From Streptomyces sp. CA-278952 (GTDB lineage: Bacteria; Actinomycetota; Actinomycetes; Streptomycetales; Streptomycetaceae): 64,000 bases of DNA. A program made the translations under genes and the position numbers. Under the pieces are notes generated by a model, which saw nothing but the letters and a program-made list of their open reading frames with translations, was not told the origin of the DNA and ran no database searches. The stretch covers positions 4,898,001-4,962,000 of the forward strand of contig NZ_CP112880.1 of assembly GCF_028747205.1 (NCBI RefSeq). Direction: 5' to 3'. Positions 1 to 64,000 of this stretch are shown here, one piece after another. Each line of letters opens with the position of its first letter. The first letter of the stretch is position 1.

Positions 1-98
1 TGGAGGTCCCCGGGGCGCTCCTCCCGGTGCACTGCGCGCTCGCGCACGGTTACGCGGTCTACGTCGAGCCCAACGTCTGGGTGCGGCACCAGCTGTGA
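1..98 (+). CDS. C-terminal end of an unidentified protein (5' truncated)
   Basis: An open frame enters from the left edge in the frame beginning at base 3 and stops at TGA 96-98. It ends in the residues VWVRHQL. Its stop overlaps the ATG of the next gene by one base, which suggests translational coupling and argues that it is a real gene end. Only about 31 codons are visible and I cannot assign a family. Confidence 0.5.
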   Translation, partial: EVPGALLPVHCALAHGYAVYVEPNVWVRHQL

Positions 99-790
99 TG
101 CCCAGGCCGGAAGGTCCGGGCAGGGTGCCCACCACGAGACCGGCCCGTCCGGGCACGGCTCCCACCGGGGTACCCGCCCGTCCGGGCACGGCTCCCACCG
201 CGATACCCGCCCGTCCGGGCACGGCTCCCGCGCACGTCCCCGCCCTCCTCGTCATCGACATGCAGAACGCCCTGGTGGCGATGGCGTACCGGGCGGCCGC
301 CACCGTCGAGGCCATCGCCGGCCTCCAGGCGCGGGCCAGGGCCGCCGGCGCGCCGGTGATGTTCGCGCAGCAGGGGGACGACGAGCTGGAGCCCGGGACC
401 GGGGGCTGGTGGATCGTGCCCGAACTGGCCCCCGCCCCCGGTGAGACGGTCGTGCCCAAGGCGGCCCCGGACAGCTTCCTCGACACGGAGCTGGACACGG
501 TCCTGCGCGCCCGGGGGGCCACCGAGGTCGTCGTCACCGGGTTCGCCACCGAGATCTGCGTCGAGTCCACCGCCCGGCAGGCGCTGAGCCGGGGGTACGA
601 CGTGGTGCTCGTCGCGGACGGCCACACCACGTCCGTCCGGCCGGGCCCCGGCCCGTACGCCGCACCGGAGGCGTCCGTCGCGCACCACAACGAGATCTAC
701 CGCAACCTCCGCTTCCCCGGACGGCGGGTGCGCGTACTGCCGGCGGCCGAGGTGGACTTCACGGGCGGAGCCCCGGCACCGGCCGGGTGA
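98..790 (+). CDS. Isochorismatase-family cysteine hydrolase
   Basis: A 230-residue alpha/beta hydrolase of the isochorismatase (nicotinamidase-like) superfamily, presumably a cytoplasmic amidase or ester hydrolase of unknown substrate. The core starts near residue 47. It shows the family catalytic triad: Asp in LLVIDMQ, Lys in VVPKAAPDSF, and Cys in the block TEICVESTARQA. The ATG at 98 overlaps the upstream stop (TGATG). The first ~46 residues are unusual: they hold three copies of an 11-residue unit like ARPGTAPTGVP, encoded by a 33-bp DNA tandem repeat, and are probably disordered. No in-frame start lies closer to the core than a weak GTG at 125, so the repeat region appears to be translated. 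Family call is firm; substrate unknown. Confidence 0.88.
   Translation: MPRPEGPGRVPTTRPARPGTAPTGVPARPGTAPTAIPARPGTAPAHVPALLVIDMQNALVAMAYRAAATVEAIAGLQARARAAGAPVMFAQQGDDELEPGTGGWWIVPELAPAPGETVVPKAAPDSFLDTELDTVLRARGATEVVVTGFATEICVESTARQALSRGYDVVLVADGHTTSVRPGPGPYAAPEASVAHHNEIYRNLRFPGRRVRVLPAAEVDFTGGAPAPAG
141..240 (+). repeat. Three 33-bp tandem repeats inside the hydrolase N-terminus
   Basis: Three near-identical 33-bp units, each containing CCCGTCCGGGCACGGCTCCC, lie head to tail and in frame. They encode 11-residue Pro/Ala-rich units ahead of the isochorismatase fold. The copies differ at a few bases, which suggests slippage followed by mutation. Confidence 0.85.
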
Positions 791-913
791 CCGGGGCTGC
801 GGGGCCGCGGGCGGGGCGAAGCACAACGGTTGGGTACAACCCGGGGTCGGCCCGTCGGTGGAGGTGTATACGCTCACCCCACACGTCCGACATACGCGTC
901 CCAGGAGCAGCAC

Positions 914-1504
914 ATGCACGGCTACGGCCCGACGCCGCAGCAGCAGACGACATCCCGGCCGTCCCCGGCGACGCTCACGGCGGTGCGCGTGATCCTCGTG
1001 ACGGTGACCGTGCTGAGCTGCGGCCTGTTGGGCTGGGTGGCGATGCTGCGGCTCGCGATCGTCACCCGCAGGCCGCGGGACTGGTTCCTGCTCGCGGTCG
1101 TGATCGTCCTCAACGTCGCGCTGTTCGCCTTCATCATGGCCACACCGGACGACCCCGACGAGATGTCGGACGCGGCGGTGCTGTTGATGCTGCTCTGGAT
1201 CGTCGTCCTGCTGGCCGGGGTGCTCACCTACTACCTGTACGTGGAGATCCGCCACTACGGCTCCCTCGGCTCCCCGCCCCCGTACAGCGCTCCCGGGCAC
1301 CCCGCACCGCTCCTCCCGTACCAGCAACACCCCGCACGACAGCACCAGCACCAGAACCAGCACCCGCAGCCCAACCCGTACACCGTGCCGACCCCGCCGC
1401 CCACGCCCACCCCCGCACCCCAGCGCCTCGACCAGGTCCGCGCCGAGCTGGACGAGCTGAGCGACTACCTCCGCAAGGAGAACAGGGAGGGCGAGGGCCG
1501 GTGA
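914..1504 (+). CDS. Three-TM membrane protein with Pro/Gln-rich tail
   Basis: A 196-residue protein of unknown function. Three hydrophobic segments are visible: about residues 18-42, 57-77 and 84-110. A Pro/Gln/His-rich linker follows, then a short charged tail. The ATG at 914 has AGGAG (903-907) just upstream, which selects it over the longer frame from 830. Its TGA overlaps the GTG of the following Ser/Thr kinase (GTGA), so the two are translationally coupled. A role as membrane partner or substrate of that soluble kinase is inference from coupling only. Confidence 0.8.
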   Translation: MHGYGPTPQQQTTSRPSPATLTAVRVILVTVTVLSCGLLGWVAMLRLAIVTRRPRDWFLLAVVIVLNVALFAFIMATPDDPDEMSDAAVLLMLLWIVVLLAGVLTYYLYVEIRHYGSLGSPPPYSAPGHPAPLLPYQQHPARQHQHQNQHPQPNPYTVPTPPPTPTPAPQRLDQVRAELDELSDYLRKENREGEGR

Positions 1505-3141
1505 GCGGGCGGATCATCGCCGACCGGTACGAACTGGCGACCATCCTCGGCCAGGGCGGCATGGGTCAGGTGTGGACGGCCTATGACCGGCGGCTGGACC
1601 GCCGCGTCGCCGTGAAGCTGCTCCGCCCCGACCGGGTCGCCGGGCCCACCGGCAGCGACGCCGCCGACGAACTGCGCCGCCGGTTCGTCCGCGAGTGCCG
1701 GGTCACCGCGCAGGTCGACCACCCCGGCCTGGTCACCGTCCACGACGCGGGCAGCGAGGACGACGACCTCTACCTCGTCATGCAGTACGTCGAGGGCGCC
1801 GACCTCGCCGACCATCTCGCCGAACGGAACCCGTACCCCTGGCCGTGGGCCGTCGCGGTCGCCGCCCAGCTCTGCGCTGTCCTCTGCGCGGTGCACGCGG
1901 TGCCGATCGTCCACCGCGACCTCAAGCCGCGGAACGTGATGGTCCGGCCCGACGGCACCGTCACCGTTCTCGACCTCGGCGTCGCCTCCGTCCTCGACAC
2001 GGACACCACCCGCCTCACCCACACCGGTTCACCCATCGGCTCCCCGGCCTACATGGCCCCCGAGCAGGCGATGGGCGGGGCGGTCGGCCCGTACACCGAC
2101 CTGTACGCCCTCGGGGTGCTCCTGCACGAACTCCTCAGCGGTGACGTGCCGTTCGCCGGTTCCACCGCGCTCGGCGTCCTGCACCGCCACCTCTACGAGT
2201 CCCCGCTGCCGGTCCGGAAGACCCGCCCCGAGGTCCCCGCCGCGCTGGAGGCCCTCGTGCTGCGGCTCCTCGCCAAGGACCCCCAGGACCGGCCCGCCTC
2301 CGCCCAGGAGGTGTACGAGGACCTCGCCCCGCTGCTGCCCAAGCACGGGACCCCCGCCGAGCCGCTCGACCCGACGCGCCCGTTCCTGCGCCCGCACGCC
2401 CCCTGGCCGGACCGGGCAGCCACCCCCGCCTCCGTGCCCGCACCGGCCACCTTCGCCGCGACGCCCCCCTCCCTCGGCGCCCCGCCGTCCTTCACCCCGC
2501 CCCCGGCCGCCGCCCCGGCCCCCGCGCGCCCCGCCCACCTGCCGCCGAGCACCCCGCCGCCGCCCGCCCGGCCGGACGTCGCGCGGGCCGTGGACGAGGT
2601 CAAGAAGCTGCTCGGTGAGGGCCGGATCACCCAGGCCGTGGACGTCCTCGGCGCCACGCTCCCGGCCGCCGCCGCCGAGCACGGCGAGCACTCACCGGTC
2701 GTCCGCATCCTGCGCAAGCAGTACGCCGCGACACTGATGGACGACGGGCAGTACCGCCGCGCCCTGCCCGAGCTGCGCCGCCTCGCCGAGGACCGTACCG
2801 CCGAAGCGGGCCAAGCCGACGCCCAGGCCCTCCAGTTCCGCTACGACGCCGCCCAGTGCCTCGAACAGCTCGGCGAGGCCGGGGCCGCCCTGGTCGAGTA
2901 CCGCGCGATCCTCCCGTACTACGAGAACGCCTACGGGCCGATCGCCTCCGACCCCGGCCGCGCACTCGACATCCGGCACCGCATCGGGCAACTGCTCCTG
3001 GCGGTCGGCGACCACACCGCGGGCCGGGCACAGCTCCAGGCCCTGCTGTACGACGCCGAGCGCACCTACGGACCGCACCACCCGCTGCCGATGGACCTGC
3101 GCCGCCTCCTCAGCCACCAACGGGACGTCCGCGGAGGCTGA
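1501..3141 (+). CDS. Soluble Hanks-type Ser/Thr protein kinase with C-terminal repeat domain
   Basis: A 546-residue protein whose kinase domain spans about residues 8-280. Visible motifs are the Gly-rich loop GQGGMG (17-22), ATP-binding Lys39 in VAVKLL, the catalytic loop HRDLKPRN (Asp140), DLG in place of DFG (Asp158), and the activation segment ending in AYMAPEQ. A Pro/Ala-rich linker of about 75 residues follows. The last ~185 residues are helical and look like tetratricopeptide-type repeats. I see no transmembrane segment, unlike PknB-type sensors with PASTA domains, so it is probably cytosolic. The GTG at 1501 overlaps the stop of the upstream membrane-protein gene. Phosphorylation targets are not evident. 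Confidence 0.9.
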   Translation: MSGRIIADRYELATILGQGGMGQVWTAYDRRLDRRVAVKLLRPDRVAGPTGSDAADELRRRFVRECRVTAQVDHPGLVTVHDAGSEDDDLYLVMQYVEGADLADHLAERNPYPWPWAVAVAAQLCAVLCAVHAVPIVHRDLKPRNVMVRPDGTVTVLDLGVASVLDTDTTRLTHTGSPIGSPAYMAPEQAMGGAVGPYTDLYALGVLLHELLSGDVPFAGSTALGVLHRHLYESPLPVRKTRPEVPAALEALVLRLLAKDPQDRPASAQEVYEDLAPLLPKHGTPAEPLDPTRPFLRPHAPWPDRAATPASVPAPATFAATPPSLGAPPSFTPPPAAAPAPARPAHLPPSTPPPPARPDVARAVDEVKKLLGEGRITQAVDVLGATLPAAAAEHGEHSPVVRILRKQYAATLMDDGQYRRALPELRRLAEDRTAEAGQADAQALQFRYDAAQCLEQLGEAGAALVEYRAILPYYENAYGPIASDPGRALDIRHRIGQLLLAVGDHTAGRAQLQALLYDAERTYGPHHPLPMDLRRLLSHQRDVRGG

Positions 3142-3339
3142 CAGCGTCCCCCGTACCGCCCCCGCCGGAGCACCGTCCCGACCACTCTGCCGACCACTTC
3201 CCGGGCCCTCTTCCCGACCACATCCCCAACTCCTCCCGAATCGTTGGTCGAATCAGTGGCACCGGCCACCTCCACTGCCTAACATCGATCACCGCAAGGC
3301 TTTGTGCACTGATGCACAAACTCTCCCCGGGAGGCTCCT

Positions 3340-3996
3340 TTGCACCGCCGTCGTCGCACCGCGCTCGCCGTCCTCGCCGCGACACTCGTCGCCGCGCCCC
3401 TCCTTTCGGCCTGCGGCAACCAGTCCCACCCCGGCGCCGCGGCCGTCGTGGGCGGCGATCGGATCGAGGTGTCGACGGTCCAGGATCGGGCCGCGGACGT
3501 CCGCAGCGCCCAGGAAAGCTCCCCGGAGGCCGCCCAACTGGTGAACAAGTCGGGCCAGCTCAGCCGCGCGAAGCTGCACGGGCTGATCTTCGGCCGGATC
3601 CTCGACCGCGCCGCCGCGGATGCGGGCGTCACGGTCTCCCGCAAGGAGATCCAGGAGATGCGGAAGGCCAGCGGCGCCCAGCAGGGCGGCGAGGAGCGGT
3701 TCGAAGCGATGATGCTCCAGCAGCGCTGGGTCGCCCCGGACCAGATCGACGCCGACATGCGCCAGGAGGTCCAGCTCCCGAAGCTGGCCGAGGCGCTCGG
3801 CGCGGACCTCGGCACACCGGCCGGCCAACAGGTCGTCGGCGAGGCCCTCACCAAGGCGTCGAAGGCTCTCGACATCGACGTCAACCCGCGCTTCGGCACC
3901 TGGGACGACCAGAAGATGCAGCTCGGCAACTACAGCGCGCCCTGGATCACCCAGGTCACCGAGTTCGCGCCGAAGGACTCCCCGGCCGGCGCCTGA
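3340..3996 (+). CDS. SurA N-terminal-domain-like lipoprotein
   Basis: A 218-residue exported lipoprotein. An Arg-rich start and hydrophobic stretch end in the lipobox LLSAC, so Cys25 is the predicted lipidated residue. The mature part begins with a segment like VGGDRIEVSTVQDR, typical of SurA/PrsA-type chaperone N-domains, then an all-helical region. No C-terminal rotamase domain is present. The start is TTG 3340 behind a GGGAGG box (3330-3335). It lies 92 bp upstream of mazG in the same direction, an arrangement I recall as common in streptomycetes. A chaperone role outside the membrane is inferred. Confidence 0.82.
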   Translation: MHRRRRTALAVLAATLVAAPLLSACGNQSHPGAAAVVGGDRIEVSTVQDRAADVRSAQESSPEAAQLVNKSGQLSRAKLHGLIFGRILDRAAADAGVTVSRKEIQEMRKASGAQQGGEERFEAMMLQQRWVAPDQIDADMRQEVQLPKLAEALGADLGTPAGQQVVGEALTKASKALDIDVNPRFGTWDDQKMQLGNYSAPWITQVTEFAPKDSPAGA

Positions 3997-4052
3997 GCCG
4001 AAGGGCGCCCGAAGCGAAAGGCGCCTGAACCGGCGGGCGCCTGTACCGGCGG
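3988..4052 (+). repeat. Imperfect 15-17 bp tandem repeats starting at a stop codon
   Basis: Four imperfect copies related to GGCGCCTGAACCGGC run from the last codons and stop (TGA 3994-3996) of the SurA-like gene into the spacer before mazG. The first copy includes the stop codon. Confidence 0.6.
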
Positions 4053-4087
4053 GCCGGCGACCCCGGGGCCGGGGGTAGGTTCGCAGA

Positions 4088-5149
4088 GTGAACGCCGAAG
4101 CCCCCGACGCCCCCGTCGAGACCCCCGCCGACCCCGGCCGCATCGTCCTGCTCACCGCCAGCCACCGGGTCGCGCCCGGCCTGCTGTCCTGGCCGGCCTG
4201 GCAGACGCTGCACGCCGCCGACCGGGTCCTCGTCCCCGGTCCGGACCACCCGCAGCTCCCCTACCTCCGTGAGGCGGGCGTAAGCGTCGAGCACGTTACG
4301 CCCTCCGCCGACGAACTGGTCGCCGACTGCGCGGGCGGCCGGACCGTCGTCGTCCTGGCCGGCGGCGAGGGCGACAGCCGCCTGACGGACGGCCTGGCCC
4401 GGCTCGGCGGCTCGGGCCGGGTGGCCATGCCGGACCTGGAACTGCTCCCCGGCTCCTACGACCTGCCCGGGGCCCGCCTGCTGGACCTGGTCCAGGTCAT
4501 GGACCGGATCCGCCGCGAGTGCCCCTGGACCTCGCGGAAGACCCACCGGGGCCTCGCCAAGTACGCCATCGAGGAGGCGTACGAACTGGTCGAGGCGATC
4601 GAGGACGGCGACCGGGACGAACTGCGCGAGGAGCTCGGCGACGTCCTGCTCCAGGTCGTCTTCCACTCCAGGATCGCCGAGGAAGGCCGCCCGGAGGACG
4701 GGGCGGAGCCCTTCGCCATCGACGACGTCGCGGGCGGCCTCGTCGACAAGCTGATCCACCGCCACCCGCACGTCTTCGGCGACGAGAGCGCCGAGACCCC
4801 CGAGGACGTCCACGCGCACTGGCTGCGCACCAAGGCGATCGAGAAGCAGCGGACCTCGGTCACCGAAGGCGTCCCCCTGGGCCAGCCCGGCCTGGCCCTC
4901 GCCGCGAAGCTCGCGAGCCGCGTCCGTACGGCGGAGCTCGACGTCCCCCTCCCCACGGGCGACACCATCGGCTACGAACTCCTGGCCCTCGCCGTACGCG
5001 CCGAGGCGAACGGCGTCGACCCGGAGACCGCCCTGCGCGCCGCCGCCCGCGCCTACCGCGACGCGATCCTGGCGGCGGAGGGCGGGGCGGAGCACGCCGG
5101 GAAGCTGCGGGAAGACGTCGGTCCGCCGACCGATACCGTCAAGGAGTGA
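4088..5149 (+). CDS. mazG: MazG-type nucleoside triphosphate pyrophosphohydrolase
   Basis: A 353-residue protein. The C-terminal two thirds carries the MazG helical fold that hydrolyses (d)NTPs or damaged nucleotides to monophosphate and pyrophosphate. The metal-binding pattern is visible as EEAYELVEAIE and, further on, REELGDVLLQVVFH. The N-terminal ~130 residues resemble a degenerate tetrapyrrole-methylase-type domain fused in many actinobacterial MazG proteins; I see no clear SAM-binding Gly-rich loop there. The start is GTG 4088. Its TGA overlaps the GTG of the P450 gene (AAGGAGTGA), so the ribosome-binding site for the P450 lies inside the mazG end. Confidence 0.9.
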   Translation: MNAEAPDAPVETPADPGRIVLLTASHRVAPGLLSWPAWQTLHAADRVLVPGPDHPQLPYLREAGVSVEHVTPSADELVADCAGGRTVVVLAGGEGDSRLTDGLARLGGSGRVAMPDLELLPGSYDLPGARLLDLVQVMDRIRRECPWTSRKTHRGLAKYAIEEAYELVEAIEDGDRDELREELGDVLLQVVFHSRIAEEGRPEDGAEPFAIDDVAGGLVDKLIHRHPHVFGDESAETPEDVHAHWLRTKAIEKQRTSVTEGVPLGQPGLALAAKLASRVRTAELDVPLPTGDTIGYELLALAVRAEANGVDPETALRAAARAYRDAILAAEGGAEHAGKLREDVGPPTDTVKE

Positions 5150-6489
5150 ACGACAGCCCCGCCCCCCGCACCCCCGAGCCCTCCGCCTGCCCCCACAGCG
5201 CCGCCCCGAGCGAGGCCGTCCCGGCGGCCCCCGGCCCCGAACTCTTCACCTGGGAGTTCGCCACCGACCCCTACCCCGCCTACGCCTGGCTCCGCGAGCA
5301 CCGCCCCGTGCACCGCACCGCGCTGCCCAGTGGGGTCGAGGCCTGGCTCGTGACCCGGTACGGGGACGCCAAGGAGGCGCTCGCCGACGCGCGGCTCTCC
5401 AAGAACCCGGCCAACCACGCCGAGTCGCCGCACGCCAAGGGGAAGACGGGGATCCCGGGGGAGCGCAAGGCGGAGCTGATGACGCATCTGCTCAATATCG
5501 ACCCGCCGGACCACACCCGGCTGCGCCGGCTCGTGTCCAAGGCGTTCACCCCCCGCCGGGTCGCGGAGTTCGCGCCCCGCGTGCAGGAGCTGACGGACCG
5601 GCTCATCGACGACTTCGTGGAGAAGGGGAACGCCGATCTCATCCACGACTTCGCCTTCCCGCTCCCCATCTACGCCATCTGCGACCTGCTCGGCGTCCCC
5701 GAGGAGGACCAGGACGACTTCCGGGACTGGGCGGGCATGATGATCCGGCACGGCGGCGGGCCGCGCGGCGGGGTCGCCCGGTCGGTGAAGAAGATGCGCG
5801 GCTACCTCGCCGAACTCATCCACCGTAAAAGGGAGAACCCGGGCGACGACCTGATCTCCGGGCTGATCCGGGCCAGCGACCACGGCGAGCACCTCACGGA
5901 GAACGAGGCGGCCGCCATGGCGTTCATCCTCCTGTTCGCCGGGTTCGAGACGACGGTCAACCTCATCGGCAACGGGACCTACGCGCTCCTGCGCCACCCC
6001 GAGCAGCGCGCCCGGCTGGAGGCCTCCCTGGCGGCGGGGGAGCGCGACCTGCTGGCCACCGGGATCGAGGAGCTGCTCCGGTTCGACGGGCCCGTCGAGA
6101 TGGCGACCTGGCGGTACGCCACCGAGGCGCTGACCCTGGGCGGCGAGGAGATCGCCGCCGGGGACCCCGTACTGGTGGTGCTGGCGGCGGCCGACCGCGA
6201 CCCGGAGCGGTTCACGGATCCGGACACCCTGGACCTTGCGCGGCGTGACAATCAGCACCTCGGATACGGACACGGCATCCACTACTGCCTGGGAGCGCCG
6301 CTGGCCCGGCTGGAGGGGCAGACCGCGCTGACCACCCTGTTGAAACGCCTTCCCGACCTGCGACTTGCGGGAGAACCTGGCGATTTGCGCTGGCGTGGCG
6401 GGCTCATCATGCGTGGACTGCGCACCCTTCCGGTCGCGTTCGAGCCGGGTAGCCGATCCGAAAAAAGTGACACAGTGTCAACTCCGTGA
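5146..6489 (+). CDS. Cytochrome P450
   Basis: A 447-residue class I bacterial P450. Visible features: the I-helix oxygen-activation motif AGFETT, the K-helix ELLR within IEELLRFDGP, and the heme-binding loop GYGHGIHYCLG with thiolate ligand Cys381, where Tyr replaces the usual Phe at the start of the loop. It is soluble with no membrane anchor, so it needs separate ferredoxin and reductase, which are not nearby. The start GTG 5146 overlaps the mazG stop and is preceded by AAGGAG. Substrate unknown; no biosynthetic partner genes are adjacent. A perfect BldD-type box lies at its 3' end. Confidence 0.93.
   Translation: MNDSPAPRTPEPSACPHSAAPSEAVPAAPGPELFTWEFATDPYPAYAWLREHRPVHRTALPSGVEAWLVTRYGDAKEALADARLSKNPANHAESPHAKGKTGIPGERKAELMTHLLNIDPPDHTRLRRLVSKAFTPRRVAEFAPRVQELTDRLIDDFVEKGNADLIHDFAFPLPIYAICDLLGVPEEDQDDFRDWAGMMIRHGGGPRGGVARSVKKMRGYLAELIHRKRENPGDDLISGLIRASDHGEHLTENEAAAMAFILLFAGFETTVNLIGNGTYALLRHPEQRARLEASLAAGERDLLATGIEELLRFDGPVEMATWRYATEALTLGGEEIAAGDPVLVVLAAADRDPERFTDPDTLDLARRDNQHLGYGHGIHYCLGAPLARLEGQTALTTLLKRLPDLRLAGEPGDLRWRGGLIMRGLRTLPVAFEPGSRSEKSDTVSTP
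6468..6480. promoter_or_regulatory. BldD-type operator (13-bp palindrome)
   Basis: The sequence TGACACAGTGTCA is a perfect palindrome around a central A. It fits the BldD consensus as I recall it (TnACnC(A/T)GnGTnA) at every specified position. It sits in the last codons of the P450 gene, about 200 bp upstream of the Rpf/LysM gene start at 6676. BldD with c-di-GMP represses developmental genes during vegetative growth, so repression of the muralytic enzyme is the natural reading, though no binding data are available here. Confidence 0.6.
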
Positions 6490-6675
6490 CTTTCACGTGA
6501 TCTGGGCTGCATCGACTTGTGACACACGTTCGAGTCCCGCTAGGTTCACGGTTCGACGCGTCGGTCGCACCTTGCTCACGCGTCACTTGTGCTCCGAAGC
6601 AGCACGGAGTCCGGCACGGAATCCGCTGCGCGGCGCTCAGGTCACTCGCTTGTCAGTCGCACGGAAGGCATACTC

Positions 6676-7746
6676 ATGGGCTCCGCGAACGGCAGACACC
6701 GCCGCCCTCGTCAGGCACCCGCCCTCATCGTCGCCGCGGGCGTGACGGGATCGGCCATCGCCATCCCCCTGCTCGGCGCCGGCGGTGCGCAGGCGGCCGA
6801 GGCCACCACCTGGGACCGGGTCGCCGAGTGCGAGAGCGGCGGCATGTGGAGCGCCGATCTCGGCAACGGCTACTACGGCGGGCTCCAGTTCTCGCAGGAG
6901 ACCTGGTCGGCGTACGGAGGCGCGGCGTTCGCGCCCCGCGCCGACCTCGCCAGCCGCTCGCAGCAGATCTCCGTCGCCGAGAAGGTCCTGGGCGACCAGG
7001 GCCCGAAGGCGTGGCCCAGCTGTGCGGTGATCTCCGGTCTCGCGGTGGACGGCAGTCTGCCCGGCGTCGACCCGGGCACCTCGCCGTCCACGGACCCGTC
7101 GGCCGACCCGTCCGCCGATCCGTCGGCGGACCCTTCGGCCGACCCGGCCCCCACCCCGACCGACGAAGCGGACGCAACCGGTGAATACGGTGAATCACGT
7201 GAAACGGGCAAGGGTGAGAAGGGTGATGAGGCGGACAAGAGCGGTAGTGGTGGCGCGGAGAAGGGGAGCGGGACTCCCGACTCCTCGGTGACGCCCTCCG
7301 CCCCGCCCGCCTCCGACGCCCCCGACGCCTCGGACCCCTCCACCGCCCCCGACGCCTCGACGGGCGAGGGCGACGGCAAGGGAGGCAAGCACCGGGGCGC
7401 CCCCGCGCCCGAGGAGGCCGACGGGGGCCGGAAGGACGGCCCCCGTGATTCCGGCCGGCACGCATCGCGCGGCGAAGGCGACGCGCGGGACGGTGGCGCG
7501 GCGGCCGCCGACGGGTACACGGTGCGGCCCGGGGACAACCTCTGGGCGATCGCCGACGCCCAGGAGATCCCCGGCGGCTGGACCGGCCTGTACGAGACGA
7601 ACAAGGACCTCCTGGGCTCCGACCCGGACCTGATCCTGCCCGGCCAGAACCTGGACCTGCGCCTGGACCGCGGTGCGGGCGAGGACGCGGACCCGGCCGC
7701 ACCGGAGGGTGCCGAGACGTCCGCCGGGGCGCCCGCCGCCAACTGA
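6676..7746 (+). CDS. Resuscitation-promoting-factor-like transglycosylase with LysM (RpfC-like)
   Basis: A 356-residue secreted cell-wall lytic enzyme. Signal peptide about residues 1-41, ending GAQA-AEA. The Rpf/transglycosylase domain spans about 44-120 with catalytic Glu53 in ECESGG and the signature [12 protein letters not shown] long low-complexity linker (about 125-278) begins with ADPS tetrads and is rich in Ser, Asp and Gly. A LysM peptidoglycan-binding domain (279-328) starts YTVRPGDNLW. Muralytic Rpf enzymes help spore germination and growth. By synteny this corresponds to the gene I recall as rpfC (SCO3098) in S. coelicolor. It is a tandem paralogue of the gene at 8224. Start ATG 6676; a BldD box lies 200 bp upstream. 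Confidence 0.9.
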   Translation: MGSANGRHRRPRQAPALIVAAGVTGSAIAIPLLGAGGAQAAEATTWDRVAECESGGMWSADLGNGYYGGLQFSQETWSAYGGAAFAPRADLASRSQQISVAEKVLGDQGPKAWPSCAVISGLAVDGSLPGVDPGTSPSTDPSADPSADPSADPSADPAPTPTDEADATGEYGESRETGKGEKGDEADKSGSGGAEKGSGTPDSSVTPSAPPASDAPDASDPSTAPDASTGEGDGKGGKHRGAPAPEEADGGRKDGPRDSGRHASRGEGDARDGGAAAADGYTVRPGDNLWAIADAQEIPGGWTGLYETNKDLLGSDPDLILPGQNLDLRLDRGAGEDADPAAPEGAETSAGAPAAN

Positions 7747-7783
7747 TCGAATTCGGGAAAACACCCCGAAAAGCGAGGCAGTT

Positions 7784-7828
7784 AAGAGACCTATGTCCAC
7801 TTTTGCGTAAGTGAGACATGGGTCTCTT
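7784..7828 (+). terminator. Strong hairpin terminator after the first rpf gene
   Basis: The inverted repeat AAGAGACCTATGTC / GACATGGGTCTCTT pairs over 14 positions with one G-U, loop about 17 nt, and is followed by a T-rich run. A smaller hairpin, TTCGGG / CCCGAA, lies at 7752-7770. The structure separates this transcript from the riboswitch-controlled rpfA. The same CCTATGTCCA word recurs at 7927-7936. Confidence 0.75.
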
Positions 7829-8002
7829 TGCTTCAACTGGCGTGATTCGTCCGGCCGGTCCGGGTGAATCGCCCCCCACCTGCGGAAACAGCCCGTCGGT
7901 CACGGCGAGTTCGGGTTGATTGCCCCCTATGTCCATCTTTGAATGTCGGGGTTGCCTGTGTTTACGGTCGGAACCGCTCGCACCGCGGGCCCCGTCGACC
8001 GT

Positions 8003-8928
<926 letters not shown>

Positions 8929-8986
8929 CCGCCGTCTCTCCTCCCCGGAGGAGAAGCGTCCGGCGGCACTTCTCCTCGCACGGCTT

Positions 8987-9033
8987 CCCGGCCCGGCGCG
9001 CTCGTCCCCCAGCGCGCCGGGCCGGGTTCTTCG
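8987..9033 (+). terminator. rpfA intrinsic terminator
   Basis: A 15-bp perfect inverted repeat, CCCGGCCCGGCGCGC / GCGCGCCGGGCCGGG, with a 10-nt loop is followed by TTCTTCG. A smaller hairpin, TCTCCTC / GAGGAGA, lies at 8936-8953. Confidence 0.8.
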
Positions 9034-9072
9034 TGAGCGGCGGGCGCCGATGGCCCATGCGTTCACCTCTTG

Positions 9073-9100
9073 TTGTTACCACTCAGTAGATTTCTAGAGT
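9073..9100 (+). promoter_or_regulatory. Likely vegetative promoter of eno
   Basis: TTGTTA (9073-9078) and TAGAGT (9095-9100) are separated by 16 bp, matching HrdB-type promoters. The stretch is clearly more AT-rich than its surroundings. It would give a 5' leader of about 140 nt. Prediction by eye. Confidence 0.5.
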
Positions 9101-9112
9101 TTTGTCCCGTGA

Positions 9113-10528
<1,416 letters not shown>

Positions 10529-10557
10529 CCCGTAGCGTCAGGACGGTAGCCTCCGCC

Positions 10558-10594
10558 CGTCCCCGCACCCGGTCCCGTACCGTGTGCGGGGACG
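10558..10594 (+). terminator. Hairpin between eno and divIC
   Basis: CGTCCCCGCAC / GTGCGGGGACG forms an 11-bp stem with a 15-nt loop. There is no T-run, so it may be a partial terminator or processing site that lowers divIC expression relative to eno. Confidence 0.5.
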
Positions 10595-10621
10595 GACGTG
10601 TGTGATGGGGAGGCGGGAGAC

Positions 10622-11104
10622 ATGGCCGGGAAGGACCGCGACCGGTTCTCCACCGCGACCAGGCTGCGACTGCTCGGCGAGCAGACCGCGGCCCGCGTGT
10701 ACCGATCCCAGAACCGCCGGCAGGCCCGCCGCTCCCGGCTCACCGGCCGGGCCGCGTTCCTGGCGCTGGTGGTCTGCTCCCTGGTGGTGGCGCTCGCCTA
10801 TCCGATGCGGCAGTACGTCTCCCAGCGCGACGAGATCGCCGAGCAGGAGCGGCTCTCGCAGCAGGCGGAGCGGCGCACCGAGGAGCTGCGGGACGAGAAG
10901 GCGCGGCTCCAGGACGACGCGTACATCAAGCGGCTGGCCCGCCAGCACCTCCACTACGTCCTCCCCGGGGAGACCGGTTACACCGTGGCCGACCCCGACG
11001 CGGCCCGGGACCGCCGCGGCGAGTCGGGCGCGAGCGACCGGCCGTGGCACTCGAACCTCTGGGACGGCGTGGACAGCGCCGACCGGCCCGACGACCGCGA
11101 CTGA
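10622..11104 (+). CDS. divIC: Septum formation initiator DivIC/FtsB-like protein
   Basis: A 160-residue single-pass membrane protein of the DivIC/FtsB cell-division family. A basic N-terminus is followed by one TM segment (about residues 41-60), then an extracytoplasmic coiled coil (about 65-105, Glu/Arg/Gln-rich heptads) and the conserved end YIKRLARQHLHYVLPGE. In Streptomyces DivIC with FtsL stabilises sporulation septa. ATG 10622 sits after GGGAG; a GTG at 10598 would add eight residues. The location between eno and DUF501 is the usual actinobacterial context. Confidence 0.9.
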   Translation: MAGKDRDRFSTATRLRLLGEQTAARVYRSQNRRQARRSRLTGRAAFLALVVCSLVVALAYPMRQYVSQRDEIAEQERLSQQAERRTEELRDEKARLQDDAYIKRLARQHLHYVLPGETGYTVADPDAARDRRGESGASDRPWHSNLWDGVDSADRPDDRD

Positions 11105-11169
11105 CACCGACCCCGTACGTCCCTCCGTACGTCCACCTCCACGAGCTTCCGAGCAGAACCAAGGCAGGC

Positions 11170-11784
11170 ATGGAAACGCCCCCTCCGCAGACCGAGTCCA
11201 CCAAGCCCACCGACGCGGACATCGCCGCGTTCGAGCAGCAGCTCGGCCGCCCGCCGCGCGGTCTGCGCGCCATCGCGCACCGCTGCCCGTGCGGCAACCC
11301 GGACGTGGTGGAGACCCAGCCCCGTCTGGAGGACGGCACGCCGTTCCCGACGACGTACTACCTGACCTGCCCCCGGGCGGCCTCGGCGATCGGCACGCTG
11401 GAGGCCAACGGGGTCATGAAGGAGATGACGGCCCGTCTGGAGACCGATCCGGAGCTGGCCGACGCCTACCGGGCCGCGCACGAGGACTACATCACCCGCC
11501 GCGACGCCATCGAGGTCCTGGAGGGCTTCCCGAGCGCGGGCGGCATGCCGGACCGGGTGAAGTGCCTGCACGTCCTGGTCGGCCACTCGCTGGCCGCCGG
11601 CCCCGGGGTGAACCCGCTGGGCGACGAGGCCATCGCGATGCTGCCCGAGTGGTGGGCCAAGGGCCCCTGCGTCACGCCGTGCGCGACGCCGGCCGAGGGC
11701 GACGGCTGGACGGTGGAGGAGGGCGACGGCGGCCACTTCGCCTTCCGCCCCCTGGACGGCACCGCCGACGGGAAGGACGCGTGA
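11170..11784 (+). CDS. DUF501 family protein
   Basis: A 204-residue cytoplasmic protein of unknown function, DUF501 family. Conserved features are the N-terminal QQLGRPPRGLRAIAHRCPCG with paired cysteines, the block YYLTCPRAASAIGTLEANG, and near the end VLVGHSLAAGPGVNPLGDE. The Cys and His residues suggest metal or substrate binding. Start ATG 11170 rather than 11044, because the latter would overlap divIC and code for low-complexity sequence. Its stop overlaps the GTG of ppx (GTGA). The eno-divIC-DUF501-ppx order is also found in mycobacteria. Confidence 0.88.
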   Translation: METPPPQTESTKPTDADIAAFEQQLGRPPRGLRAIAHRCPCGNPDVVETQPRLEDGTPFPTTYYLTCPRAASAIGTLEANGVMKEMTARLETDPELADAYRAAHEDYITRRDAIEVLEGFPSAGGMPDRVKCLHVLVGHSLAAGPGVNPLGDEAIAMLPEWWAKGPCVTPCATPAEGDGWTVEEGDGGHFAFRPLDGTADGKDA

Positions 11785-12722
11785 CCCGGGTCGCCGCCGT
11801 CGACTGCGGCACGAACTCCATCCGGCTCCTCGTCGCCGACGTGGACCCCGCCACCGGCTCCTTCACCGAGCTGGACCGGCGCATGACGATCGTCCGCCTC
11901 GGCCAGGGCGTGGACAGGACCGGCCGGCTCGCCCCCGAGGCGCTGGAGCGGACGTTCGCCGCCTGCCGTGAGTACGCGGCTGCCATCGAGAAGCTGGGCG
12001 CTGCACGGATCCGCTTCGTCGCCACCTCCGCCTCCCGCGACGCCGAGAACAGCGCCGACTTCGTGGCCGGGGTCCGGGACATCCTCGGCGTCGAGCCCGA
12101 GGTGATCACCGGCGACCAGGAGGCGCAGCTCTCCTTCGACGGGGCCACCAAGGAGCTGGTGGGCGGCGACCGCCTGGAGAAGCCGTATCTGGTCGTCGAC
12201 ATCGGCGGCGGCTCCACCGAGTTCGTGCTCGGTTCGGACGGGGTGGAGGCGGCCCGGTCCGTGGACATCGGCTGCGTACGGATGACGGAGCGGCACCTGA
12301 CCGTGGACGGGGCCGTCATGGACCCGCCCAGCCACGAGCGGGTCGCCGCGATCCGCGCGGACGTCGACGCCGCACTCGACCTCGCCGAGCAGGTTGTGGA
12401 GCTCAAGGGGGCCGGCACCCTCGTCGGACTGGCGGGCACCGTCACGACGATCGCCGGAATCGCGCTGGAGCTGCCGGAGTACGACTCCGCGGCCATCCAC
12501 CACTCACGGGTCACCCGCGGCCAGGTCCGCGCGATCACCGAGCACCTGCTCCGCTCCACCCACGACGAGCGCGCCGCGATCCCCGTGATGCACCCGGGCC
12601 GGGTGGACGTGATCGGCGCGGGTGCGCTCGTCCTGCTCGCCGTGATGGAGCGGACGGGGGCCCACGAGGTCGTCGTCAGCGAGCACGACATCCTCGACGG
12701 GATCGCCTGGAGCGTCGCGTAG
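11781..12722 (+). CDS. ppx: Ppx/GppA-family exopolyphosphatase / pppGpp phosphohydrolase
   Basis: A 313-residue protein of the sugar-kinase/actin ATPase-like superfamily. It opens with the phosphate-binding motif AVDCGTNSIRLLVAD, has the second motif VDIGGGSTEFVLG, and later VGLAGTVTTIAGIALELP. At 313 residues it is the short form, lacking the C-terminal HD-like domains of E. coli Ppx. It removes terminal phosphates from polyphosphate, or the 5' phosphate of pppGpp; which one cannot be decided from sequence. GTG 11781 overlaps the DUF501 stop. Confidence 0.92.
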   Translation: MTRVAAVDCGTNSIRLLVADVDPATGSFTELDRRMTIVRLGQGVDRTGRLAPEALERTFAACREYAAAIEKLGAARIRFVATSASRDAENSADFVAGVRDILGVEPEVITGDQEAQLSFDGATKELVGGDRLEKPYLVVDIGGGSTEFVLGSDGVEAARSVDIGCVRMTERHLTVDGAVMDPPSHERVAAIRADVDAALDLAEQVVELKGAGTLVGLAGTVTTIAGIALELPEYDSAAIHHSRVTRGQVRAITEHLLRSTHDERAAIPVMHPGRVDVIGAGALVLLAVMERTGAHEVVVSEHDILDGIAWSVA

Positions 12723-12726
12723 CCGG

Positions 12727-12750
12727 GCGGGCAGCGCTCCGGCTGCCCGC
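12727..12750 (+). terminator. Terminator after ppx
   Basis: GCGGGCAGC / GCTGCCCGC forms a 9-bp stem with a 6-nt loop four bases after the ppx stop, followed by TCAAT. A second hairpin, GGCCCGG / CCGGGCC, lies just downstream. Confidence 0.65.
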
Positions 12751-12841
12751 TCAATCGCATCGCCACCTGCACTGTTGAGCCCCTGGCCCGGCCTCTCCGG
12801 GCCGTCCGGGGGCCGTTCCGAGGACACGTCGCGGGAAACTT

Positions 12842-12857
12842 CGTGAACTTCTTCACA
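12842..12857. promoter_or_regulatory. Rex operator (redox-responsive) upstream of ndh
   Basis: CGTGAACTTCTTCACA matches the Streptomyces Rex operator TGTGAACGCGTTCACA: perfect GTGAA and TTCAC half-sites with the correct 4-bp spacing. Rex senses the NADH/NAD+ ratio and represses respiratory genes, and ndh lies 310 bp downstream in the same direction. The fit of target and site makes this call fairly strong, although the promoter is not mapped. Confidence 0.7.
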
Positions 12858-13115
12858 AGGAATGGGGCCCTGTTGGTCGCAGTTGGGGGCCATCAGGCCG
12901 GAACCGGTCGCCCCGGAGGGGGTGCGGAGGTGTCGCGTACGCGTTCCGGGAGCGTTGCGTCCGTATGAAGGGGAGGGGTGGTCCACCCGTCCCCAAGGGT
13001 CAAGGGCCAGCTCACAAGCGGTGAACAACGTTTCCCGCGGCGCCGTGGTTCCCTTTCGTGCCCATGACCTGGGTCACGTGGGCGGCGAAGTGTAGCAGAG
13101 GGTCGTCCAATCCTT

Positions 13116-13129
13116 GTGAAGGGGCTCAC
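13116..13129. promoter_or_regulatory. Second, degenerate Rex-like site close to the ndh start
   Basis: GTGAAGGGGCTCAC keeps one full half-site (GTGAA) and four of five bases of the other (TCAC) at operator-like spacing. It lies 37-50 bp upstream of the ndh ATG. It may be an auxiliary Rex site, or chance. Confidence 0.35.
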
Positions 13130-13165
13130 GAGCACCCCCCTGGGGAGGGGTGGATACTCGATGGC

Positions 13166-14551
13166 ATGAGCACCACGGAGCGTCCCAGGATCCTCGTTGT
13201 AGGCGGTGGGTACGTAGGCCTGTACGCAGCTCGTCGCATTCTGAAGAAGATGCGATACGGAGAGGCGACCGTCACGGTCGTCGACCCGCGGTCGTACATG
13301 ACGTACCAGCCCTTCCTCCCCGAAGCTGCTGCAGGCAGCATCTCGCCTCGGCATGTCGTCGTCCCGCTGCGACGCGTGCTGCCCAAGGCTGAGGTTCTCA
13401 CCGGTCGTGTCACGACCATCGATCAGGACCGCAAGGTCGCCACGGTCGCGCCGCTCGTCGGCGAGGCCTACGAGCTGCCCTTCGACTACCTGGTCATCGC
13501 GATGGGCGCGGTCTCCCGTACCTTCCCGATCCCCGGCCTCGCCGAGCAGGGCATCGGTATGAAGGGCGTCGAGGAGGCCATCGGCCTGCGCAACCACGTC
13601 CTGGAGCAGTTGGACAAGGCTGACTCCACGACCGACGAGGAGGTCCGCCGCAAGGCGCTGACGTTCGTCTTCGTGGGCGGCGGCTTCGCCGGCGCGGAGA
13701 CCATCGGCGAGGTCGAGGACATGGCCCGTGACGCGGCGAAGTACTACACCAACGTGAAGCGCGAGGACATGCGCTTCATCCTCGTCGACGCCGCCGACAA
13801 GATCCTTCCCGAGGTCGGCCCGAAGCTGGGCGCCTACGGCAAGGAGCACCTGGAGAGCCGCGGCGTGGAGATCTACCTCTCCACCTCGATGGACTCCTGC
13901 GTCGACGGCCGCGTGGTGCTGAAGAACGGCCTGGAGGTCGACTCCAGCACCATCGTGTGGACCGCCGGTGTGAAGCCGAACCCGGCGCTGGCGCGCTTCG
14001 GCCTGCCGCTCGGCCCCCGCGGCCACGTGGACACCTCGGAGAAGCTCCAGGTGCAGGGCACCGACTACATCTGGGCCGCGGGCGACAACGCCCAGGTGCC
14101 GGACATGGTCGGCCGCCGCGCCGGCAACCCGAACGCCTGGTGCCCGCCCAACGCCCAGCACGCGCTGCGTCAGGCGAAGGTCCTCGGCGACAACGTGATC
14201 TCCGGTATGCGGGGCTTCCCGCAGAAGGAGTACAGCCACGCCAACAAGGGTGCGGTCGCCGGTCTCGGCCTGCACAAGGGTGTCGCGATGATCGTCATGG
14301 GCAAGGTGAAGATCAAGCTCAAGGGCCGTCTCGCCTGGTACATGCACCGCGGCTACCACGGCATGGCCATGCCGACCTGGAACCGCAAGATCCGGGTCTT
14401 CGCCGACTGGACGCTGGCGATGTTCCTCAAGCGCGAGGTCGTCTCGCTCGGCGCCATGGAGACGCCGCGCGAGGAGTTCTACGAGGCCGCCAAGCCGGCC
14501 CCGGCTCCGGCCGCCGCCAAGTCCGAGGGCGAGAAGGCCAAGGCCTCCTGA
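13166..14551 (+). CDS. ndh: Type II NADH dehydrogenase (NADH:quinone oxidoreductase)
   Basis: A 461-residue monotopic flavoprotein transferring electrons from NADH to menaquinone without proton pumping. The FAD-binding Rossmann motif is ILVVGGGYVGLYAAR (about residues 9-23). The NADH-binding motif FVFVGGGFAGAETIGE is near 170-185, followed by AAGDNAQVPD and the C-terminal amphipathic region. The tail is Ala/Lys-rich. ATG 13166 is preceded by a GGGGAGGGG box. Rex-type sites lie upstream (12842 and 13116), consistent with induction at high NADH. Confidence 0.95.
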   Translation: MSTTERPRILVVGGGYVGLYAARRILKKMRYGEATVTVVDPRSYMTYQPFLPEAAAGSISPRHVVVPLRRVLPKAEVLTGRVTTIDQDRKVATVAPLVGEAYELPFDYLVIAMGAVSRTFPIPGLAEQGIGMKGVEEAIGLRNHVLEQLDKADSTTDEEVRRKALTFVFVGGGFAGAETIGEVEDMARDAAKYYTNVKREDMRFILVDAADKILPEVGPKLGAYGKEHLESRGVEIYLSTSMDSCVDGRVVLKNGLEVDSSTIVWTAGVKPNPALARFGLPLGPRGHVDTSEKLQVQGTDYIWAAGDNAQVPDMVGRRAGNPNAWCPPNAQHALRQAKVLGDNVISGMRGFPQKEYSHANKGAVAGLGLHKGVAMIVMGKVKIKLKGRLAWYMHRGYHGMAMPTWNRKIRVFADWTLAMFLKREVVSLGAMETPREEFYEAAKPAPAPAAAKSEGEKAKAS

Positions 14552-14590
14552 CCCCCCGGTGAAGCGCTCCGCGGGGAGCGCACCGTACGA

Positions 14591-14640
14591 CGCCCGAAGG
14601 GGCCGTCCGCCATCCGTGGTGCGGACGGCCCCTTCGGCGT
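14591..14640 (+). terminator. ndh intrinsic terminator
   Basis: CGCCCGAAGGGGCCGTCCGC and GCGGACGGCCCCTTCGGCG form a near-perfect stem of about 19 bp with a 10-nt loop, 40 bp after the ndh stop. Confidence 0.85.
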
Positions 14641-14888
14641 ATCCCGGCGGGGATCCGGACCGGGGCCGGACGGCGGGCCGTGGCCCGTTCCCGCCCATAT
14701 GGATGGCGCGTACACACGTTTTGCCGTTTCGTTGCCCGGTAGCGGGATGACGGAGAGTGCGAGGACAGTTGACGCAGGTGTACCTCGCCACGCCACCGGA
14801 GTGGCGAGGCGGGACAACGAGCATGTCTGTTCGCCTGTGCTTGTCGTGCTTGTGTGCTTGTCGGGGAAACACCACGGAGGTGTGCGCC

Positions 14889-16202
14889 ATGGCAGACGCC
14901 GCGTCGCGGCTGACCGCTCTCGCCGAGGAGTTGCTCTCGGAACCCCTGCCGGTCCGTGTCCGGGCCTGGGACGGCAGTGAATCGGGGCCGCCCGGCGCCC
15001 CGGTCCTCGTGATCCGCCACCGCCGCGCCCTGCGCCGGCTCCTGTGGAAGCCGGGCGAACTGGGCCTGGCCCGCGCCTGGGTGGCGGGGGAGATCGACAT
15101 CGAGGGCGACCTGTACGCAGCGCTCGGCCATCTGGCCGGGCTGCTCTGGGACCGGGGCGCCGACGCCAAGGATTCCGTCCACCCGGTCCGCGACCCCAAG
15201 GTCCGAGCCTTCGCCCGCGGCCTCCTCGACCTCGCCGGCCCCTGGCCGCCCCCGGCCCCGCCCGCCGAGGAGGTGCGCCGCCGCACCGGCCCGCTGCACA
15301 CCAGACGCCGCGACAAGAAGGCCATCAGCCACCACTACGACGTCGGCAACGACTTCTACGCCCTGGTGCTCGGCCCCTCCATGGTCTACTCCTGCGCCTA
15401 CTGGCAGGACGGGGGGACCCTGGAGGACGCCCAGCGCGACAAGCTCGACCTGGTCTGCCGCAAGCTCGGCCTGAAGGAGGGCGACCGGCTCCTGGACGTC
15501 GGCTGCGGCTGGGGCTCCATGGCCATCCACGCCGCCCGTACGTACGGAGCACAGGTCACCGGCGTCACCCTCTCCCAGGAGCAGGCCGCCCACGCCCGCA
15601 AGCGCATCGCCGAGGAGGGCCTGACCGACCGGATCGAGATCCGGGTCCAGGACTACCGGGACGTCGGCGACGGCCCGTACGACGCGATCTCCTCGATCGG
15701 CATGGCCGAGCACGTCGGATCGGTCCGCTACCGGGAGTACGCGGACGACCTCTACGCCCTCCTGAAGCCCGGCGGACGCCTCCTGAACCACCAGATCGCC
15801 CGCCGCCCCGAGAGGGACGAGGACGCCTACCGCATCGACGCGTTCATCGACGCCTACGTCTTCCCCGACGGCGAACTGGCCCCGCTCGGCCGCACCCTGG
15901 CCACCCTGGAGGAGGCCGGGTTCGAGGCCCGGGACGTCGAGACGCTGCGCGAGCACTACGCGCTGACCCTGCGCCGGTGGGTGGCCAACCTGGAGCAGCA
16001 CTGGGAGCGGGCGGTACGTGCCACCTCCCCGGGCCGGGCCAGGGTCTGGCGGCTGTACATGGCAGCATCGGCCCTCTCCTTCGAGCACAACAAGATCGGC
16101 GTCAACCAGATCCTCGCGGTGCGCCCGCTGGACGGCGGCGGCTCCCGGATGCCGCTGCGCGCCCGCACCTGGGCCGAGTCCGCCGAGGACAAAGGTGCCT
16201 GA
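14889..16202 (+). CDS. Cyclopropane-fatty-acyl-phospholipid synthase-like SAM methyltransferase
   Basis: A 437-residue SAM-dependent methyltransferase of the CFA/mycolic-acid cyclopropane synthase family. A CFA-type N-terminal domain precedes the catalytic part beginning HHYDVGNDFYALVLGPSMVY. SAM motif I is LLDVGCGWGSMAIHAA, then VTGVTLSQEQ, and the active-site region SIGMAEHVG. It probably modifies unsaturated acyl chains of membrane phospholipids by cyclopropanation or methylation. ATG 14889 has CGGAGG at -8; the longer frame from 14757 lacks a good ribosome site. Product specificity is not readable from the sequence. Confidence 0.9.
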   Translation: MADAASRLTALAEELLSEPLPVRVRAWDGSESGPPGAPVLVIRHRRALRRLLWKPGELGLARAWVAGEIDIEGDLYAALGHLAGLLWDRGADAKDSVHPVRDPKVRAFARGLLDLAGPWPPPAPPAEEVRRRTGPLHTRRRDKKAISHHYDVGNDFYALVLGPSMVYSCAYWQDGGTLEDAQRDKLDLVCRKLGLKEGDRLLDVGCGWGSMAIHAARTYGAQVTGVTLSQEQAAHARKRIAEEGLTDRIEIRVQDYRDVGDGPYDAISSIGMAEHVGSVRYREYADDLYALLKPGGRLLNHQIARRPERDEDAYRIDAFIDAYVFPDGELAPLGRTLATLEEAGFEARDVETLREHYALTLRRWVANLEQHWERAVRATSPGRARVWRLYMAASALSFEHNKIGVNQILAVRPLDGGGSRMPLRARTWAESAEDKGA

Positions 16203-16228
16203 CCCGTACGCGTACGTCGTCAACGGGT

Positions 16229-16270
16229 GAGGGGCCGGTGCACCGCTTGGCAGCGGTGCACCGGCCCCTC
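16229..16270. terminator. Bidirectional terminator between convergent genes
   Basis: A perfect 18-bp inverted repeat, GAGGGGCCGGTGCACCGC and its complement, with a 6-nt loop. It lies between the methyltransferase end and the ABC permease end, so it can serve both. Confidence 0.9.
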
Positions 16271-16304
16271 GTCGTCCCCACGTCCCGGTCTCCCCGGGCC
16301 CGGG

Positions 16305-18836
16305 CTACTCGGTCTTGATCGCCGTCAGCATGTTGAGCTTCGCGGCGCTGCGCGCGGGCCACAGCGAGGCGAGGACGCCCACCAGGCCGGCGAGGAGGAG
16401 GAAGAGGCCGAGTCGGTCCCACGGGATGACCAGGGCGTAGCCGGGGATGTCGGCGGACAGCGTCTGGCCGATCGCCCAGCCGAGGAAGACCCCGAGGCCG
16501 ACCCCGACCACCGCGCCGAAGAGCGAGATGACGACGGCCTCCAGACGGATCATCCGCTTGACGCGGCCCCGGTCGAGGCCGATCGCACGGAGCATGCCGA
16601 TCTCCTGCTGCCGCTCGAACACCGACATCGCGAGGGTGTTGACGACCCCGAGGACCGCGATCAGCAGGGCCATGGCGAGCAGCCCGTACATGATGTTCAG
16701 AGCGGTGTTGATGAAGCCGCCGAAGCTGTCACGGATGTCCTGCCGGTCCATGACGCTCATCGCCGGGTTGTCGCCGAGCGCGTCCACGATGGACTGCTCG
16801 TTGGCCTTGCTCGCGCCGCCGTCCGCCTTGATCCAGATCTCGCGGATGTCGGGGCGGGACGTGGCGCTGTGCTTGTCCGCGAGCTCCTTCGGGATCACGA
16901 AGGGCGAGAGGAACTCGTTCTCCTCGTAGAGCGCGCCGATCTTCACCTCGCCCTTCTTCTCGTCGTCGAACGTCACCGGGAGGGTGTCGCCGGTCTTCCA
17001 GCCGTGGGTCTTGGCGGTCTTGGAGCCGACCGCGACCTGCCCGTCCTCGAGCGAGCCGAGCGAACCGGAGACGGTCTTCATGGAGAAGACCTTCTCCACG
17101 TCGCCCGGGGTGACGCCGGAGGCCGAGTAGCCCCCACCGTCGACCTCGAACCAGGTCGCCTGCTGCGGGGAGAGTGCGGAGACGCCGTCGGCCTTCGTCA
17201 GCGCGGTGAGCGCGGACTGGTCGAGCGAGCCGCCGTTGGCCATCGAGATCAGGTAGTCGGCCTTGATGTTGTCCGTGGTCATCTTGTCGATGGCCTGGCC
17301 GAGCGTGACGCCGAGCACCGAGATGCCGGTGACCAGGGTCAGTCCGATGGCCAGCGCGGAGGCGGTGGCTCCGGTACGCCGCGGGTTGCGGACCGCGTTC
17401 TGCGAGGCCAGCTTCCCGGAGACGCCGAACAGCTTCTTCAGCAGCGGCCGGACCAGGGCGATGACCGGGCGCGACAGCAGCGGGATCAGGATGATGACGC
17501 CGATCAGGGCGAAGAACGCGCCGCCCGCGACCAGCTGCCTGCCGGACGTGCCGCCGGCCGCCGCGCCGCCGACGATGCCCGCGGCACCGAGGAGGGCGAT
17601 CACGCCGCCGATGGAGTTCCGTACGACCAGGGACTTGGTGGAGGCGGTGGCGTGCACGCTGCTCATCGCGGCCACCGGGGCGATCTTCGCGGCCCGGCGG
17701 GCGGGCAGCCAGGCGGCCAGCACGGTGATCAGGATGCCGACCGCGAAGGCGGATCCGACGGCCGTCGGCGAGACGACCAGCGGCCCGGCGGGGATCTTGC
17801 CGCCCAGGAGGCCCATCGCGGAGCGCAGTCCGGTGGCGAGGCCGAGGCCGGTGGCGAAGCCGATGACGGAGGCGAGCGTGCCGACGACGGCCGCTTCCAT
17901 CAGCACCGAGCGCTTGACCTGACGGCGGGTGGCTCCGATGGCCCGCATCAGGGCCAGCTCACGGGTCCGCTGGGCGATCAGCATGGTGAAGGTGTTGGCG
18001 ATGAGGAAGATGCCGACGAACAGCGCGATGCCCGCGAAGGCCAGCAGCATGCCGTTGAGGCCGGCCATCCCGTTCTCGATCTCCTTCGCCTGCTGGTCCG
18101 CCAGCGCCTTGCCGGTCTGCGCGTTGGCGTCCTCCGGCAGCAGGGGTTCGACCGCGGCCAGCAGCTTCTGGTCGGAGACGCCGTCCGCGGCGGAGACGGT
18201 GGCGTTCTGGAAGACGCCGGGCTTCAGGTAGAGCTTCTGGGCGGTCGCGGTGTCGAACAGCACGAGGCTGCCGCCCGCGTTGACCGCGCCGTCCTCGGTG
18301 GTGAAGATCCCCGAGAGGGTGTACTCCTTCACCGGGCCGTTGGTCGCGACCCGCACCGGGTCGCCGACGCGGTACTTCCCCTTGCTCGCGGTGTCCTTGT
18401 CGAGCGCGACCGAGCCGTTCTTCGCCGGGCCCGAGCCGTCGGTGAAGTCGTAGCTCGCGTCCTTGCCGTCCTTGCCGGGGGCGAAGTTGGCGCCGGTGTT
18501 GGACCAGCCGTTGCCGATCAGCTTGCCGTCGGGGTCGGCCACCCCGGCGAAGCCGTCGACCCGGCCGGTGGCGGAGGCCACGCCGTCCAGGCCCCGGATC
18601 TTCTCCAGGGTGGCCTCGTCGATGCCGTAGGTCTTCTCGTCGTCGCCGGCGAACGTCTCCACGGAGACGGCGACGTTGTCGTAGCTCTTGGCGGACTGCT
18701 TGCTGAAGGCGTTGCCGAGGGTGTCGGTGAAGACCAGGGTGCCGGAGACGAACGCTACGCCGAGCATGACGGCGAGCACGGTCATCAGCAGCCTGGCCTT
18801 GTGCGCGAGCACATTGCGCAGGGCGGTACGGAACAT
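16305..18836 (-). CDS. ABC transporter permease with two FtsX-like (MacB) domains
   Basis: An 843-residue membrane permease. An N-terminal TM helix (about 15-37) is followed by a large extracytoplasmic MacB-type domain, then a three-helix FtsX core starting near FAGIALFVGIFLIANTFTML. Another helix pair and a second extracytoplasmic domain come before a final FtsX core near MALLIAVLGVVNTLAMSVFE. Both cores carry the typical RELALMRAIGATR / QEIGMLRAIGLDR loops that couple to the ATPase. Such systems extrude lipids, lipoproteins or antimicrobials, or regulate cell-wall hydrolases, rather than importing. It forms an operon with the ATPase gene 122 bp upstream. Confidence 0.92.
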   Translation of the reverse strand: MFRTALRNVLAHKARLLMTVLAVMLGVAFVSGTLVFTDTLGNAFSKQSAKSYDNVAVSVETFAGDDEKTYGIDEATLEKIRGLDGVASATGRVDGFAGVADPDGKLIGNGWSNTGANFAPGKDGKDASYDFTDGSGPAKNGSVALDKDTASKGKYRVGDPVRVATNGPVKEYTLSGIFTTEDGAVNAGGSLVLFDTATAQKLYLKPGVFQNATVSAADGVSDQKLLAAVEPLLPEDANAQTGKALADQQAKEIENGMAGLNGMLLAFAGIALFVGIFLIANTFTMLIAQRTRELALMRAIGATRRQVKRSVLMEAAVVGTLASVIGFATGLGLATGLRSAMGLLGGKIPAGPLVVSPTAVGSAFAVGILITVLAAWLPARRAAKIAPVAAMSSVHATASTKSLVVRNSIGGVIALLGAAGIVGGAAAGGTSGRQLVAGGAFFALIGVIILIPLLSRPVIALVRPLLKKLFGVSGKLASQNAVRNPRRTGATASALAIGLTLVTGISVLGVTLGQAIDKMTTDNIKADYLISMANGGSLDQSALTALTKADGVSALSPQQATWFEVDGGGYSASGVTPGDVEKVFSMKTVSGSLGSLEDGQVAVGSKTAKTHGWKTGDTLPVTFDDEKKGEVKIGALYEENEFLSPFVIPKELADKHSATSRPDIREIWIKADGGASKANEQSIVDALGDNPAMSVMDRQDIRDSFGGFINTALNIMYGLLAMALLIAVLGVVNTLAMSVFERQQEIGMLRAIGLDRGRVKRMIRLEAVVISLFGAVVGVGLGVFLGWAIGQTLSADIPGYALVIPWDRLGLFLLLAGLVGVLASLWPARSAAKLNMLTAIKTE

Positions 18837-18958
18837 GTCTGTGTGTCCTGGGATGGGTTCCGGAAGGGGGACGGGGACGCGCGGGGGCGGCGGCCGGGGT
18901 ACGGCCGGGCGCCCGCGTCAGCCGGTGCGGCGGCCGTGTGGGCCGGCCGCCGACGGCG

Positions 18959-19729
18959 TCAGCTCGTGCGGCCCTTCGCGTCGAACGCCTTCATCCGGTC
19001 GAGGACCCCGTCGGCGGTCGGGTGCATCATCTGGTCGACGACCGCGCCGTCCGCGAGGAAGATGACCCGGTCCGCGTAGGAGGCGGCGACCGGGTCGTGC
19101 GTCACCATCACCACGGTCTGGCCCAGCTCGCGCACCGAGTTGCGCAGGAAGCCGAGGACCTCGGCGCCGGAGCGGGAGTCCAGGTTTCCGGTCGGCTCGT
19201 CACCGAAGATGATCTCGGGCTGCGAGGCCAGGGCGCGGGCCACGGCGACGCGCTGCTGCTGACCGCCGGAGAGCTCGGTCGGGCGGTGCTTCAGCCGGTC
19301 CGAGAGCCCGACCATGTCGATCACCTTCTGGAGCCACGCGGCGTCCGGCTTGCGGCCGGCGATGTCCATCGGCAGGGTGATGTTCTCCAGCGCGGTGAGC
19401 GTCGGCAGCAGGTTGAACGCCTGGAAGATGAAGCCGATCTTGTCCCGGCGCAACTGGGTGAGCTGCTTGTCCTTCAGCGTGGAGAGCTCGGTCTCGCCGA
19501 TGCGCACCGAACCGCTGCTGAAGCTGTCGAGTCCGGCGACGCAGTGCATCAGCGTCGACTTGCCGGAGCCCGAGGGGCCCATGATCGCGGTGAACTCGCC
19601 CTGTGGGAAGTCCACGGTCACCCGGTCCAGGGCAACGACCTGCGTCTCGCCCTCGCCGTAGACCTTCGACAGCTCCGTGGCGCGGGCAGCCACCGCGGTG
19701 GCGCGGTGAACGGTGGGGGTGGTGGTCAC
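18959..19729 (-). CDS. ABC transporter ATP-binding protein (LolD/MacB type)
   Basis: A 256-residue ATPase with Walker A GPSGSGKST, Q-loop FIFQAFNLLPTLTALEN, signature LSGGQQQRVAVARALA, Walker B EIIFGDEPTGNLD and switch His in VTHD. The YGEGETQVVALD insertion near the N-terminus is typical of the LolD/MacB subfamily that partners FtsX-like permeases. It is transcribed with the permease downstream and energises that exporter. ATG 19729 (GTGACCACC context). Confidence 0.93.
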   Translation of the reverse strand: MTTTPTVHRATAVAARATELSKVYGEGETQVVALDRVTVDFPQGEFTAIMGPSGSGKSTLMHCVAGLDSFSSGSVRIGETELSTLKDKQLTQLRRDKIGFIFQAFNLLPTLTALENITLPMDIAGRKPDAAWLQKVIDMVGLSDRLKHRPTELSGGQQQRVAVARALASQPEIIFGDEPTGNLDSRSGAEVLGFLRNSVRELGQTVVMVTHDPVAASYADRVIFLADGAVVDQMMHPTADGVLDRMKAFDAKGRTS

Positions 19730-20250
19730 AGGGACGCTCCTGGTTCGGGTGATGCGGATGCACGGGCCGTGCTGAGGCGAGGGCTGACGCCATGCCTCGG
19801 GGACTTACTCCATCGTTACGCCCCGATCGGCCCAGGTCGTCACTCCCGATGCCCGTTCCCGGGGCCGTCTTGAGTCGCATCGGGGGCGTGGATCCGTCCT
19901 CCTCGGGTATGACATCGACCCTGACCGCGGGGGCGTCCACGGCTTCGTGGTCACCCACCGTGAGTGCGCCGGGACGCGGGTGGGGAGCGGCGCCGACGGT
20001 GGGCCGGCCCCTCCGGAGCGGTGCCGGACCCGGGGGCGGGGCGGAGCCGGACCCGAGGGTGGCGGATGCCCTGGCGAAGGATGGCGCGGACCTGGCGCGT
20101 TGGGCCGTACGAGTGCGGCGACTTTCCGTCATTCCGGTGCGGTGTGCGGACCGCACAAGATCGGCCGCGGGCGTGCGGTCAGCTTGGCCTGATGTCCTGA
20201 CGGACCCTCAAGCGGTCAATAAAATAAGACAACATCGCGCCACTGTTCCG
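19730..20250. other. Long intergenic stretch without a convincing gene
   Basis: About 520 bp between the ABC ATPase start and the bldA promoter. Open frames on both strands here (for example 19792-20412 +) have the composition of non-coding GC-rich DNA, and the longest runs into the tRNA. I see no ribosome site with a good start and no known RNA structure. It presumably holds the divergent promoters. Its last part is strikingly AT-rich (20218-20235). Confidence 0.5.
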
Positions 20251-20278
20251 CTGATCGAGGGACGTCCCCGGCTAGGGT
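20251..20278 (+). promoter_or_regulatory. Putative bldA promoter
   Basis: TAGGGT (20273-20278), a common vegetative -10 in Streptomyces, is preceded after 16 bp by CTGATC (20251-20256). This gives a leader of roughly 25 nt before the tRNA. An AT-rich block, AATAAAATAAGACAACAT (20218-20235), lies about 15-35 bp upstream of the -35. Prediction by eye. Confidence 0.45.
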
Positions 20279-20307
20279 CGGTAGCCAAACGCGGAGTCGC
20301 GCGGCAC

Positions 20308-20393
20308 GCCCGGATGGTGGAACGTAGACACGGCGAGCTTAAACCTCGCTGCCCCTCGGGGGCGTGCCGGTTCGAGTCCGGCTCCGGGCACCA
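20308..20393 (+). tRNA. bldA: tRNA-Leu(UAA), the UUA-reading developmental tRNA BldA
   Basis: A class II tRNA with acceptor stem GCCCGGA / TCCGGGC, T-arm GCCGG-TTCGAGT-CCGGC and a long variable arm. The anticodon stem is GCGAG / CTCGC, closing the loop CTTAAAC with anticodon TAA at 20340-20342, and CCA is encoded at 20391-20393. The variable arm pairs GCCCC with GGGGC around a short loop. This is the only tRNA able to read the rare UUA codon in Streptomyces; mutants make no aerial mycelium and lose many antibiotics. The surrounding gene order supports orthology with S. coelicolor bldA. Confidence 0.95.
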
Positions 20394-20598
20394 CGCGCCG
20401 CACTGTGCGTGACCCGGACGGCCCAGCCCGTGACCGGCGCCCGGGTCCGTGATCTCGCCCCGCACGCCAGTCCTCCCGGGCTCTCGACGGGCGTCACCTC
20501 AGGCTGCCGCAAAGATCCTCCCCTGGCACTAGGGTGATTCTTTTGCCTACCCATTACTCTTGTGGCAAGGCCACGCAGTGTGGCCATGGAGGAGTGAG

Positions 20599-21480
20599 AT
20601 GAGGAGCAGCAACCCGGTCTTCTCGCGACGGGGGTTCAGCCGCGACAACGGCCACGCGGGCTTCAACGCGACGCCGCAGGCCGGGGCCCCCGCGACGGGC
20701 AACCCGTACGCGCAGGGCACCGCCGCCAACCCGTACGCCACCAACCCCTACGCGCAGACGGACATCCAGGGCGCCCCACAGGCGCCCGCCCGTCCCGACG
20801 TGATGACCATCGACGACGTGGTGACACGTACGGCGATGACGCTCGGCACCGTGATCGTCGCCGCGACCGCCGCCTGGTGGACGCTGCCGGTCGACAAGGC
20901 GAACGTCGGCACGGCGATCGGCGTCGCCATCGGCGCCGCGATCATCGGCTTCGTGCTGTCGCTGGTGAACTCGTTCAAGCGCCGGCCCTCGCCGCCGCTG
21001 ATCCTGACGTACGCGGCGTTCGAGGGTGTCTTCCTCGGCGTCATCAGCAACATCGTCAGTGTCTACTGGGCACCCGGCGCCGCGATGCAGGCGGTGATCG
21101 GCACCATGGCGGTCTTCGCCGGTGTGCTGATCGCCTACCGCACCGGACTGATCCGGGTCACGCGCCGCTTCTACGGCTTCGTGATGGCGGCCGCCATCGG
21201 CTTCACGCTGCTGATGATGGTCAACCTCCTGTTCGCCGTGTTCGGCGGCGGTGACGGCCTCGGCTTCCGCAGCGGTGCGCTCGGCATCATCTTCGGCATC
21301 GTGGCCATCGTCATCGGCGCGTGCATCCTCGCCCTGAACTTCAAGCAGGTCGAGGACGGCATCGCGTATGGCGCTCCGCGCGAGGAGTCCTGGCTGGCGG
21401 CCTTCGGCCTCACCGTGACCCTGGTGTGGATCTACATCGAGATGCTGCGCCTGGTCGCGATCCTCAGCGGCGACGACTGA
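20599..21480 (+). CDS. Bax inhibitor-1/YccA-like integral membrane protein
   Basis: A 293-residue membrane protein. A soluble N-terminus contains three NPYA-type repeats (NPYAQG, NPYATN, NPYAQT) before about seven hydrophobic helices from residue 75 on. The character matches the Bax1-I family in actinobacteria, with the C-terminal LNFKQVEDGIAYGAPREESWLAAFGLTVT block giving the conserved acidic residues. Family members elsewhere act as pH-sensitive calcium leak channels; function in Streptomyces is unknown. ATG 20599 directly follows GGAGGAG. A hairpin terminator follows. Confidence 0.85.
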   Translation: MRSSNPVFSRRGFSRDNGHAGFNATPQAGAPATGNPYAQGTAANPYATNPYAQTDIQGAPQAPARPDVMTIDDVVTRTAMTLGTVIVAATAAWWTLPVDKANVGTAIGVAIGAAIIGFVLSLVNSFKRRPSPPLILTYAAFEGVFLGVISNIVSVYWAPGAAMQAVIGTMAVFAGVLIAYRTGLIRVTRRFYGFVMAAAIGFTLLMMVNLLFAVFGGGDGLGFRSGALGIIFGIVAIVIGACILALNFKQVEDGIAYGAPREESWLAAFGLTVTLVWIYIEMLRLVAILSGDD

Positions 21481-21523
21481 CCGGTCGCGGAGCACGCGTA
21501 ACACCCGCAGGACCCGCGACACC

Positions 21524-21560
21524 GGAACGGCCCGCAGGCATCGTGCCTGCGGGCCGTTCC
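21524..21560 (+). terminator. Intrinsic terminator
   Basis: A 17-bp perfect stem, GGAACGGCCCGCAGGCA / TGCCTGCGGGCCGTTCC, with a 3-nt loop, 43 bp after the membrane-protein stop. Confidence 0.85.
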
Positions 21561-21621
21561 GCGTCTCCTGCCCCCTAGGGCCGCTGGCAGCCGGGCGGGA
21601 GGGCCGCGTAGGGTCGGCCGG

Positions 21622-21939
21622 GTGCTCGATACGACGCCCCTGATCCTGGCCGTGGACCGTTTCGCCGACCGGCTGCGCTCGGCCCCGCAGAGCCGCCTCC
21701 AGCGCGGCGCGGCCGCCGAGGCGCTGGCCGCGGCCCGCGAACTCGCCGGCCGGGCCCAGCGCCTGGAGAACCCGGACGCCGAGCCGCGTGAGCTGCCCGA
21801 CGCCGGGATGTTCGCCGTGGGCGACCAACTCGCCGTCGCCGGGCGGGACCTGGCCGTGGCACTGGAAACGGCCCCGTCCCAGGAGCTCGACGAGGCCGTG
21901 CGGTATGTCGGGGAAGCGGCGGCGCGGGCGTTCGCGTGA
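21622..21939 (+). CDS. Small hypothetical protein
   Basis: A 105-residue, Ala/Arg/Glu-rich, largely helical, probably cytoplasmic protein beginning LDTTPLILAVDRFADRLR. I do not recognise the family. GTG 21622 has a weak GGGTCGG upstream. It converges with the gene ending at 21967. Codon usage and clean helical periodicity support a real gene. Confidence 0.65.
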   Translation: MLDTTPLILAVDRFADRLRSAPQSRLQRGAAAEALAAARELAGRAQRLENPDAEPRELPDAGMFAVGDQLAVAGRDLAVALETAPSQELDEAVRYVGEAAARAFA

Positions 21940-21966
21940 GGCGTACGAGGGGCCCGCGCCCGGCGG

Positions 21967-22848
21967 TCAGAACGAGGCGATGACGCGGTCGGCGAGGATG
22001 TACACGTTGTCCTCGCCGCAGGAGAAGGTCAGCGCGTAGGCGCCCGAGACTCCCGAACCGCCCAGCAGCACCGGCTGCCGGCCCGCCCGCAGGGCGTCGG
22101 CGAGGCGCTCGGCGGTCTCGCGGTGGCCAGGGGTCATGCAGAGCGTGGTGCCGTCGGCGAAGACGTACACGTCGAGCGTGCCCAGCGGGCCGGGCCGCAC
22201 GTCGGTCAGCTCGGTCGCGGTGTCGGCCAGTTCCCCGAGCCGGTTCACCGTGCGCTCGTGGTCGGTGACCACCGGTGTCTGTACGGGGATGAAGTCCGGG
22301 TGCGAGGGGTGGCGGCGGCGGGCGGCGGCCAGCTCGGGGGAGTCCTCGGGGAACTCCGCGATCTCCGGGAGGTCGGTCAGCTCGCCGATCTCGTGCTCCG
22401 CGAGGGTCCGCTCGCTCAGCTCCGCGAGCTCCTCCATCGCCTCGGCCGCTTCGAGGTCCATCGACTCCAGGCCGGCGAAGTCGGCCTGCCGGGGCAGGTA
22501 GTACGGGGCGTCGTCGCCGAGGCCGGACAGGCCGCCCAGCAGGGACGGGGCGTCGGCGGCGTCACGGGCTTCCTGGGCGGCCCAGAAGGCGCGCGCCTCG
22601 GCCAGCTCGCGCTCGCGCTCCTCGGCGAGCGCCTCGGAGACGGCCGCGCGTATCTCCTCGGCGGGAGTGGCCGTACCGCGGCTCTGTGGTGGCACGGAAG
22701 GATGGAGTGCGTGACCGGCGGCCAGCTCCGTGCGCAGCGCCGCGACCTGCTTGCGCAGCCCGTGAGCGGCGTGCAGTGCGGCGGCGCCGACGGCCGTGGC
22801 AGCGGCGGTGGTCAGCAACAGGGCAAATGACATGGCGCTCACTGACAT
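21967..22848 (-). CDS. Hypothetical membrane-anchored protein with coiled coil
   Basis: A 293-residue protein with one N-terminal TM helix (about residues 6-28), then helical Glu/Ala-rich sequence likely to form coiled coil (about 65-95). A long acidic region follows, then a compact C-terminal domain (about 200-293) containing TLDVYVFADGTTLCMTPGHRE and AYALTFSCGEDNVYILADR. Not recognised. Two nearby ATGs are possible (22848 or 15 bases downstream); GGGAG lies very close to the first. No neighbour suggests a function. Confidence 0.7.
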   Translation of the reverse strand: MSVSAMSFALLLTTAAATAVGAAALHAAHGLRKQVAALRTELAAGHALHPSVPPQSRGTATPAEEIRAAVSEALAEERERELAEARAFWAAQEARDAADAPSLLGGLSGLGDDAPYYLPRQADFAGLESMDLEAAEAMEELAELSERTLAEHEIGELTDLPEIAEFPEDSPELAAARRRHPSHPDFIPVQTPVVTDHERTVNRLGELADTATELTDVRPGPLGTLDVYVFADGTTLCMTPGHRETAERLADALRAGRQPVLLGGSGVSGAYALTFSCGEDNVYILADRVIASF

Positions 22849-22992
22849 ACTCCCGGTTTCTATCGATACCCCCGACTTCCTACATCAGCTTGGCCTGTAC
22901 CGGTACGTGCTGTCAGTGCATTACGTCACGAAATGGACAGGTCTTTCGGTCCGGTGTTTAGCCCTATATCCGTCCTGACCTGCGGAAACGAC

Positions 22993-23027
22993 TCTCCCCC
23001 GGGACGCAGATCACATCCTGGGGGAGA
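22993..23027 (-). terminator. Hairpin in the gap upstream of the thiolase 3' end
   Basis: TCTCCCCC / GGGGGAGA forms an 8-bp stem with a 19-nt loop. It is 140 bp past the thiolase stop in that gene's direction and could terminate it. The rest of the 319-bp gap 22849-23167 holds no gene; it has partial duplications of the thiolase end (23067-23083). Confidence 0.45.
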
Positions 23028-23167
23028 TTCGGTCACGGTCGGAGCTCGGTGGGGTTGGCCAGGCGCCTCAGCTCAGCCGCTCGTGCTGGTGGTCGCGCTG
23101 AGTTTCGCCTCCGCTGCGGGCAGGTGCCGCACTCGTACCTCGCGCGACCCCTACCCTCCGCTGCGGC

Positions 23168-24388
23168 TCAGCTCAGCCGCTCGATCACCATCGCCATGCC
23201 CTGGCCGCCGCCCACGCACATCGTCTCCAGGCCCCACTGCTTGTCGTGGAACTGGAGGCTGTTGATCAGCGTGCCGGTGATGCGGGCGCCGGTCATGCCG
23301 AAGGGGTGGCCGACGGCGATGGCGCCGCCGTTGACGTTGACCTTGTCCAGCGGCAGGCCGAGGTCCCGGTAGGAGGGGATGACCTGCGCGGCGAACGCCT
23401 CGTTGATCTCGGCGAGGTCGATGTCGTCGATGGTCAGGCCGGCCCGCTTCAGCGCCTGCTTGCTGGCCTCGACCGGGCCGTACCCCATGATCTCGGGGGA
23501 GAGGCCGGACACGCCGGTGGAGACGATCCGGGCCAGCGGGGTCAGGCCCAGCTCGCGCGCCTTGGTGTCGGACATGATCACCAGGGCCGCGGCGCCGTCG
23601 TTGAGCGGGCAGCAGTTGGCCGCGGTGACCAGGCCGTCGGGGCGGAAGACCGGCTTCAGGCCCTGCACGCCCTCCATGGTGACGCCCGCGCGCGGGCCGT
23701 CGTCCTTGGCGACCACCGTGCCGTCGGGGGTGGTGACCGGGGTGATCTCCCGCTCCCAGAAGCCGTTCTTCAGGGCTTCCTCGGCGAGGTTCTGCGACCG
23801 TACGCCGAACTCGTCCATCTCCTGGCGGGTGACGCCCTTGGACCGGGCCAGGTTCTCCGCCGTCTGCCCCATCGAGATGTACGCGTCCGGCACGAGGCCG
23901 TCCTCGCGCGGGTCGTGCCAGCTCGCGCCGGACTCCTCGGCGCGGGCGGCGGTGCGCGCCTCGGCATCGGCGAACAGCGGGTTGTGCGTGTCCGGGAGGC
24001 TGTCGGAATTGCCCTTGGTGAAGCGGGACACCATCTCGACGCCGGCCGAGATGAAGACGTCGCCCTCGCCCGCCTTGATCGCGTGCAGCGCCATCCGGCT
24101 GGTCTGCAGCGAGGAGGAGCAGTAGCGGGTGACCGTACAGCCGGGAAGGTGGTCCATCCCCATCTGCACGGCGATGATGCGGCCCAGGTTGTTGCCCTGC
24201 TCGCCGCCGGGCAGACCGCACCCCAGCATCAGGTCGTCGATGTCCTTCGGGTCCAGCTCGGGGACCTTGGCCAGCGCGGTCCGGATGATCGTGGCGGTCA
24301 GGTCGTCCGCGCGCAGGTCCTTCAGGGACCCCTTGAAGGCGCGGCCGATCGGCGAACGGGCGGCAGAGACGATCACGGCTTCGGGCAT
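23168..24388 (-). CDS. Thiolase (acetyl-CoA acetyltransferase / 3-ketoacyl-CoA thiolase)
   Basis: A 406-residue thiolase. The nucleophile is Cys90 in RYCSSSLQT, the catalytic His361 is in [10 protein letters not shown], and the second Cys391 is in [11 protein letters not shown]; all three are present. It condenses or cleaves acyl-CoA with acetyl-CoA in beta-oxidation or acetoacetyl-CoA metabolism. Start ATG 24388 is preferred to GTG 24391 because TTGGAG is better spaced. A palindromic operator-like site lies about 113 bp upstream. Degradative versus biosynthetic role is not certain. Confidence 0.94.
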
Positions 24389-24500
24389 CACGCGGCTCCA
24401 AGGGGGCTGGAAGGCTGTGTGGACGGACGGAACTCCTCTGGAAGTTACCCGGACGTATCGTCGGGGTCACCCGGCAGGCCGTGTGATGCGGGACTCTTTT

Positions 24501-24516
24501 CTAAGCGCTTGCTCAG
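24501..24516. promoter_or_regulatory. TetR-type operator candidate upstream of thiolase
   Basis: CTAAGCGCTTGCTCAG: arms CTAAGC and GCTCAG (5 of 6 pair) around GCTT. I recall words like TAAGCGCTTGCT near actinobacterial fatty-acid genes controlled by TetR-family repressors. It lies between the GDSL gene end and the thiolase start, where the thiolase promoter should be. Confidence 0.45.
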
Positions 24517-24586
24517 GATGTTCTGCCGAGGGCCCGTCGAGGACCTGCCAATGCCCTGTCGACGTACTGCCGGGTGGTGACGGCCC

Positions 24587-25615
24587 CTACACGGGCCCGT
24601 GGGCGGCGTCCGGGTGCGGGTGCGGGGTGGGCTCCGTGGAGGCGGGCAGGCGCCGCCGCCGACGGTGCTTGAGGAGCGCCCAGGGAGCGCGCGCCCCCGT
24701 GACCTCCGTACCGGCCTCCCGGGCCGCCTGCGACGCGGCCTTCGCCACCGGGAGGATGTCCTCGCGGCGCCCGCCGTCCAGCCGGTCGGTCTCCGGCCAC
24801 AGACCCAGCACCGCGCACAGCGTGGGCAGCACCGCCATGGCCGCCGTGGCATAGCCCTCGGCGGAGGGGTGGTAGTTGTCCGGGCCGAACAGCTCGCGCG
24901 GGTTGGCCGCGAACTCGGGGCCCAGCAGATCGCCCAGCGACACCGTGCGACCCCCCTGCTCCACCGCGCCGATGGTCTGCGCGGCCGCCAGCTGCCGGCT
25001 CACCCGCCGGGCCACCCAGCGCAACGGCTGGTAGACCGGCTCGATCGTGCCCAGGTCCGGGCAGGTCCCGACGACCACCTCCGCCCCCGCCGTCCGCAGC
25101 CTGCGCACCGCCGTCGTCAGACAGCGCACCGACTGGGTCGCGGGCATCCGGTGCGTGACGTCGTTCGCCCCGATCATGATCACGCAGACGTCCGGGACGC
25201 GTGCCGGGTCCGCCAGCAGCAGCGACACCTGCCGCTCCAGATCGTCCGACCTGGCCCCCGGCAGAGCCACGTTCCGCAGGTCCACCGGCCGCTCGGCCAC
25301 CGCCGCGAGCCCCGAGGCCAGCAGCGCACCCGGGGTGTGCCCGGCCCGCCGCACCCCCTGGCCGGCGGCCGTCGAGTCCCCGAGCATCCCGAGCCGCATC
25401 GCGTCGTTCGGCCCGGCGAACGCCACTCCGTACCGTCCGTCCGCGCTCGGCGGGACCGGAGCCGTCCCGCCGCCCACCTGCCGCTTCGCGAGCTGGACCT
25501 CCGCCAGGAACACGCCCACGGCCGCCGCACCGATCAAGCCGATGCTGCCACCGCCGTAGGCCGCGCCCGCCGCGATCCGCCGTGCCACCCTTGCTCTCGA
25601 CACAGTCCGGTCCAC
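24587..25615 (-). CDS. SGNH/GDSL hydrolase with N-terminal membrane segment
   Basis: A 342-residue esterase or lipase-like protein. An N-terminal hydrophobic segment (about 16-40) suggests export or membrane anchoring. SGNH blocks are present: GDSTAAGQG with the nucleophile Ser (block I), IMIGANDVT (block III), and DNYHPSAEGY with the catalytic Asp-His (block V). GTG 25615 follows GAGGAGGAG. It is divergent from cbs, sharing a 132-bp promoter region. Substrate unknown; cell-envelope ester hydrolysis is plausible. Confidence 0.9.
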   Translation of the reverse strand: MDRTVSRARVARRIAAGAAYGGGSIGLIGAAAVGVFLAEVQLAKRQVGGGTAPVPPSADGRYGVAFAGPNDAMRLGMLGDSTAAGQGVRRAGHTPGALLASGLAAVAERPVDLRNVALPGARSDDLERQVSLLLADPARVPDVCVIMIGANDVTHRMPATQSVRCLTTAVRRLRTAGAEVVVGTCPDLGTIEPVYQPLRWVARRVSRQLAAAQTIGAVEQGGRTVSLGDLLGPEFAANPRELFGPDNYHPSAEGYATAAMAVLPTLCAVLGLWPETDRLDGGRREDILPVAKAASQAAREAGTEVTGARAPWALLKHRRRRRLPASTEPTPHPHPDAAHGPV

Positions 25616-25747
25616 CTCCTCCTCGCCGTACAGCCGTACACGTACCTACTTGCCCCGCTGGGGGCTCGGTGTACTCCTCCCTGTACGCAGAGTGGGGCCT
25701 GTACGCATACTCTGGGCCGGACCATCTCGGAGATCCCGGAGTACACG

Positions 25748-27154
25748 GTGCAATTCCACGATTCGATGATCAGTCTTGTCGGCAACACCCCGCTGGTGAG
25801 GCTGCGCAACGTCACGGCAGGCATCCAGGCGACGGTCCTGGCCAAGGTCGAGTACTTCAACCCCGGCGGGTCGGTGAAGGACCGCATCGCGCTGCGCATG
25901 ATCGAGGCGGCCGAGCAGAGCGGGGAGCTGAAGCCCGGCGGCACGATCGTCGAGCCGACCAGCGGCAACACGGGCGTCGGCCTCGCCATCGTCGCCCAGC
26001 AGAAGGGCTACAAGTGCATCTTCGTCTGCCCGGACAAGGTGTCCACGGACAAGATCAACGTGCTGCGCGCGTACGGCGCGGAGGTCGTCGTCTGCCCCAC
26101 CGCCGTTGACCCCGAGCACCCGGACTCGTACTACAACGTCTCCGACCGGCTGGTCACCGAGACGCCGGGCGCCTGGAAGCCCGACCAGTACTCCAACCCG
26201 AACAACCCGCGCTCCCACTACGAGACCACCGGTCCCGAACTGTGGGAGCAGACGGAGGGGAAGATCACCCACTTCGTCGCGGGCGTCGGCACCGGCGGCA
26301 CGATCAGCGGCACCGGGCGCTACCTCAAGGAGATCAGCGAGGGCGCGGTCCAGGTCATCGGCGCGGACCCGGAGGGCTCGGTCTACTCCGGCGGCTCGGG
26401 GCGGCCGTATCTGGTCGAGGGCGTCGGCGAGGACTTCTGGCCGAGCGCGTACGACCGCACCGTCACCGACGAGATCGTCGCGGTGTCCGACAAGGACTCC
26501 TTCCAGATGACGCGGCGGCTCGCCAAGGAGGAGGGGCTGCTCGTCGGCGGCTCCTGCGGCATGGCGGTCGTCGGAGCCCTGGAGGTCGCCAGGCGGCTCG
26601 GCCCCGAGGACGTCGTCGTGGTGCTGCTCCCCGACAGTGGGCGCGGCTACCTGAGCAAAATTTTCAACGACGAGTGGATGGCCGACTACGGCTTCCTGGA
26701 GAACACCGGCTCCTCCGCCAACGTCGGCGCGGTCCTGGACTTCAAGGAGGGCCCGATGCCCTCCCTGGTCCACATGCACCCGGAGGAGACGGTCGGCGAG
26801 GCCATCGAGGTGCTCCGCGAGTACGGCGTCTCCCAGATGCCGATCGTGAAGCCGGGCGCCGGTCACCCGGACGTGATGGCCGCCGAGGTCATCGGATCCG
26901 TCGTGGAGCGGCAGCTGCTGGACGCGCTGTTCACCCAGCGCGCCTCGCTGACCGACCCGCTGGAGAAGCACATGTCGGCCCCGCTGCCGCAGGTCGGCTC
27001 CGGCGAACCGGTCGAGGACCTGATGGCCGTGCTCAGTGGCACGGACGGGGCCGACGCGGCGATCGTGCTCGTCGAGGGCAAGCCCAAGGGTGTCGTGAGC
27101 AGGCAGGACCTGCTGGCGTTCCTCGCCAAGGACGCGGGCGCGGCGAAGGCCTGA
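25748..27154 (+). CDS. cbs: Cystathionine beta-synthase with CBS-domain pair
   Basis: A 468-residue PLP enzyme condensing serine and homocysteine to cystathionine in transsulfuration. The PLP Lys44 is in NPGGSVKDRIA, the phosphate/substrate loop in PTSGNTGVGL, and the PLP-phosphate loop in GVGTGGTISG. Residues about 340-465 form a Bateman module of two CBS domains (MHPEETVGEAIEVL and LPQVGSGEPVEDLMAVL regions), a likely regulatory site. GTG 25748 is chosen from the CGGAG at 25736-25740; the next ATG would cut the conserved HDSMISLVGNTPL. Family members with CBS domains may also act as O-acetylserine sulfhydrylases. Confidence 0.95.
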   Translation: MQFHDSMISLVGNTPLVRLRNVTAGIQATVLAKVEYFNPGGSVKDRIALRMIEAAEQSGELKPGGTIVEPTSGNTGVGLAIVAQQKGYKCIFVCPDKVSTDKINVLRAYGAEVVVCPTAVDPEHPDSYYNVSDRLVTETPGAWKPDQYSNPNNPRSHYETTGPELWEQTEGKITHFVAGVGTGGTISGTGRYLKEISEGAVQVIGADPEGSVYSGGSGRPYLVEGVGEDFWPSAYDRTVTDEIVAVSDKDSFQMTRRLAKEEGLLVGGSCGMAVVGALEVARRLGPEDVVVVLLPDSGRGYLSKIFNDEWMADYGFLENTGSSANVGAVLDFKEGPMPSLVHMHPEETVGEAIEVLREYGVSQMPIVKPGAGHPDVMAAEVIGSVVERQLLDALFTQRASLTDPLEKHMSAPLPQVGSGEPVEDLMAVLSGTDGADAAIVLVEGKPKGVVSRQDLLAFLAKDAGAAKA

Positions 27155-27220
27155 CGGGCCGGTAGCAGGGGCGGGCCGCGGCCACCTGACGGGCCGGAAG
27201 CAGGGTTCGGTCGCGGCCCC
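27151..27220 (+). repeat. Two 35-bp tandem repeats starting at the cbs stop codon
   Basis: Unit CTGACGGGCCGGTAGCAGGG... is repeated once with several changes. The first copy contains the TGA of cbs (27152-27154). The remaining intergenic DNA to 27530 has no recognisable gene. Confidence 0.7.
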
Positions 27221-27530
27221 TGGCGGGCATGCGGCGGCCTTCGCGGAAGCGGCGGGCCTTCGCGAAAACGGTACGAGCGCGTCACGTCCGCGCAGCACCC
27301 GCTTAACACGGCTCCGGCACATTGGTGGGTGTCGGCAGGGAAACCCGCCGGCACCCAGAACGGCGACACCGGACTACGGAGCGGCTCCCGGACCTCCATC
27401 GTCGCCCGGACGCGGGCAACCGGCCCTGACCCGGACCGCGTCCCTCGCGGGGACCGCCGTCGTCCCGCCCCCCGGGTGACCGGGGGTGCGGCGGTCCCCG
27501 CGATATACACCGGGCCACTTCGTGCGGCGC

Positions 27531-27947
27531 TCAGTCCCTCCAGTCGGACGGCGCGCGTTCCTCCCGGCGGCGGAACAGACCGCCGCCCCGCGCCGCCTGG
27601 AACGCGTTGACGCCGACGATGCCGAGCCAGGCCACGACCAGCCCCTCGATCCCGGCGTTCGCGACACCGATCGCCGACAGCGGGATGGCCAGAACCAACG
27701 AGACGATCCCCAGGCCGTGCCGCTCCCCGAAGCTCCACGTCTCCGCCGGACGGGCCCCCCGGGCGACGGACATCTGCTGCTCGGCGAGCTGGCGGCGCAC
27801 CCGCCGGTCGAGTGTGCTGTCGAGGCGCTGCTCGACCTTCTCCAGGAACGAGTCGATGAGCGCGGTCTCGTACTCCGCACCCAGCTCGCCGCGGGCCTGG
27901 AGGGTGGCGGCGAGCTCCTTCTTGAGCTCGTGGTCACGGGCTTCCAT
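27531..27947 (-). CDS. Small two-TM membrane protein
   Basis: A 138-residue protein. The N-terminal ~65 residues form a charged amphipathic helical region (ELKKELAATLQARGELG...). Two hydrophobic segments follow (about 82-101 and 104-122) and a basic tail RRREERAPSDWRD. Family not recognised; the shape resembles small envelope proteins with a cytoplasmic helical domain. ATG 27947 is chosen over GTG 27956; neither has a strong ribosome site. Twin operator-like repeats lie 36-72 bp upstream. Confidence 0.75.
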   Translation of the reverse strand: MEARDHELKKELAATLQARGELGAEYETALIDSFLEKVEQRLDSTLDRRVRRQLAEQQMSVARGARPAETWSFGERHGLGIVSLVLAIPLSAIGVANAGIEGLVVAWLGIVGVNAFQAARGGGLFRRREERAPSDWRD

Positions 27948-27982
27948 ACCGACCACCGTAGGGAGGTCGAGGCGCGCTGACA

Positions 27983-28019
27983 GTGGGGCTAACCCCCGGA
28001 TTTCGTGGGGCTAACCCCC
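27983..28019. promoter_or_regulatory. Twin 15-bp operator-like sites, 22 bp apart
   Basis: GTGGGGCTAACCCCC occurs twice without mismatch at 27983-27997 and 28005-28019. Each copy is internally symmetric (GGGG-CTAA-CCCC), and the period is two DNA turns. They lie 36 bp upstream of the small membrane-protein start (27947, minus strand). Two identical sites in phase strongly suggest cooperative binding of one regulator, whose identity I cannot name. Confidence 0.6.
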
Positions 28020-28117
28020 CTCTGAGCCCTACTCAACCCACGCGGCTTCGACTCGGGCAGGTGGCCTACGCTGGAGGACTACCTCAAGGCGAAAGGCCGG
28101 CGAGAGCGCTGACAGGG

Positions 28118-28346
28118 ATGAAAGGCGACTCCATGCCACCGGACGGCCCCGTTCCCCCCGGTCCGGACGAGGAATCTGCCTGCCGGGTGTGCGGACACGA
28201 CGACGGCGACCTCTTCCCTCATGGGGGTCCGGAACTACCGCGGCTACTGGACGGGGAACGGTGCGGCATGGCACTCCCCCTCCCTCAAGCCCCGGGAGTG
28301 GGACATCCTTGAGCAATTGGCCCGCACCCCAGCGGAATGGCGTTAG
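28118..28346 (+). pseudogene. Broken gene for a small Cys-rich (CxxC) protein
   Basis: Frame one starts at ATG 28118 (or 28133) and reads ...EESACRVCGHDDGDLF. The homologous-looking remainder, MGVRNYRGYWTGNGAAWHSP through LARTPAEWR and TAG 28344-28346, is in another frame starting at 28221. Together they look like the two ends of a small protein that normally carries a second CPCCG-type cysteine pair between them, from my memory of such actinobacterial proteins. The middle segment is missing and the frame is broken near 28215, consistent with an internal deletion. Confidence 0.55.
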
Positions 28347-28521
28347 TGGTGGTTGGTCATGGCCATCCATGATCACTCCCGCCTTCCGGGCTTCGGCTCT
28401 CGAACCGGAACGGCCCGCCCGCCCCCACCGCACTGCATATGGACATACAGCGACCTTCCTGGCTGAATAGAACGGTCGGCGCCGGTCGTGGCGCGACGGA
28501 TTCGGCAAGGGGACGGACAGC

Positions 28522-29367
28522 ATGAGTGGGAGCAGCCCCGCCGCACGGTTGCAGCGGCTCTTCGAGGGCCACCGGCTCACGCCCACCCAGCGGCGTATCG
28601 CGCACTGCATGGTCCGCCGGGCCGCCGACGCGCCGTTCCTCTCCAGCGTCGAGCTGGCCGAGCTGGCCGGGGTCAGCCAGCCCTCCGTCACCCGCTTCGC
28701 CGTCGCCCTCGGCTTCGACGGCTACCCGGCGCTGCGCAGGCACCTGCGCGAGGTCGCGCCCGCCGACGGGGAGCAGGAGGACCCGGGGGAGACGTACAAC
28801 GAGTATCAGCAGGCCGTCCGCGCCGAGATCGAGAACCTCCAGCACCTCTGTGACGTGCTCGCCGACCCCGCGCCCGTCGAGCGGGCCGGCCGGCTGCTCG
28901 CCGGCTCCCGGCCGTTGCCGGTGCTGGGGCTGCGCGCCGCCTCCTCGCAGGCGCGCGGCTTCGGCTACTTCGCCGCCAAGGTGCACCCCGACGTCCGGGT
29001 CCTCGACGAGGGCGGCAGCATGCTGCCCGACCGCATCGACTCCGCCCGCCGGGCCGGGGCCACCGTCCTGATGTGCTTCGCGCTGCCGCGCCACTCCAAG
29101 GAGAGCGTGGACGCGCTCGCGTACGCCCGGGACCAGGGGCTGACCGTGGTGACGGTCGCCGACTCCGCCTTCGCGCCCGTCGCCAAGCACAGCGATCTGC
29201 TGCTCCCGGCCGCGATCGGCTCAGGGCTCTCCTTCGACACCGTCTGCGCGCCGATGCTGCTCGGCCGGGTGTTGCTGGAGGCGATGTGCGACGGACTCCC
29301 CGACGCCCAGGCCCGGTTGGAGGAGTTCGACGCCCGGGCGGCGGCGCGCGGCCTGTTCGTGGAGTGA
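28522..29367 (+). CDS. RpiR/MurR-family transcriptional regulator (HTH + SIS)
   Basis: A 281-residue regulator. The N-terminal HTH_6-type domain (about 8-80) contains ELAELAGVSQPSVTRFAVALGFDGYPALR. A SIS sugar-phosphate-binding domain (about 125-255) contains LGLRAASSQARGFGYFAAKV and VVTVADSAFAPVAKHSDLLL. Members sense phosphosugars or amino-sugar phosphates. ATG 28522 follows GGGGACGGACAGC. The family also controls amino-acid use in some bacteria, but the hut operon 5.6 kb away has its own operator, and I see no shared site. Target unknown. Confidence 0.9.
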   Translation: MSGSSPAARLQRLFEGHRLTPTQRRIAHCMVRRAADAPFLSSVELAELAGVSQPSVTRFAVALGFDGYPALRRHLREVAPADGEQEDPGETYNEYQQAVRAEIENLQHLCDVLADPAPVERAGRLLAGSRPLPVLGLRAASSQARGFGYFAAKVHPDVRVLDEGGSMLPDRIDSARRAGATVLMCFALPRHSKESVDALAYARDQGLTVVTVADSAFAPVAKHSDLLLPAAIGSGLSFDTVCAPMLLGRVLLEAMCDGLPDAQARLEEFDARAAARGLFVE

Positions 29368-29535
29368 GGGCCCGCGCCCGTCCTTCCGCGGATTCTCAGG
29401 CATCGCTCATCTCCGGCCGTTAACCTCCGCGCCCAGAAGCACCGCGGCATCGGCGGTGCTCGGGATCATGGATCGCGGAAACCGGGAACACGGGTTCGCG
29501 GCACCGCGGCGTCGTGGAGCGAGAGGGGTACGGAC
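29368..29535. other. Short intergenic region with hairpins
   Basis: AGCACCGC / GCGGTGCT (29437-29459) is an 8-bp stem with a 7-nt loop and may end the RpiR transcript. No gene is visible. Confidence 0.4.
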
Positions 29536-30105
29536 GTGGGGCGCGGAGGGCAGTCGCTGGCGAGAGTGGCCGTGACCGTACGGGCAGGGGCGGCGCCCCT
29601 GTGGTGGGCGGGCCTGGTGGCCGCGGCGGCGGGGGCGTTCGTCCCGGGGCTGACCGGGCGTCGGATCGGGCTGCTGGCCGGGGCGGCGCTCTTCGTCGTC
29701 ACCGTGGCGGTCGTGGCGTCGGCGCGCGGGAAGCGGTACGCGGAACTGGCCCGGAGCGCCTCCCGCGCCGGGCGGGGAGACTTCCTCCAGGACCGGGCCG
29801 TGACCGTACGGGTGTGGCGGCGCGGGCGCAGGTGGTGGCTGCTGGGGGCGTTCGTCGTCGCGGTGGCGTCCTCGTTCGCGCTGCCGGGGGCCGGCGGGCT
29901 GCTGCTCGCCGGAGCGGGTGCGGGGCTGTGGCTGAAGGCCGTGCGCATCGGACAGCGGGAGCGTCGTGAGGACGTCCTGTACTGGGTGCGCACCGACTGG
30001 ACCGGGTGCGGGGGCCCGGTGGGCAAGCGGGTGAGGGCACATCGGACGACGGGCCCGGAGGCGGGGGACGCCGCGCCGGGCGGGGCGCGGCGTCGCCGCC
30101 GGTGA
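29536..30105 (+). CDS. Hypothetical membrane protein (about four TM helices)
   Basis: A 189-residue protein with hydrophobic segments near residues 20-39, 43-62, 99-116 and 118-134, arranged as two pairs around a basic cytoplasmic loop. The tail is Arg-rich. Not recognised. GTG 29536 follows GAGAGGGG. It converges with the Roadblock gene ending at 30210 across a short tandem-repeat spacer. Confidence 0.7.
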   Translation: MGRGGQSLARVAVTVRAGAAPLWWAGLVAAAAGAFVPGLTGRRIGLLAGAALFVVTVAVVASARGKRYAELARSASRAGRGDFLQDRAVTVRVWRRGRRWWLLGAFVVAVASSFALPGAGGLLLAGAGAGLWLKAVRIGQRERREDVLYWVRTDWTGCGGPVGKRVRAHRTTGPEAGDAAPGGARRRRR

Positions 30106-30106
30106 G

Positions 30107-30212
30107 ACCGGACGTGGCCCGGGGCCGGACCTGGCCCGGGGCCGGACCTGGCCCGAACCGTGCAGGTCAGACCTGGCCCGGACCGTGCAGGGGTCGGACC
30201 GTGCCGGGGTCA
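30107..30212. repeat. GC-rich tandem repeats between convergent genes
   Basis: Units like GGGCCGGACCTGGCCCG recur three times, then degenerate copies (CAGACCTGGCCCGGACCGTGC) run into the stop codon of the Roadblock gene (30210-30212). Confidence 0.7.
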
Positions 30213-30584
30213 GACCTCCAGGCCCGCCTCGATCTTCTTCAACTGGTGGCGGGCCATCGCCAGGTTCGCCCGGCTCGCGTCCAGCACCAGATACAGGAAC
30301 AGGCCGTTGTTGCCACGGGTCTTGAGCAGCCGGATCAGGTGGTACTGGGTGCCGAGCGTGATCAGGATGTCCTCGATCTCGTCCTTGATGCCCAGGTGCT
30401 CCATGGTGCGGAGCTTGGCGCGGACGACGTCGGTGTTGCCCGCGGCGGCGACCTCCAGGTTGAAGTCCTTGCCGCCGCCGAGCGTGCCCAGGGCCATCCC
30501 GCTCGTGTAGTCGACGAGGGCGACACCCGTGGCGCCCTCGATCGAACTCATCGCGTCCTTCAGTGTCGCTTCGGTGTTCGCCAT
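30210..30584 (-). CDS. Roadblock/LC7-domain protein (1)
   Basis: A 124-residue single-domain Roadblock/LC7 (MglB-like) protein: N-terminal helix [14 protein letters not shown], strand [14 protein letters not shown], the long central helix, and strands around [16 protein letters not shown] and [22 protein letters not shown]. Such proteins dimerise and regulate small Ras-like GTPases. It ends the cluster of three Roadblock genes; 145 bp separate it from the next. No MglA-type GTPase is encoded nearby. ATG 30584 follows GGAAACGAG. Confidence 0.88.
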
Positions 30585-30729
30585 GGAGGCTCGTTTCCTT
30601 TCCCTGGCCGGTCGCGGTGACCGGGTCCGTTTCTGTGGTGGCTGCGGTGCGGGCCGGTGCGCGGGCTTCTGCGTGATGGCGTGGGTCCCGGTGGTGGTGG
30701 TGACGGTGCGGGTGGGGGGATCGGGCCGC

Positions 30730-31194
30730 CTACGTGGGGCGTTGCGGCAGGGTGCGGCCGGGCGCGGTGGTGGGGCGCGGGGGTGCGGCGGTGGCGGGAG
30801 GCTCCGTGCGTCGCAGCGCGGCGTCGACGAGTTCGCCGATACGGGCGCCCGCGCGGCGGCCCTCCAGATGGAGCCGCCCGACGTTGATGCGGTCCTCGGC
30901 CAGCAGGGTCAGGACGGCGGCGGAGCCCGCGGCGTAGGTGGCGATGTAGCCGTTGTCGCCGCGGACCAGCAGTTCGCGGAAGCCGCCCCGGCCGGTGGCG
31001 TCGGTCATCCGGATGGAGACGCCGAGGGCGGCCGCGGTGAGGGCGGCGACGCCCTCCGCCTCGACGCCCGGGGTGTCGTGGGCCAGGACAAGACCGTCGG
31101 TGGAGGCGGCCAGCGCCCCGGAGAGCAGCGGGACCCGGGCGCGTAACCGCTGGAGCTCGACGAGGACATCACGCACTTCGGCCTCGGGCACCAT
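30730..31194 (-). CDS. Roadblock/LC7-domain protein (2), contains a TTA codon
   Basis: A 154-residue Roadblock-like protein: [13 protein letters not shown], then [33 protein letters not shown] and [23 protein letters not shown], with a Pro/Thr-rich tail. Leu17 is encoded by TTA (31144-31146, minus strand), the only in-frame TTA I found in this window. Translation should therefore need the BldA tRNA. ATG 31194 is supported by the ribosome site GGGAGGAG; a GTG at 31236, overlapping the upstream stop, is the alternative and keeps the TTA. Expected in the same operon as its neighbours. Confidence 0.85.
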
Positions 31195-31232
31195 CAGCTG
31201 TCTCCTCCCGGCACGCTGTCTGAGCGCGCGTA

Positions 31233-32042
31233 TCACAGGGCCTCCAATGCGTCTCGGAGCCGGCGCAGCAGGGCGACGTCGGGGTCGGCCGTCACCTCGG
31301 GGAGCGCGATCCGGCCGGGTGGGGACGAGGCCGGCAGGGGCTGCACGCGGACCGCCTCCACCAGGCCGGCCGCCGCCAGCCGCCGCAGGTCGACCAGGAT
31401 GTGGAACGCCGAACGGCCCAGCGCCTGCGCGATGTCCGAGGCCGTACGGACCCCGTCGGCCAGCTCCAGGAGCCGGCGCTGCCGGGCCGGAACCGGGGCG
31501 TCGGACGGATGCGCCGCCGTCCGCAGCAGTGGCGCGCCGTCGCAGGCGGGGTCGGGCCAGATCCGGTCCAGGAACTCCCGTCTGCGCAGCGTCTCGCGCT
31601 CCACGGCGGCCACCGGGACGGGCCGCACCGGACCGATCCAGTGCGCGACCCCGTAGCGGAAACGGGCGGGGGTCCCGGTCGGGGCGAGCGCGAAGAACGC
31701 GGCGTCGTACACCGCGCCGAGGTGGCACAACTCCAGTGCCCCGCCCGGGACATGACCGCTGTCGACGAGATAGCGGCCGACCCGGCGGTTCGCCCCGGCC
31801 TGTGCCACGGCGTCCCACCAGCCCTCGTGCCGCAGGGTCCCGCCGGCGGTGAGCAGGACGTCGATGCCTGGGGTGGCGGGGCTCTCGGCGTGCACCACCT
31901 CGCCGTCGGCGAGGTAGAGCGTGCCCCGGTCGCGCATCAGGGCGCCGGTGGCGCGCTCGGCAGCGAGGCGCTGGAGCATCGGGGAGAGCACCGGGAGCGG
32001 GTCCGTACCGGGGGCGTCGGGGTCGGCGGCTATCGCGCTCAT
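31233..32042 (-). CDS. Roadblock-operon protein with winged-helix-like C-terminus
   Basis: A 269-residue cytoplasmic protein. The N-terminal half (about 10-110) has LQRLAAERATGALMRDRGTLYLADGEVVHAES, reminiscent of DUF4388/PatA-N domains. The C-terminal half (about 185-265) has RQRRLLELADGVRTASDIAQALGRSAFHILVDLRRLAAAGLVE, a winged-helix fold seen in conservon-type proteins. The ATG overlaps the stop of the upstream Roadblock gene (ATGA), so they are coupled. DNA binding is possible but not shown. Family naming is tentative. Confidence 0.78.
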   Translation of the reverse strand: MSAIAADPDAPGTDPLPVLSPMLQRLAAERATGALMRDRGTLYLADGEVVHAESPATPGIDVLLTAGGTLRHEGWWDAVAQAGANRRVGRYLVDSGHVPGGALELCHLGAVYDAAFFALAPTGTPARFRYGVAHWIGPVRPVPVAAVERETLRRREFLDRIWPDPACDGAPLLRTAAHPSDAPVPARQRRLLELADGVRTASDIAQALGRSAFHILVDLRRLAAAGLVEAVRVQPLPASSPPGRIALPEVTADPDVALLRRLRDALEAL

Positions 32043-32452
32043 GCCAGCACCAGGCGCTCGGCCAACTCGCCCAGGCGCATCCGGGCGAGTGCGAGATTGC
32101 CCTCGGAGCGGTCCAGCCACAGATGCAGGAAGACGCTGCTGTCGAAGTCCGTCTCGACGAACCGGAGCATGTGGTACCCGTCGCGGGTGGTGACGATGAC
32201 GTCCTCGACGGGGGTGCTCGGCGCCTGTCCGGGGTGCTGTGCGCCGCCGTCCGGGGCGAGGTGGGCGAAGGCCGGCTGCTCGGCGGTCATCCGGGCGACC
32301 TCCGCCGTCTCGGCGGCGGTCGCCTCGTGGTCGCCGTTGGGGGATTCCCCGATGGTGCCGAGGGCGAGACCGCTCGTCCAGTCGACCACCGAGGCGCCCC
32401 GGGCGCCGGGCAGCCTCATGACTTCGAGCAGGCACTCGTCGATTCCGGGCAC
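32039..32452 (-). CDS. Roadblock/LC7-domain protein (3)
   Basis: A 137-residue Roadblock protein and the first gene of the cluster. Features: LLEVMRLPGARGASVVDWTSGLALGTIG, then DVIVTTRDGYHMLRFVETD and VFLHLWLDRSEGNLALARMRLGELA. A Gly/Pro/His-containing insertion (about 66-80) separates the halves. GTG 32452. Stop overlaps the ATG of the next gene. It resembles the protein at 30210 in its C-terminal block, suggesting duplication within the cluster. Confidence 0.87.
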   Translation of the reverse strand: MPGIDECLLEVMRLPGARGASVVDWTSGLALGTIGESPNGDHEATAAETAEVARMTAEQPAFAHLAPDGGAQHPGQAPSTPVEDVIVTTRDGYHMLRFVETDFDSSVFLHLWLDRSEGNLALARMRLGELAERLVLA

Positions 32453-32603
32453 GCGGATCTCCCCTCCCGACGTGGCGTACGGCTGTAACGCAGAGGCTAC
32501 GCAACGTGCTTACGGCAGGTGGAGGTTCTGGCATTTTCCTTTGGTACATGCGGCCCGCGGTGTAAAGGAGCGGCCGAAACGCGGCGGCGGTGGGCGGCGC
32601 CCG

Positions 32604-33986
32604 TCAGGCGTCCGGGGCGCCGGACCTCTCGCGGGCCGTCATCACCGCCTTGTTGAGCACCCACAGCCCGACCCCGATCAGCAGCAGGATCCCGGCCCGG
32701 ACGTACACGTCGGAGCCCCGGTCGGCGAGCGGGCTCGCCAGGATCAGCGAGGTGAGCGCGCCGAGCACCGGAAGCGCCGTGGGCGTACGGAAGTGGTGGT
32801 GGTCCACCCGGTCCTTGCGGAGCACCAGCACGGCGACGTTGACGACGGCGAAGACGCAGAGCAGCAGGAACGAGGTGGTGTCGCCGAGCCCCTCGATCTC
32901 GCCGGTGGAGACCAGGCCGATGGCCAGGAGGGAGACGAAGACGATCCCGACCCAGGGGGTGCGGCGGCCGGCCAGCACCTTGCCCATCGCGGGCGGCAGG
33001 ATGCGCTCGTTGGCCATGCCGTAGCAGAGCCGCGAGGCCATCATGATGTTGATCAGCGCCGAGTTGGTGACGGCGAACAGGGCGATCAGCGCGAAGAGTT
33101 TCGGCGGGAAATCGACGCCCCCGGCCTTCACCACCTCCAGCAGCGGGCCGCTGGAGCCCGCCAGGGTGCGGGAGTCGACCAGGAGCGAGGAGACCAGGGC
33201 GACCAGGACGTAGACGGTGCCGGTGATGCCCACCCCGATGAAGATCGCGCGGGGGAAGGCGCGGGCGGGGTCCTTGGTCTCCTCGGCCATGTTGACCGAG
33301 TCCTCGAAGCCGACGAAGGCGAAGAAGCCCAGCGCGGTGGCGCCGAGCACCCCGGTGAGCACGGCGTATCCGGTGCCGCCGGTCTCGATCTGGGTCAGCC
33401 GGGCGGGCTCGCCGTCGCCGCTGAACACGGCGTACGCGCCGATCGCGAGGATCACCGCGAGCCCGCTGACCTCGACCAGGGTCAGCACGACGTTCGCCTT
33501 CACCGACTCGGCGACCCCGCGGAGGTTGATCGCGGCGAGGGCGAGGACGAACAGGATCGCGATCAGGGTCGGCGGCACCGCGTCGGTGAACTCTCCCAGG
33601 TAGTCGCCGCTGAACGCGCGCGCCGCCGCGCTCGCCGAGGAGAGGCCCGAGCACATCACCATGAAGGCGACGACGAAGGTCAGGAACGGGACCTTGAACG
33701 CCTTCTGGGTGTAGAGCGCGGCCCCGGCCGCCTTCGGGTACTTGCCGACGAGTTCGACGTACGAGGCCGCCGTCAGCAGGGCGACGGCGAAACCGATCGC
33801 GAACGGCAGCCACAGCGCGCCGCCCACCTTGCCCGCCACGTTCCCGGTGGTCGCGTAGATGCCGGTGCCCAGGATGTCGCCGATGACGAAGAGGATCAGC
33901 AGCTTGGTGCCGAGGGCGCGCTTGAGGGGCGGCGATCCTCCGGGGTTCGTGGGATCGCCGGTCGTGGGGGATTCGGCAGTGCTCAT
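32604..33986 (-). CDS. APC-family amino-acid permease
   Basis: A 460-residue transporter with about 12 hydrophobic helices, starting with the family motif [17 protein letters not shown] in helix 1 and [21 protein letters not shown] mid-protein. These are diagnostic of the amino acid-polyamine-organocation family. It likely imports an amino acid by proton symport. ATG 33986 is selected by GGAGG five bases upstream, not the longer frame. It is divergent from hutU with a 134-bp intergenic region, so histidine or a related substrate is plausible but unproven. Confidence 0.9.
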
Positions 33987-34055
33987 CGATGCCTCCGGTC
34001 CATCCTGCGCATCACTGGCAGAACCTGTTCCCGGTCGCGGCGCGAACCGCACCTG

Positions 34056-34092
34056 TTGACTACGACTATTCAGAGCATCAGGATGTGAATAG
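34056..34092 (+). promoter_or_regulatory. hutU promoter overlapped by an inverted-repeat operator
   Basis: TTGACT (34056-34061) and CAGGAT (34079-34084) are 17 bp apart, a good vegetative promoter. The inverted repeat CTATTCA (34066-34072) / TGAATAG (34086-34092), perfect over 7 bp with a 13-bp spacer, covers the spacer and -10. This is the geometry of a repressor operator, presumably relieved when histidine or urocanate is present. Confidence 0.55.
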
Positions 34093-34120
34093 ATTTTCAC
34101 CGTCGCGAGGAGGCACCGCC

Positions 34121-35779
34121 ATGTCAGGACCCCGCCCCGTACGGGCACCGCGCGGCAGCGCGCTGACCGCCCTGGGATGGCAGCAGGAAGCCGCCCTGCG
34201 GATGCTCCAGAACAACCTCGACCCCGAGGTCGCCGAGCACCCCGACAAGCTCGTCGTCTACGGCGGCACCGGGAAGGCCGCCCGCGACTGGCGCTCGTTC
34301 GACGCGATGGTCCGCACCCTCCGGACGCTCAAGCAGGACGAGACGATGCTCGTCCAGTCCGGGCGGCCGGTCGGCGTCATGCAGACCCACGAGTGGGCGC
34401 CGCGCGTGCTCATCGCCAACTCCAACCTGGTCGGCGACTGGGCCAACTGGGAGGAGTTCCGCCGCCTGGAGGCGCTCGGACTCACCATGTACGGCCAGAT
34501 GACCGCCGGGTCCTGGATCTACATCGGCACCCAGGGCATCCTCCAGGGCACCTACGAGACCTTCGCCGCCGTCGCCGCGAAGAAGTTCGGCGGGACGCTG
34601 GCCGGGACGATCACGCTGACCGCCGGGCTCGGCGGCATGGGCGGCGCCCAGCCGCTCGCCGTCACCATGAACGACGGCGTCGCCCTCTGCATCGACTGCG
34701 ACCCGCGCGCCATCGAGCGCCGGATCGAGCACCGCTTCCTGGACGTGAAAGCGGACAACCTGGAGCACGCCCTCCAGCTCGCCGTCGAAGCCCGCGACGC
34801 CCGCCGCCCGCTCTCCATCGGTCTCCTCGGCAACGCCGCCGAACTGCTGCCCCGGATGCTCGCCGAGAGCGCGCCCGTCGACATCGTCACCGACCAGACC
34901 AGCGCCCACGATCCGCTGGCCTACCTGCCGCTCGGCGTCGACTTCGACGACATGGCCGGTCTCGCCGCCGACAAGCCCGCCGACTTCACCCAGCGCGCCC
35001 GCGAGTCGATGGCCCGCCACGTCGAGGCCATGGTCGGCTTCATGGACGCCGGCGCCGAGGTCTTCGACTACGGCAACTCCATCCGCGGCGAGGCCCAGCT
35101 CGCCGGGTACGACCGCGCCTTCGACTTCCCCGGCTTTGTCCCCGCCTACATCCGCCCCCTTTTCTGCGAGGGCAAGGGCCCCTTCCGCTGGGCCGCGCTC
35201 TCCGGCGAGGCCTCCGACATCCACAAGACCGACAAGGCGATGCTGGAGCTGTTCCCGGAGAACGAGTCGCTGCACCGCTGGATCAAGATGGCCGGCGAGC
35301 GCGTCCACTTCCAGGGCCTGCCCGCCCGCATCTGCTGGCTCGGCTACGGCGAGCGCGACAAGGCCGGCGAGCGCTTCAACGACATGGTCGCGAGCGGCGA
35401 GCTGGCCGCCCCGCTGGCCATCGGCCGCGACCACCTGGACTGCGGCTCGGTCGCCTCCCCGTACCGCGAGACCGAGGCCATGCTCGACGGCTCCGACGCC
35501 ATCGCCGACTGGCCGCTGCTCAACGCCATGGTCAACGTCGCCTCCGGCGCCTCCTGGGTCTCCCTCCACCACGGCGGCGGCGTCGGCATGGGCCGCTCCA
35601 TCCACGCGGGCCAGGTATCCGTCGCGGACGGCACGAAGCTCGCGGGTGAGAAGATCCGCCGCGTGCTGACGAACGACCCGGGCATGGGCGTCATCCGCCA
35701 CGTGGACGCCGGGTACGACATCGCCGAGAACGTCGCCGCCGACCAAGGCGTACGCGTCCCCATGACGGAAGGCAACTGA
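34121..35779 (+). CDS. hutU: Urocanate hydratase (urocanase)
   Basis: A 552-residue NAD+-dependent enzyme, second step of histidine degradation: urocanate to imidazolonepropionate. Recognisable blocks: [58 protein letters not shown] (NAD+ site) and [17 protein letters not shown] with active-site Cys405. The end [17 protein letters not shown] is also typical. ATG 34121 follows GAGGAGG. It leads an operon whose next gene overlaps its stop by one base. Histidase (hutH) is not in this window. Confidence 0.97.
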
Positions 35780-37158
35780 TGCCGTCCGGCAGGTCCGGGA
35801 GCACACCTGGCTCGCCTGGGAACACCCCCGGCTCGCCTGGGAACACCCCCGGCGCGCCCGGGAACACCCCCGGCGCACCCGGGGGCGAGCCCGACACCGC
35901 TCCCGGCGCCCGGGGGGAGCAGTGGCGCGCGGGTGACTCCTTCCTCTCGATGTGGCGGGAGCTGGCCACCGTCGGACGCCACTCCGACAGCGGCGGCTAC
36001 CGGCGCTACGCCTGGTCACCGGCGGACCTCGACTGCCGGGCCTGGTTCCGCGCACAGGCCGAGGCGCGCGGTCTCGCGTACGAGAGTGACCGCAACGGCA
36101 ACCAGTGGGCCTGGCTCGGCGACCCCCTGGCAGGGGACGCCGTCGTCACCGGCTCGCACCTGGACTCCGTCCCGGACGGCGGCGCCTTCGACGGCCCACT
36201 CGGCGTGGTGTCCTCCTTCGCCGCGCTCGATGAACTCCACCGCAGGGGAGTGGGGTTCACCCGGCCGCTGGCGATCACCAACTTCGGTGACGAGGAGGGC
36301 GCCCGCTTCGGCCTGGCCTGCGTCGGGTCCCGGCTCGCCGCCGGACAGCTCGCCGTCGCCGACGCCCACCGGCTGCGCGACGGGGACGGGACCACCCTGC
36401 CCGCCGCCATGGAAGCCGCCGGATACGACCCCGGGACCATCGGCCCCGACCCGGAACGGCTCGCCCGGATCGGCGCGTTCGTCGAGCTCCACGTCGAGCA
36501 GGGCCGCGCCCTCGACCTGACCGGCGACCCCGTCGGCATCGCCTCCGCCATCTGGCCGCACGGCCGCTGGCGGTTCGACTTCCGGGGCGAGGCCAACCAT
36601 GCGGGCACCACCCGCCTCGCCGACCGCCGCGACCCGATGCTCACGTACGCCGAGACCGTCCTCGCCGCCCGCCGCGAAGCCGAACTGACCGGCGCTCTCG
36701 CCACCTTCGGCAAGATCGCGGTCGAGCCCAACGGCGTCAACGCCATCCCCTCCCTCGTGCGCGGCTGGCTCGACTCCCGCGCCGCCGACCAGGCCACCCT
36801 CGACGCCGTCGTCACCGGAATCGAGCGGGCCGCCCGGGAGTACGCCGAGCGGGCCGGGATCGACCTCGACGTCGTCCGTGAGTCGTTCACGCCCGTCGTC
36901 GAGTTCGAGCACGCCCTGCGCGACGAGCTCGGCAAGATCCTGGAGGCGAGCGGCGACACGGGGCGCCCCCTGCCCGTCCTCGGCACCGGCGCGGGCCACG
37001 ATGCGGGTATTTTGTCCGCTTCGGTGCCCACCGCCATGCTCTTCGTACGGAATCCCACCGGCATCTCGCACTCACCCGCCGAGCACGCCGCAGAGGACGA
37101 CTGCACGGCCGGGGTCGAGGCACTCGCCGACGTACTGGAAGGTCTCGCGTGCAGCTGA
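35779..37158 (+). CDS. M20-family amidohydrolase of the hut operon (allantoate amidohydrolase-like; probable N-formylglutamate hydrolase)
   Basis: A 459-residue binuclear-metal amidohydrolase of the M20 carbamoylase/allantoate amidohydrolase group. Metal ligands are visible in TGSHLDSVPDGGAFDGPLG, FGDEEGARFG and ELHVEQGRALD, with the dimer-domain motif EANHAGTTRLADRRDP and the C-terminal SHSPAEHAAEDD. By similarity it would be called allantoate amidohydrolase. It lies between hutU and hutF and is translationally coupled to both, so hydrolysis of N-formylglutamate (the product of HutF) fits better. The first ~40 residues contain four 7-residue GSPGNTP-type repeats and are probably disordered. 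Confidence 0.88.
   Translation: MPSGRSGSTPGSPGNTPGSPGNTPGAPGNTPGAPGGEPDTAPGARGEQWRAGDSFLSMWRELATVGRHSDSGGYRRYAWSPADLDCRAWFRAQAEARGLAYESDRNGNQWAWLGDPLAGDAVVTGSHLDSVPDGGAFDGPLGVVSSFAALDELHRRGVGFTRPLAITNFGDEEGARFGLACVGSRLAAGQLAVADAHRLRDGDGTTLPAAMEAAGYDPGTIGPDPERLARIGAFVELHVEQGRALDLTGDPVGIASAIWPHGRWRFDFRGEANHAGTTRLADRRDPMLTYAETVLAARREAELTGALATFGKIAVEPNGVNAIPSLVRGWLDSRAADQATLDAVVTGIERAAREYAERAGIDLDVVRESFTPVVEFEHALRDELGKILEASGDTGRPLPVLGTGAGHDAGILSASVPTAMLFVRNPTGISHSPAEHAAEDDCTAGVEALADVLEGLACS
35809..35892 (+). repeat. Four 21-bp in-frame tandem repeats
   Basis: Units GGCTCGCCTGGGAACACCCC(C), the first two identical, the third and fourth diverged. They encode GSPGNTP, GSPGNTP, GAPGNTP and GAPGGEP at the N-terminus of the M20 enzyme, ahead of its catalytic domain. 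Confidence 0.9.
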
Positions 37159-38516
37159 CACACCGGACGACGGGCGCACCCGTCACCGCGACGTACTGGA
37201 TGGACCACGCCTGGCTCGGCACCCATGTCGAGCCGGGCGTCACCCTCGACGTCGCGGACGGCCGCATCGCCGGGATCAGGACCGGGGTCGAGACGCCACC
37301 GCCCGGCGCGACGGCGCTGCGCGGTCTGACCCTCCCCGGCCTCGCCAACACCCACTCCCACGCCTTCCATCGGGCCCTGCGCGCCACCGTCCAGGTCGGC
37401 TCGGGCACCTTCTGGACCTGGCGCGAGCTGATGTACCGGACGGCCTCCCGGCTCACCCCGGACACCTACTTCGACCTGGCCCGCGCCACGTACGCGGAAA
37501 TGGCCCTGGCCGGCATCACCTCCGTCGGCGAATTCCACTATCTGCACCACGCCCCCGGCGGCACCCCCTACGCCAACCCGAACGCCATGGGCGAAGCGCT
37601 GATCGCGGCCTCCGCGGAGGCCGGGATCCGGATCACCCTGCTGGACACCGCCTATCTCGCCGCCGGATTCGGCGAGAAGCCCAATCGGCACCAGCTGCGC
37701 TTCTCCGACACCACCGCCGAGGCCTGGGCGGAGCGCGCCTCCCTCCTCAAGGGCGACGACCACACCCTGATCGGCGCGGCCGTCCACTCCGTCCGGGCGG
37801 TCCCGGCCGGACAGCTGGCCACCGTCGTGCGGTGGGCCGAGGAGCGGAACGCCCCGCTCCACGTCCACCTCTCCGAGCAGACGGCGGAGAACGACGCCTG
37901 CCGGGCCGCCCACGGCCGCACCCCCACCCGGCTGCTGGCCGACCACGGGGTCCTCGGCCCGCGCACCACCGGCATCCACAACACGCACCTGACCGACGCG
38001 GACATCGAGCTGCTCGGCTCCTCGGCCACCGGCACCTGTATGTGCCCCACCACCGAACGCGACCTGGCCGACGGCATCGGCCCCGCCGCCGCCCTCCAGA
38101 AGGCGGGGTCGCCGCTCTCGCTGGGCAGCGACAGCCACGCCGTGATCGACCTCTTCGAGGAGGCGCGCGCGATGGAGCTGAACGAGCGGCTGCGCACGCA
38201 CATCCGGGGCCACTGGACGGCCGCCGCCCTGCTCCGGGCCGCCTCCGCCGACGGGCACGCCGCACTCGGCCGCCCCGACGCGGGCGTGCTGGAGCCGGGC
38301 GCCCCCGCCGATCTGACCACCGTCGCCCTGGACTCCGTCAGGACGGCCGGACCGGTGCCCCGACTGGCAGCGGAGACCGCGGTATTCGCCGCCTCCGCCG
38401 CTGATGTGCGGCACACGGTCGTGGCGGGCCGGCACATCGTCCGGGACGGCCGTCACACCCGGATCGAGGACGTGCCCCGGGCGCTCGCCGAGGCCGTGGC
38501 CGCCCTGCACCACTGA
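37149..38516 (+). CDS. hutF: Formimidoylglutamate deiminase
   Basis: A 455-residue amidohydrolase-superfamily enzyme converting N-formimidoyl-glutamate to N-formylglutamate plus ammonia. Metal-binding HSH is in [16 protein letters not shown]. Substrate and metal regions are [38 protein letters not shown] and [16 protein letters not shown], which are characteristic of HutF rather than generic cytosine deaminases. GTG 37149 overlaps the upstream gene by 10 bp. With hutU, hutI and the M20 enzyme it defines the five-step histidine route ending in glutamate plus formate. Confidence 0.92.
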
Positions 38517-38770
38517 CCCCGGACCCGCCCGAGCCCCCGGACCGGAACCCGCTTGCGTCCCCGGACCCGCCCGAGACCCCGGACCCGCCCGAGACCTCGG
38601 ACCGCACCCCGACCGCAGAACCGGACAGGAACCCGCCCCAGCCCCCGGACCGGGCCCCGCCCCAGCCCCCGGACCGGGCCCCGCCCGAGACCTCGGGCCG
38701 GTCCCCACCCGCAGAACCGGACCGGCCCCCGACCGCAGAACCGGACCCCCCGGAACGCAAGGAGAACACT
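38517..38770 (+). repeat. 254-bp spacer of imperfect GC-rich repeats between hutF and hutI
   Basis: The spacer is composed of imperfect copies of CCCCGGACCCGCCCGAGA, CCCCCGGACCGGGCCCCGCC and ACCGCAGAACCGGAC. There is no unique sequence until CGCAAGGAG at the hutI ribosome site. Read in frame it would give only Pro/Arg/Gly low complexity, so I do not call a gene. Confidence 0.8.
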
Positions 38771-38776
38771 CTCCAG

Positions 38777-39949
38777 ATGACGACCACCGCCGTCACCCAC
38801 ATCGCCAGCCTGGTCACCAATGACCCCTCCCTCGGCAACGGGACCCCCCTGGGCCTGATCCAGGACGCGGCCGTCGTCATCGACGGCGACCGCATCGTCT
38901 GGACCGGTGAATCCAGCAAAGCACCCGCCACTGACAACGTCCTCGACGCGGCCGGCCGCGCGGTGGTCCCGGGCTTCGTCGACTCCCACTCCCACCTGGT
39001 CTTCGCGGGCGACCGCACCCAGGAGTTCAACGCCCGCATGTCCGGGCAGCCCTACCGCGCCGGCGGCATCCGCACCACCGTCGCCGCCACCCGGGCCGCC
39101 TCCGACGAGGAGCTCTCCGCCAACGTCGCCCGCTACCTCGCCGAGGCCCTGCGCCAGGGCACCACCACCTTCGAGACCAAGTCCGGCTACGGCCTCACCG
39201 TCGAGGACGAGGCCCGCGCCCTGCGGATCGCGGCCCGCCACACCGACGAGGTCACCTACCTCGGCGCCCACATCGTCTCCCCCGACTACGCCGACGACCC
39301 CGCCGGCTACGTCGACCTGGTCACCGGCCCGATGCTGGAGGCCTGCGCCCCGCACGCCCGCTGGATCGACGTGTTCTGCGAGCAGGGCGCCTTCGACGGC
39401 GACCAGGCCCGCGCCATCCTCACGGCGGGCCGCGCCAAGGGGCTGCACCCCCGGATCCACGCCAACCAGCTGACGTACGGCCCCGGCGTCCAGCTCGCCG
39501 TCGAGCTCGACGCGGCGTCGGCCGACCACTGCACCCACCTCACCGACGCGGACGTCGACGCGCTCGGCCAGGGCGGCACGGTGGCCACGCTGCTCCCGGG
39601 CGCGGAGTTCTCCACCCGCGCCAGCTGGCCCGACGCCCGCCGCCTCCTCGACGCGGGAGCCACCGTCGCGCTCTCCACGGACTGCAACCCCGGCTCGTCG
39701 TTCACCTCGTCCATGCCGTTCTGCGTCGCGCTGGCCGTGCGCGACATGGGCATGACCCCGGACGAGGCGATCTGGTCGGCCACCGCCGGCGGGGCCGCGG
39801 CCCTGCGGCGTCCGGACATCGGCCGGATCGCCCCCGGCGCCCGCGCCGACCTGGTCCTCCTCGACGCCCCGAGCCACGTCCACCTCGCCTACCGTCCGGG
39901 CGTCCCGCTGGTCAGCGCGGTCTGGCGGAGCGGACAGCGGGTGGTGTGA
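38777..39949 (+). CDS. hutI: Imidazolonepropionase
   Basis: A 390-residue metal-dependent amidohydrolase opening the ring of imidazolone-5-propionate to N-formimidoyl-glutamate, third step of histidine degradation. Features: [17 protein letters not shown] (metal His pair), [47 protein letters not shown], and [19 protein letters not shown] 38777 follows CGCAAGGAGAAC. Last gene of the hut operon; a hairpin terminator follows. Confidence 0.96.
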
Positions 39950-39964
39950 CGGCGGCCCGGGGGC

Positions 39965-40016
39965 CGAGCCGGGGCGCGTTCATGATCGAACGCTCCACGG
40001 GAACGGGCCCCGGCTC
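39965..40016 (+). terminator. hut operon terminator
   Basis: CGAGCCGGGGC / GCCCCGGCTCG, an 11-bp stem with a 30-nt loop region, followed by CTTTCTGT. Confidence 0.7.
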
Positions 40017-40079
40017 GCTTTCTGTGGGGGTCTGACGAGCCGTAAGGTCGGCCCCCGTGGCCAACAGGGAGAGGGTGAC

Positions 40080-40490
40080 GTGAGTCAGTACTACAAAATG
40101 GGTGACCGAACCCTGTGGAACCCGTCGAACGGCGCATCGCGGCTGTTCATGCGTCAGGTAGCCCTCTACCAAGCCGAATTGGGTCTGGCATCCGGTATCA
40201 GCCCTACGGAGGTCGACGAGTGCCGGATCGACCCCACCGTATTCGCGGCGTTCGCCAACGCTCTGCTCGCCTGGCACGGCGAAACGAGGCACGCCGTCAT
40301 GGCCACCCTGTCCGAAGGGTTCGTCGCCACGGCGCTGGCCTTGGCCGAGAAGGCGGACATCGACGTGGACTGGCGGGCCGCCGAGAGTGCCGAGAGCGAT
40401 TACCTCAAGATCTCGGGGCCCCACGCGAAGGAGTGGACGGCCGCACTGCGACAGAAGGTGCGCGAACTCACCCGGAGCCTGGCGACCTGA
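40080..40490 (+). CDS. Hypothetical protein
   Basis: A 136-residue soluble protein beginning SQYYKMGDRTLWNPSNGASRLF, with an acidic region ECRIDPTVFAAFANALLAWHGETRH and a C-terminal helix. No signal or TM segment. I do not recognise a functional family; similar small proteins occur singly or in pairs in streptomycetes as far as I remember. GTG 40080 follows GGGAGAGGG. It is isolated between hutI and a convergent terminator. Confidence 0.72.
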   Translation: MSQYYKMGDRTLWNPSNGASRLFMRQVALYQAELGLASGISPTEVDECRIDPTVFAAFANALLAWHGETRHAVMATLSEGFVATALALAEKADIDVDWRAAESAESDYLKISGPHAKEWTAALRQKVRELTRSLAT

Positions 40491-40582
40491 GGATCGGCTC
40501 GTCAGCCGCACCCGGGGCAGGCCGGTGCCCGGGGCAGGCCGGCACCCGAGGCGGGCTCGCGACCGGCGCCGCGCCCCCGCAC

Positions 40583-40624
40583 GCGGAAGGACCCGCTCCC
40601 GGCATCCGGGGCGGGTCCTTCCGC
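40583..40624. terminator. Bidirectional terminator
   Basis: A 14-bp perfect stem, GCGGAAGGACCCGC / GCGGGTCCTTCCGC, with a 14-nt loop between the convergent hypothetical gene and the sigma-factor gene. Confidence 0.85.
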
Positions 40625-40684
40625 GGTGCTGCTCGAACGGCTGTGGAGCCCCATGGGCGGGACAGAAGGCCGCTCGGGGGCGGG

Positions 40685-41665
40685 TCATTCCTCCAGGGTC
40701 AGACCCTTGCGGAGCTTGGCCAGCGTCCTGGAGAGCAGCCGGGACACGTGCATCTGCGAGATGTTCAGCTCCTCGCCGATCTCCGACTGCGTCATGTTGC
40801 TGACGAAGCGGAGCGAGAGGATCATCCGGTCCCTGGAGGGCAGCGAGGCGATCAGCGGCTTCAGCGACTCGACGTACTCGATGCCTTCGAGACCGTGGTC
40901 CTCGTAGCCGATGCGGTCCGCGAGGGCGCCCTCGTTGTCGTCCTCCTCGGGCTTGGCGTCCAGCGAGCTCGCGGTGTACGCGTTGCTCGCGGACATGCCC
41001 TCGACGACCTCCTCCGGGCTGATGCCGAGGCGCTCGGACAGCTCCGCCACGGTGGGCGCGCGGTCCAGCTGCTGGGAGAGCTCGTCGCCGGCCTTCGCCA
41101 GGTCGAGCCGCAGCTCCTGGAGCCGGCGCGGTACGCGCACGGACCAACTGGTGTCACGGAAGAAGCGCTTGATCTCGCCGACGATCGTCGGCATCGCGAA
41201 CGTGGGGAACTCCACGCCGCGGCTCAGCTCGAACCGGTCGATCGCCTTGATCAGGCCGACGGTGCCGACCTGGACGATGTCCTCCATCGGCTCGCTGCGG
41301 GAGCGGAACCGGGAGGCGGCGAACTTGACGAGCGCGAGATTGAGCTCGACGAGGGTGTTACGGACGTAGCTGTACTCGTGGGTGCCCTCTTCGAGGGACT
41401 CCAGCCGCTCGAAGAGCGTCTTCGACAGGGCCCTGGCGTCCAGAGCGCCCACTTCGGCGTAGGGCGGGATCTCGGGAAGTCCTTCGAGTCCCTCGCCGGC
41501 CGCGCCGGAGAAGTCTGAGGTGGGATCGGTGGTGCCGGTGCTCCCTGTGGTGCTGGTGCGCGGGCCGGGGACGGCGCTCGCGGCGGGGGAGTCGGAATTG
41601 GTCGGTCCCTGAGGACATGCCGACGGCGCGTTGTGGGTACGCGCTTCGTCGAGCCGGGGTGACAT
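40685..41665 (-). CDS. SigB/SigF/SigG-subfamily RNA polymerase sigma factor
   Basis: A 326-residue group 3 sigma factor. An unusual Ser/Thr/Pro-rich N-terminal extension of about 70 residues precedes region 2 (LVKFAASRFRSRSEPMEDIVQVGTVGLIKAIDRFE), region 3 (PTIVGEIKRFFRDTSWSVRVPRRLQEL) and the region 4 helix-turn-helix (MTQSEIGEELNISQMHVSRLLSRTLAKLRKG). These sigmas drive stress or developmental genes and are held by anti-sigma kinases. A STAS antagonist and an HATPase anti-sigma gene lie divergently 286 bp away. By position it may be the SigI orthologue of S. coelicolor (from memory), hence no symbol assigned. Confidence 0.92.
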   Translation of the reverse strand: MSPRLDEARTHNAPSACPQGPTNSDSPAASAVPGPRTSTTGSTGTTDPTSDFSGAAGEGLEGLPEIPPYAEVGALDARALSKTLFERLESLEEGTHEYSYVRNTLVELNLALVKFAASRFRSRSEPMEDIVQVGTVGLIKAIDRFELSRGVEFPTFAMPTIVGEIKRFFRDTSWSVRVPRRLQELRLDLAKAGDELSQQLDRAPTVAELSERLGISPEEVVEGMSASNAYTASSLDAKPEEDDNEGALADRIGYEDHGLEGIEYVESLKPLIASLPSRDRMILSLRFVSNMTQSEIGEELNISQMHVSRLLSRTLAKLRKGLTLEE

Positions 41666-41770
41666 GGGTCTCCTCCATCGTTCTCGGCATATGGCTGCCG
41701 ATGCCCATACGTGTTCCTGCGGTGAAGCGGCGCCTCCAAAGCCGGTCGTGTTTCTGGTGTCCCTCTACCC

Positions 41771-41797
41771 ATACCCGGTCCTGGCCAGCAGTGACAA
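41771..41797 (-). promoter_or_regulatory. Candidate promoter of the sigma-factor gene
   Basis: On the minus strand TTGTCA (41797-41792) is followed after 15 bp by GGGTAT (41776-41771), which matches the -10 of SigB/SigF-type promoters. It is about 105 nt upstream of the start codon. This may mean autoregulation by this or a related sigma factor. Confidence 0.4.
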
Positions 41798-41950
41798 GCG
41801 CCAAATACCGCTATATGTCCGGTTTGTTGAGGTCTCCGACTACCGCGTGGCGAACGGAACGCGTACTGTTTTAGGCAGGTCGGCGGCAGCTACGCATACA
41901 GCCGCACAGGCAGTGACGCGCACAGTGACGAACGGCGAAGAGGGACAGGC

Positions 41951-42319
41951 ATGGACCGCGGGACGGTCGGCAGTGCTAACCGGGGTCGACTTCAGGTCGA
42001 GGCCCGGACGGAGGGGCGCAGCGAGGTCGTGACGCCGGTGGGTGAGCTCGACCACCACACCGCTGATCTTCTGCGCGAGCCCCTGGAGAGTGCGGTCGAG
42101 CAGGGGCGGTCGCGCCTGGTGGTCGACTGCTCTCGGCTGGACTTCTGCGACTCCACCGGGCTGAACGTCCTGCTCGGCGCCCGCCTCAAGGCGGAGGCGG
42201 TCGGCGGAGGGGTTCATCTGGCCGGAATGCTGCCCGTCGTGGCGAGGGTGTTCGAGATCACCGGCGCGGAGGCGGTCTTCACCGTCCACGCCACGCTCGA
42301 AGAGGCCCTGGCCACCTGA
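41951..42319 (+). CDS. STAS-domain anti-sigma factor antagonist
   Basis: A 122-residue SpoIIAA/RsbV-type protein. The conserved phosphorylatable Ser is in DFCDSTGLNVLLGARL, preceded by the strand LVVDCSRLDF. In the partner-switching scheme the unphosphorylated form binds the anti-sigma kinase and frees the sigma factor. ATG 41951 follows GAAGAGGGACAGGC. Divergent from the sigma gene and 202 bp upstream of the anti-sigma gene in the same direction. Confidence 0.92.
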   Translation: MDRGTVGSANRGRLQVEARTEGRSEVVTPVGELDHHTADLLREPLESAVEQGRSRLVVDCSRLDFCDSTGLNVLLGARLKAEAVGGGVHLAGMLPVVARVFEITGAEAVFTVHATLEEALAT

Positions 42320-42521
42320 CCCGGCATGAGCGTGCGACCGCGGATGTCCCCGATGACGGCCGTGTCACGCGATCGTGTGCCTCAAGTGGGTGTTGTTGCG
42401 ACACGGCAGGGCAGGAGACACCCCGGCGGCGCCCCGCAAGGGCTCCGGCACACTCGGTAACTGATCACTATCTGTTGAACGGCGACATGGCGACATGGCG
42501 AATCGGTGAGGTGAAGCGCTG

Positions 42522-43013
42522 ATGAGCACCACCCGGCAGCATCCGCCGGGCGACCTCGGTCGCGAGCCGGATGGAACGGGCGCAGCCTCGACCGTCCCGG
42601 CCGAGCGGCAGTGGCGCACGCTCTCACTCGGGCAGGCCAACGGCATTGTTCCGACGGCCCGTGACTTCGCCCGGCAGGCGCTGCACGACTGGGGCTGGCT
42701 CCCGGCGTCCACCGCGGACCGCAGGGCCGCCGCCGAGGACGTCCTGCTGGTCGTCTCCGAGCTCGTGACGAACGCCTGTCTGCACGCGGAAGGCCCCGAG
42801 GAGCTCCGGATCGGCCACACGCCCAAGGTGCTGCGGGTGGAGGTCGTCGACCGGGGAGCCGGTCAGCCCGCGCCCCGTACGCCGCACCGTGCCGGTCGGC
42901 CCGGTGGGCACGGCATGTTCATCGTGCAGCGACTCTGCCTCGACTGGGGCGTCCTGCGCACTCCGGACGCGCCCGGCAAGACCGTCTGGGCGGAGCTCGC
43001 CGCCCCGGCCTAG
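42522..43013 (+). CDS. ATP-binding anti-sigma factor (RsbW/SpoIIAB-like HATPase)
   Basis: A 163-residue HATPase_c_2 domain protein. The N-box is VVSELVTNACLHAEG. The G1 region is VVDRGAGQPAP, then HGMFIVQRLCLDWGV for the second ATP-binding loop. It can bind the sigma factor and phosphorylate the STAS antagonist. ATG 42522 follows GGTGAAGC. With its neighbours it forms a complete sigma, antagonist and anti-sigma partner-switching set. Confidence 0.92.
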   Translation: MSTTRQHPPGDLGREPDGTGAASTVPAERQWRTLSLGQANGIVPTARDFARQALHDWGWLPASTADRRAAAEDVLLVVSELVTNACLHAEGPEELRIGHTPKVLRVEVVDRGAGQPAPRTPHRAGRPGGHGMFIVQRLCLDWGVLRTPDAPGKTVWAELAAPA

Positions 43014-43085
43014 CCGCGCCCCCACCCGCGCTCCTCAGCCATACACCTCACCGGGTACGCCTCGGGCGTACCTCTCACCCGCACC

Positions 43086-43120
43086 GACAAAGAGCGCGCC
43101 GGATCGGCGCGCTCTTTGTC
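43086..43120 (+). terminator. Intrinsic terminator
   Basis: A 16-bp perfect stem, GACAAAGAGCGCGCCG and its complement, with a 3-nt loop, ending CTTTGTCTTCC. It lies after the anti-sigma gene. Confidence 0.88.
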
Positions 43121-43234
43121 TTCCCTCCATCAGGCCCCGGGCGTACCTTGAGCGCCAAATCTGATGTGCCGTCAGTAATGTGCGCCCGTACGGGTCGTGG
43201 CGCGCGGCGGCGTCCGGCATGAGGGGAACACGAG

Positions 43235-43957
43235 GTGTCGAACCAGAAGCGGACCACTCTCGCGCTGGCGGCTGCGCTGGCGGGCTCGATCGTGGTCGCG
43301 GGCGCGCCCGCCGCGCACGCCGAGGTCGTGGACGTCAACTACCAGTGCGTGACGCCCATCGGACCCAAAGGGGCGGTCTCGCCCATCGATATCAAGAGCG
43401 TGCAGAGCGGCGACGGCTACAAGCTCACCATGTCCTTCCAGAAGGGCGTCTCCTCCAGCCCGGTCGAGCTGGGCAAAGGGGCCATGAACCCGAGCGCCGT
43501 GATCGAACTGGGCGGCGCGGAGCAGGGGAAGGTCCAGGTCACAGGCCCGGCGAACAGCGAGGCGATTCCGGCCAACGCCCCGATCAAGATCAGCGACCTG
43601 TCGGGGACGTACACCCCGAAGAAGAGCGGCAAGGTCACCTTCACGGCCGGTGTCCTCACCATCAAGGCCCTCGGTACGACCACCACCTGTACGCCGAAGA
43701 ACAGCCCCGGCCCCTCCCTCGAACTCGACGTCCAGGCGGCGGGCGGTTCGTCGGACGGCGGCTCCGCCGACGGCGGTTCGACGGGCGGCGCGTCCACCGG
43801 AGGTTCGACCGGCGGCGCTTCGGGCGGCGGTGAGCTGCCCCGCACCGGCCCGCTGGACTCGGCGGCGGCGCTCGGCACGCTCGGCGGCACCGTGCTGCTG
43901 AGCGGGGCGGCCGGAGTGCTCTGGCTGACCCGGCGAGGACAGCGCTCCGCGGGCTGA
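43235..43957 (+). CDS. Sortase-anchored surface protein (LPRTG)
   Basis: A 240-residue wall-anchored protein. Signal peptide about 1-29 (ends AHA-EVV). One beta-rich domain (about 30-165) starts VDVNYQCVTPIGPKGA and ends TTTTCTPKN, so its two Cys probably form a disulfide. A Gly/Ser spacer of GGSTGGAS-type repeats follows, then the sortase motif LPRTG (201-205), a TM helix and a basic tail. The domain is clearly homologous to the second domain of the protein at 46222. GTG 43235 follows GAGGGGAACACGAG. First gene of a four-gene surface operon; function unknown. Confidence 0.85.
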   Translation: MSNQKRTTLALAAALAGSIVVAGAPAAHAEVVDVNYQCVTPIGPKGAVSPIDIKSVQSGDGYKLTMSFQKGVSSSPVELGKGAMNPSAVIELGGAEQGKVQVTGPANSEAIPANAPIKISDLSGTYTPKKSGKVTFTAGVLTIKALGTTTTCTPKNSPGPSLELDVQAAGGSSDGGSADGGSTGGASTGGSTGGASGGGELPRTGPLDSAAALGTLGGTVLLSGAAGVLWLTRRGQRSAG

Positions 43958-44018
43958 GACCGGCACGGTCGGCACGGTCCAGCACAGCATCGCCGCCGGA
44001 AGGCAGAGGAGCCGCCCC

Positions 44019-45077
44019 ATGTCGCCACCCACCCCGCGCCTCCGCCGGGCGCTGCTCGTCCTCACGGCGGTGCTCGCCGCGCAGCTGTGCGCGCTCACCC
44101 CCCTCCCGGCCGCCGCGCACGCCTCGGCCGAGACCGCCGCCCGGGCCGAGGCCGCAGCTCCGGCCGACACCGCCGTTCCGGCCAAGACCGCCGCCCCAGC
44201 CGACACCACCCGGGCCCATGCGGACGGCCCGGCGGGCTGGACGGCCAGGCCTGCCGGCCCGGGCGCCGACCGGGACGCCCGGCCGTACGTCTACCTGGAG
44301 GGCACCCCCGGCACGGCCCTCCAGGACCGTCTCGCGGTGACCAACTCGGGCCGCGACCCGCTGACCGTACGGCTACGGGGCGACGGCCGGGCCGGGGCCT
44401 GGATCGGGTTCGCGGCGGACACCGTCACCGTCCCGGCCCGGACCCGCGCCGAGGTGCCGCTCGCCCTCACGGTGCCGCCCGACGCGGTCCCCGGCGACGC
44501 CTCCGGCTGGGTCGTGGCCGACGACGGGGACGAGGAGATCCGCGTACCGGTCCGGGTCCGGATCGGCGGTCCGACGCTGGCGGCGCTCACCGTCGAGGAC
44601 GTCGAGATATCCGGCGGGACCATCCGGTACGCCCTGGTCAACCGGGGCAACGCGATGCTGGAGCCCCGGCTCGCGGTACGCGCCGACGGGATGTTCGGCA
44701 CGCCGCTGGACCGCCCGGAACGGCCCCTGCCGCTGGAGCTGGCCCCCGGCCGGCGGGTGGAGCGGACCGAACCCTGGCCCGACGCCCCGCTGCTGGACAC
44801 GGTCACCGTACGGCTGCGCGTCACCGCCCCGGGGGGCGCCCGCGACGAGGCCGAGGCCTCGGCGACGTACGTCCCGGTGGCCCCGGCCGTCGGCGCCGGG
44901 CTGCTGGTCCTCGGCGCCCTGGCCCTGCTCGGCTCCGGCGCGTACCGGCGGCGACGCGTCCGGCCGGGCGACCCCGAACCGGCGGCCGCGGAATCGGCCG
45001 ACGACCGGCGACCGACCACAGAGACGAGGCCCTCGGTGAAGGCGGGGCCCCTGGTGAAGGCGGGAGCGGAATCGTGA
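44019..45077 (+). CDS. Secreted, membrane-anchored protein with DUF916/COG1470-like extracellular domain
   Basis: A 352-residue protein. Signal peptide about 1-33. An Ala/Thr/Pro-rich segment follows, then an extracellular beta region beginning YVYLEGTPGTALQDRLAVTN, with VPARTRAEVPLALTVPPDAVPGD and GGTIRYALVNRGNAMLEP. One TM helix lies near residues 284-304 and the tail is basic. The domain order resembles the DUF916-type partner proteins of WxL surface systems in Firmicutes. ATG 44019 follows AGAGGAG. Its stop overlaps the next start (GTGA). Family relation is from memory. Confidence 0.75.
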   Translation: MSPPTPRLRRALLVLTAVLAAQLCALTPLPAAAHASAETAARAEAAAPADTAVPAKTAAPADTTRAHADGPAGWTARPAGPGADRDARPYVYLEGTPGTALQDRLAVTNSGRDPLTVRLRGDGRAGAWIGFAADTVTVPARTRAEVPLALTVPPDAVPGDASGWVVADDGDEEIRVPVRVRIGGPTLAALTVEDVEISGGTIRYALVNRGNAMLEPRLAVRADGMFGTPLDRPERPLPLELAPGRRVERTEPWPDAPLLDTVTVRLRVTAPGGARDEAEASATYVPVAPAVGAGLLVLGALALLGSGAYRRRRVRPGDPEPAAAESADDRRPTTETRPSVKAGPLVKAGAES

Positions 45078-46225
45078 CGCGGCAGCCCGGCCCCCGAGCC
45101 TCCCGGCGCACCACGTCGCCCGTCCTCCTGCTCCTGGCGGCCACCCTCCTGGCCCTCCTGCCCGCCCTGTCCGTCCTGGCGGCACCGGGCGCGCGGGCGG
45201 CCGACGGCGACCCCGCCGTCAGCCTGTCCAAGAAGGAGGCGGGCAAGGGCGGAGAGATCACCGTCAGCGGCGACGGCTGGCGCGCGGAGGCGTTGCTGAT
45301 GCTGCTGATCTGCGGTCAGTCCACTCCGGAGCGGGGCGTGGTCGGCGGCACCAACGCCTGTGCCAACGCCGACGGCCGCGCCGTCACGACCGACAAGAAG
45401 GGCGCCTTCAGTAAGAAGCTGCCGGTCAGCGAACCGCCGAAGCCGTGCCCCTGCGTGGTGCACGTCGCCACGGTGACCGGCGAACAGGCGCTGGCCGACG
45501 CGGTGTTCACGGTGGCGGGCCACCCCATCGCGGATCTGCCGAAGCAGACCGGCGGCGGAAAGCTCGCGGTGCTGGCCACCACCCGCCTGGAGGGCGACAG
45601 CTCCCTGCTCACCTGGTTCGGGGCCCCGCCGGCCCGCAGGCTCGTCTTCACTGTGGGCAATCTCGGCTCCGCGCCCGTCAAGGACCCGGTCTTCGAAATC
45701 GGCACCGCGCACGGCGTCTACGCGCCGCAGTGGGAGGAGCGCCAGTGGCGCGGCACGGTCGCCGCCGGCGCCAAGGCGCAGATCAAGCTGCCGGTCGAAC
45801 TGTCGGCGGGCGCGCACGGCGACTACCAGGTGTCCCTGCGGTACGGGCAGAAGGTGCTGGCCGAACAGCCGTGGGGGGTCGGCCGCCCCTGGGGCGTCAC
45901 GTTCTTCTGGGTCATGCTCTGCCTGGTCGTCCCGGCTGCCGTCTTCCGTATCGGTATGGCGGTCGTGGACAAGGTCCGGCCGCGTCCCGCCGGCTCGCAC
46001 CGTACGCGTACGCCGGCCACGCGACGGAGGCCGAAGCGGCGCGGGCGCACCGGCGAGGGCACGGCCACGGTCGCGGCCCCGGGCGCGACCCCCGAAGCGA
46101 CCACGACCACGAACGCCGCCACGACCACGAACGCCGCCACGACCACCGCCGTGCTGCCGTGGTTCACCCCGGATTCCGCACCGTCAGAGAACCGACCCCG
46201 ACCCACGACGAAGGGACAAGCGTGA
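45074..46225 (+). CDS. Secreted, membrane-anchored protein with neocarzinostatin-like domain
   Basis: A 383-residue protein. Signal peptide about 1-42 (ARA-ADG). The first extracellular domain (about 43-145) has VSLSKKEAGKGGEITVSGDGW and a pair of Cys regions, reminiscent of neocarzinostatin-type Ig-like folds. A second beta domain contains FTVGNLGSAPVKDPVFEIG. One TM helix lies near 276-298. The tail is Arg-rich and ends with three TTTNAA repeats (15-bp DNA units). Translationally coupled to both neighbours by GTGA overlaps. Likely part of the same surface complex. Confidence 0.75.
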   Translation: MTRQPGPRASRRTTSPVLLLLAATLLALLPALSVLAAPGARAADGDPAVSLSKKEAGKGGEITVSGDGWRAEALLMLLICGQSTPERGVVGGTNACANADGRAVTTDKKGAFSKKLPVSEPPKPCPCVVHVATVTGEQALADAVFTVAGHPIADLPKQTGGGKLAVLATTRLEGDSSLLTWFGAPPARRLVFTVGNLGSAPVKDPVFEIGTAHGVYAPQWEERQWRGTVAAGAKAQIKLPVELSAGAHGDYQVSLRYGQKVLAEQPWGVGRPWGVTFFWVMLCLVVPAAVFRIGMAVVDKVRPRPAGSHRTRTPATRRRPKRRGRTGEGTATVAAPGATPEATTTTNAATTTNAATTTAVLPWFTPDSAPSENRPRPTTKGQA

Positions 46226-47643
46226 GCACGCAACGGAGGATGAGCGCGGCCGGAGTCGCGCTGATGCTCGGCGGCGCGGGCATCCTGATGGCCGCGAGTC
46301 CGGCCCAGGCCGCCGAGGTCAGTTACGCGACGGAGTGCGTTCCGCCGCCGATCTCGGGACTGCCCGCGGTGCAGGGCACCACGAAGGTGGAGCTGACCGC
46401 GCCGGCCGAGGCGAAGGTGGGCGACGAGATCGAGGTCGTCTGGAAGACGGTCGAGGCCGCGTCCAAGAACCCGGACGTGCTGGATCTGGGAGCGGACACG
46501 GTCAAGCCGACCGGAACCGTCACCCTGGGCGGTTCGGCGAGCGGCGAGCTGAAACTGGAGGGCCCCCGGCAGAACCCGCCGATTCCCAAGAACAGCCCCA
46601 TGGTGCTGCCCGATATGAAGGGCACGCTCAAGCTGGAGACCGCGGGGGAGATCACCCTGACGCCGGGCGCGTACAACATCAACGTGTCCAAGCCGATCTC
46701 CACGGACACCAAGTGCGCGCCGAAGGAAGAAGTGGAGGCGGGGGCCACGATCAAGGTCACCGAGGGTGGCGGCTCCACCACGGGCGGCACGACGTCCGGC
46801 GGCACGACGTCCGGCGGTACGGTCAGCGGCGGCACGGACGCCGGAGGCACCTCCTCCGGCGGCGCCGACACCGGAGGGACCACGTCCGGCGGCACGGATT
46901 CGGGCGGCACGACGTCGGGTGGATCGGACGGCGGCGCGGACACCGGGGGCGCCGCGTCCGGCGGCAGCACCGGCGGCGGGGGCGGGGAGACCGACTTCCC
47001 CGGCAAGGAGGTGTCCGTCGCCTACGCGTGCAAGACCCCGATCGGGGACAAGAACGCCACCTCACCGGTCAGGATCAGCGCCAAGAAGAGCGGCGGCGAC
47101 TACGACCTGACGGTGGAGTTCAGCAAGTCCGTGATGGACAGCCCGATCGACATCCCGGCGGGCCAGGTGAAGCCGTCCATGGACGTCAAGCTCGGCGGGG
47201 CGGACAAGGGCACGGTCAAGGTCGAAGGGCCGGTGAACAAGGAGGTCATCAAGACCGGCGCCCCGATCGAGATCCCCGACCTCACCGGCACGTACAAGCC
47301 CGGCGCGAGCGGCAAGTCCACGCTCAGCCCCGGCGTCCTGACGGTGATGGCCGCCGGTACGACGACCACCTGCACCCCGCCCGCGGGCGTGGCCGCCTCC
47401 CTGGAGCTGGACACCTCCGCCCAGCCGGGCGGCGCGTCCGGAGGCAGCGGGAGCGGCGGCGCGACGGACTCCGGCGGAGCCGCGACGTCCGGCGGCACGG
47501 ACTCCGGTGGCGGCCTGGCCGCCACCGGGGCCGAGGACGACGGTGCGCTGAGGGCGCTCGGCCTGGTCGCCGGCACGGCGATCCTGCTGGGCGGCGCGGT
47601 GTTCACGTTCACCCCGTGGCGGAGGCTGCGCGGCGCCCGCTGA
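46222..47643 (+). CDS. Two-domain sortase-anchored surface protein (LAATG)
   Basis: A 473-residue wall protein. Signal peptide about 1-31. Two related beta domains (about 32-180 and 262-398) are joined by a long Gly/Ser/Thr linker of TSGG repeats. Domain 2 (VSVAYACKTPIGDKN ... TTTTCTPPAG) matches the single domain of the protein at 43235; domain 1 is a diverged copy. The C-terminus has LAATG (432-436), a class E sortase motif, then a TM helix and WRRLRGAR. GTG 46222 overlaps the preceding stop. Last gene of the surface operon, followed by a terminator. Confidence 0.85.
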   Translation: MSTQRRMSAAGVALMLGGAGILMAASPAQAAEVSYATECVPPPISGLPAVQGTTKVELTAPAEAKVGDEIEVVWKTVEAASKNPDVLDLGADTVKPTGTVTLGGSASGELKLEGPRQNPPIPKNSPMVLPDMKGTLKLETAGEITLTPGAYNINVSKPISTDTKCAPKEEVEAGATIKVTEGGGSTTGGTTSGGTTSGGTVSGGTDAGGTSSGGADTGGTTSGGTDSGGTTSGGSDGGADTGGAASGGSTGGGGGETDFPGKEVSVAYACKTPIGDKNATSPVRISAKKSGGDYDLTVEFSKSVMDSPIDIPAGQVKPSMDVKLGGADKGTVKVEGPVNKEVIKTGAPIEIPDLTGTYKPGASGKSTLSPGVLTVMAAGTTTTCTPPAGVAASLELDTSAQPGGASGGSGSGGATDSGGAATSGGTDSGGGLAATGAEDDGALRALGLVAGTAILLGGAVFTFTPWRRLRGAR

Positions 47644-47659
47644 GCCGGGAGTACGAGGT

Positions 47660-47698
47660 GGGGGCTCGCCCGGAGAACGCTTCTTCGGGCGAGCCCCC
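47660..47698 (+). terminator. Surface operon terminator
   Basis: GGGGGCTCGCCCG / CGGGCGAGCCCCC, a 13-bp stem with a 13-nt loop, 17 bp after the stop. Confidence 0.85.
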
Positions 47699-47869
47699 GT
47701 CATGCTCAGAACTTGCTCACATCACCCGGCGCGCCTTGCTCGCACAAGATCGACAAGGATAGGTTTCCTGTGCGTCTCTTCGCAGCAGCGAAGGGCATCG
47801 TCTGGGTGTGGCGCTGTCCGGCAGGCTTGACCACCTGCTGGTGCCGCACGGGTTGAGAAAAGGAACGAC

Positions 47870-48232
47870 ATGAACGTGACCTGGGGGAAGAAGGCTGCGA
47901 CGGGCGTGCTCGCCGGCCTCCTGATGACGTCCGGACTGACGCTGGCCACCGCCGCGCCCGCTGCGGCGGCCGGTGCGAAGTACACCTGCAAGGCGACGCC
48001 CAGCCTCTCGCTGGGGCGTCCGGTGTCGACCTCCGCCTGCAAGAAGTCCGCCAAGGGCAAGAGCGTCAAGAAGCACCGTGCCGTGCTCGTCTGCGATGTG
48101 GTGCGGGGTCGCGGAGCCGAGCACACCATCCCGTGGACGGTGAAGGGCAGCTGGAAGAAGCCCAGCCAGAAGTCCTCGGTGAAGTGCGGCTTCAGCAGCT
48201 TCCTGCGGAGCGTCAAGGTCGAGACCAAGTAG
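47870..48232 (+). CDS. Small secreted Cys-containing basic protein
   Basis: A 120-residue exported protein. Signal peptide about 1-34 (ends PAAAA). The mature ~86 residues are Lys/Ser-rich and hold four Cys (in KYTCKAT, TSACKKS, LVCDVV and VKCGFSS), likely two disulfides. Family not recognised. ATG 47870 follows AAAAGGAACGAC. It stands alone after the surface operon and could be a secreted partner, but it has its own promoter region. Confidence 0.75.
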   Translation: MNVTWGKKAATGVLAGLLMTSGLTLATAAPAAAAGAKYTCKATPSLSLGRPVSTSACKKSAKGKSVKKHRAVLVCDVVRGRGAEHTIPWTVKGSWKKPSQKSSVKCGFSSFLRSVKVETK

Positions 48233-48240
48233 TCGTCGCG

Positions 48241-48306
48241 ACCGCCTGAACCGAACCGCCTGAACCGAACCGCCTGAACGAACCGCCTGAACGAACCGCC
48301 TGAGCC
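48241..48306 (+). repeat. Five 13-14 bp tandem repeats
   Basis: Units ACCGCCTGAACCGA, the last ones shortened to ACCGCCTGAACGA, run five times head to tail beginning 8 bp after the small secreted gene's stop. Confidence 0.85.
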
Positions 48307-48309
48307 GAA

Positions 48310-48352
48310 CGGCAGCGGGTCCGCACGAGATGATCGTGCGGACCCGCTGCCG
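48310..48352. terminator. Bidirectional terminator
   Basis: A 19-bp stem, CGGCAGCGGGTCCGCACGA and its complement, with a 5-nt loop between the convergent secreted-protein and POT-transporter genes. Confidence 0.88.
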
Positions 48353-48375
48353 TGTCCCGAGCGGGACCGGGGCAG

Positions 48376-49875
48376 CTACTTGACGTTGCCCATGAGAGCG
48401 CGGATCTTGCGTCCCGCCACTATGAAGGCGATGCCCGCCGCGACGGCCACGGCCGCCTGCAACGTGTAGTACGCGGCGTCGCCCAGCGGGGCGTTGAGCT
48501 TCGTGGTCCAGCCGTTCAGGGCGTTGCCCGTCGACGTGGCCAGGAACCACAGGCCCATGATCTGGCCCATGAACATCTTCGGCGCCAGCTTCGTGGACAG
48601 CGAAAGGCCGACCGGGGAGAGGCACATCTCGCCCATGGTCTGCGCCAGGTAGACGGCGAGCAGCCAGAAGACGGTGACCTTGCCGGTCTCGCTGTTTGCG
48701 GCGGCAGCGCCCGCCAGGCCCATGATGCCGAACGAGCCACCGATGAGGAGCATCGCCAGCGCGAACTTCATCGGCGTGCTGGGCTCACGGTTGCGCGTGG
48801 CCAGCTTGACCCAGATCGTCGCGAAGATCGGGGCCAGGATGATGACCAGTGCGGGGTTGACCGACTGCAGCCAGGAGGCCGGGAACTCCCAGCCGCCGAT
48901 GAAGCGGTCCGTCTTGTTGTCGGCGAAGATCGTCAGCAGCGATCCGGACTGGTCGTAGATCATCCAGAAGAGCACGGCCGTGATGAAGAACCACACGTAC
49001 GCCTTGATCTTCGGCCGGTCCTCCTTGGTGAGCGCCGGGTCCCGGAAGATCGTGATGAAGTAGACGACCGGCACGACGACGCCCAGAACGGCCAGGACGT
49101 TGACGATGTGCTCGATGTCGTACGTGCCCAGCGCCAGGTCGATCAGCAGCGCGGCGACCGCGACGCCGGACCACAGGGCCACCTTGCGCAGCACCTGCCG
49201 CCGCTCCTCGGGGGAGGCGGGCTTCGCGGGCAGCTTGCCGATGTCGCCGAGGTGCTTGGAGCCCAGCACGTACTGGATGACCGCGAAGGTCATACCCACA
49301 CCGGCGACACCGAAGCCGAGGTGCCAGTTGACGTTCTCACCGAGGTAGCCGACCAGCAGCGGAGCGGCGAAGCCACCGATGTTGATCGCCATGTAGAAGA
49401 GGGTGAAGCCGGCGTCACGGCGGGCGCTGGACTGGTTCTCGTAGAGCGCGCCCACCATCGCCGAGATGTTCGGCTTCAGCAGGCCCGTACCGACCGCGAT
49501 CAGCGCGAGGCCGAAGAAGAACGTGATGTCGCTCGGCAGCGCGAGCGCGAAGTGACCGAGTGCGATGACGATCCCGCCGACCAGTACGGCCTTGCGGGCG
49601 CCCCAGAGGCGGTCGGCGACCCAGCCGCCGGGCATCGCGGCCATGTAGACGACGGCGTTGTAGACACCGTAGATGGAGGCGGCGAGCGCCTCCCGGCCCT
49701 CCAGGGGGCCGTCGAGCACGGCGGCCACCAAGTACAGGGTGAGGATGGCGCGCATCCCGTAGAAGGAGAAGCGTTCCCACATCTCCGTCATGAACAGGGT
49801 GGCCATACCGCGGGGGTGGCCGAAGAAGGTCTTCTCGTCGGAACTCGGCGAGTCCTTCGTCAGGCTGGACGCCAT
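48376..49875 (-). CDS. POT/PTR-family proton-dependent oligopeptide transporter
   Basis: A 499-residue MFS-type peptide symporter with about 14 hydrophobic helices. The POT signatures are present: FMTEMWERFSFYGMRAILTLYL (ExxERFxYY-type motif in helix 1), GGWVADRLWGARKAV, and GTGLLKPNISAMVGALYE. It imports di- and tripeptides with protons. ATG 49875 follows AAGGATCGACC and removes the low-complexity N-terminal part of the longer frame. It is divergent from a two-component system, with a 487-bp region between that includes a minus-strand terminator-like leader. Confidence 0.93.
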   Translation of the reverse strand: MASSLTKDSPSSDEKTFFGHPRGMATLFMTEMWERFSFYGMRAILTLYLVAAVLDGPLEGREALAASIYGVYNAVVYMAAMPGGWVADRLWGARKAVLVGGIVIALGHFALALPSDITFFFGLALIAVGTGLLKPNISAMVGALYENQSSARRDAGFTLFYMAINIGGFAAPLLVGYLGENVNWHLGFGVAGVGMTFAVIQYVLGSKHLGDIGKLPAKPASPEERRQVLRKVALWSGVAVAALLIDLALGTYDIEHIVNVLAVLGVVVPVVYFITIFRDPALTKEDRPKIKAYVWFFITAVLFWMIYDQSGSLLTIFADNKTDRFIGGWEFPASWLQSVNPALVIILAPIFATIWVKLATRNREPSTPMKFALAMLLIGGSFGIMGLAGAAAANSETGKVTVFWLLAVYLAQTMGEMCLSPVGLSLSTKLAPKMFMGQIMGLWFLATSTGNALNGWTTKLNAPLGDAAYYTLQAAVAVAAGIAFIVAGRKIRALMGNVK

Positions 49876-50362
49876 GGTCGATCCTTGCTGGTCGGGACGC
49901 GACGCCTCGTGAGCTGTACGCGCCCGGTGGGGGGCAGCCGGCACCGGCGCGGCGTACCCCATCCCCACGCCTGAGGGGGACGTGCTCCGTGCGGCCGGGC
50001 TCCTGACGGAGATACGGCGGCGGAGCGGGGAAGAACCGCGTCGGGATCCACGCCCGTCGCGCGTCCTCGCGCTCCGGGCCCGGCTCACAGGTCATTCACT
50101 CAGGAGCCGGCGGGAACCGGCCCCGCACACAAAAGAGACCCTTGGCGCTCATGGCCGCCCAAAGGTCCTTGAGTAGTGCAACAGGCGTTGGGACACCATA
50201 CGACACGACACGGCAGGATATGGAAGGACTTGAGACATGGATCACAGGTCCCGGTGGAACCACACTCCCATATTCAAAGGTCTCCGTCCGCTTTGTGGCG
50301 CTGACCCGCAGGTGACGTCGTAGGCCTCACCTCGGACCCCCCGTCCGGACTACCATCAGCCC
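49876..50362. other. Divergent intergenic region with a terminator-like leader
   Basis: 487 bp without a convincing gene. It holds the promoters for the POT gene (leftward) and the response regulator (rightward). The most notable element is the hairpin at 50131-50172. Short frames on the minus strand (for example from 50095) lack good ribosome sites. Confidence 0.5.
50131..50172 (-). terminator. Intrinsic terminator/attenuator in the POT leader
   Basis: Read on the minus strand, GGACCTTTGGGCG pairs with CGCCAAGGGTC (one bulge) around a short loop and is followed at once by TCTCTTTTGTG, a classical U-tract. No gene ends here, because both neighbours point away. It lies about 255-295 nt upstream of the transporter start, so premature termination of its transcript is likely. 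Confidence 0.6.
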
Positions 50363-51040
50363 ATGACCCGTGTACTGCTCGCCGAGGACGACGCATCCAT
50401 CTCGGAGCCACTGGCCCGCGCACTGCGTCGGGAGGGCTACGAGGTCGAGGTCCGCCAGGACGGTCCGACCGCGCTCGACGCCGGACTCCAGGGCGGCATC
50501 GACCTGGTCGTCCTCGACCTGGGGCTGCCCGGGATGGACGGTCTCGAAGTCGCCCGCAGGCTCCGGGCCGGCGGCCACGCCATCCCGATCCTGGTCCTGA
50601 CGGCCCGCGCCGACGAGGTCGACACGGTCGTCGGCCTGGACGCGGGCGCCGACGACTACGTCACCAAGCCGTTCCGGCTCGCCGAGCTGCTCGCCCGGGT
50701 CCGCGCCCTGCTGCGCCGCGGGGCCTCCGAGCCCGTGCCGCAGCCCGCCACCCACGGGGTCAGGATCGACGTCGAGTCGCACCGGGCCTGGATGGGCGAG
50801 GAGGAACTCCAGCTCACCGCCAAGGAGTTCGACCTCCTGCGGGTCCTGGTCCGGGACGCGGGCCGGGTCGTCACCCGCGACCAGTTGATGCGCGAGGTCT
50901 GGGACACCACCTGGTGGTCCTCCACCAAGACCCTCGACATGCACATCTCCTGGCTGCGCAAGAAGCTCGGCGACGATGCCGCCAATCCGCGCTACATCGC
51001 CACCGTCCGGGGCGTCGGCTTCCGGTTCGAGAAGAGCTGA
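50363..51040 (+). CDS. OmpR/PhoB-family response regulator
   Basis: A 225-residue regulator. The receiver domain (1-115) has acidic pocket EDD (8-10), phospho-acceptor Asp in VVLDLGLPGMDG, the Thr in VLTARAD and Lys in VTKPF. The winged-helix DNA-binding domain (about 130-222) contains LTAKEFDLLRVLVRDAGRVVTRDQL and ends TVRGVGFRFE. It pairs with the kinase gene 125 bp downstream. Promoter region is shared with the divergent POT transporter, a possible target. Confidence 0.94.
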   Translation: MTRVLLAEDDASISEPLARALRREGYEVEVRQDGPTALDAGLQGGIDLVVLDLGLPGMDGLEVARRLRAGGHAIPILVLTARADEVDTVVGLDAGADDYVTKPFRLAELLARVRALLRRGASEPVPQPATHGVRIDVESHRAWMGEEELQLTAKEFDLLRVLVRDAGRVVTRDQLMREVWDTTWWSSTKTLDMHISWLRKKLGDDAANPRYIATVRGVGFRFEKS

Positions 51041-51049
51041 CGTACGAAA

Positions 51050-51102
51050 CCCCCATGCACCCGAAGCCTCCATGCATCCGAAGCCCCCATGCACCCTGAA
51101 GA
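51050..51102 (+). repeat. Three 16-18 bp tandem repeats between response regulator and kinase
   Basis: CCCCCATGCACCCGAAGC, then CTCCATGCATCCGAAG, then CCCCCATGCACCCTGAAG. Each copy carries an ATGCA core. An ATG in the first copy opens a 14-codon frame (51055 to a TGA near 51099). Confidence 0.8.
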
Positions 51103-51165
51103 CCGCTCCGGACACCACCCCGACGCGGGTGGCCACGCGCGTCCCGACGACCTGAAGAGGCGGGT

Positions 51166-52431
51166 ATGCGCCGCCGGCTGATCAACTCCACGCTCGCCGT
51201 GGTGCTCGTCGTCATCGCCGTCTTCGGCGTCTCGCTGGTGATCGTCGAGACGCGCACCATCAGCGCCAGCGCCCAGGAGAGCGTCGAGTCCGAGGCGCTC
51301 CGGCTGATCAGCGTGGTCGACAGCCGGCTGCTGGGCGCGGAGCGGATCAATCCCGGGGTGCTGGCCGAGCAGATCGACCCCAAGCGGTACGCCCTGGTCG
51401 AGATCCCCGGCCGCGAGCCCATCGCCGTCGGCGAGCGGCCCGTCGGCAGCGTCCTGCGCGCCGTCGAGACCGGAGAGCAGGGCGAGACCGTCACCGTCGA
51501 GGAGTCCCGCTCGGCCGTCACCCGCGAGGTCGGGCGCACGCTCCTGATCATCGGCGCGGTGGCGCTGCTGGCGATCGTCTCGGCCGTGCTGCTCGCCGTA
51601 CGCCAGGCGAACCGGCTGGCCTCCCCGCTCACCGACCTCGCCGAGACCGCGGAGCGCCTCGGCTCCGGGGACCCCCGTCCGCGCCACAAGCGGTACGGGG
51701 TGCCCGAGCTGGACCGGGTCGCCGACGTCCTGGACTCCTCGGCCGAGCGGATCGCCCGGATGCTGACCGCCGAACGCCGGCTCGCCGCGGACGCCTCCCA
51801 CCAACTGCGGACGCCGCTGACCGCCCTCTCCATGCGGATCGAGGAGATCTCCGTCACCGACGACCCCGACACGGTGAAGGAGGAGGCGAACATCGCCCTC
51901 ACCCAGGTCGAGCGCCTCACCGACGTCGTCGAACGGCTCCTGACGAACTCCCGCGACCCGCGCACCGGCTCCGCCGTCGTCTTCGACCTCGACGAGGTCG
52001 TCAAACAGCAGATCGAGGAGTGGCGCCCCGCCTACCGCAGCGCCGGCCGCGCACTGGTCTGCTCCGGAAAGCACGGACTGAAGGCCGTCGGCACCCCGGG
52101 CGCGGTCGCCCAGGTCCTGGCGGCGCTGATCGAGAACTCCCTCATGCACGGCGGCGGCACCGTCGCCCTGCGCACCCGGGTCACCGGCAACCAGGCGGTC
52201 ATCGAGGTCACCGACGAGGGCCCCGGCGTCCCCGCCGAACTGGGGGCGCGGATCTTCGAGCGGACCATCAGCGGCCGCAACTCCACCGGCATCGGCCTGG
52301 CCGTCGCCCGCGATCTCTCGGAGGCGGACGGCGGCCGGCTGGAGCTGCTCCAGCAGCACCCGGCGGTCTTCGCGCTCTTCCTCAGCCGGGTCCCGGTCGA
52401 CCGCAAGACTCCTGAGCGCCCGTTGCGCTGA
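51166..52431 (+). CDS. Sensor histidine kinase
   Basis: A 421-residue membrane kinase. TM1 (about 9-29), an extracytoplasmic sensor of about 95 residues, TM2 (about 126-147), then a HAMP region and an H-box ASHQLRTPLTALSMRIEE with the phospho-His. N-box is LAALIENSLMHGGG, G1 VTDEGPGVP, then the G2 region STGIGLAVARDLSEA. It autophosphorylates and signals to the upstream response regulator. ATG 51166 follows GAAGAGGCGG. Signal unknown. Confidence 0.93.
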   Translation: MRRRLINSTLAVVLVVIAVFGVSLVIVETRTISASAQESVESEALRLISVVDSRLLGAERINPGVLAEQIDPKRYALVEIPGREPIAVGERPVGSVLRAVETGEQGETVTVEESRSAVTREVGRTLLIIGAVALLAIVSAVLLAVRQANRLASPLTDLAETAERLGSGDPRPRHKRYGVPELDRVADVLDSSAERIARMLTAERRLAADASHQLRTPLTALSMRIEEISVTDDPDTVKEEANIALTQVERLTDVVERLLTNSRDPRTGSAVVFDLDEVVKQQIEEWRPAYRSAGRALVCSGKHGLKAVGTPGAVAQVLAALIENSLMHGGGTVALRTRVTGNQAVIEVTDEGPGVPAELGARIFERTISGRNSTGIGLAVARDLSEADGGRLELLQQHPAVFALFLSRVPVDRKTPERPLR

Positions 52432-52450
52432 ACAACGACGGACGCGGCGG

Positions 52451-52592
52451 ACCGGTTCCCGTCACGGGCGCGGCGGGCCAGTTCCGCAGACGCACCGCGG
52501 GCCAGTTCCGTACGGAGGTGCCGCGGGTCGGTCCCGCACGGGTGGGCCGCCGGCCAGTTCCGTGCGGGCGCGCCGCGGTCAGTTCCGTACGG
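52451..52592. repeat. Five to six 24-26 bp tandem repeats ending in the gtrA stop
   Basis: Imperfect units like GCGGGCCAGTTCCGTACGG fill the whole gap after the kinase gene. The last copy includes the stop codon (52579-52581) and final codons of the convergent GtrA gene. The sequence otherwise holds no gene. Confidence 0.8.
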
Positions 52593-53100
52593 GGTCGGGC
52601 GTCACCCGCTCTTCCGTCGGCCTGCGCTGCTCCAGAAACCGTTCCGCGTTCAGCACGGCCTCCTTGGCGGGCAGGGTCTTGAAGACCCAGGTCCGGTAGG
52701 ACCAGAAGCGGAACAGGGTGGCGACCCCGATGCCGACGATCTTGAAGACATTGCTCTGGACCGGGGTGTTCCAGCCGAAGCCGTACGTCGCCAGGTACAG
52801 CACGCCCGTCTCGATCACCGCGCCCACCGCGCTGAACAGCAGGAAGAGGGCCAGCTCACGGGTCCGGCCGGTCTTGTCGCGGTCCCGGTAGGTCCAGTAG
52901 CGGAAGCCCACGTAGTTGAAGAGGATCGCGACGAACGTCGCCACCACGCTCGCCCGGACCACCTGGAGGTCCGTCGTGTGCCGCAGCAGGTTGAAGACCG
53001 CGATGTTGACCAGCAGGCCGAAAGCGCCGACCGCGCCGAACTTGGCGACCTCCCGGGCCAGCAGCTCAAGCCGGGTCCGCAGTGCGCCCCGTTCGCTCAT
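52579..53100 (-). CDS. GtrA-family membrane protein
   Basis: A 173-residue protein with four TM helices (about 17-38, 44-63, 78-99 and 112-130). The GtrA motif region KFGAVGAFGLLVNIAVFNLL starts helix 1, and the family end RFWSYRTWVFK is present. Members flip or anchor lipid-linked sugars for cell-surface glycans, for example undecaprenyl-P-glucose. ATG 53100 (SERGALRTRLE) is chosen over the longer frame; the gene is divergent from purK. A UDP-glucose dehydrogenase lies 3 kb away, consistent with envelope sugar metabolism. Confidence 0.88.
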   Translation of the reverse strand: MSERGALRTRLELLAREVAKFGAVGAFGLLVNIAVFNLLRHTTDLQVVRASVVATFVAILFNYVGFRYWTYRDRDKTGRTRELALFLLFSAVGAVIETGVLYLATYGFGWNTPVQSNVFKIVGIGVATLFRFWSYRTWVFKTLPAKEAVLNAERFLEQRRPTEERVTPDPVRN

Positions 53101-53277
53101 GGTGATCGCTGGCCCCGTCCGTCGGAAGGCGTCTGGAAGACGTGTCGACGCAAGCACGTCAACTCCGCCATGCTAACCAGCCCACCCGTGTGACGCCCGT
53201 GAGTCCGCAGGGCTCGTGGCCGCACGGCATCCGTACGGCCGTCCGGGACCCACCGGCGTGGCGGATATCCTGAAGAC

Positions 53278-54429
53278 GTGACGTTCCCGGTAGTCGGCAT
53301 GGTCGGCGGCGGTCAGCTCGCCCGCATGACCCACGAGGCGGGTATCCCCCTCGGCCTGAAATTCAAGCTGCTCAGTGACACCCCCCAGGATTCGGCGGCC
53401 CAGGTGGTGAGCGAGGTCGTCATCGGCGACTATCGCGACCTGGACACGCTGCGCGCCTTCGCGCGCGGCTGCGACGTGATCACCTTCGATCACGAGCACG
53501 TGCCGACCGAGCATCTGCGGGCCCTGGAGGCGGACGGCATCCCCGTGCGCCCCGGCCCCGATGCCCTGGTGCACGCCCAGGACAAGGGGGTGATGCGCGC
53601 CAAGCTCCTGGAGATCGGCGCACCCTGCCCCCGCCACCGCATCGTGAGCGACCCGGCCGACGCGGCCGCGTTCGCCGAGGAGGTCGGGGGCTTCCCCGTC
53701 ATCCTCAAGACCGTGCGCGGCGGCTACGACGGCAAGGGCGTGTGGGTGGTCCGCTCCGAGGCGGACGCCGCCGACCCGTTCCGCGCCGGGGTCCCGGTCC
53801 TCGCGGAGGAGAAGGTCGACTTCGTACGGGAGCTGGCGGCGAACATCGTCCGCTCGCCGCACGGCCAGGCCGTCGCCTACCCGGTCGTCGAGTCCATCCA
53901 GGTGGACGGCGTCTGCGACACGGTGATCGCCCCCGCCCTCGGGCTGGACGAGGCACTGGCCGGAGAGGCCCAGCAGCTCGCGCTGCGCATCGCCACCGAG
54001 CTGGGCGTCGTCGGACACCTCGCGGTGGAGCTGTTCGAAACCCGTACCGACGACGGGACCCCCGGCATTCTGGTCAACGAGCTGGCGATGCGCCCGCACA
54101 ACTCGGGCCACTGGACCATGGACGGCGCGATCACCTCCCAGTTCGCCAACCACGTGCGGGCGGTCCTCGACCTGCCCCTCGGCGACCCGCGCCCGCGCGC
54201 CCCCTGGACGGTCATGTGCAACGTCCTGGGCGGCGACTACCCGGACATGTACCAGGCGTATCTGCACTGCATGGCCCGCGACCCGCAGCTCAAGATCCAC
54301 ATGTACGGCAAGGACGTGAAGCCCGGCCGCAAGGTCGGACACGTCAACACCTACGGCGATGACCTGGCGGACGTGCGGGAGCGCGCCCGGCACGCGGCCG
54401 ACTACCTGCGAGGAACGATCACCGAATGA
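53278..54429 (+). CDS. purK: N5-carboxyaminoimidazole ribonucleotide synthase
   Basis: A 383-residue ATP-grasp enzyme of purine synthesis, converting AIR, bicarbonate and ATP to N5-CAIR. Features: N-terminal [33 protein letters not shown], the ATP-grasp loop [17 protein letters not shown], and [17 protein letters not shown] near the metal site. GTG 53278. Its stop overlaps the purE ATG (ATGA), so the two are translationally coupled. Confidence 0.96.
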
Positions 54430-54974
54430 CTTCCCCCGGCACCGGATCCCCCGCCGCCCCTCTCGTCGGCATCGTCATGGGCTCGGACTCCGACTGGCCC
54501 GTCATGGAGGCCGCCGCCAAGGCGCTCGACGAGTTCGAGATCCCCTACGAGGTCGACGTCGTCTCCGCCCACCGCATGCCGCACGAGATGATCGCGTACG
54601 GCGAGCGGGCCGCGGGCCGAGGCCTGAAGGCGATCGTCGCGGGCGCGGGCGGCGCCGCCCACCTGCCCGGCATGCTGGCGTCCGTCACCCCGCTGCCGGT
54701 CATCGGCGTGCCGGTGCCGCTGAAGTACCTGGACGGCATGGACAGCCTGCTCTCCATCGTCCAGATGCCCGCCGGGGTCCCCGTCGCCACCGTCTCGGTC
54801 GGCGGCGCGCGCAACGCGGGCCTGCTGGCCGCCCGGATCCTCGCCGCGTCCGACCCCGCGCTCCAGGACCGGATGCGGGAGTTCCAGCAGGAACTGAACG
54901 ACCAGGCCACCGAGAAGGGCAAACGTCTGCGCGCCAAGGTCCAGGGCGCGGACTCCTTCGGCTTCGGAAAGTAG
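54426..54974 (+). CDS. purE: N5-CAIR mutase
   Basis: A 182-residue class I PurE converting N5-CAIR to CAIR. Diagnostic motifs: [32 protein letters not shown], and [15 protein letters not shown] with [27 protein letters not shown] 54426 overlaps the purK stop. A C-terminal helical extension (residues about 155-182) is typical of actinobacterial PurE. The dipeptidase gene starts 10 bp downstream. Confidence 0.96.
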
Positions 54975-54984
54975 GGGGCGGCAC

Positions 54985-56184
54985 ATGAACGACGCCTACC
55001 TGCGGCGGGCCCGCGAGCTCCTCGCCGTCCACCCCGTCGTGGACGGCCACAACGACCTCCCCTGGGCCCTGCGCGAACAGGTCGGCTACGACCTCGACGC
55101 CCGGGACATCGCCGCCGACCAGCGCGGTCTGCTCCACACCGACCTGAACCGGCTGCGGGCCGGCGGGGTCGGCGGCCAGTTCTGGTCGGTGTACGTCCGC
55201 ACCGACCTGACCGGCGACGCGGCCGTCAGCGCCACCCTGGAACAGATCGACGTCGTCGGCGAACTGATCGCCCGCTATCCGACGCACCTGCGGCGCGCGC
55301 TCACCGCCGACGACCTGGAGAAGGCCCGAGCCGAGGGCCGCATCGCCTCCCTGATGGGCGCCGAGGGCGGCCACTCCATCAACAACTCGCTGGGCACCCT
55401 GCGGGCCCTGTACGACCTGGGCGTCCGCTACATGACGCTCACCCACAACGACAACATCGACTGGGCCGACAGCGCCACGGACCTGCCGCGTCTCGGCGGC
55501 CTCTCCGCCTTCGGCCACGAGGTCGTCCGCGAGATGAACCGCGTCGGCATGCTGGTCGACCTCAGCCACGTGGCGGACGGCGTCATGCGCGACGCGCTCG
55601 CCACCACCACCGCGCCGGTGATCTTCTCGCACTCCTCGGCCCGCGCCGTCTGCGACCACCCGCGCAACATCCCCGACGACGTGCTCGCGGCCCTCCCGGC
55701 CAACGGCGGCGTCGCGATGGCGACCTTCGTCCCGAAGTTCGTGCTGCCCGAGGCGGTCGCCTGGACCCTGGCAGCCGACCGCAACATGCGCGAGCACGGC
55801 CTGCACCACCTCGACACCACCCCGACCGCGATGCGCGTCCACGAGGACTTCGAGGCGGCCAACCCGCGCCCCGTGGCCACCGTCTCGACCATCGCGGACC
55901 ACCTCGACCACATGCGCGCGGTCGCGGGCGTCGACCACATCGGCATCGGCGGCGACTACGACGGCACGGCGTTCACCCCGCGCGGTCTGGAGGACGTCTC
56001 CGGCTATCCGAACCTCATCGCCGAACTGCTGCGGCGCGGCTGGTCCGAGGGCGACCTCGCCAAGCTGACCTGGCAGAACTCCGTACGGGTGCTGCGCGAC
56101 GCGGAGGCCGTGGCCCGCGACGAGCAGAGCGGGCGGGGCCCGTCCCACGCGACGATCACGGAGCTGGACGGCCCGCTCGGCTGA
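54985..56184 (+). CDS. M19 (renal-type) dipeptidase
   Basis: A 399-residue zinc dipeptidase. The first metal site is in [15 protein letters not shown]. Others are [14 protein letters not shown] (bridging Glu), [23 protein letters not shown] and [10 protein letters not shown]. The end [13 protein letters not shown] is typical. It hydrolyses dipeptides including D-containing ones, and possibly beta-lactams by analogy. No signal peptide, so cytoplasmic. ATG 54985 follows GGGGGCGGC and lies 10 bp after purE, suggesting one operon. Confidence 0.94.
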
Positions 56185-56285
56185 CGCCGCAAGGTCTCCG
56201 CGCCCACCCCGTCCGGCTGACGCCGGAAGACCTCCGCGCCCCACCCCGCTCGGCTGACGCCGGAAGATCTCCGCGCCCACCGCCG
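56178..56285 (+). repeat. Three 36-37 bp tandem repeats starting at the dipeptidase stop
   Basis: Units CGGCTGACGCCGCAAGGTCT, then two diverged copies (CGGCTGACGCCGGAAGA...) follow head to tail. The first copy carries the stop TGA at 56182-56184, so each later copy also repeats the stop codon. Confidence 0.88.
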
Positions 56286-56353
56286 CGAACGGTCCGCCAG
56301 GACCGGGGCGAGCGCCCCGAAGCGCTCGCCCCCAGGGCGGCGGGCGCCGCCCT

Positions 56354-57697
56354 TCAGGCCTTCGGGCGGCCCATCGCCCGGTACGTCCACCCGGCCTCGC
56401 GCCACACCGCGCTGTCCAGGGCGTTGCGGCCGTCCAGGATGATCCGGCGGGCGGCCACCTCGCCCAGCTCCGCCGGGTCCAGCTCGCGGAACTCGCGCCA
56501 CTCGGTGAGGTGCAGCACCACGTCCGCCCCGCGCACCGCCTCCAGCGCGGAGTCCGCGTAGCCGAGCGTCGGGAACAGCCGCCGGGCGTTGTCCATCCCC
56601 TTCGGGTCGAACACGGTCACCTGGCCGCCCTGGAGGTGGATCTGCCCGGCGACGTTGAGCGCGGGGGAGTCGCGTACGTCGTCGGAGTCGGGCTTGAACG
56701 CGGCGCCCAGCACCGCCACCCGCTTGCCGAGGAACGAGTCGCCGCCCACCGCCTCCCGGGCCAGCTCCACCATGTGGCCGCGGCGGCGCATGTTGATGGA
56801 GTCGACCTCGCGGAGGAAGGTGAGCGCCTGGTCCGCGCCCAGCTCGCCGGCGCGCGCCATGAAGGCGCGGATGTCCTTGGGCAGGCAGCCGCCGCCGAAG
56901 CCGATTCCGGCCCGCAGGAACTTCTTCCCGATGCGGTCGTCGTGCCCGATGGCCTCCGCGAGCTTCACGACGTCCCCGTCGGCGGCCTCGCACACCTCGG
57001 CCATCGCGTTGATGAAGGAGATCTTGGTGGCCAGGAAGGAGTTGGCGGAGGTCTTCACCAGCTCGGCGGTCGGGAAGTCGGTCACCACGAACGGCGAGCC
57101 CTCCCCGACCGGCCCGGCGTACACCTCGCGCAGGAGCTTCTCGGCCCCCTCGCTCGCGACGCCGACGACGATCCGGTCGGGGTGCAGGGTGTCCTTCACC
57201 GCGAAGCCCTCGCGGAGGAACTCCGGGTTCCAGGCCAGCTCGGCGTCGGCGCCCACCGGAGCGAGCTCCGCGAGGCGGGCCGCGAGGCGGGCGGCGGAGC
57301 CCACCGGGACGGTCGACTTGCCGACGACCAGGGCGGGCCGGGCCAGGTGCGGTGCCAGCGAGTCGAAGGCGCTGTCGACGTAGCTCATGTCGCACGCGTA
57401 CTCGCCGTGCTTCTGCGGAGTGTTCACACAGACGAAGTGGACGTCGCCGAACTCCCCGACCTCCTCCCAGGAGGTGGTGAAGCGCAGCCGCCCGGTGGAC
57501 CCCTCGATACCGGCGACGTGGCGCTGGAGCAGCTCCTCGAGACCCGGCTCGTACATCGGCACGCGGCCGGTGGAGAGCAGCTCGATCTTCTCCGGTACGA
57601 CATCGAGCCCCAGGACCTCGAAGCCCAGCTCGGCCATGGCCGCGGCATGGGTGGCGCCGAGATAGCCGGTGCCGATCACGGTGATCCTGAGGGCCAT
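56354..57697 (-). CDS. UDP-glucose 6-dehydrogenase
   Basis: A 447-residue NAD+-dependent UDP-glucose/GDP-mannose dehydrogenase-family enzyme; UDP-glucose is the likeliest substrate. Rossmann motif VIGTGYLGATHAAAMAELG (7-25), the substrate region WNPEFLREGFAVKDTLHPDR, catalytic Cys271 in GFGGGCLPKD, and the C-terminal domain GAAFKPDSDDVRDSPAL. It oxidises the sugar to UDP-glucuronate for envelope polysaccharides. ATG 57697 follows CCCAGGAG. Candidate substrate sharing with the GtrA protein is inference. Confidence 0.92.
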   Translation of the reverse strand: MALRITVIGTGYLGATHAAAMAELGFEVLGLDVVPEKIELLSTGRVPMYEPGLEELLQRHVAGIEGSTGRLRFTTSWEEVGEFGDVHFVCVNTPQKHGEYACDMSYVDSAFDSLAPHLARPALVVGKSTVPVGSAARLAARLAELAPVGADAELAWNPEFLREGFAVKDTLHPDRIVVGVASEGAEKLLREVYAGPVGEGSPFVVTDFPTAELVKTSANSFLATKISFINAMAEVCEAADGDVVKLAEAIGHDDRIGKKFLRAGIGFGGGCLPKDIRAFMARAGELGADQALTFLREVDSINMRRRGHMVELAREAVGGDSFLGKRVAVLGAAFKPDSDDVRDSPALNVAGQIHLQGGQVTVFDPKGMDNARRLFPTLGYADSALEAVRGADVVLHLTEWREFRELDPAELGEVAARRIILDGRNALDSAVWREAGWTYRAMGRPKA

Positions 57698-57871
57698 GGA
57701 GTGCTCCTGGGAGATGCGGACGGACGTGCGGACCGAGCATAGTCGGGCAGCGGAAGGCCGGAATTCACCGCTCCATCTGTCCACTGCACCGCATATGTCC
57801 CACCCATGTCGGGAAGCTCACGTACGCGGCACGTATGCCGCCCGGCGGTCGGCGCACTAAAATTGGGTTAC

Positions 57872-57885
57872 TTAACGGTAGTTAG
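57872..57885. promoter_or_regulatory. AT-rich inverted repeat at the acyl-CoA dehydrogenase start
   Basis: TTAACGGTAGTTAG has arms TTAAC / GTTAG (4 of 5 pair) around GGTA and lies 10 bp before the GTG start, within a short AT-rich block. It may be an operator for a fatty-acid regulator, or a promoter element. Confidence 0.35.
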
Positions 57886-57895
57886 CATCTGGGGA

Positions 57896-59062
57896 GTGAG
57901 CGTCTTGGCGGGTTCGACCGATTTCGACCTGTACCGTCCGGCCGAGGAGCACGACATGCTCCGCGAGACCATCCGCGCGCTCGCCGAGACGAAGATCGCC
58001 CCCTTCGCCGCCGCGGTCGACGAGGAGAGCCGCTTCCCGCAGGAGGCGCTGGACGCCCTGGTCGCCTCCGACCTGCACGCCGTCCACGTCCCGGAGGAGT
58101 ACGGCGGCGCCGGCGCCGACGCGCTCGCCACGGTCATCGTGATCGAGGAGGTGGCCCGCGCCTGCGCCTCCTCCTCCCTGATCCCGGCCGTCAACAAGCT
58201 CGGCTCGCTCCCGGTGATCCTCTCCGGCTCCGAGGAGCTGAAGCGCAAGTACCTGAGCCCGCTCGCCAAGGGCGACGCGATGTTCTCGTACGCCCTCTCC
58301 GAGCCGGACGCAGGCTCCGACGCGGCGGGCATGAAGACGAAGGCCGTGCGCGACGGCGACTTCTGGGTCCTCAACGGTGTGAAGCGCTGGATCACCAACG
58401 CGGGCGTCTCCGAGTACTACACGGTCATGGCCGTCACCGACCCGACCAAGCGCTCCAAGGGCATCTCCGCGTTCGTCGTCGAGAAGTCCGACGAGGGCGT
58501 CTCCTTCGGCGCCCCGGAGAAGAAGCTCGGCATCAAGGGCTCTCCGACCCGCGAGGTCTACTTCGACAACGTGCGCATCCCCGCCGACCGCATGATCGGC
58601 GAGGAGGGCACCGGCTTCGCCACCGCGATGAAGACCCTGGACCACACCCGCATCACCATCGCGGCCCAGGCCCTCGGCATCGCCCAGGGCGCGCTGGACT
58701 ACGCCAAGGGGTACGTCCAGGAGCGCAAGCAGTTCGGCAAGCCGATCGCGGACTTCCAGGGCATCCAGTTCATGCTCGCCGACATGGCGATGAAGCTGGA
58801 GGCGGCCCGCCAGCTCACCTACTCGGCCGCCGCCAAGTCCCAGCGCGTCGACGGCGACCTCACGTTCTTCGGCGCCGCGGCCAAGTGCTTCGCCTCCGAC
58901 GTCGCCATGGAGGTCACCACGGACGCCGTCCAGCTGCTCGGCGGCTACGGCTACACGCGGGACTACCCGGTCGAGCGCATGATGCGCGACGCCAAGATCA
59001 CCCAGATCTACGAGGGCACCAACCAGGTCCAGCGCATCGTGATGGCGCGCAACCTGCCGTAA
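57896..59062 (+). CDS. Acyl-CoA dehydrogenase
   Basis: A 388-residue FAD enzyme of beta-oxidation or branched-chain acyl-CoA oxidation. The first signature is FSYALSEPDAGSDAAGM, the second QLLGGYGYTRDYPVERMMRD, and the catalytic Glu373 is in IYEGTNQVQR. Length is typical. GTG 57896 (SVLAGSTDFDL) is preferred because GGGGA is just upstream and conservation begins there; the upstream extension contains an in-frame TTA that would be a surprise for a housekeeping gene. An inverted repeat sits at 57872. Confidence 0.94.
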   Translation: MSVLAGSTDFDLYRPAEEHDMLRETIRALAETKIAPFAAAVDEESRFPQEALDALVASDLHAVHVPEEYGGAGADALATVIVIEEVARACASSSLIPAVNKLGSLPVILSGSEELKRKYLSPLAKGDAMFSYALSEPDAGSDAAGMKTKAVRDGDFWVLNGVKRWITNAGVSEYYTVMAVTDPTKRSKGISAFVVEKSDEGVSFGAPEKKLGIKGSPTREVYFDNVRIPADRMIGEEGTGFATAMKTLDHTRITIAAQALGIAQGALDYAKGYVQERKQFGKPIADFQGIQFMLADMAMKLEAARQLTYSAAAKSQRVDGDLTFFGAAAKCFASDVAMEVTTDAVQLLGGYGYTRDYPVERMMRDAKITQIYEGTNQVQRIVMARNLP

Positions 59063-59073
59063 CGCCTCCTGCC

Positions 59074-59103
59074 GACGGCCCCCGGCGCGGTGCCGGGGCC
59101 GTT
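59074..59103 (+). terminator. Terminator after acyl-CoA dehydrogenase
   Basis: ACGGCCCCCGGC / GCCGGGGCCGT forms a stem of about 11 bp with a short loop, 12 bp after the stop. Confidence 0.7.
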
Positions 59104-59137
59104 CGCATGGGCCCCGCCCACCGCGGAGTGACGGACG

Positions 59138-59716
59138 CTACTGCGGCGCGACGGCCGCCAGCTCTCCCCGTACGGCCGTTCCGTCCGGCCAGATCCAGCC
59201 GGCGACGAGACGGCCCGGCGCTCCCTGTTCGGTTTCCGACGGCCGCAGGACGCGGTTGATCCGGACGTCGACGCCTTGGTCGGCACCGCCCCCGTGCACG
59301 ATGACGGTCGGGTCGGGGGTGTCGCTCACGCTCTGCTGCTGCGGCTTCGCCTCGCCGCGCAGAAGGGCGCGCAGCCGTTCCAGTACCACCGGGTCGTGGG
59401 CGCCGTCGTAGATCCACCGGGTGCCGAGCACCCCGTGCTCGGAGGTGCCGATCAGCGCCTCGTCGGGGGCACCCTCCAACGCCGCGCCGCGGTAGCCCAG
59501 CGGCACCAGATACGCCACCGGCTCCTGCCCGGCCGCGTCCGCCACGACCATGAACTCGATCCCGACCTCCCCTTCCGGGTCGTCCAGACGGAACCCGCCG
59601 GCCCTGACCAGGTCCGGCGTCTCCCCGGAGCCCTCGTACCAGCTCTGCTTCGGCAGCCAGCCGGTGAGCAGCTCCAGCTTGGTGGGCTCCATGGTGGTGC
59701 GGTGGACGGTTGCCAT
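59138..59716 (-). CDS. Maltokinase N-terminal-cap-like protein
   Basis: A 192-residue soluble protein resembling the N-terminal cap of mycobacterial/streptomycete maltokinases: MEPTKLELLTGWLPKQSWY, FRLDDPEGEVGIEFMVVAD, VPLGYRGAAL and GTSEHGVLGTRWIYDGAHDPV. No kinase domain follows, so it is a stand-alone cap domain, often annotated in this genus as a glucan-branching-related protein. ATG 59716 follows GGGAG. Function not established; divergent from the TmrB-like gene. Confidence 0.8.
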   Translation of the reverse strand: MATVHRTTMEPTKLELLTGWLPKQSWYEGSGETPDLVRAGGFRLDDPEGEVGIEFMVVADAAGQEPVAYLVPLGYRGAALEGAPDEALIGTSEHGVLGTRWIYDGAHDPVVLERLRALLRGEAKPQQQSVSDTPDPTVIVHGGGADQGVDVRINRVLRPSETEQGAPGRLVAGWIWPDGTAVRGELAAVAPQ

Positions 59717-59850
59717 GCGGGCTCCCTGATACGTAGGTCGGTCCGTCCTCACGACGGGTGTGTCCGAACCTACGGGGAACGGTCGCTCCGGGGCGCGGAG
59801 TATTCGGCCGCGCCGGGCCCGGAGTGCTCGGCCGTGTCTAGGGTGGAGCG

Positions 59851-60375
59851 ATGATCATCTGGCTGAACGGAACCTTCGGCGCGGGCAAGACCACCACCGC
59901 GAAGGAGGTGACCTCGCTCCTCCCGGACTCCCGGCTGTTCGACACCGAGAAGGTCGGCGAGATGCTCTGTCACGTGCTCGGAGTGCCGGAGAAGGACTTC
60001 CAGGACTTCCCGCCCTGGCGGGGCCTGGTGGTGGAGACCGCGCGGCAGGTGCTCGACCACGTGGGCGGAACGCTGGTGGTCACGCAGACGGTTCTGGTCG
60101 AGCCGTACTGGCGGGAGATCCACGACGGTCTGACGCGGGCCGGTATCCCCGTGCACCACGTCCTGCTGCACACGGACCGGGACACGCTGGTCGAACGTAT
60201 CGAGACCGACAGCGCACCCGAGAGCGCCGGCGCCCGGCAGTGGCGCCTGGACCATCTGACCGACTACGAGCGGGCCCTGCCGTGGCTCCGCCGGGAGGCC
60301 CGGGAGGTCGACACGACGGGCGTCGTGCCCGCAGAGGTGGCGCGGACCGTCCTGCGCGGGGTGCGCGCCCGCTGA
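59851..60375 (+). CDS. TmrB-like ATP-binding protein
   Basis: A 174-residue P-loop protein: MIIWLNGTFGAGKTTTAKE with Walker Lys13, then FQDFPPWRGLVVETA and VVTQTVLVEPYWREI. The overall pattern matches the TmrB family, named for Bacillus tunicamycin resistance by ATP-dependent drug binding. Whether this one gives resistance is unknown; many streptomycetes carry it singly. ATG 59851 follows GGTGGAGCG. No antibiotic cluster is adjacent. Confidence 0.82.
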   Translation: MIIWLNGTFGAGKTTTAKEVTSLLPDSRLFDTEKVGEMLCHVLGVPEKDFQDFPPWRGLVVETARQVLDHVGGTLVVTQTVLVEPYWREIHDGLTRAGIPVHHVLLHTDRDTLVERIETDSAPESAGARQWRLDHLTDYERALPWLRREAREVDTTGVVPAEVARTVLRGVRAR

Positions 60376-60439
60376 CCGGTCGGGCCGGGGCGGGCGGCGC
60401 AGGTGAGGCAGGGGCCTGGGGGTGCCCCGTCCGGGCGCG

Positions 60440-61012
60440 TCAGCGGACGACCTCGAAGACGTTCTTCTGGATGCCGTTGGCGTACGTCTCGTGCTCGACC
60501 AGCTTCAGCTTCTGCGCGTCCTTGTCCGCCGCGCTGAACAGGCGCTTGCCCGCGCCGAGCAGGAGCGGGAAGACGAGCAGGTGGTACCGGTCGATCAGGT
60601 CGGCGTCCGCGAGGTTCCGGTTCAGTTCGGTGCTGCCGTGGACGATGATCGGGCCGCCCTCGGTCTCCTTCAGGGCGGCGACCTCCTCCAGCGACCGCAG
60701 GATCGTGGTCTCGCCCCAGTCGGACACCAGGTCGCCGTCGGTCAGCTTGGTGGAGACGACGTACTTCGGCATCGCCTTGTACCCCGTGAACTCCTCCATG
60801 CCCGGCCACACCGGGCTGAACGCCTCGTAGCTCGCCCGGCCCAGCAGCAGGGCCGTGGCCTCGTCCTGCTCCCGGCTCTTGAGCTCGTACGCCTCCGGCA
60901 GGAACTCCACGTCCTTGAACGTCCACCCCGAGTTCCGGTAGCCGGGCTCGCCGCCCGGGGCCTCCATGACGCCGTCGAGCGAAACGAAGGCGGTGCTGAT
61001 CAGGGTGCGCAT
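60440..61012 (-). CDS. Dihydrofolate reductase/RibD-C-family protein
   Basis: A 190-residue NADPH-dependent reductase-like protein of the RibD C-terminal group: MRTLISTAFVSLDGVMEAPGG, ALLLGRASYEAFSPVW, KYVVSTKL, IIVHGSTELNRNLADADLIDRYHLLVFPLLLGAGKRLF. Such stand-alone copies are common; substrate unknown. ATG 61012 follows CCAGGAG. It is divergent from the hypothetical gene at 61174. Confidence 0.88.
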   Translation of the reverse strand: MRTLISTAFVSLDGVMEAPGGEPGYRNSGWTFKDVEFLPEAYELKSREQDEATALLLGRASYEAFSPVWPGMEEFTGYKAMPKYVVSTKLTDGDLVSDWGETTILRSLEEVAALKETEGGPIIVHGSTELNRNLADADLIDRYHLLVFPLLLGAGKRLFSAADKDAQKLKLVEHETYANGIQKNVFEVVR

Positions 61013-61173
61013 CAGTTCTCCTGGTTGTGTCGTCGAGGGGCCCCGGTTCGGTGCCCGGTGCCGCCTCCCAGTCTTACGGAAGTACAGACCGCGCACCCCG
61101 CCATAACTCATCGGTCCCGCACCGCGCACCGCCCCCGGCCACACCCCGGCCCCGGCCGGTAGCCTCCCTCTCC

Positions 61174-61644
61174 ATGACCGAACTCGACAGGCTGACCGCC
61201 CTCTTCAGCGCCCTGGGGGCGGATGGCGACGCCCGCGACTGGGCCGAGTCAGAGGCCGAGGAGGGGCTGCCGCAGCTCGCCCGCTACCGCCTCCTGCGGA
61301 CGGTGTGGCAGGACGTCGACGCCTGGGGCACGGCGGCCCCGCAGTGGGTCGAGGCCTACCGCAGCGACGGGGCGGCGGCCGATGCCGTCGACCGGGCCCT
61401 GGCGGCCGGGCTCACCCCCGAGGACCTCGGCGCACTGGCCCGCGAGGTCGCCAGGGAGACCGCGTTCGGGGTGCTGTACGCCCTGGCGGACCCGGCGGAC
61501 GGGTCGCTCCCGGCGGAGGTCGAGGCGCAGTTGCCCGGCTGGCGACTGGCGGAGCTGACCCCGGCAGGCGCACCGACCGGCCGCCATCTCGACGCCCTCC
61601 ACGAGGACTTCGCCGAACTCGAACCGAAGGGGGCCGTGTCATGA
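61174..61644 (+). CDS. Hypothetical protein
   Basis: A 156-residue, mostly helical cytoplasmic protein (MTELDRLTALFSALG..., RYRLLRTVWQDVDAWG, LTPEDLGALAREVARETAF). I do not recognise it. ATG 61174 is preceded only by a weak ribosome site (AGCCTCCCT); the longer frame from 61027 looks non-coding. Codon use resembles neighbouring genes. Confidence 0.68.
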   Translation: MTELDRLTALFSALGADGDARDWAESEAEEGLPQLARYRLLRTVWQDVDAWGTAAPQWVEAYRSDGAAADAVDRALAAGLTPEDLGALAREVARETAFGVLYALADPADGSLPAEVEAQLPGWRLAELTPAGAPTGRHLDALHEDFAELEPKGAVS

Positions 61645-61701
61645 CGGATTTCCCGGTGCTGCGGGAAACGGCAGAGCCACGGCAGCGGGCCCGCCACGGG
61701 C

Positions 61702-62619
61702 TTACTTGTTGACGACGCTCCACGTGCCGTCGCCGGCCGCGGCTGCGGCGGTGTCGTTGAGTGCGGCCCACGCGGCGTCGTCGAACTTGAGGGTGCCGAG
61801 GAGGTAGGCGGAGACCGCGTCGGCGACGAGGGCGACGCGGGCGGGGTTCTCGTCGGTGGTCTCGGCGGCCATCTCGCCGGCGAGGCCGCCCAGGGTGTGC
61901 TCGCCCTCGGCGATGGCGAGCAGGCTCTTCGGGGCCGGGCTCAGGTGGTAGGCGTCGGTGAACCACTCCGGCCCCCGGGTGGAGAGCTGGGACTGGTCCT
62001 TGCCGCCCGCTATGACCAGGGCCGGGGTGGTCATGGTGGAGTAGTCCGGCCTCATGAACGGAAGGTGTTCGGCCGCGAACGGGGTGAGGGTGTCGCCGGT
62101 CCCGGTCGCCGCGATCAGCGCGCCGGCCGAGACGGCGGGGTGGGAGAAGTCTTCTCCGGGAACGCCGTCGGCGTCCAGTACGCGCGCGCCGAGGATCGCG
62201 CCGGCCGTCTGGGCGCCCCAGGAGTGGCCGACGACCGCGACGCGCTCATGGTCGACGCGGGTCTTCAGGCCGCCGGCCCGGACAAGGATGTCGCCGAGGC
62301 CGTCGAGGACCGCGTGGAGGTCGGCGATCCGGACGCGCCAGACGGTGGCGAAGCGCGGGTCGTCCCACCCGATGCCGTTGCGGCGGGAGTCCAGGTGGGT
62401 GGGCTGTACGACGACGAATCCGGCGGCCGCCCACCGGTCGACGAGGGGTTCGTATCCGTCCAGGGACCATCCGTTGCCGTGGGAGAAAACGATGACGGGC
62501 AGGTTCTGGCCCGACAGCGGGGCGGTGACCTTCACCTGGAGGTCGACGCTGCGGCCGGGCGCGGGGACGGTGATGGGCTTGACCGCGACGATCCGCCGGT
62601 CGAGCTGGCTGGAAGGCAT
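61702..62619 (-). CDS. Alpha/beta hydrolase
   Basis: A 305-residue serine hydrolase. Oxyanion region VIVFSHGNGWSLDGY, nucleophile elbow GHSWGAQTAG, acid region ALVIAGGKDQSQL, and the catalytic His near AEGEHTLGGLAG. This resembles chlorophyllase/PAF-acetylhydrolase-like esterases. No export signal. ATG 62619 is selected by context, although GGTCCACC gives a weak ribosome site. Divergent from a TetR gene with two operators between, so it is probably the target of that repressor. Substrate unknown. Confidence 0.9.
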   Translation of the reverse strand: MPSSQLDRRIVAVKPITVPAPGRSVDLQVKVTAPLSGQNLPVIVFSHGNGWSLDGYEPLVDRWAAAGFVVVQPTHLDSRRNGIGWDDPRFATVWRVRIADLHAVLDGLGDILVRAGGLKTRVDHERVAVVGHSWGAQTAGAILGARVLDADGVPGEDFSHPAVSAGALIAATGTGDTLTPFAAEHLPFMRPDYSTMTTPALVIAGGKDQSQLSTRGPEWFTDAYHLSPAPKSLLAIAEGEHTLGGLAGEMAAETTDENPARVALVADAVSAYLLGTLKFDDAAWAALNDTAAAAAGDGTWSVVNK

Positions 62620-62662
62620 GGTGGACCTGTGCTTTCTCCATGGGACCGCTCTGCCATACTTT

Positions 62663-62704
62663 GGCGGAGCGTCGTTCCGCCAATTTAGCGGAACATTGTT
62701 CCGC
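62663..62704. promoter_or_regulatory. Two tandem inverted-repeat operators between divergent genes
   Basis: Site 1, GGCGGAGCGTCGTTCCGCC (62663-62681), pairs 7 of 8 in its arms. Site 2, GCGGAACATTGTTCCGCG (core 62688-62704), is perfect over 8 bp around one central T. Their centres are 24 bp apart and they share the GCGGAAC half-site. The TetR gene starts 19 bp after site 2. This is the expected layout of an autoregulated TetR repressor. Confidence 0.75.
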
Positions 62705-62722
62705 GAGTAAAGGGAGGGCCTC

Positions 62723-63292
62723 GTGCCGGAATCGGTCGGAGTACGCCAGGCGCAGGCACAGCGCACCCGCGACGGCGTGCTGGCGGCCGCGTCGGCGGTC
62801 TTTGTGGAGCAGGGCGTCCAGGCCCCCATCCGCGACATCGCCGAACGGGCCGGCGTCGGTGTCGGCACGATCTACCGGAACTTCCCGACGCGGGCGGACC
62901 TCGTCACCGCCGTCTACCGGCACCAGATCGACACCTGTACCGCACTCGCGCCCCGGCTCCTGGAGGAATCAGCCTCCCCGTTCACCGCCCTGATCCGCTG
63001 GGCGGACGCGTTCGTCGAGTTCCTGGTGACGAAGCACGGCCTCGGTGCCGCCCTGGGATCCGGCGATCCGGGGTTGGAGAACCTCCACGCCCTCATGCTC
63101 GACACCCTGGTCCCGGCCTGCGCGACGCTGCTCGACGCCTGCGTCGCCGCCGGCGAAGTCAGCCCGGACATCACCGCGTACACGCTCATGCGCGCCATCG
63201 GGAACCTCTGCATCACCGGCCCCGACTACGACCGGGCCGACGCCGGGCGCATGGTCGCGACCCTCCTCGCCGGATGCCGTCGCCAGGCATAG
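62723..63292 (+). CDS. TetR-family transcriptional repressor
   Basis: A 189-residue regulator. The N-terminal HTH (about 10-57) reads GVLAAASAVFVEQGVQAPIRDIAERAGVGVGTIYRNFPTRADLV, the TetR signature. The C-terminal ligand domain is helical. GTG 62723 follows AAGGGAGG. It lies next to twin palindromes and is divergent from the alpha/beta hydrolase gene. The inducer is presumably a substrate of that hydrolase. Confidence 0.93.
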   Translation: MPESVGVRQAQAQRTRDGVLAAASAVFVEQGVQAPIRDIAERAGVGVGTIYRNFPTRADLVTAVYRHQIDTCTALAPRLLEESASPFTALIRWADAFVEFLVTKHGLGAALGSGDPGLENLHALMLDTLVPACATLLDACVAAGEVSPDITAYTLMRAIGNLCITGPDYDRADAGRMVATLLAGCRRQA

Positions 63293-63499
63293 CGACAACG
63301 CCCGAACGCGCACCCGGTGCGTGACGGCCCGGCCGGCCACGGCTCGGCCCAACTCCCGTGACCGGAGAGACACCTCCTGGAGCCAGAACCCGGCCCCCTG
63401 CGCACCGGCGTCGGTATCGCGCCGCTGATCTTGTTTCCAGAGCAGGCTTTTGGCCACCCCATGTTGTACGTGAGGAGAGGGGTCAGAAGCGGGATTACG

Positions 63500-64000
63500 G
63501 TGAACGTTCCAGCTCTTGAAGAGGGGATCGGCATCGTGGGGGACAGTCGACTGGGGCTCGTGATGGTCCACGGGTTCATGTCCGGGCCGAAGGTGTGGGA
63601 GCCGCTGCGCGGCCTGATCGCCGCGGACCGGGGGCTCGGGTTCGTCGAGCCGCTGACGTTCGAGTACGCGACCGGGCTGACGCCGGTCCATCCGCTGCGG
63701 GTGTTCCCGTCGATCGACACCGTCGCCGACAGCCTCAAGGAGTATGTGGTCACGGAGGCCGGAGCGTACGACCAACTGCTCCTGGTCACCCACAGCCAGG
63801 GAGGGCTGGTCGCCCAGCGGTATCTGGCCCGCATGCTCCACGACGGCAGGGGCGCCGAACTCGCCCGCATCCAGCGGCTCGTCCTACTCGCCTGCCCGAG
63901 CAACGGCTCGGAACTGCTGCTCTCCCTACGACGGCGTGCGCTGGGCGGGCGCCATCCGCAGGAGAAGGATCTGCGCCCGCTGAACGACCAGGTCAACGCG
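63500..64000 (+). CDS. Alpha/beta hydrolase (DUF676/lipase-like), 3' end beyond the window
   Basis: An open frame from GTG 63500 runs to the window edge (167 codons, no stop). It begins NVPALEEGIGIVG and has the oxyanion region VMVHGFMSGPKVWEPL, the Ser elbow LVTHSQGGLVAQRYLARML, and a CPSNGSELLL segment. This is a serine-hydrolase fold of the DUF676 esterase type. The 207-bp region before it carries no gene. In streptomycetes such domains can stand alone or head larger multidomain proteins, which cannot be decided here. Confidence 0.75.
   Translation, partial: MNVPALEEGIGIVGDSRLGLVMVHGFMSGPKVWEPLRGLIAADRGLGFVEPLTFEYATGLTPVHPLRVFPSIDTVADSLKEYVVTEAGAYDQLLLVTHSQGGLVAQRYLARMLHDGRGAELARIQRLVLLACPSNGSELLLSLRRRALGGRHPQEKDLRPLNDQVNA

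Follow-up and report, generated by a model that had tools for sequence, protein, structure and literature searches.

WxL surface systems are known from gut bacteria. As far as the accounts in PMC10599100 and PMC9772566 go, they occur almost exclusively in Lactobacillales and Bacillales and are linked to host attachment. Their gene clusters, according to the same accounts, encode a small WxL protein, a large WxL protein, a WxLIP protein and often an LPxTG protein. Sortase substrates of the LAxTG type are described from Streptomyces as the SCO1860-family LAETG proteins, one member of which is reported as a Tat-dependent C-tail protein in what PMC10924467 says of it; we set this family alongside the present operon by description only.

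Here we describe a four-gene operon of Streptomyces sp. CA-278952. The window, i.e. the whole stretch of DNA that was analysed, is 64,000 nucleotides long (contig NZ_CP112880.1, positions 4,898,001 to 4,962,000). Set against the Lactobacillales and Bacillales clusters as the cited accounts present them, the operon is similar in having a membrane protein of the WxLIP family, secreted beta proteins of two sizes, the smaller with a single domain, and LPxTG anchoring nearby. It differs in that no WxL domain was found in it, sortase signals are present on both beta-domain proteins, gene 3 contributes an extra, neocarzinostatin-like membrane protein and the loop of gene 2 at the presumed WxL-inserting hairpin is shortened. 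The features are as follows.

43160..43177, +, imperfect palindrome TCTGATGTGCCGTCAGTA, candidate operator, upstream of gene 1
43235..43957, +, gene 1 (240 aa), secreted; carries a single beta domain, a linker rich in Gly/Ser and the sorting signal LPRTG
43322..43735, +, beta domain of gene 1 (VxYxCxTPIG ... TTTTCTP)
43835..43849, +, LPRTG sorting motif of gene 1, read from the sequence
44019..45077, +, gene 2 (352 aa), WxLIP homologue with a pair of Ig-like domains, a membrane helix at the C-terminus and a basic tail
44343..44402, +, site of the presumed WxL-inserting hairpin of gene 2; N-to-W distance 19 residues
45074..46225, +, gene 3 (383 aa), secreted; a neocarzinostatin-like domain, a second domain that is NEW3/NPCBM-like, a membrane helix at the C-terminus and a long tail
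46154..46174, +, LPWFTPD, conserved motif in the gene 3 tail
46175..46192, +, nucleotide element TCCGCACCGTCAGAGAAC, within the end of gene 3 and upstream of gene 4
46222..47643, +, gene 4 (473 aa), secreted; two beta domains with a Gly/Ser/Thr linker between them, LAATG sorting signal
46312..46764, +, first beta domain of gene 4, a homologue of the domain at the N-terminus of WxL proteins in other clusters
47008..47427, +, second beta domain of gene 4
47515..47529, +, LAATG sorting motif of gene 4, read from the sequence
47657..47701, +, terminator-like strong hairpin just 3' of gene 4 (-41.3 kcal/mol)

Operon layout and conservation

Related loci were collected with gene 3 as bait and 80 of 92 loci were taken in; the locus counts therefore tell what accompanies gene 3. 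All four genes are found on the same strand and in the same order in 76 of the 80 loci, the remaining four lying at contig ends, and in one of the 76 complete loci (L071) the gene 3 frame is broken. Streptomyces griseus is among the carriers of the operon (L009). The four-gene arrangement is not due to chance. In the window, genes 2/3 and genes 3/4 overlap by GTGA. The genes 2/3 junction is GTGA in 69 and ATGA in nine of 78 related loci, and in two loci outside these 78 (L023 and L064) genes 2 and 3 share one open frame. At the genes 3/4 junction we found GTGA in 76, ATGA in two and CTGA in one of 79 loci. Of 77 loci, 72 have the sequence CTGAYGNNNCGTCAG upstream of gene 1; four of the remaining five have one base changed and L050 has two.

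The expectation that the four genes occur together holds in part. In a sample of 31 genomes of the genus, own genome included, an operon-type gene 2 is present in 20, and beta-domain matches are also present in 19 of these. On the other side, the L183 genome retains genes 1, 3 and 4 but has no gene 2 with them, and the L184 genome retains genes 2 and 3 but has no beta-domain proteins. A literature search, mostly through paper listings, gave no functional description of the four-gene cluster, which the sequence-only reading had been unable to match to a described system.

The WxLIP homologue and its neocarzinostatin-like neighbour

Both the profile of its relatives and its fold support homology between gene 2 and the DUF916-type (WxLIP) proteins. 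The PGBD profile PF06030 matched 66 of 79 gene 2 relatives at E<=0.01 (best 1.5e-12), the window's own protein being unmatched. DUF3324 (HBD) is absent from the families listed for the 79 relatives at E<=0.01, yet the fold comparison does align the second domain. The predicted architecture is that of a WxLIP protein: two tandem Ig-like domains, for which model and fold match span residues 3-218, precede a C-terminal transmembrane helix at residues 219-245. Genes 2 and 3 each encode a hydrophobic N-terminal stretch and a single C-terminal helix; by a crude rule, helix and basic tail are found in 73/80 gene 2 relatives and 80/80 gene 3 relatives.

By elimination from the accessible part of the WxLIP paper (PMC10599100), we infer that the N-to-W loop is the WxL-inserting hairpin. 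The N-to-W distance is 19 residues in the window's gene 2, as against 38-39 in all 55 WxL-type relatives, a group that in both the tree and the loop counts includes two loci cut by contig ends with the partner beyond view (L174 and L175); a long WxL-inserting hairpin was thus not found in gene 2. Its loop aligned with this hairpin has lost its fixed length. The segment aligned with the buttressing loop is 26 residues long in 70 of 80 operon-type rows and 35-41 in 47 of 60 WxL- and phosphatase-type rows, and on this presumptive loop assignment the first domain of gene 2 has no 20-residue buttressing loop. Row L066, with a misaligned loop anchor, was omitted from the tree.

The N-terminal domain of gene 3 is similar to the neocarzinostatin family (PF00960), which matched every one of 33 relatives of gene 3 at E<=1 (best 2e-7) and is present in the precomputed annotation of several close relatives. 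Unlike that family, gene 3 is membrane-anchored, has another domain besides, and ends in a long, presumably cytoplasmic tail. The window's copy falls below the Pfam cut-off for PF00960 (20.0 bits vs 25) and far below the NCBIfam chromoprotein cut-off (29.7 vs 86). The PWF of the tail motif is kept in 78 of 80 loci, the two others being cut (L019) or frame-broken (L071). Relatives of gene 3 also adjoin WxLIP genes at 7 of 60 other actinomycete loci, so the association of gene 3 with WxLIP is probably old.

Beta-domain proteins and actinobacterial WxL-WxLIP pairs

The products of genes 1 and 4 have the LPxTG-like motif, hydrophobic helix and basic tail of sortase substrates. The ending is LP[KQR]TG in 77/77 gene 1 relatives and LAxTG in 79/79 gene 4 relatives. 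Gram_pos_anchor (Pfam) matched 17 of 30 gene 1 relatives at E<=1 (best 1.2e-4), and the genome has 11 sortase family matches. Compared with the gene 1 domain, the second domain of gene 4 scored 131.6 bits and the first 46.4 bits. The two sorting signals, the shared beta domain with its two copies in gene 4, the secreted single-TM proteins with basic tails, the GTGA overlaps and the likeness of gene 2 to DUF916-type partners had all been proposed in the sequence-only reading, and all of them stand.

The first domain of gene 4 (pLDDT 95.8 in the structure model), searched alone with phmmer, matched 13 proteins of WxL clusters (E 3e-30 to 1.8e-10). A search for the WxL domain among the ORFs of the 80 operon loci gave no match at E<=1. 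With filters off, 156 gene 1 and gene 4 proteins gave 37 weak matches at E<=10, the best at 8.7 bits (E 0.02).

Of 296 genomes sampled from the class, 89 contain WxLIP relatives. WxL partners are present at 53 of 60 comparison loci, Streptomyces included, these loci being hand-picked from a longer match list with long matches favoured and few of the weaker matches taken in. The genome itself harbors a WxL-WxLIP pair at about 5635.8-5638.1 kb (L122, G000:C1). In brief, the pair encodes a WxLIP relative (E 2e-67) with a loop of 39 residues, and a 448-aa secreted protein with a WxL domain at its end (profile E 5e-44; Pfam WxL 16.2 vs a cut-off of 25), in which no LPxTG-like motif was found. The pair is similar to the operon in its WxLIP relative, in a beta domain homologous to the first domain of gene 4 (1.9e-28) and in a similar palindrome upstream; it differs in consisting of two genes only in the called stretch and in its terminal WxL domain. 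The operon had been called an actinobacterial counterpart of WxL clusters. The relatedness holds, but WxL-WxLIP pairs exist in actinobacteria, including in this very genome, and the operon is therefore better described as a WxL-less, sortase-anchored derivative.

Origin of the operon

We think it fairly probable that the operon descends from a WxL cluster and is now sortase-anchored, with genes 2 and 3 as membrane-side docks or assembly partners. By comparison, support comes from the WxLIP homology of gene 2, the WxL neighbour of its relatives at most of the 60 loci, and the homology between the first gene 4 domain and the N-terminal one of Streptomyces-type WxL proteins. Further support comes from sortase signals ending beta-domain proteins that have no detected WxL domain, and from the variable length of the hairpin-aligned loop. 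Judged from the sequences, the WxL wall anchor has apparently been replaced by sortase anchors. The products of genes 1 and 4 would be exported and joined to peptidoglycan, each by a different sortase: one of the LPxTG type, the other of class E (LAxTG). The products of genes 2 and 3 would be anchored by their C-terminal helices, meet those of genes 1 and 4 at the membrane, and may act there as docks or assembly partners.

The same ancestry could also have left no complex at all, with gene 2 a weakly constrained leftover after loss of WxL and genes 1, 3 and 4 acting alone as wall or membrane surface proteins that are merely co-transcribed. The free variation of the gene 2 loop and the L183 genome, which does without gene 2 in the operon, agree with this, as does the mean column identity of relatives, which is 41% for gene 2 (39 rows) and 66, 61 and 55% for genes 1, 4 and 3 (30, 39 and 33 rows). 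We nevertheless regard it as unlikely: every one of the 80 gene 3 loci has gene 2 in place, 78 of them with a separate gene 2 frame that meets gene 3 by GTGA or ATGA, and 26 columns are invariant among 39 gene 2 relatives. It is quite improbable that genes 2 and 3 are transient, pilus-chaperone-like assembly chaperones of the sortase substrates and not standing members of a complex, as fold matches at such a level do not show function and the shortened loop in the window's gene 2 offers no evident donor strand. Surface capture of a hydrophobic ligand by the neocarzinostatin-like domain, with a shared operator tying expression to lipid or sterol breakdown, would fit the family match in every gene 3 relative and the further palindrome sites adjoining P450, thiolase, AMP-binding (acyl-CoA-ligase-type) and PorA genes. 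Against this are the sub-threshold scores of the window's gene 3 and the mere 11 palindrome sites in the genome, two of which fall inside called genes, and we hold it to be very improbable.

Beyond descent from a WxL cluster, we tentatively speculate, as a possibility short of being probable, that WxL-WxLIP systems are regular in many actinobacteria and that one Streptomyces system was converted from strand insertion to covalent sortase anchoring. The WxLIP homologue would have been kept while its WxL-binding hairpin was lost repeatedly, and together with the neocarzinostatin-like partner it would dock the beta-domain proteins, themselves sortase-linked, to the bacterial membrane. The operon and the remaining WxL cluster would share one regulator. 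If true, this would also argue for placing the membrane helix of WxLIP in the membrane of the bacterium itself rather than in that of a host.

Streptomyces is a genus of soil organisms. The spread of WxLIP relatives and WxL partners in the actinobacteria, this soil genus included, therefore weakens host adhesion as the core function of WxL, and likewise the proposed insertion of the WxLIP helix into host membranes. Having a WxLIP homologue but no WxL, the operon amounts to a natural knockout, and it offers a natural experiment on how WxL-type surface proteins are held. The released loop of gene 2 gives a sharp, testable prediction of the part of WxLIP that holds WxL, and paired clusters within a single tractable genus make this prediction testable.

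Layout and conservation of the four-gene operon

The host genome of 8.21 Mb is a single contig, and its operon was read from the genes in the window as follows.

43235-47643, + strand, four-gene operon

In brief, genes 1 and 4 encode beta-domain proteins with secretion and sortase signals (LPRTG and LAATG, respectively), and genes 2 and 3 encode secreted proteins with a single C-terminal membrane helix and a basic tail. The genes overlap by GTGA at the 2/3 and 3/4 junctions in the window, and a hairpin (-41.3 kcal/mol) lies directly 3' of gene 4. The beta domain of gene 1 matched domain 2 of gene 4 with 131.6 bits and domain 1 with 46.4 bits. The sequence-only reading had proposed two sortase-tagged proteins, a beta domain common to genes 1 and 4 with two copies in gene 4, and two secreted single-TM proteins with basic tails, genes 2-4 being joined by overlaps. 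All of this stands, and the sortase signals are kept in relatives, where LP[KQR]TG ends gene 1 in 77/77 and LAxTG ends gene 4 in 79/79.

The nearest named relatives of gene 3 come from Streptomyces, including S. anulatus and S. griseus. With gene 3 as bait, named genomes yielded 92 loci, 80 of which were kept; record titles name Streptomyces in all but one ('Actinobacteria bacterium'). Gene 1 is present in 77 of these loci, genes 2 and 3 in 80 and gene 4 in 79. The complete set is found in 76/80, in the same order and on a single strand in all 76, and the remaining four (L014, L019, L053, L075) are truncated at contig ends. The gene 3 frame is broken in L071. In L023 and L064 one open frame spans genes 2 and 3, which is either a natural fusion or a local indel.

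Since gene 3 was the bait, co-occurrence had to be judged on an independent sample, the 31 genomes of the host genus (own included) within a 296-genome sample of the class. In this sample, scored for gene 2 and the beta-domain proteins, 20/31 genomes have an operon-type gene 2, and 19 of those 20 have beta-domain matches. The picture for co-occurrence is mixed, as one genome (G187, locus L183) retains genes 1, 3 and 4 and is missing gene 2, and another (G262, locus L184) retains genes 2 and 3 but has no beta-domain proteins.

STAS and HATPase genes lie upstream of the operon (window 41951-43013; each in 55/80 loci). A small secreted protein (47870-48232) follows it, present in only 8/80 loci. 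Further downstream (48376-52431) comes a POT transporter (77/80 loci), and after it a response regulator alongside a histidine kinase of the DraK type.

WxL clusters in actinobacteria and the descent of gene 2

Relatives of gene 2, a homologue of the DUF916-type WxL partner (WxLIP), occur in 89 of the 296 sampled genomes, and 60 non-operon loci with such relatives formed the comparison set. A WxL profile, seeded with eight neighbouring proteins and then iterated, found a WxL domain at 53/60, and at 49 loci this domain precedes the WxLIP domain on the same strand by at most 400 nt. Of the seven other loci, two are at contig ends and five have a purple-acid-phosphatase-like partner that gave no WxL match; these five form one clade in the gene 2 tree. 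The Pfam WxL model matched 42/49 of the domains at E<=0.1 (best 4e-6) and five of nine whole neighbour proteins at the same level, with one, L123, passing the cut-off (26.1 vs 25). A profile of the 49 domains against PDB gave no WxL chain among the matches listed. On balance, actinobacteria have a WxL-cluster counterpart of their own. The suggestion that the operon itself is this counterpart was right as to WxL ancestry, but actinobacteria own separate WxL clusters. Firmicutes are stated to hold over 91% of WxL sequences (excerpt of PMC9772566), so a non-Firmicute minority is already on record.

The phosphatase-like proteins (L159, L161, L162, L165, L168) are secreted, adjoin the WxLIP relative and all end in ..WLQ (Pfam for L165 only); L127 has a phosphatase fused to a WxL domain. 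Other secreted WxLIP neighbours carry HtaA (L130, L134), metallophosphatase (L133) or S15 peptidase (L135) head domains. L123 (G220:C38, 289-7852) is a larger cluster. Besides a WxL protein, WxLIP and a relative of gene 3, it has a multi-TM protein, another secreted protein that resembles gene 3 and has a C-terminal helix, and a member of the neocarzinostatin family bearing LPNTG. As many as seven WxLIP relatives per genome occur in G218, G101 and G183 (all family f31).

One of the 60 loci, L122, belongs to the host genome (G000).

G000:C1, about 5635.8-5638.1 kb (4754-7145 of G000:C1:5631000-5643500), WxL-WxLIP pair

The first gene of this pair encodes a secreted protein of 448 aa and the second a WxLIP relative; an Era-like GTPase gene comes next. 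The C-terminal part of the 448-aa protein matches the WxL profile at 5e-44 (with Pfam WxL, no better than 0.011). The N-terminal domain is a homologue of domain 1 of gene 4, the window domain alone matching at 1.9e-28. As a single query, that domain found 13 such WxL-cluster proteins (3e-30 to 1.8e-10). The operon thus has two different components in common with a WxL cluster.

No WxL domain was found in the operon itself. The iterated profile gave no match at E<=1 among ORFs of the 80 operon loci; with filters off, 37 of 156 gene 1 and gene 4 proteins appeared at E<=10, the best at 8.7 bits (E 0.02), a score that we did not accept as a hit. A quick tree of 140 gene 2 relatives, with the loop left out, unites the 80 operon-type rows in a single clade (99) that adjoins a Streptomyces WxL-type clade (support 88) and is nested among further WxL-type rows. 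Partner type requires two changes on this tree, and given its midpoint root this would mean one WxL loss on the path to the operon. The proposed likeness of gene 2 to DUF916-type partners is supported.

The gene 2 loop and gene 3

Strand insertion into WxL is predicted for a long hairpin loop of the first WxLIP domain; the buttressing loop, of 20 residues, is a different one and lies between the domains (excerpt of PMC10599100). We measured the gene 2 loop between a conserved N and a conserved W, aligned to EfmWxLIP1; by elimination in that alignment, this segment is the putative WxL-inserting hairpin. WxL-type rows have an N-to-W distance of 38 or 39 (55/55) and the five phosphatase-type rows one of 38, vs 16 to 48 among 81 operon-type rows, where the window's value is 19. 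On the tree, the length of this segment changed 27 times in 14.7 branch-length units inside the operon clade vs twice in 33.5 outside (binomial p 2.5e-12). For four other gene 2 segments, changes per unit were 0.07, 0.54, 0.41 and 0.20 inside and 0.27, 0.72, 0.27 and 0.27 outside, respectively. The segment aligned with the buttressing loop is shorter in the operon, with 26 residues in 70/80 rows vs 35-41 in at least 47/60 outside. If the N-to-W segment is the hairpin, this is how release from WxL binding should look.

Gene 3 relatives match the neocarzinostatin family in 33/33 cases at E<=1 (best 2e-7), and the window's gene 3 scores under the cut-off. They also adjoin WxLIP at 7/60 non-operon loci (L123, L124, L125, L126, L130, L169, L173); gene 3 is therefore probably an older WxLIP companion. 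In 78/80 loci the gene 3 tail has a motif centred on PWF, mostly LPWFTPD, the other two being cut or frame-broken, and PWF is absent in all seven non-operon relatives. A DNA pattern for PWFTPD gave a single site in the host genome. A nucleotide element lies in the same region and looks constrained at the nucleotide level.

46175-46192, nucleotide element TCCGCACCGTCWGAGAAC, upstream of gene 4

Its core, TCCGCACC, is kept in 70/79 loci, includes GCA, elsewhere a rare codon (5% of those for Ala), and persists where insertions part it from the gene 3 motif.

A shared palindrome and the proposed anchoring

Upstream of gene 1, 72/77 loci carry the palindrome CTGAYGNNNCGTCAG; of the other five, four have one base changed and one has two. 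A matrix trained on operon upstream sites only and applied to 500-base stretches gave positive scores in front of the WxL gene at 10/15 same-genus WxL loci among the matches listed, with 17.1 for that of the host genome; two further loci of the genus, L163 and L171, scored 10 or less, and no locus of other genera exceeded 10. Random stretches averaged -18.1 (95th percentile -5.1, maximum 17.8); they were 400 bases long and drawn from the same loci, so they may contain real sites. The whole host genome has 11 CTGATGNNNCRTCAG sites (control 0). Two belong to the operon and the L122 cluster, the others are near AMP-binding, thiolase/P450, PorA and further genes, and two fall within called genes. 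Co-regulation of the operon and the L122 cluster is thus a lead rather than a result.

Both beta-domain proteins would most likely be coupled to peptidoglycan by two sortases, which we propose because the LP/LA split between genes 1 and 4 is complete; LAETG is given as the motif recognised by SrtE (excerpt of PMC10924467). The gene 2 and gene 3 products would remain membrane-anchored and dock the beta-domain proteins or assist in placing them, and the four products may form one complex. The homology and the missing WxL rest on the analyses here; docking and function are putative.

Our search of the literature on WxL, WxLIP, DUF916 and Streptomyces/actinobacteria found no description, by title or abstract start among the papers listed, of the operon or of Streptomyces WxL clusters. 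DUF916 genes are noted among the neighbours of a metal-binding domain (excerpt of PMC12537917). Our confidence in the overall reading is somewhat better than even, slightly lowered because the window's own gene 2 gives no match to the WxLIP profile and Pfam is mostly weak on the WxL domains. On this reading, the operon is a sortase-anchored variant of WxL systems, new as a variant.
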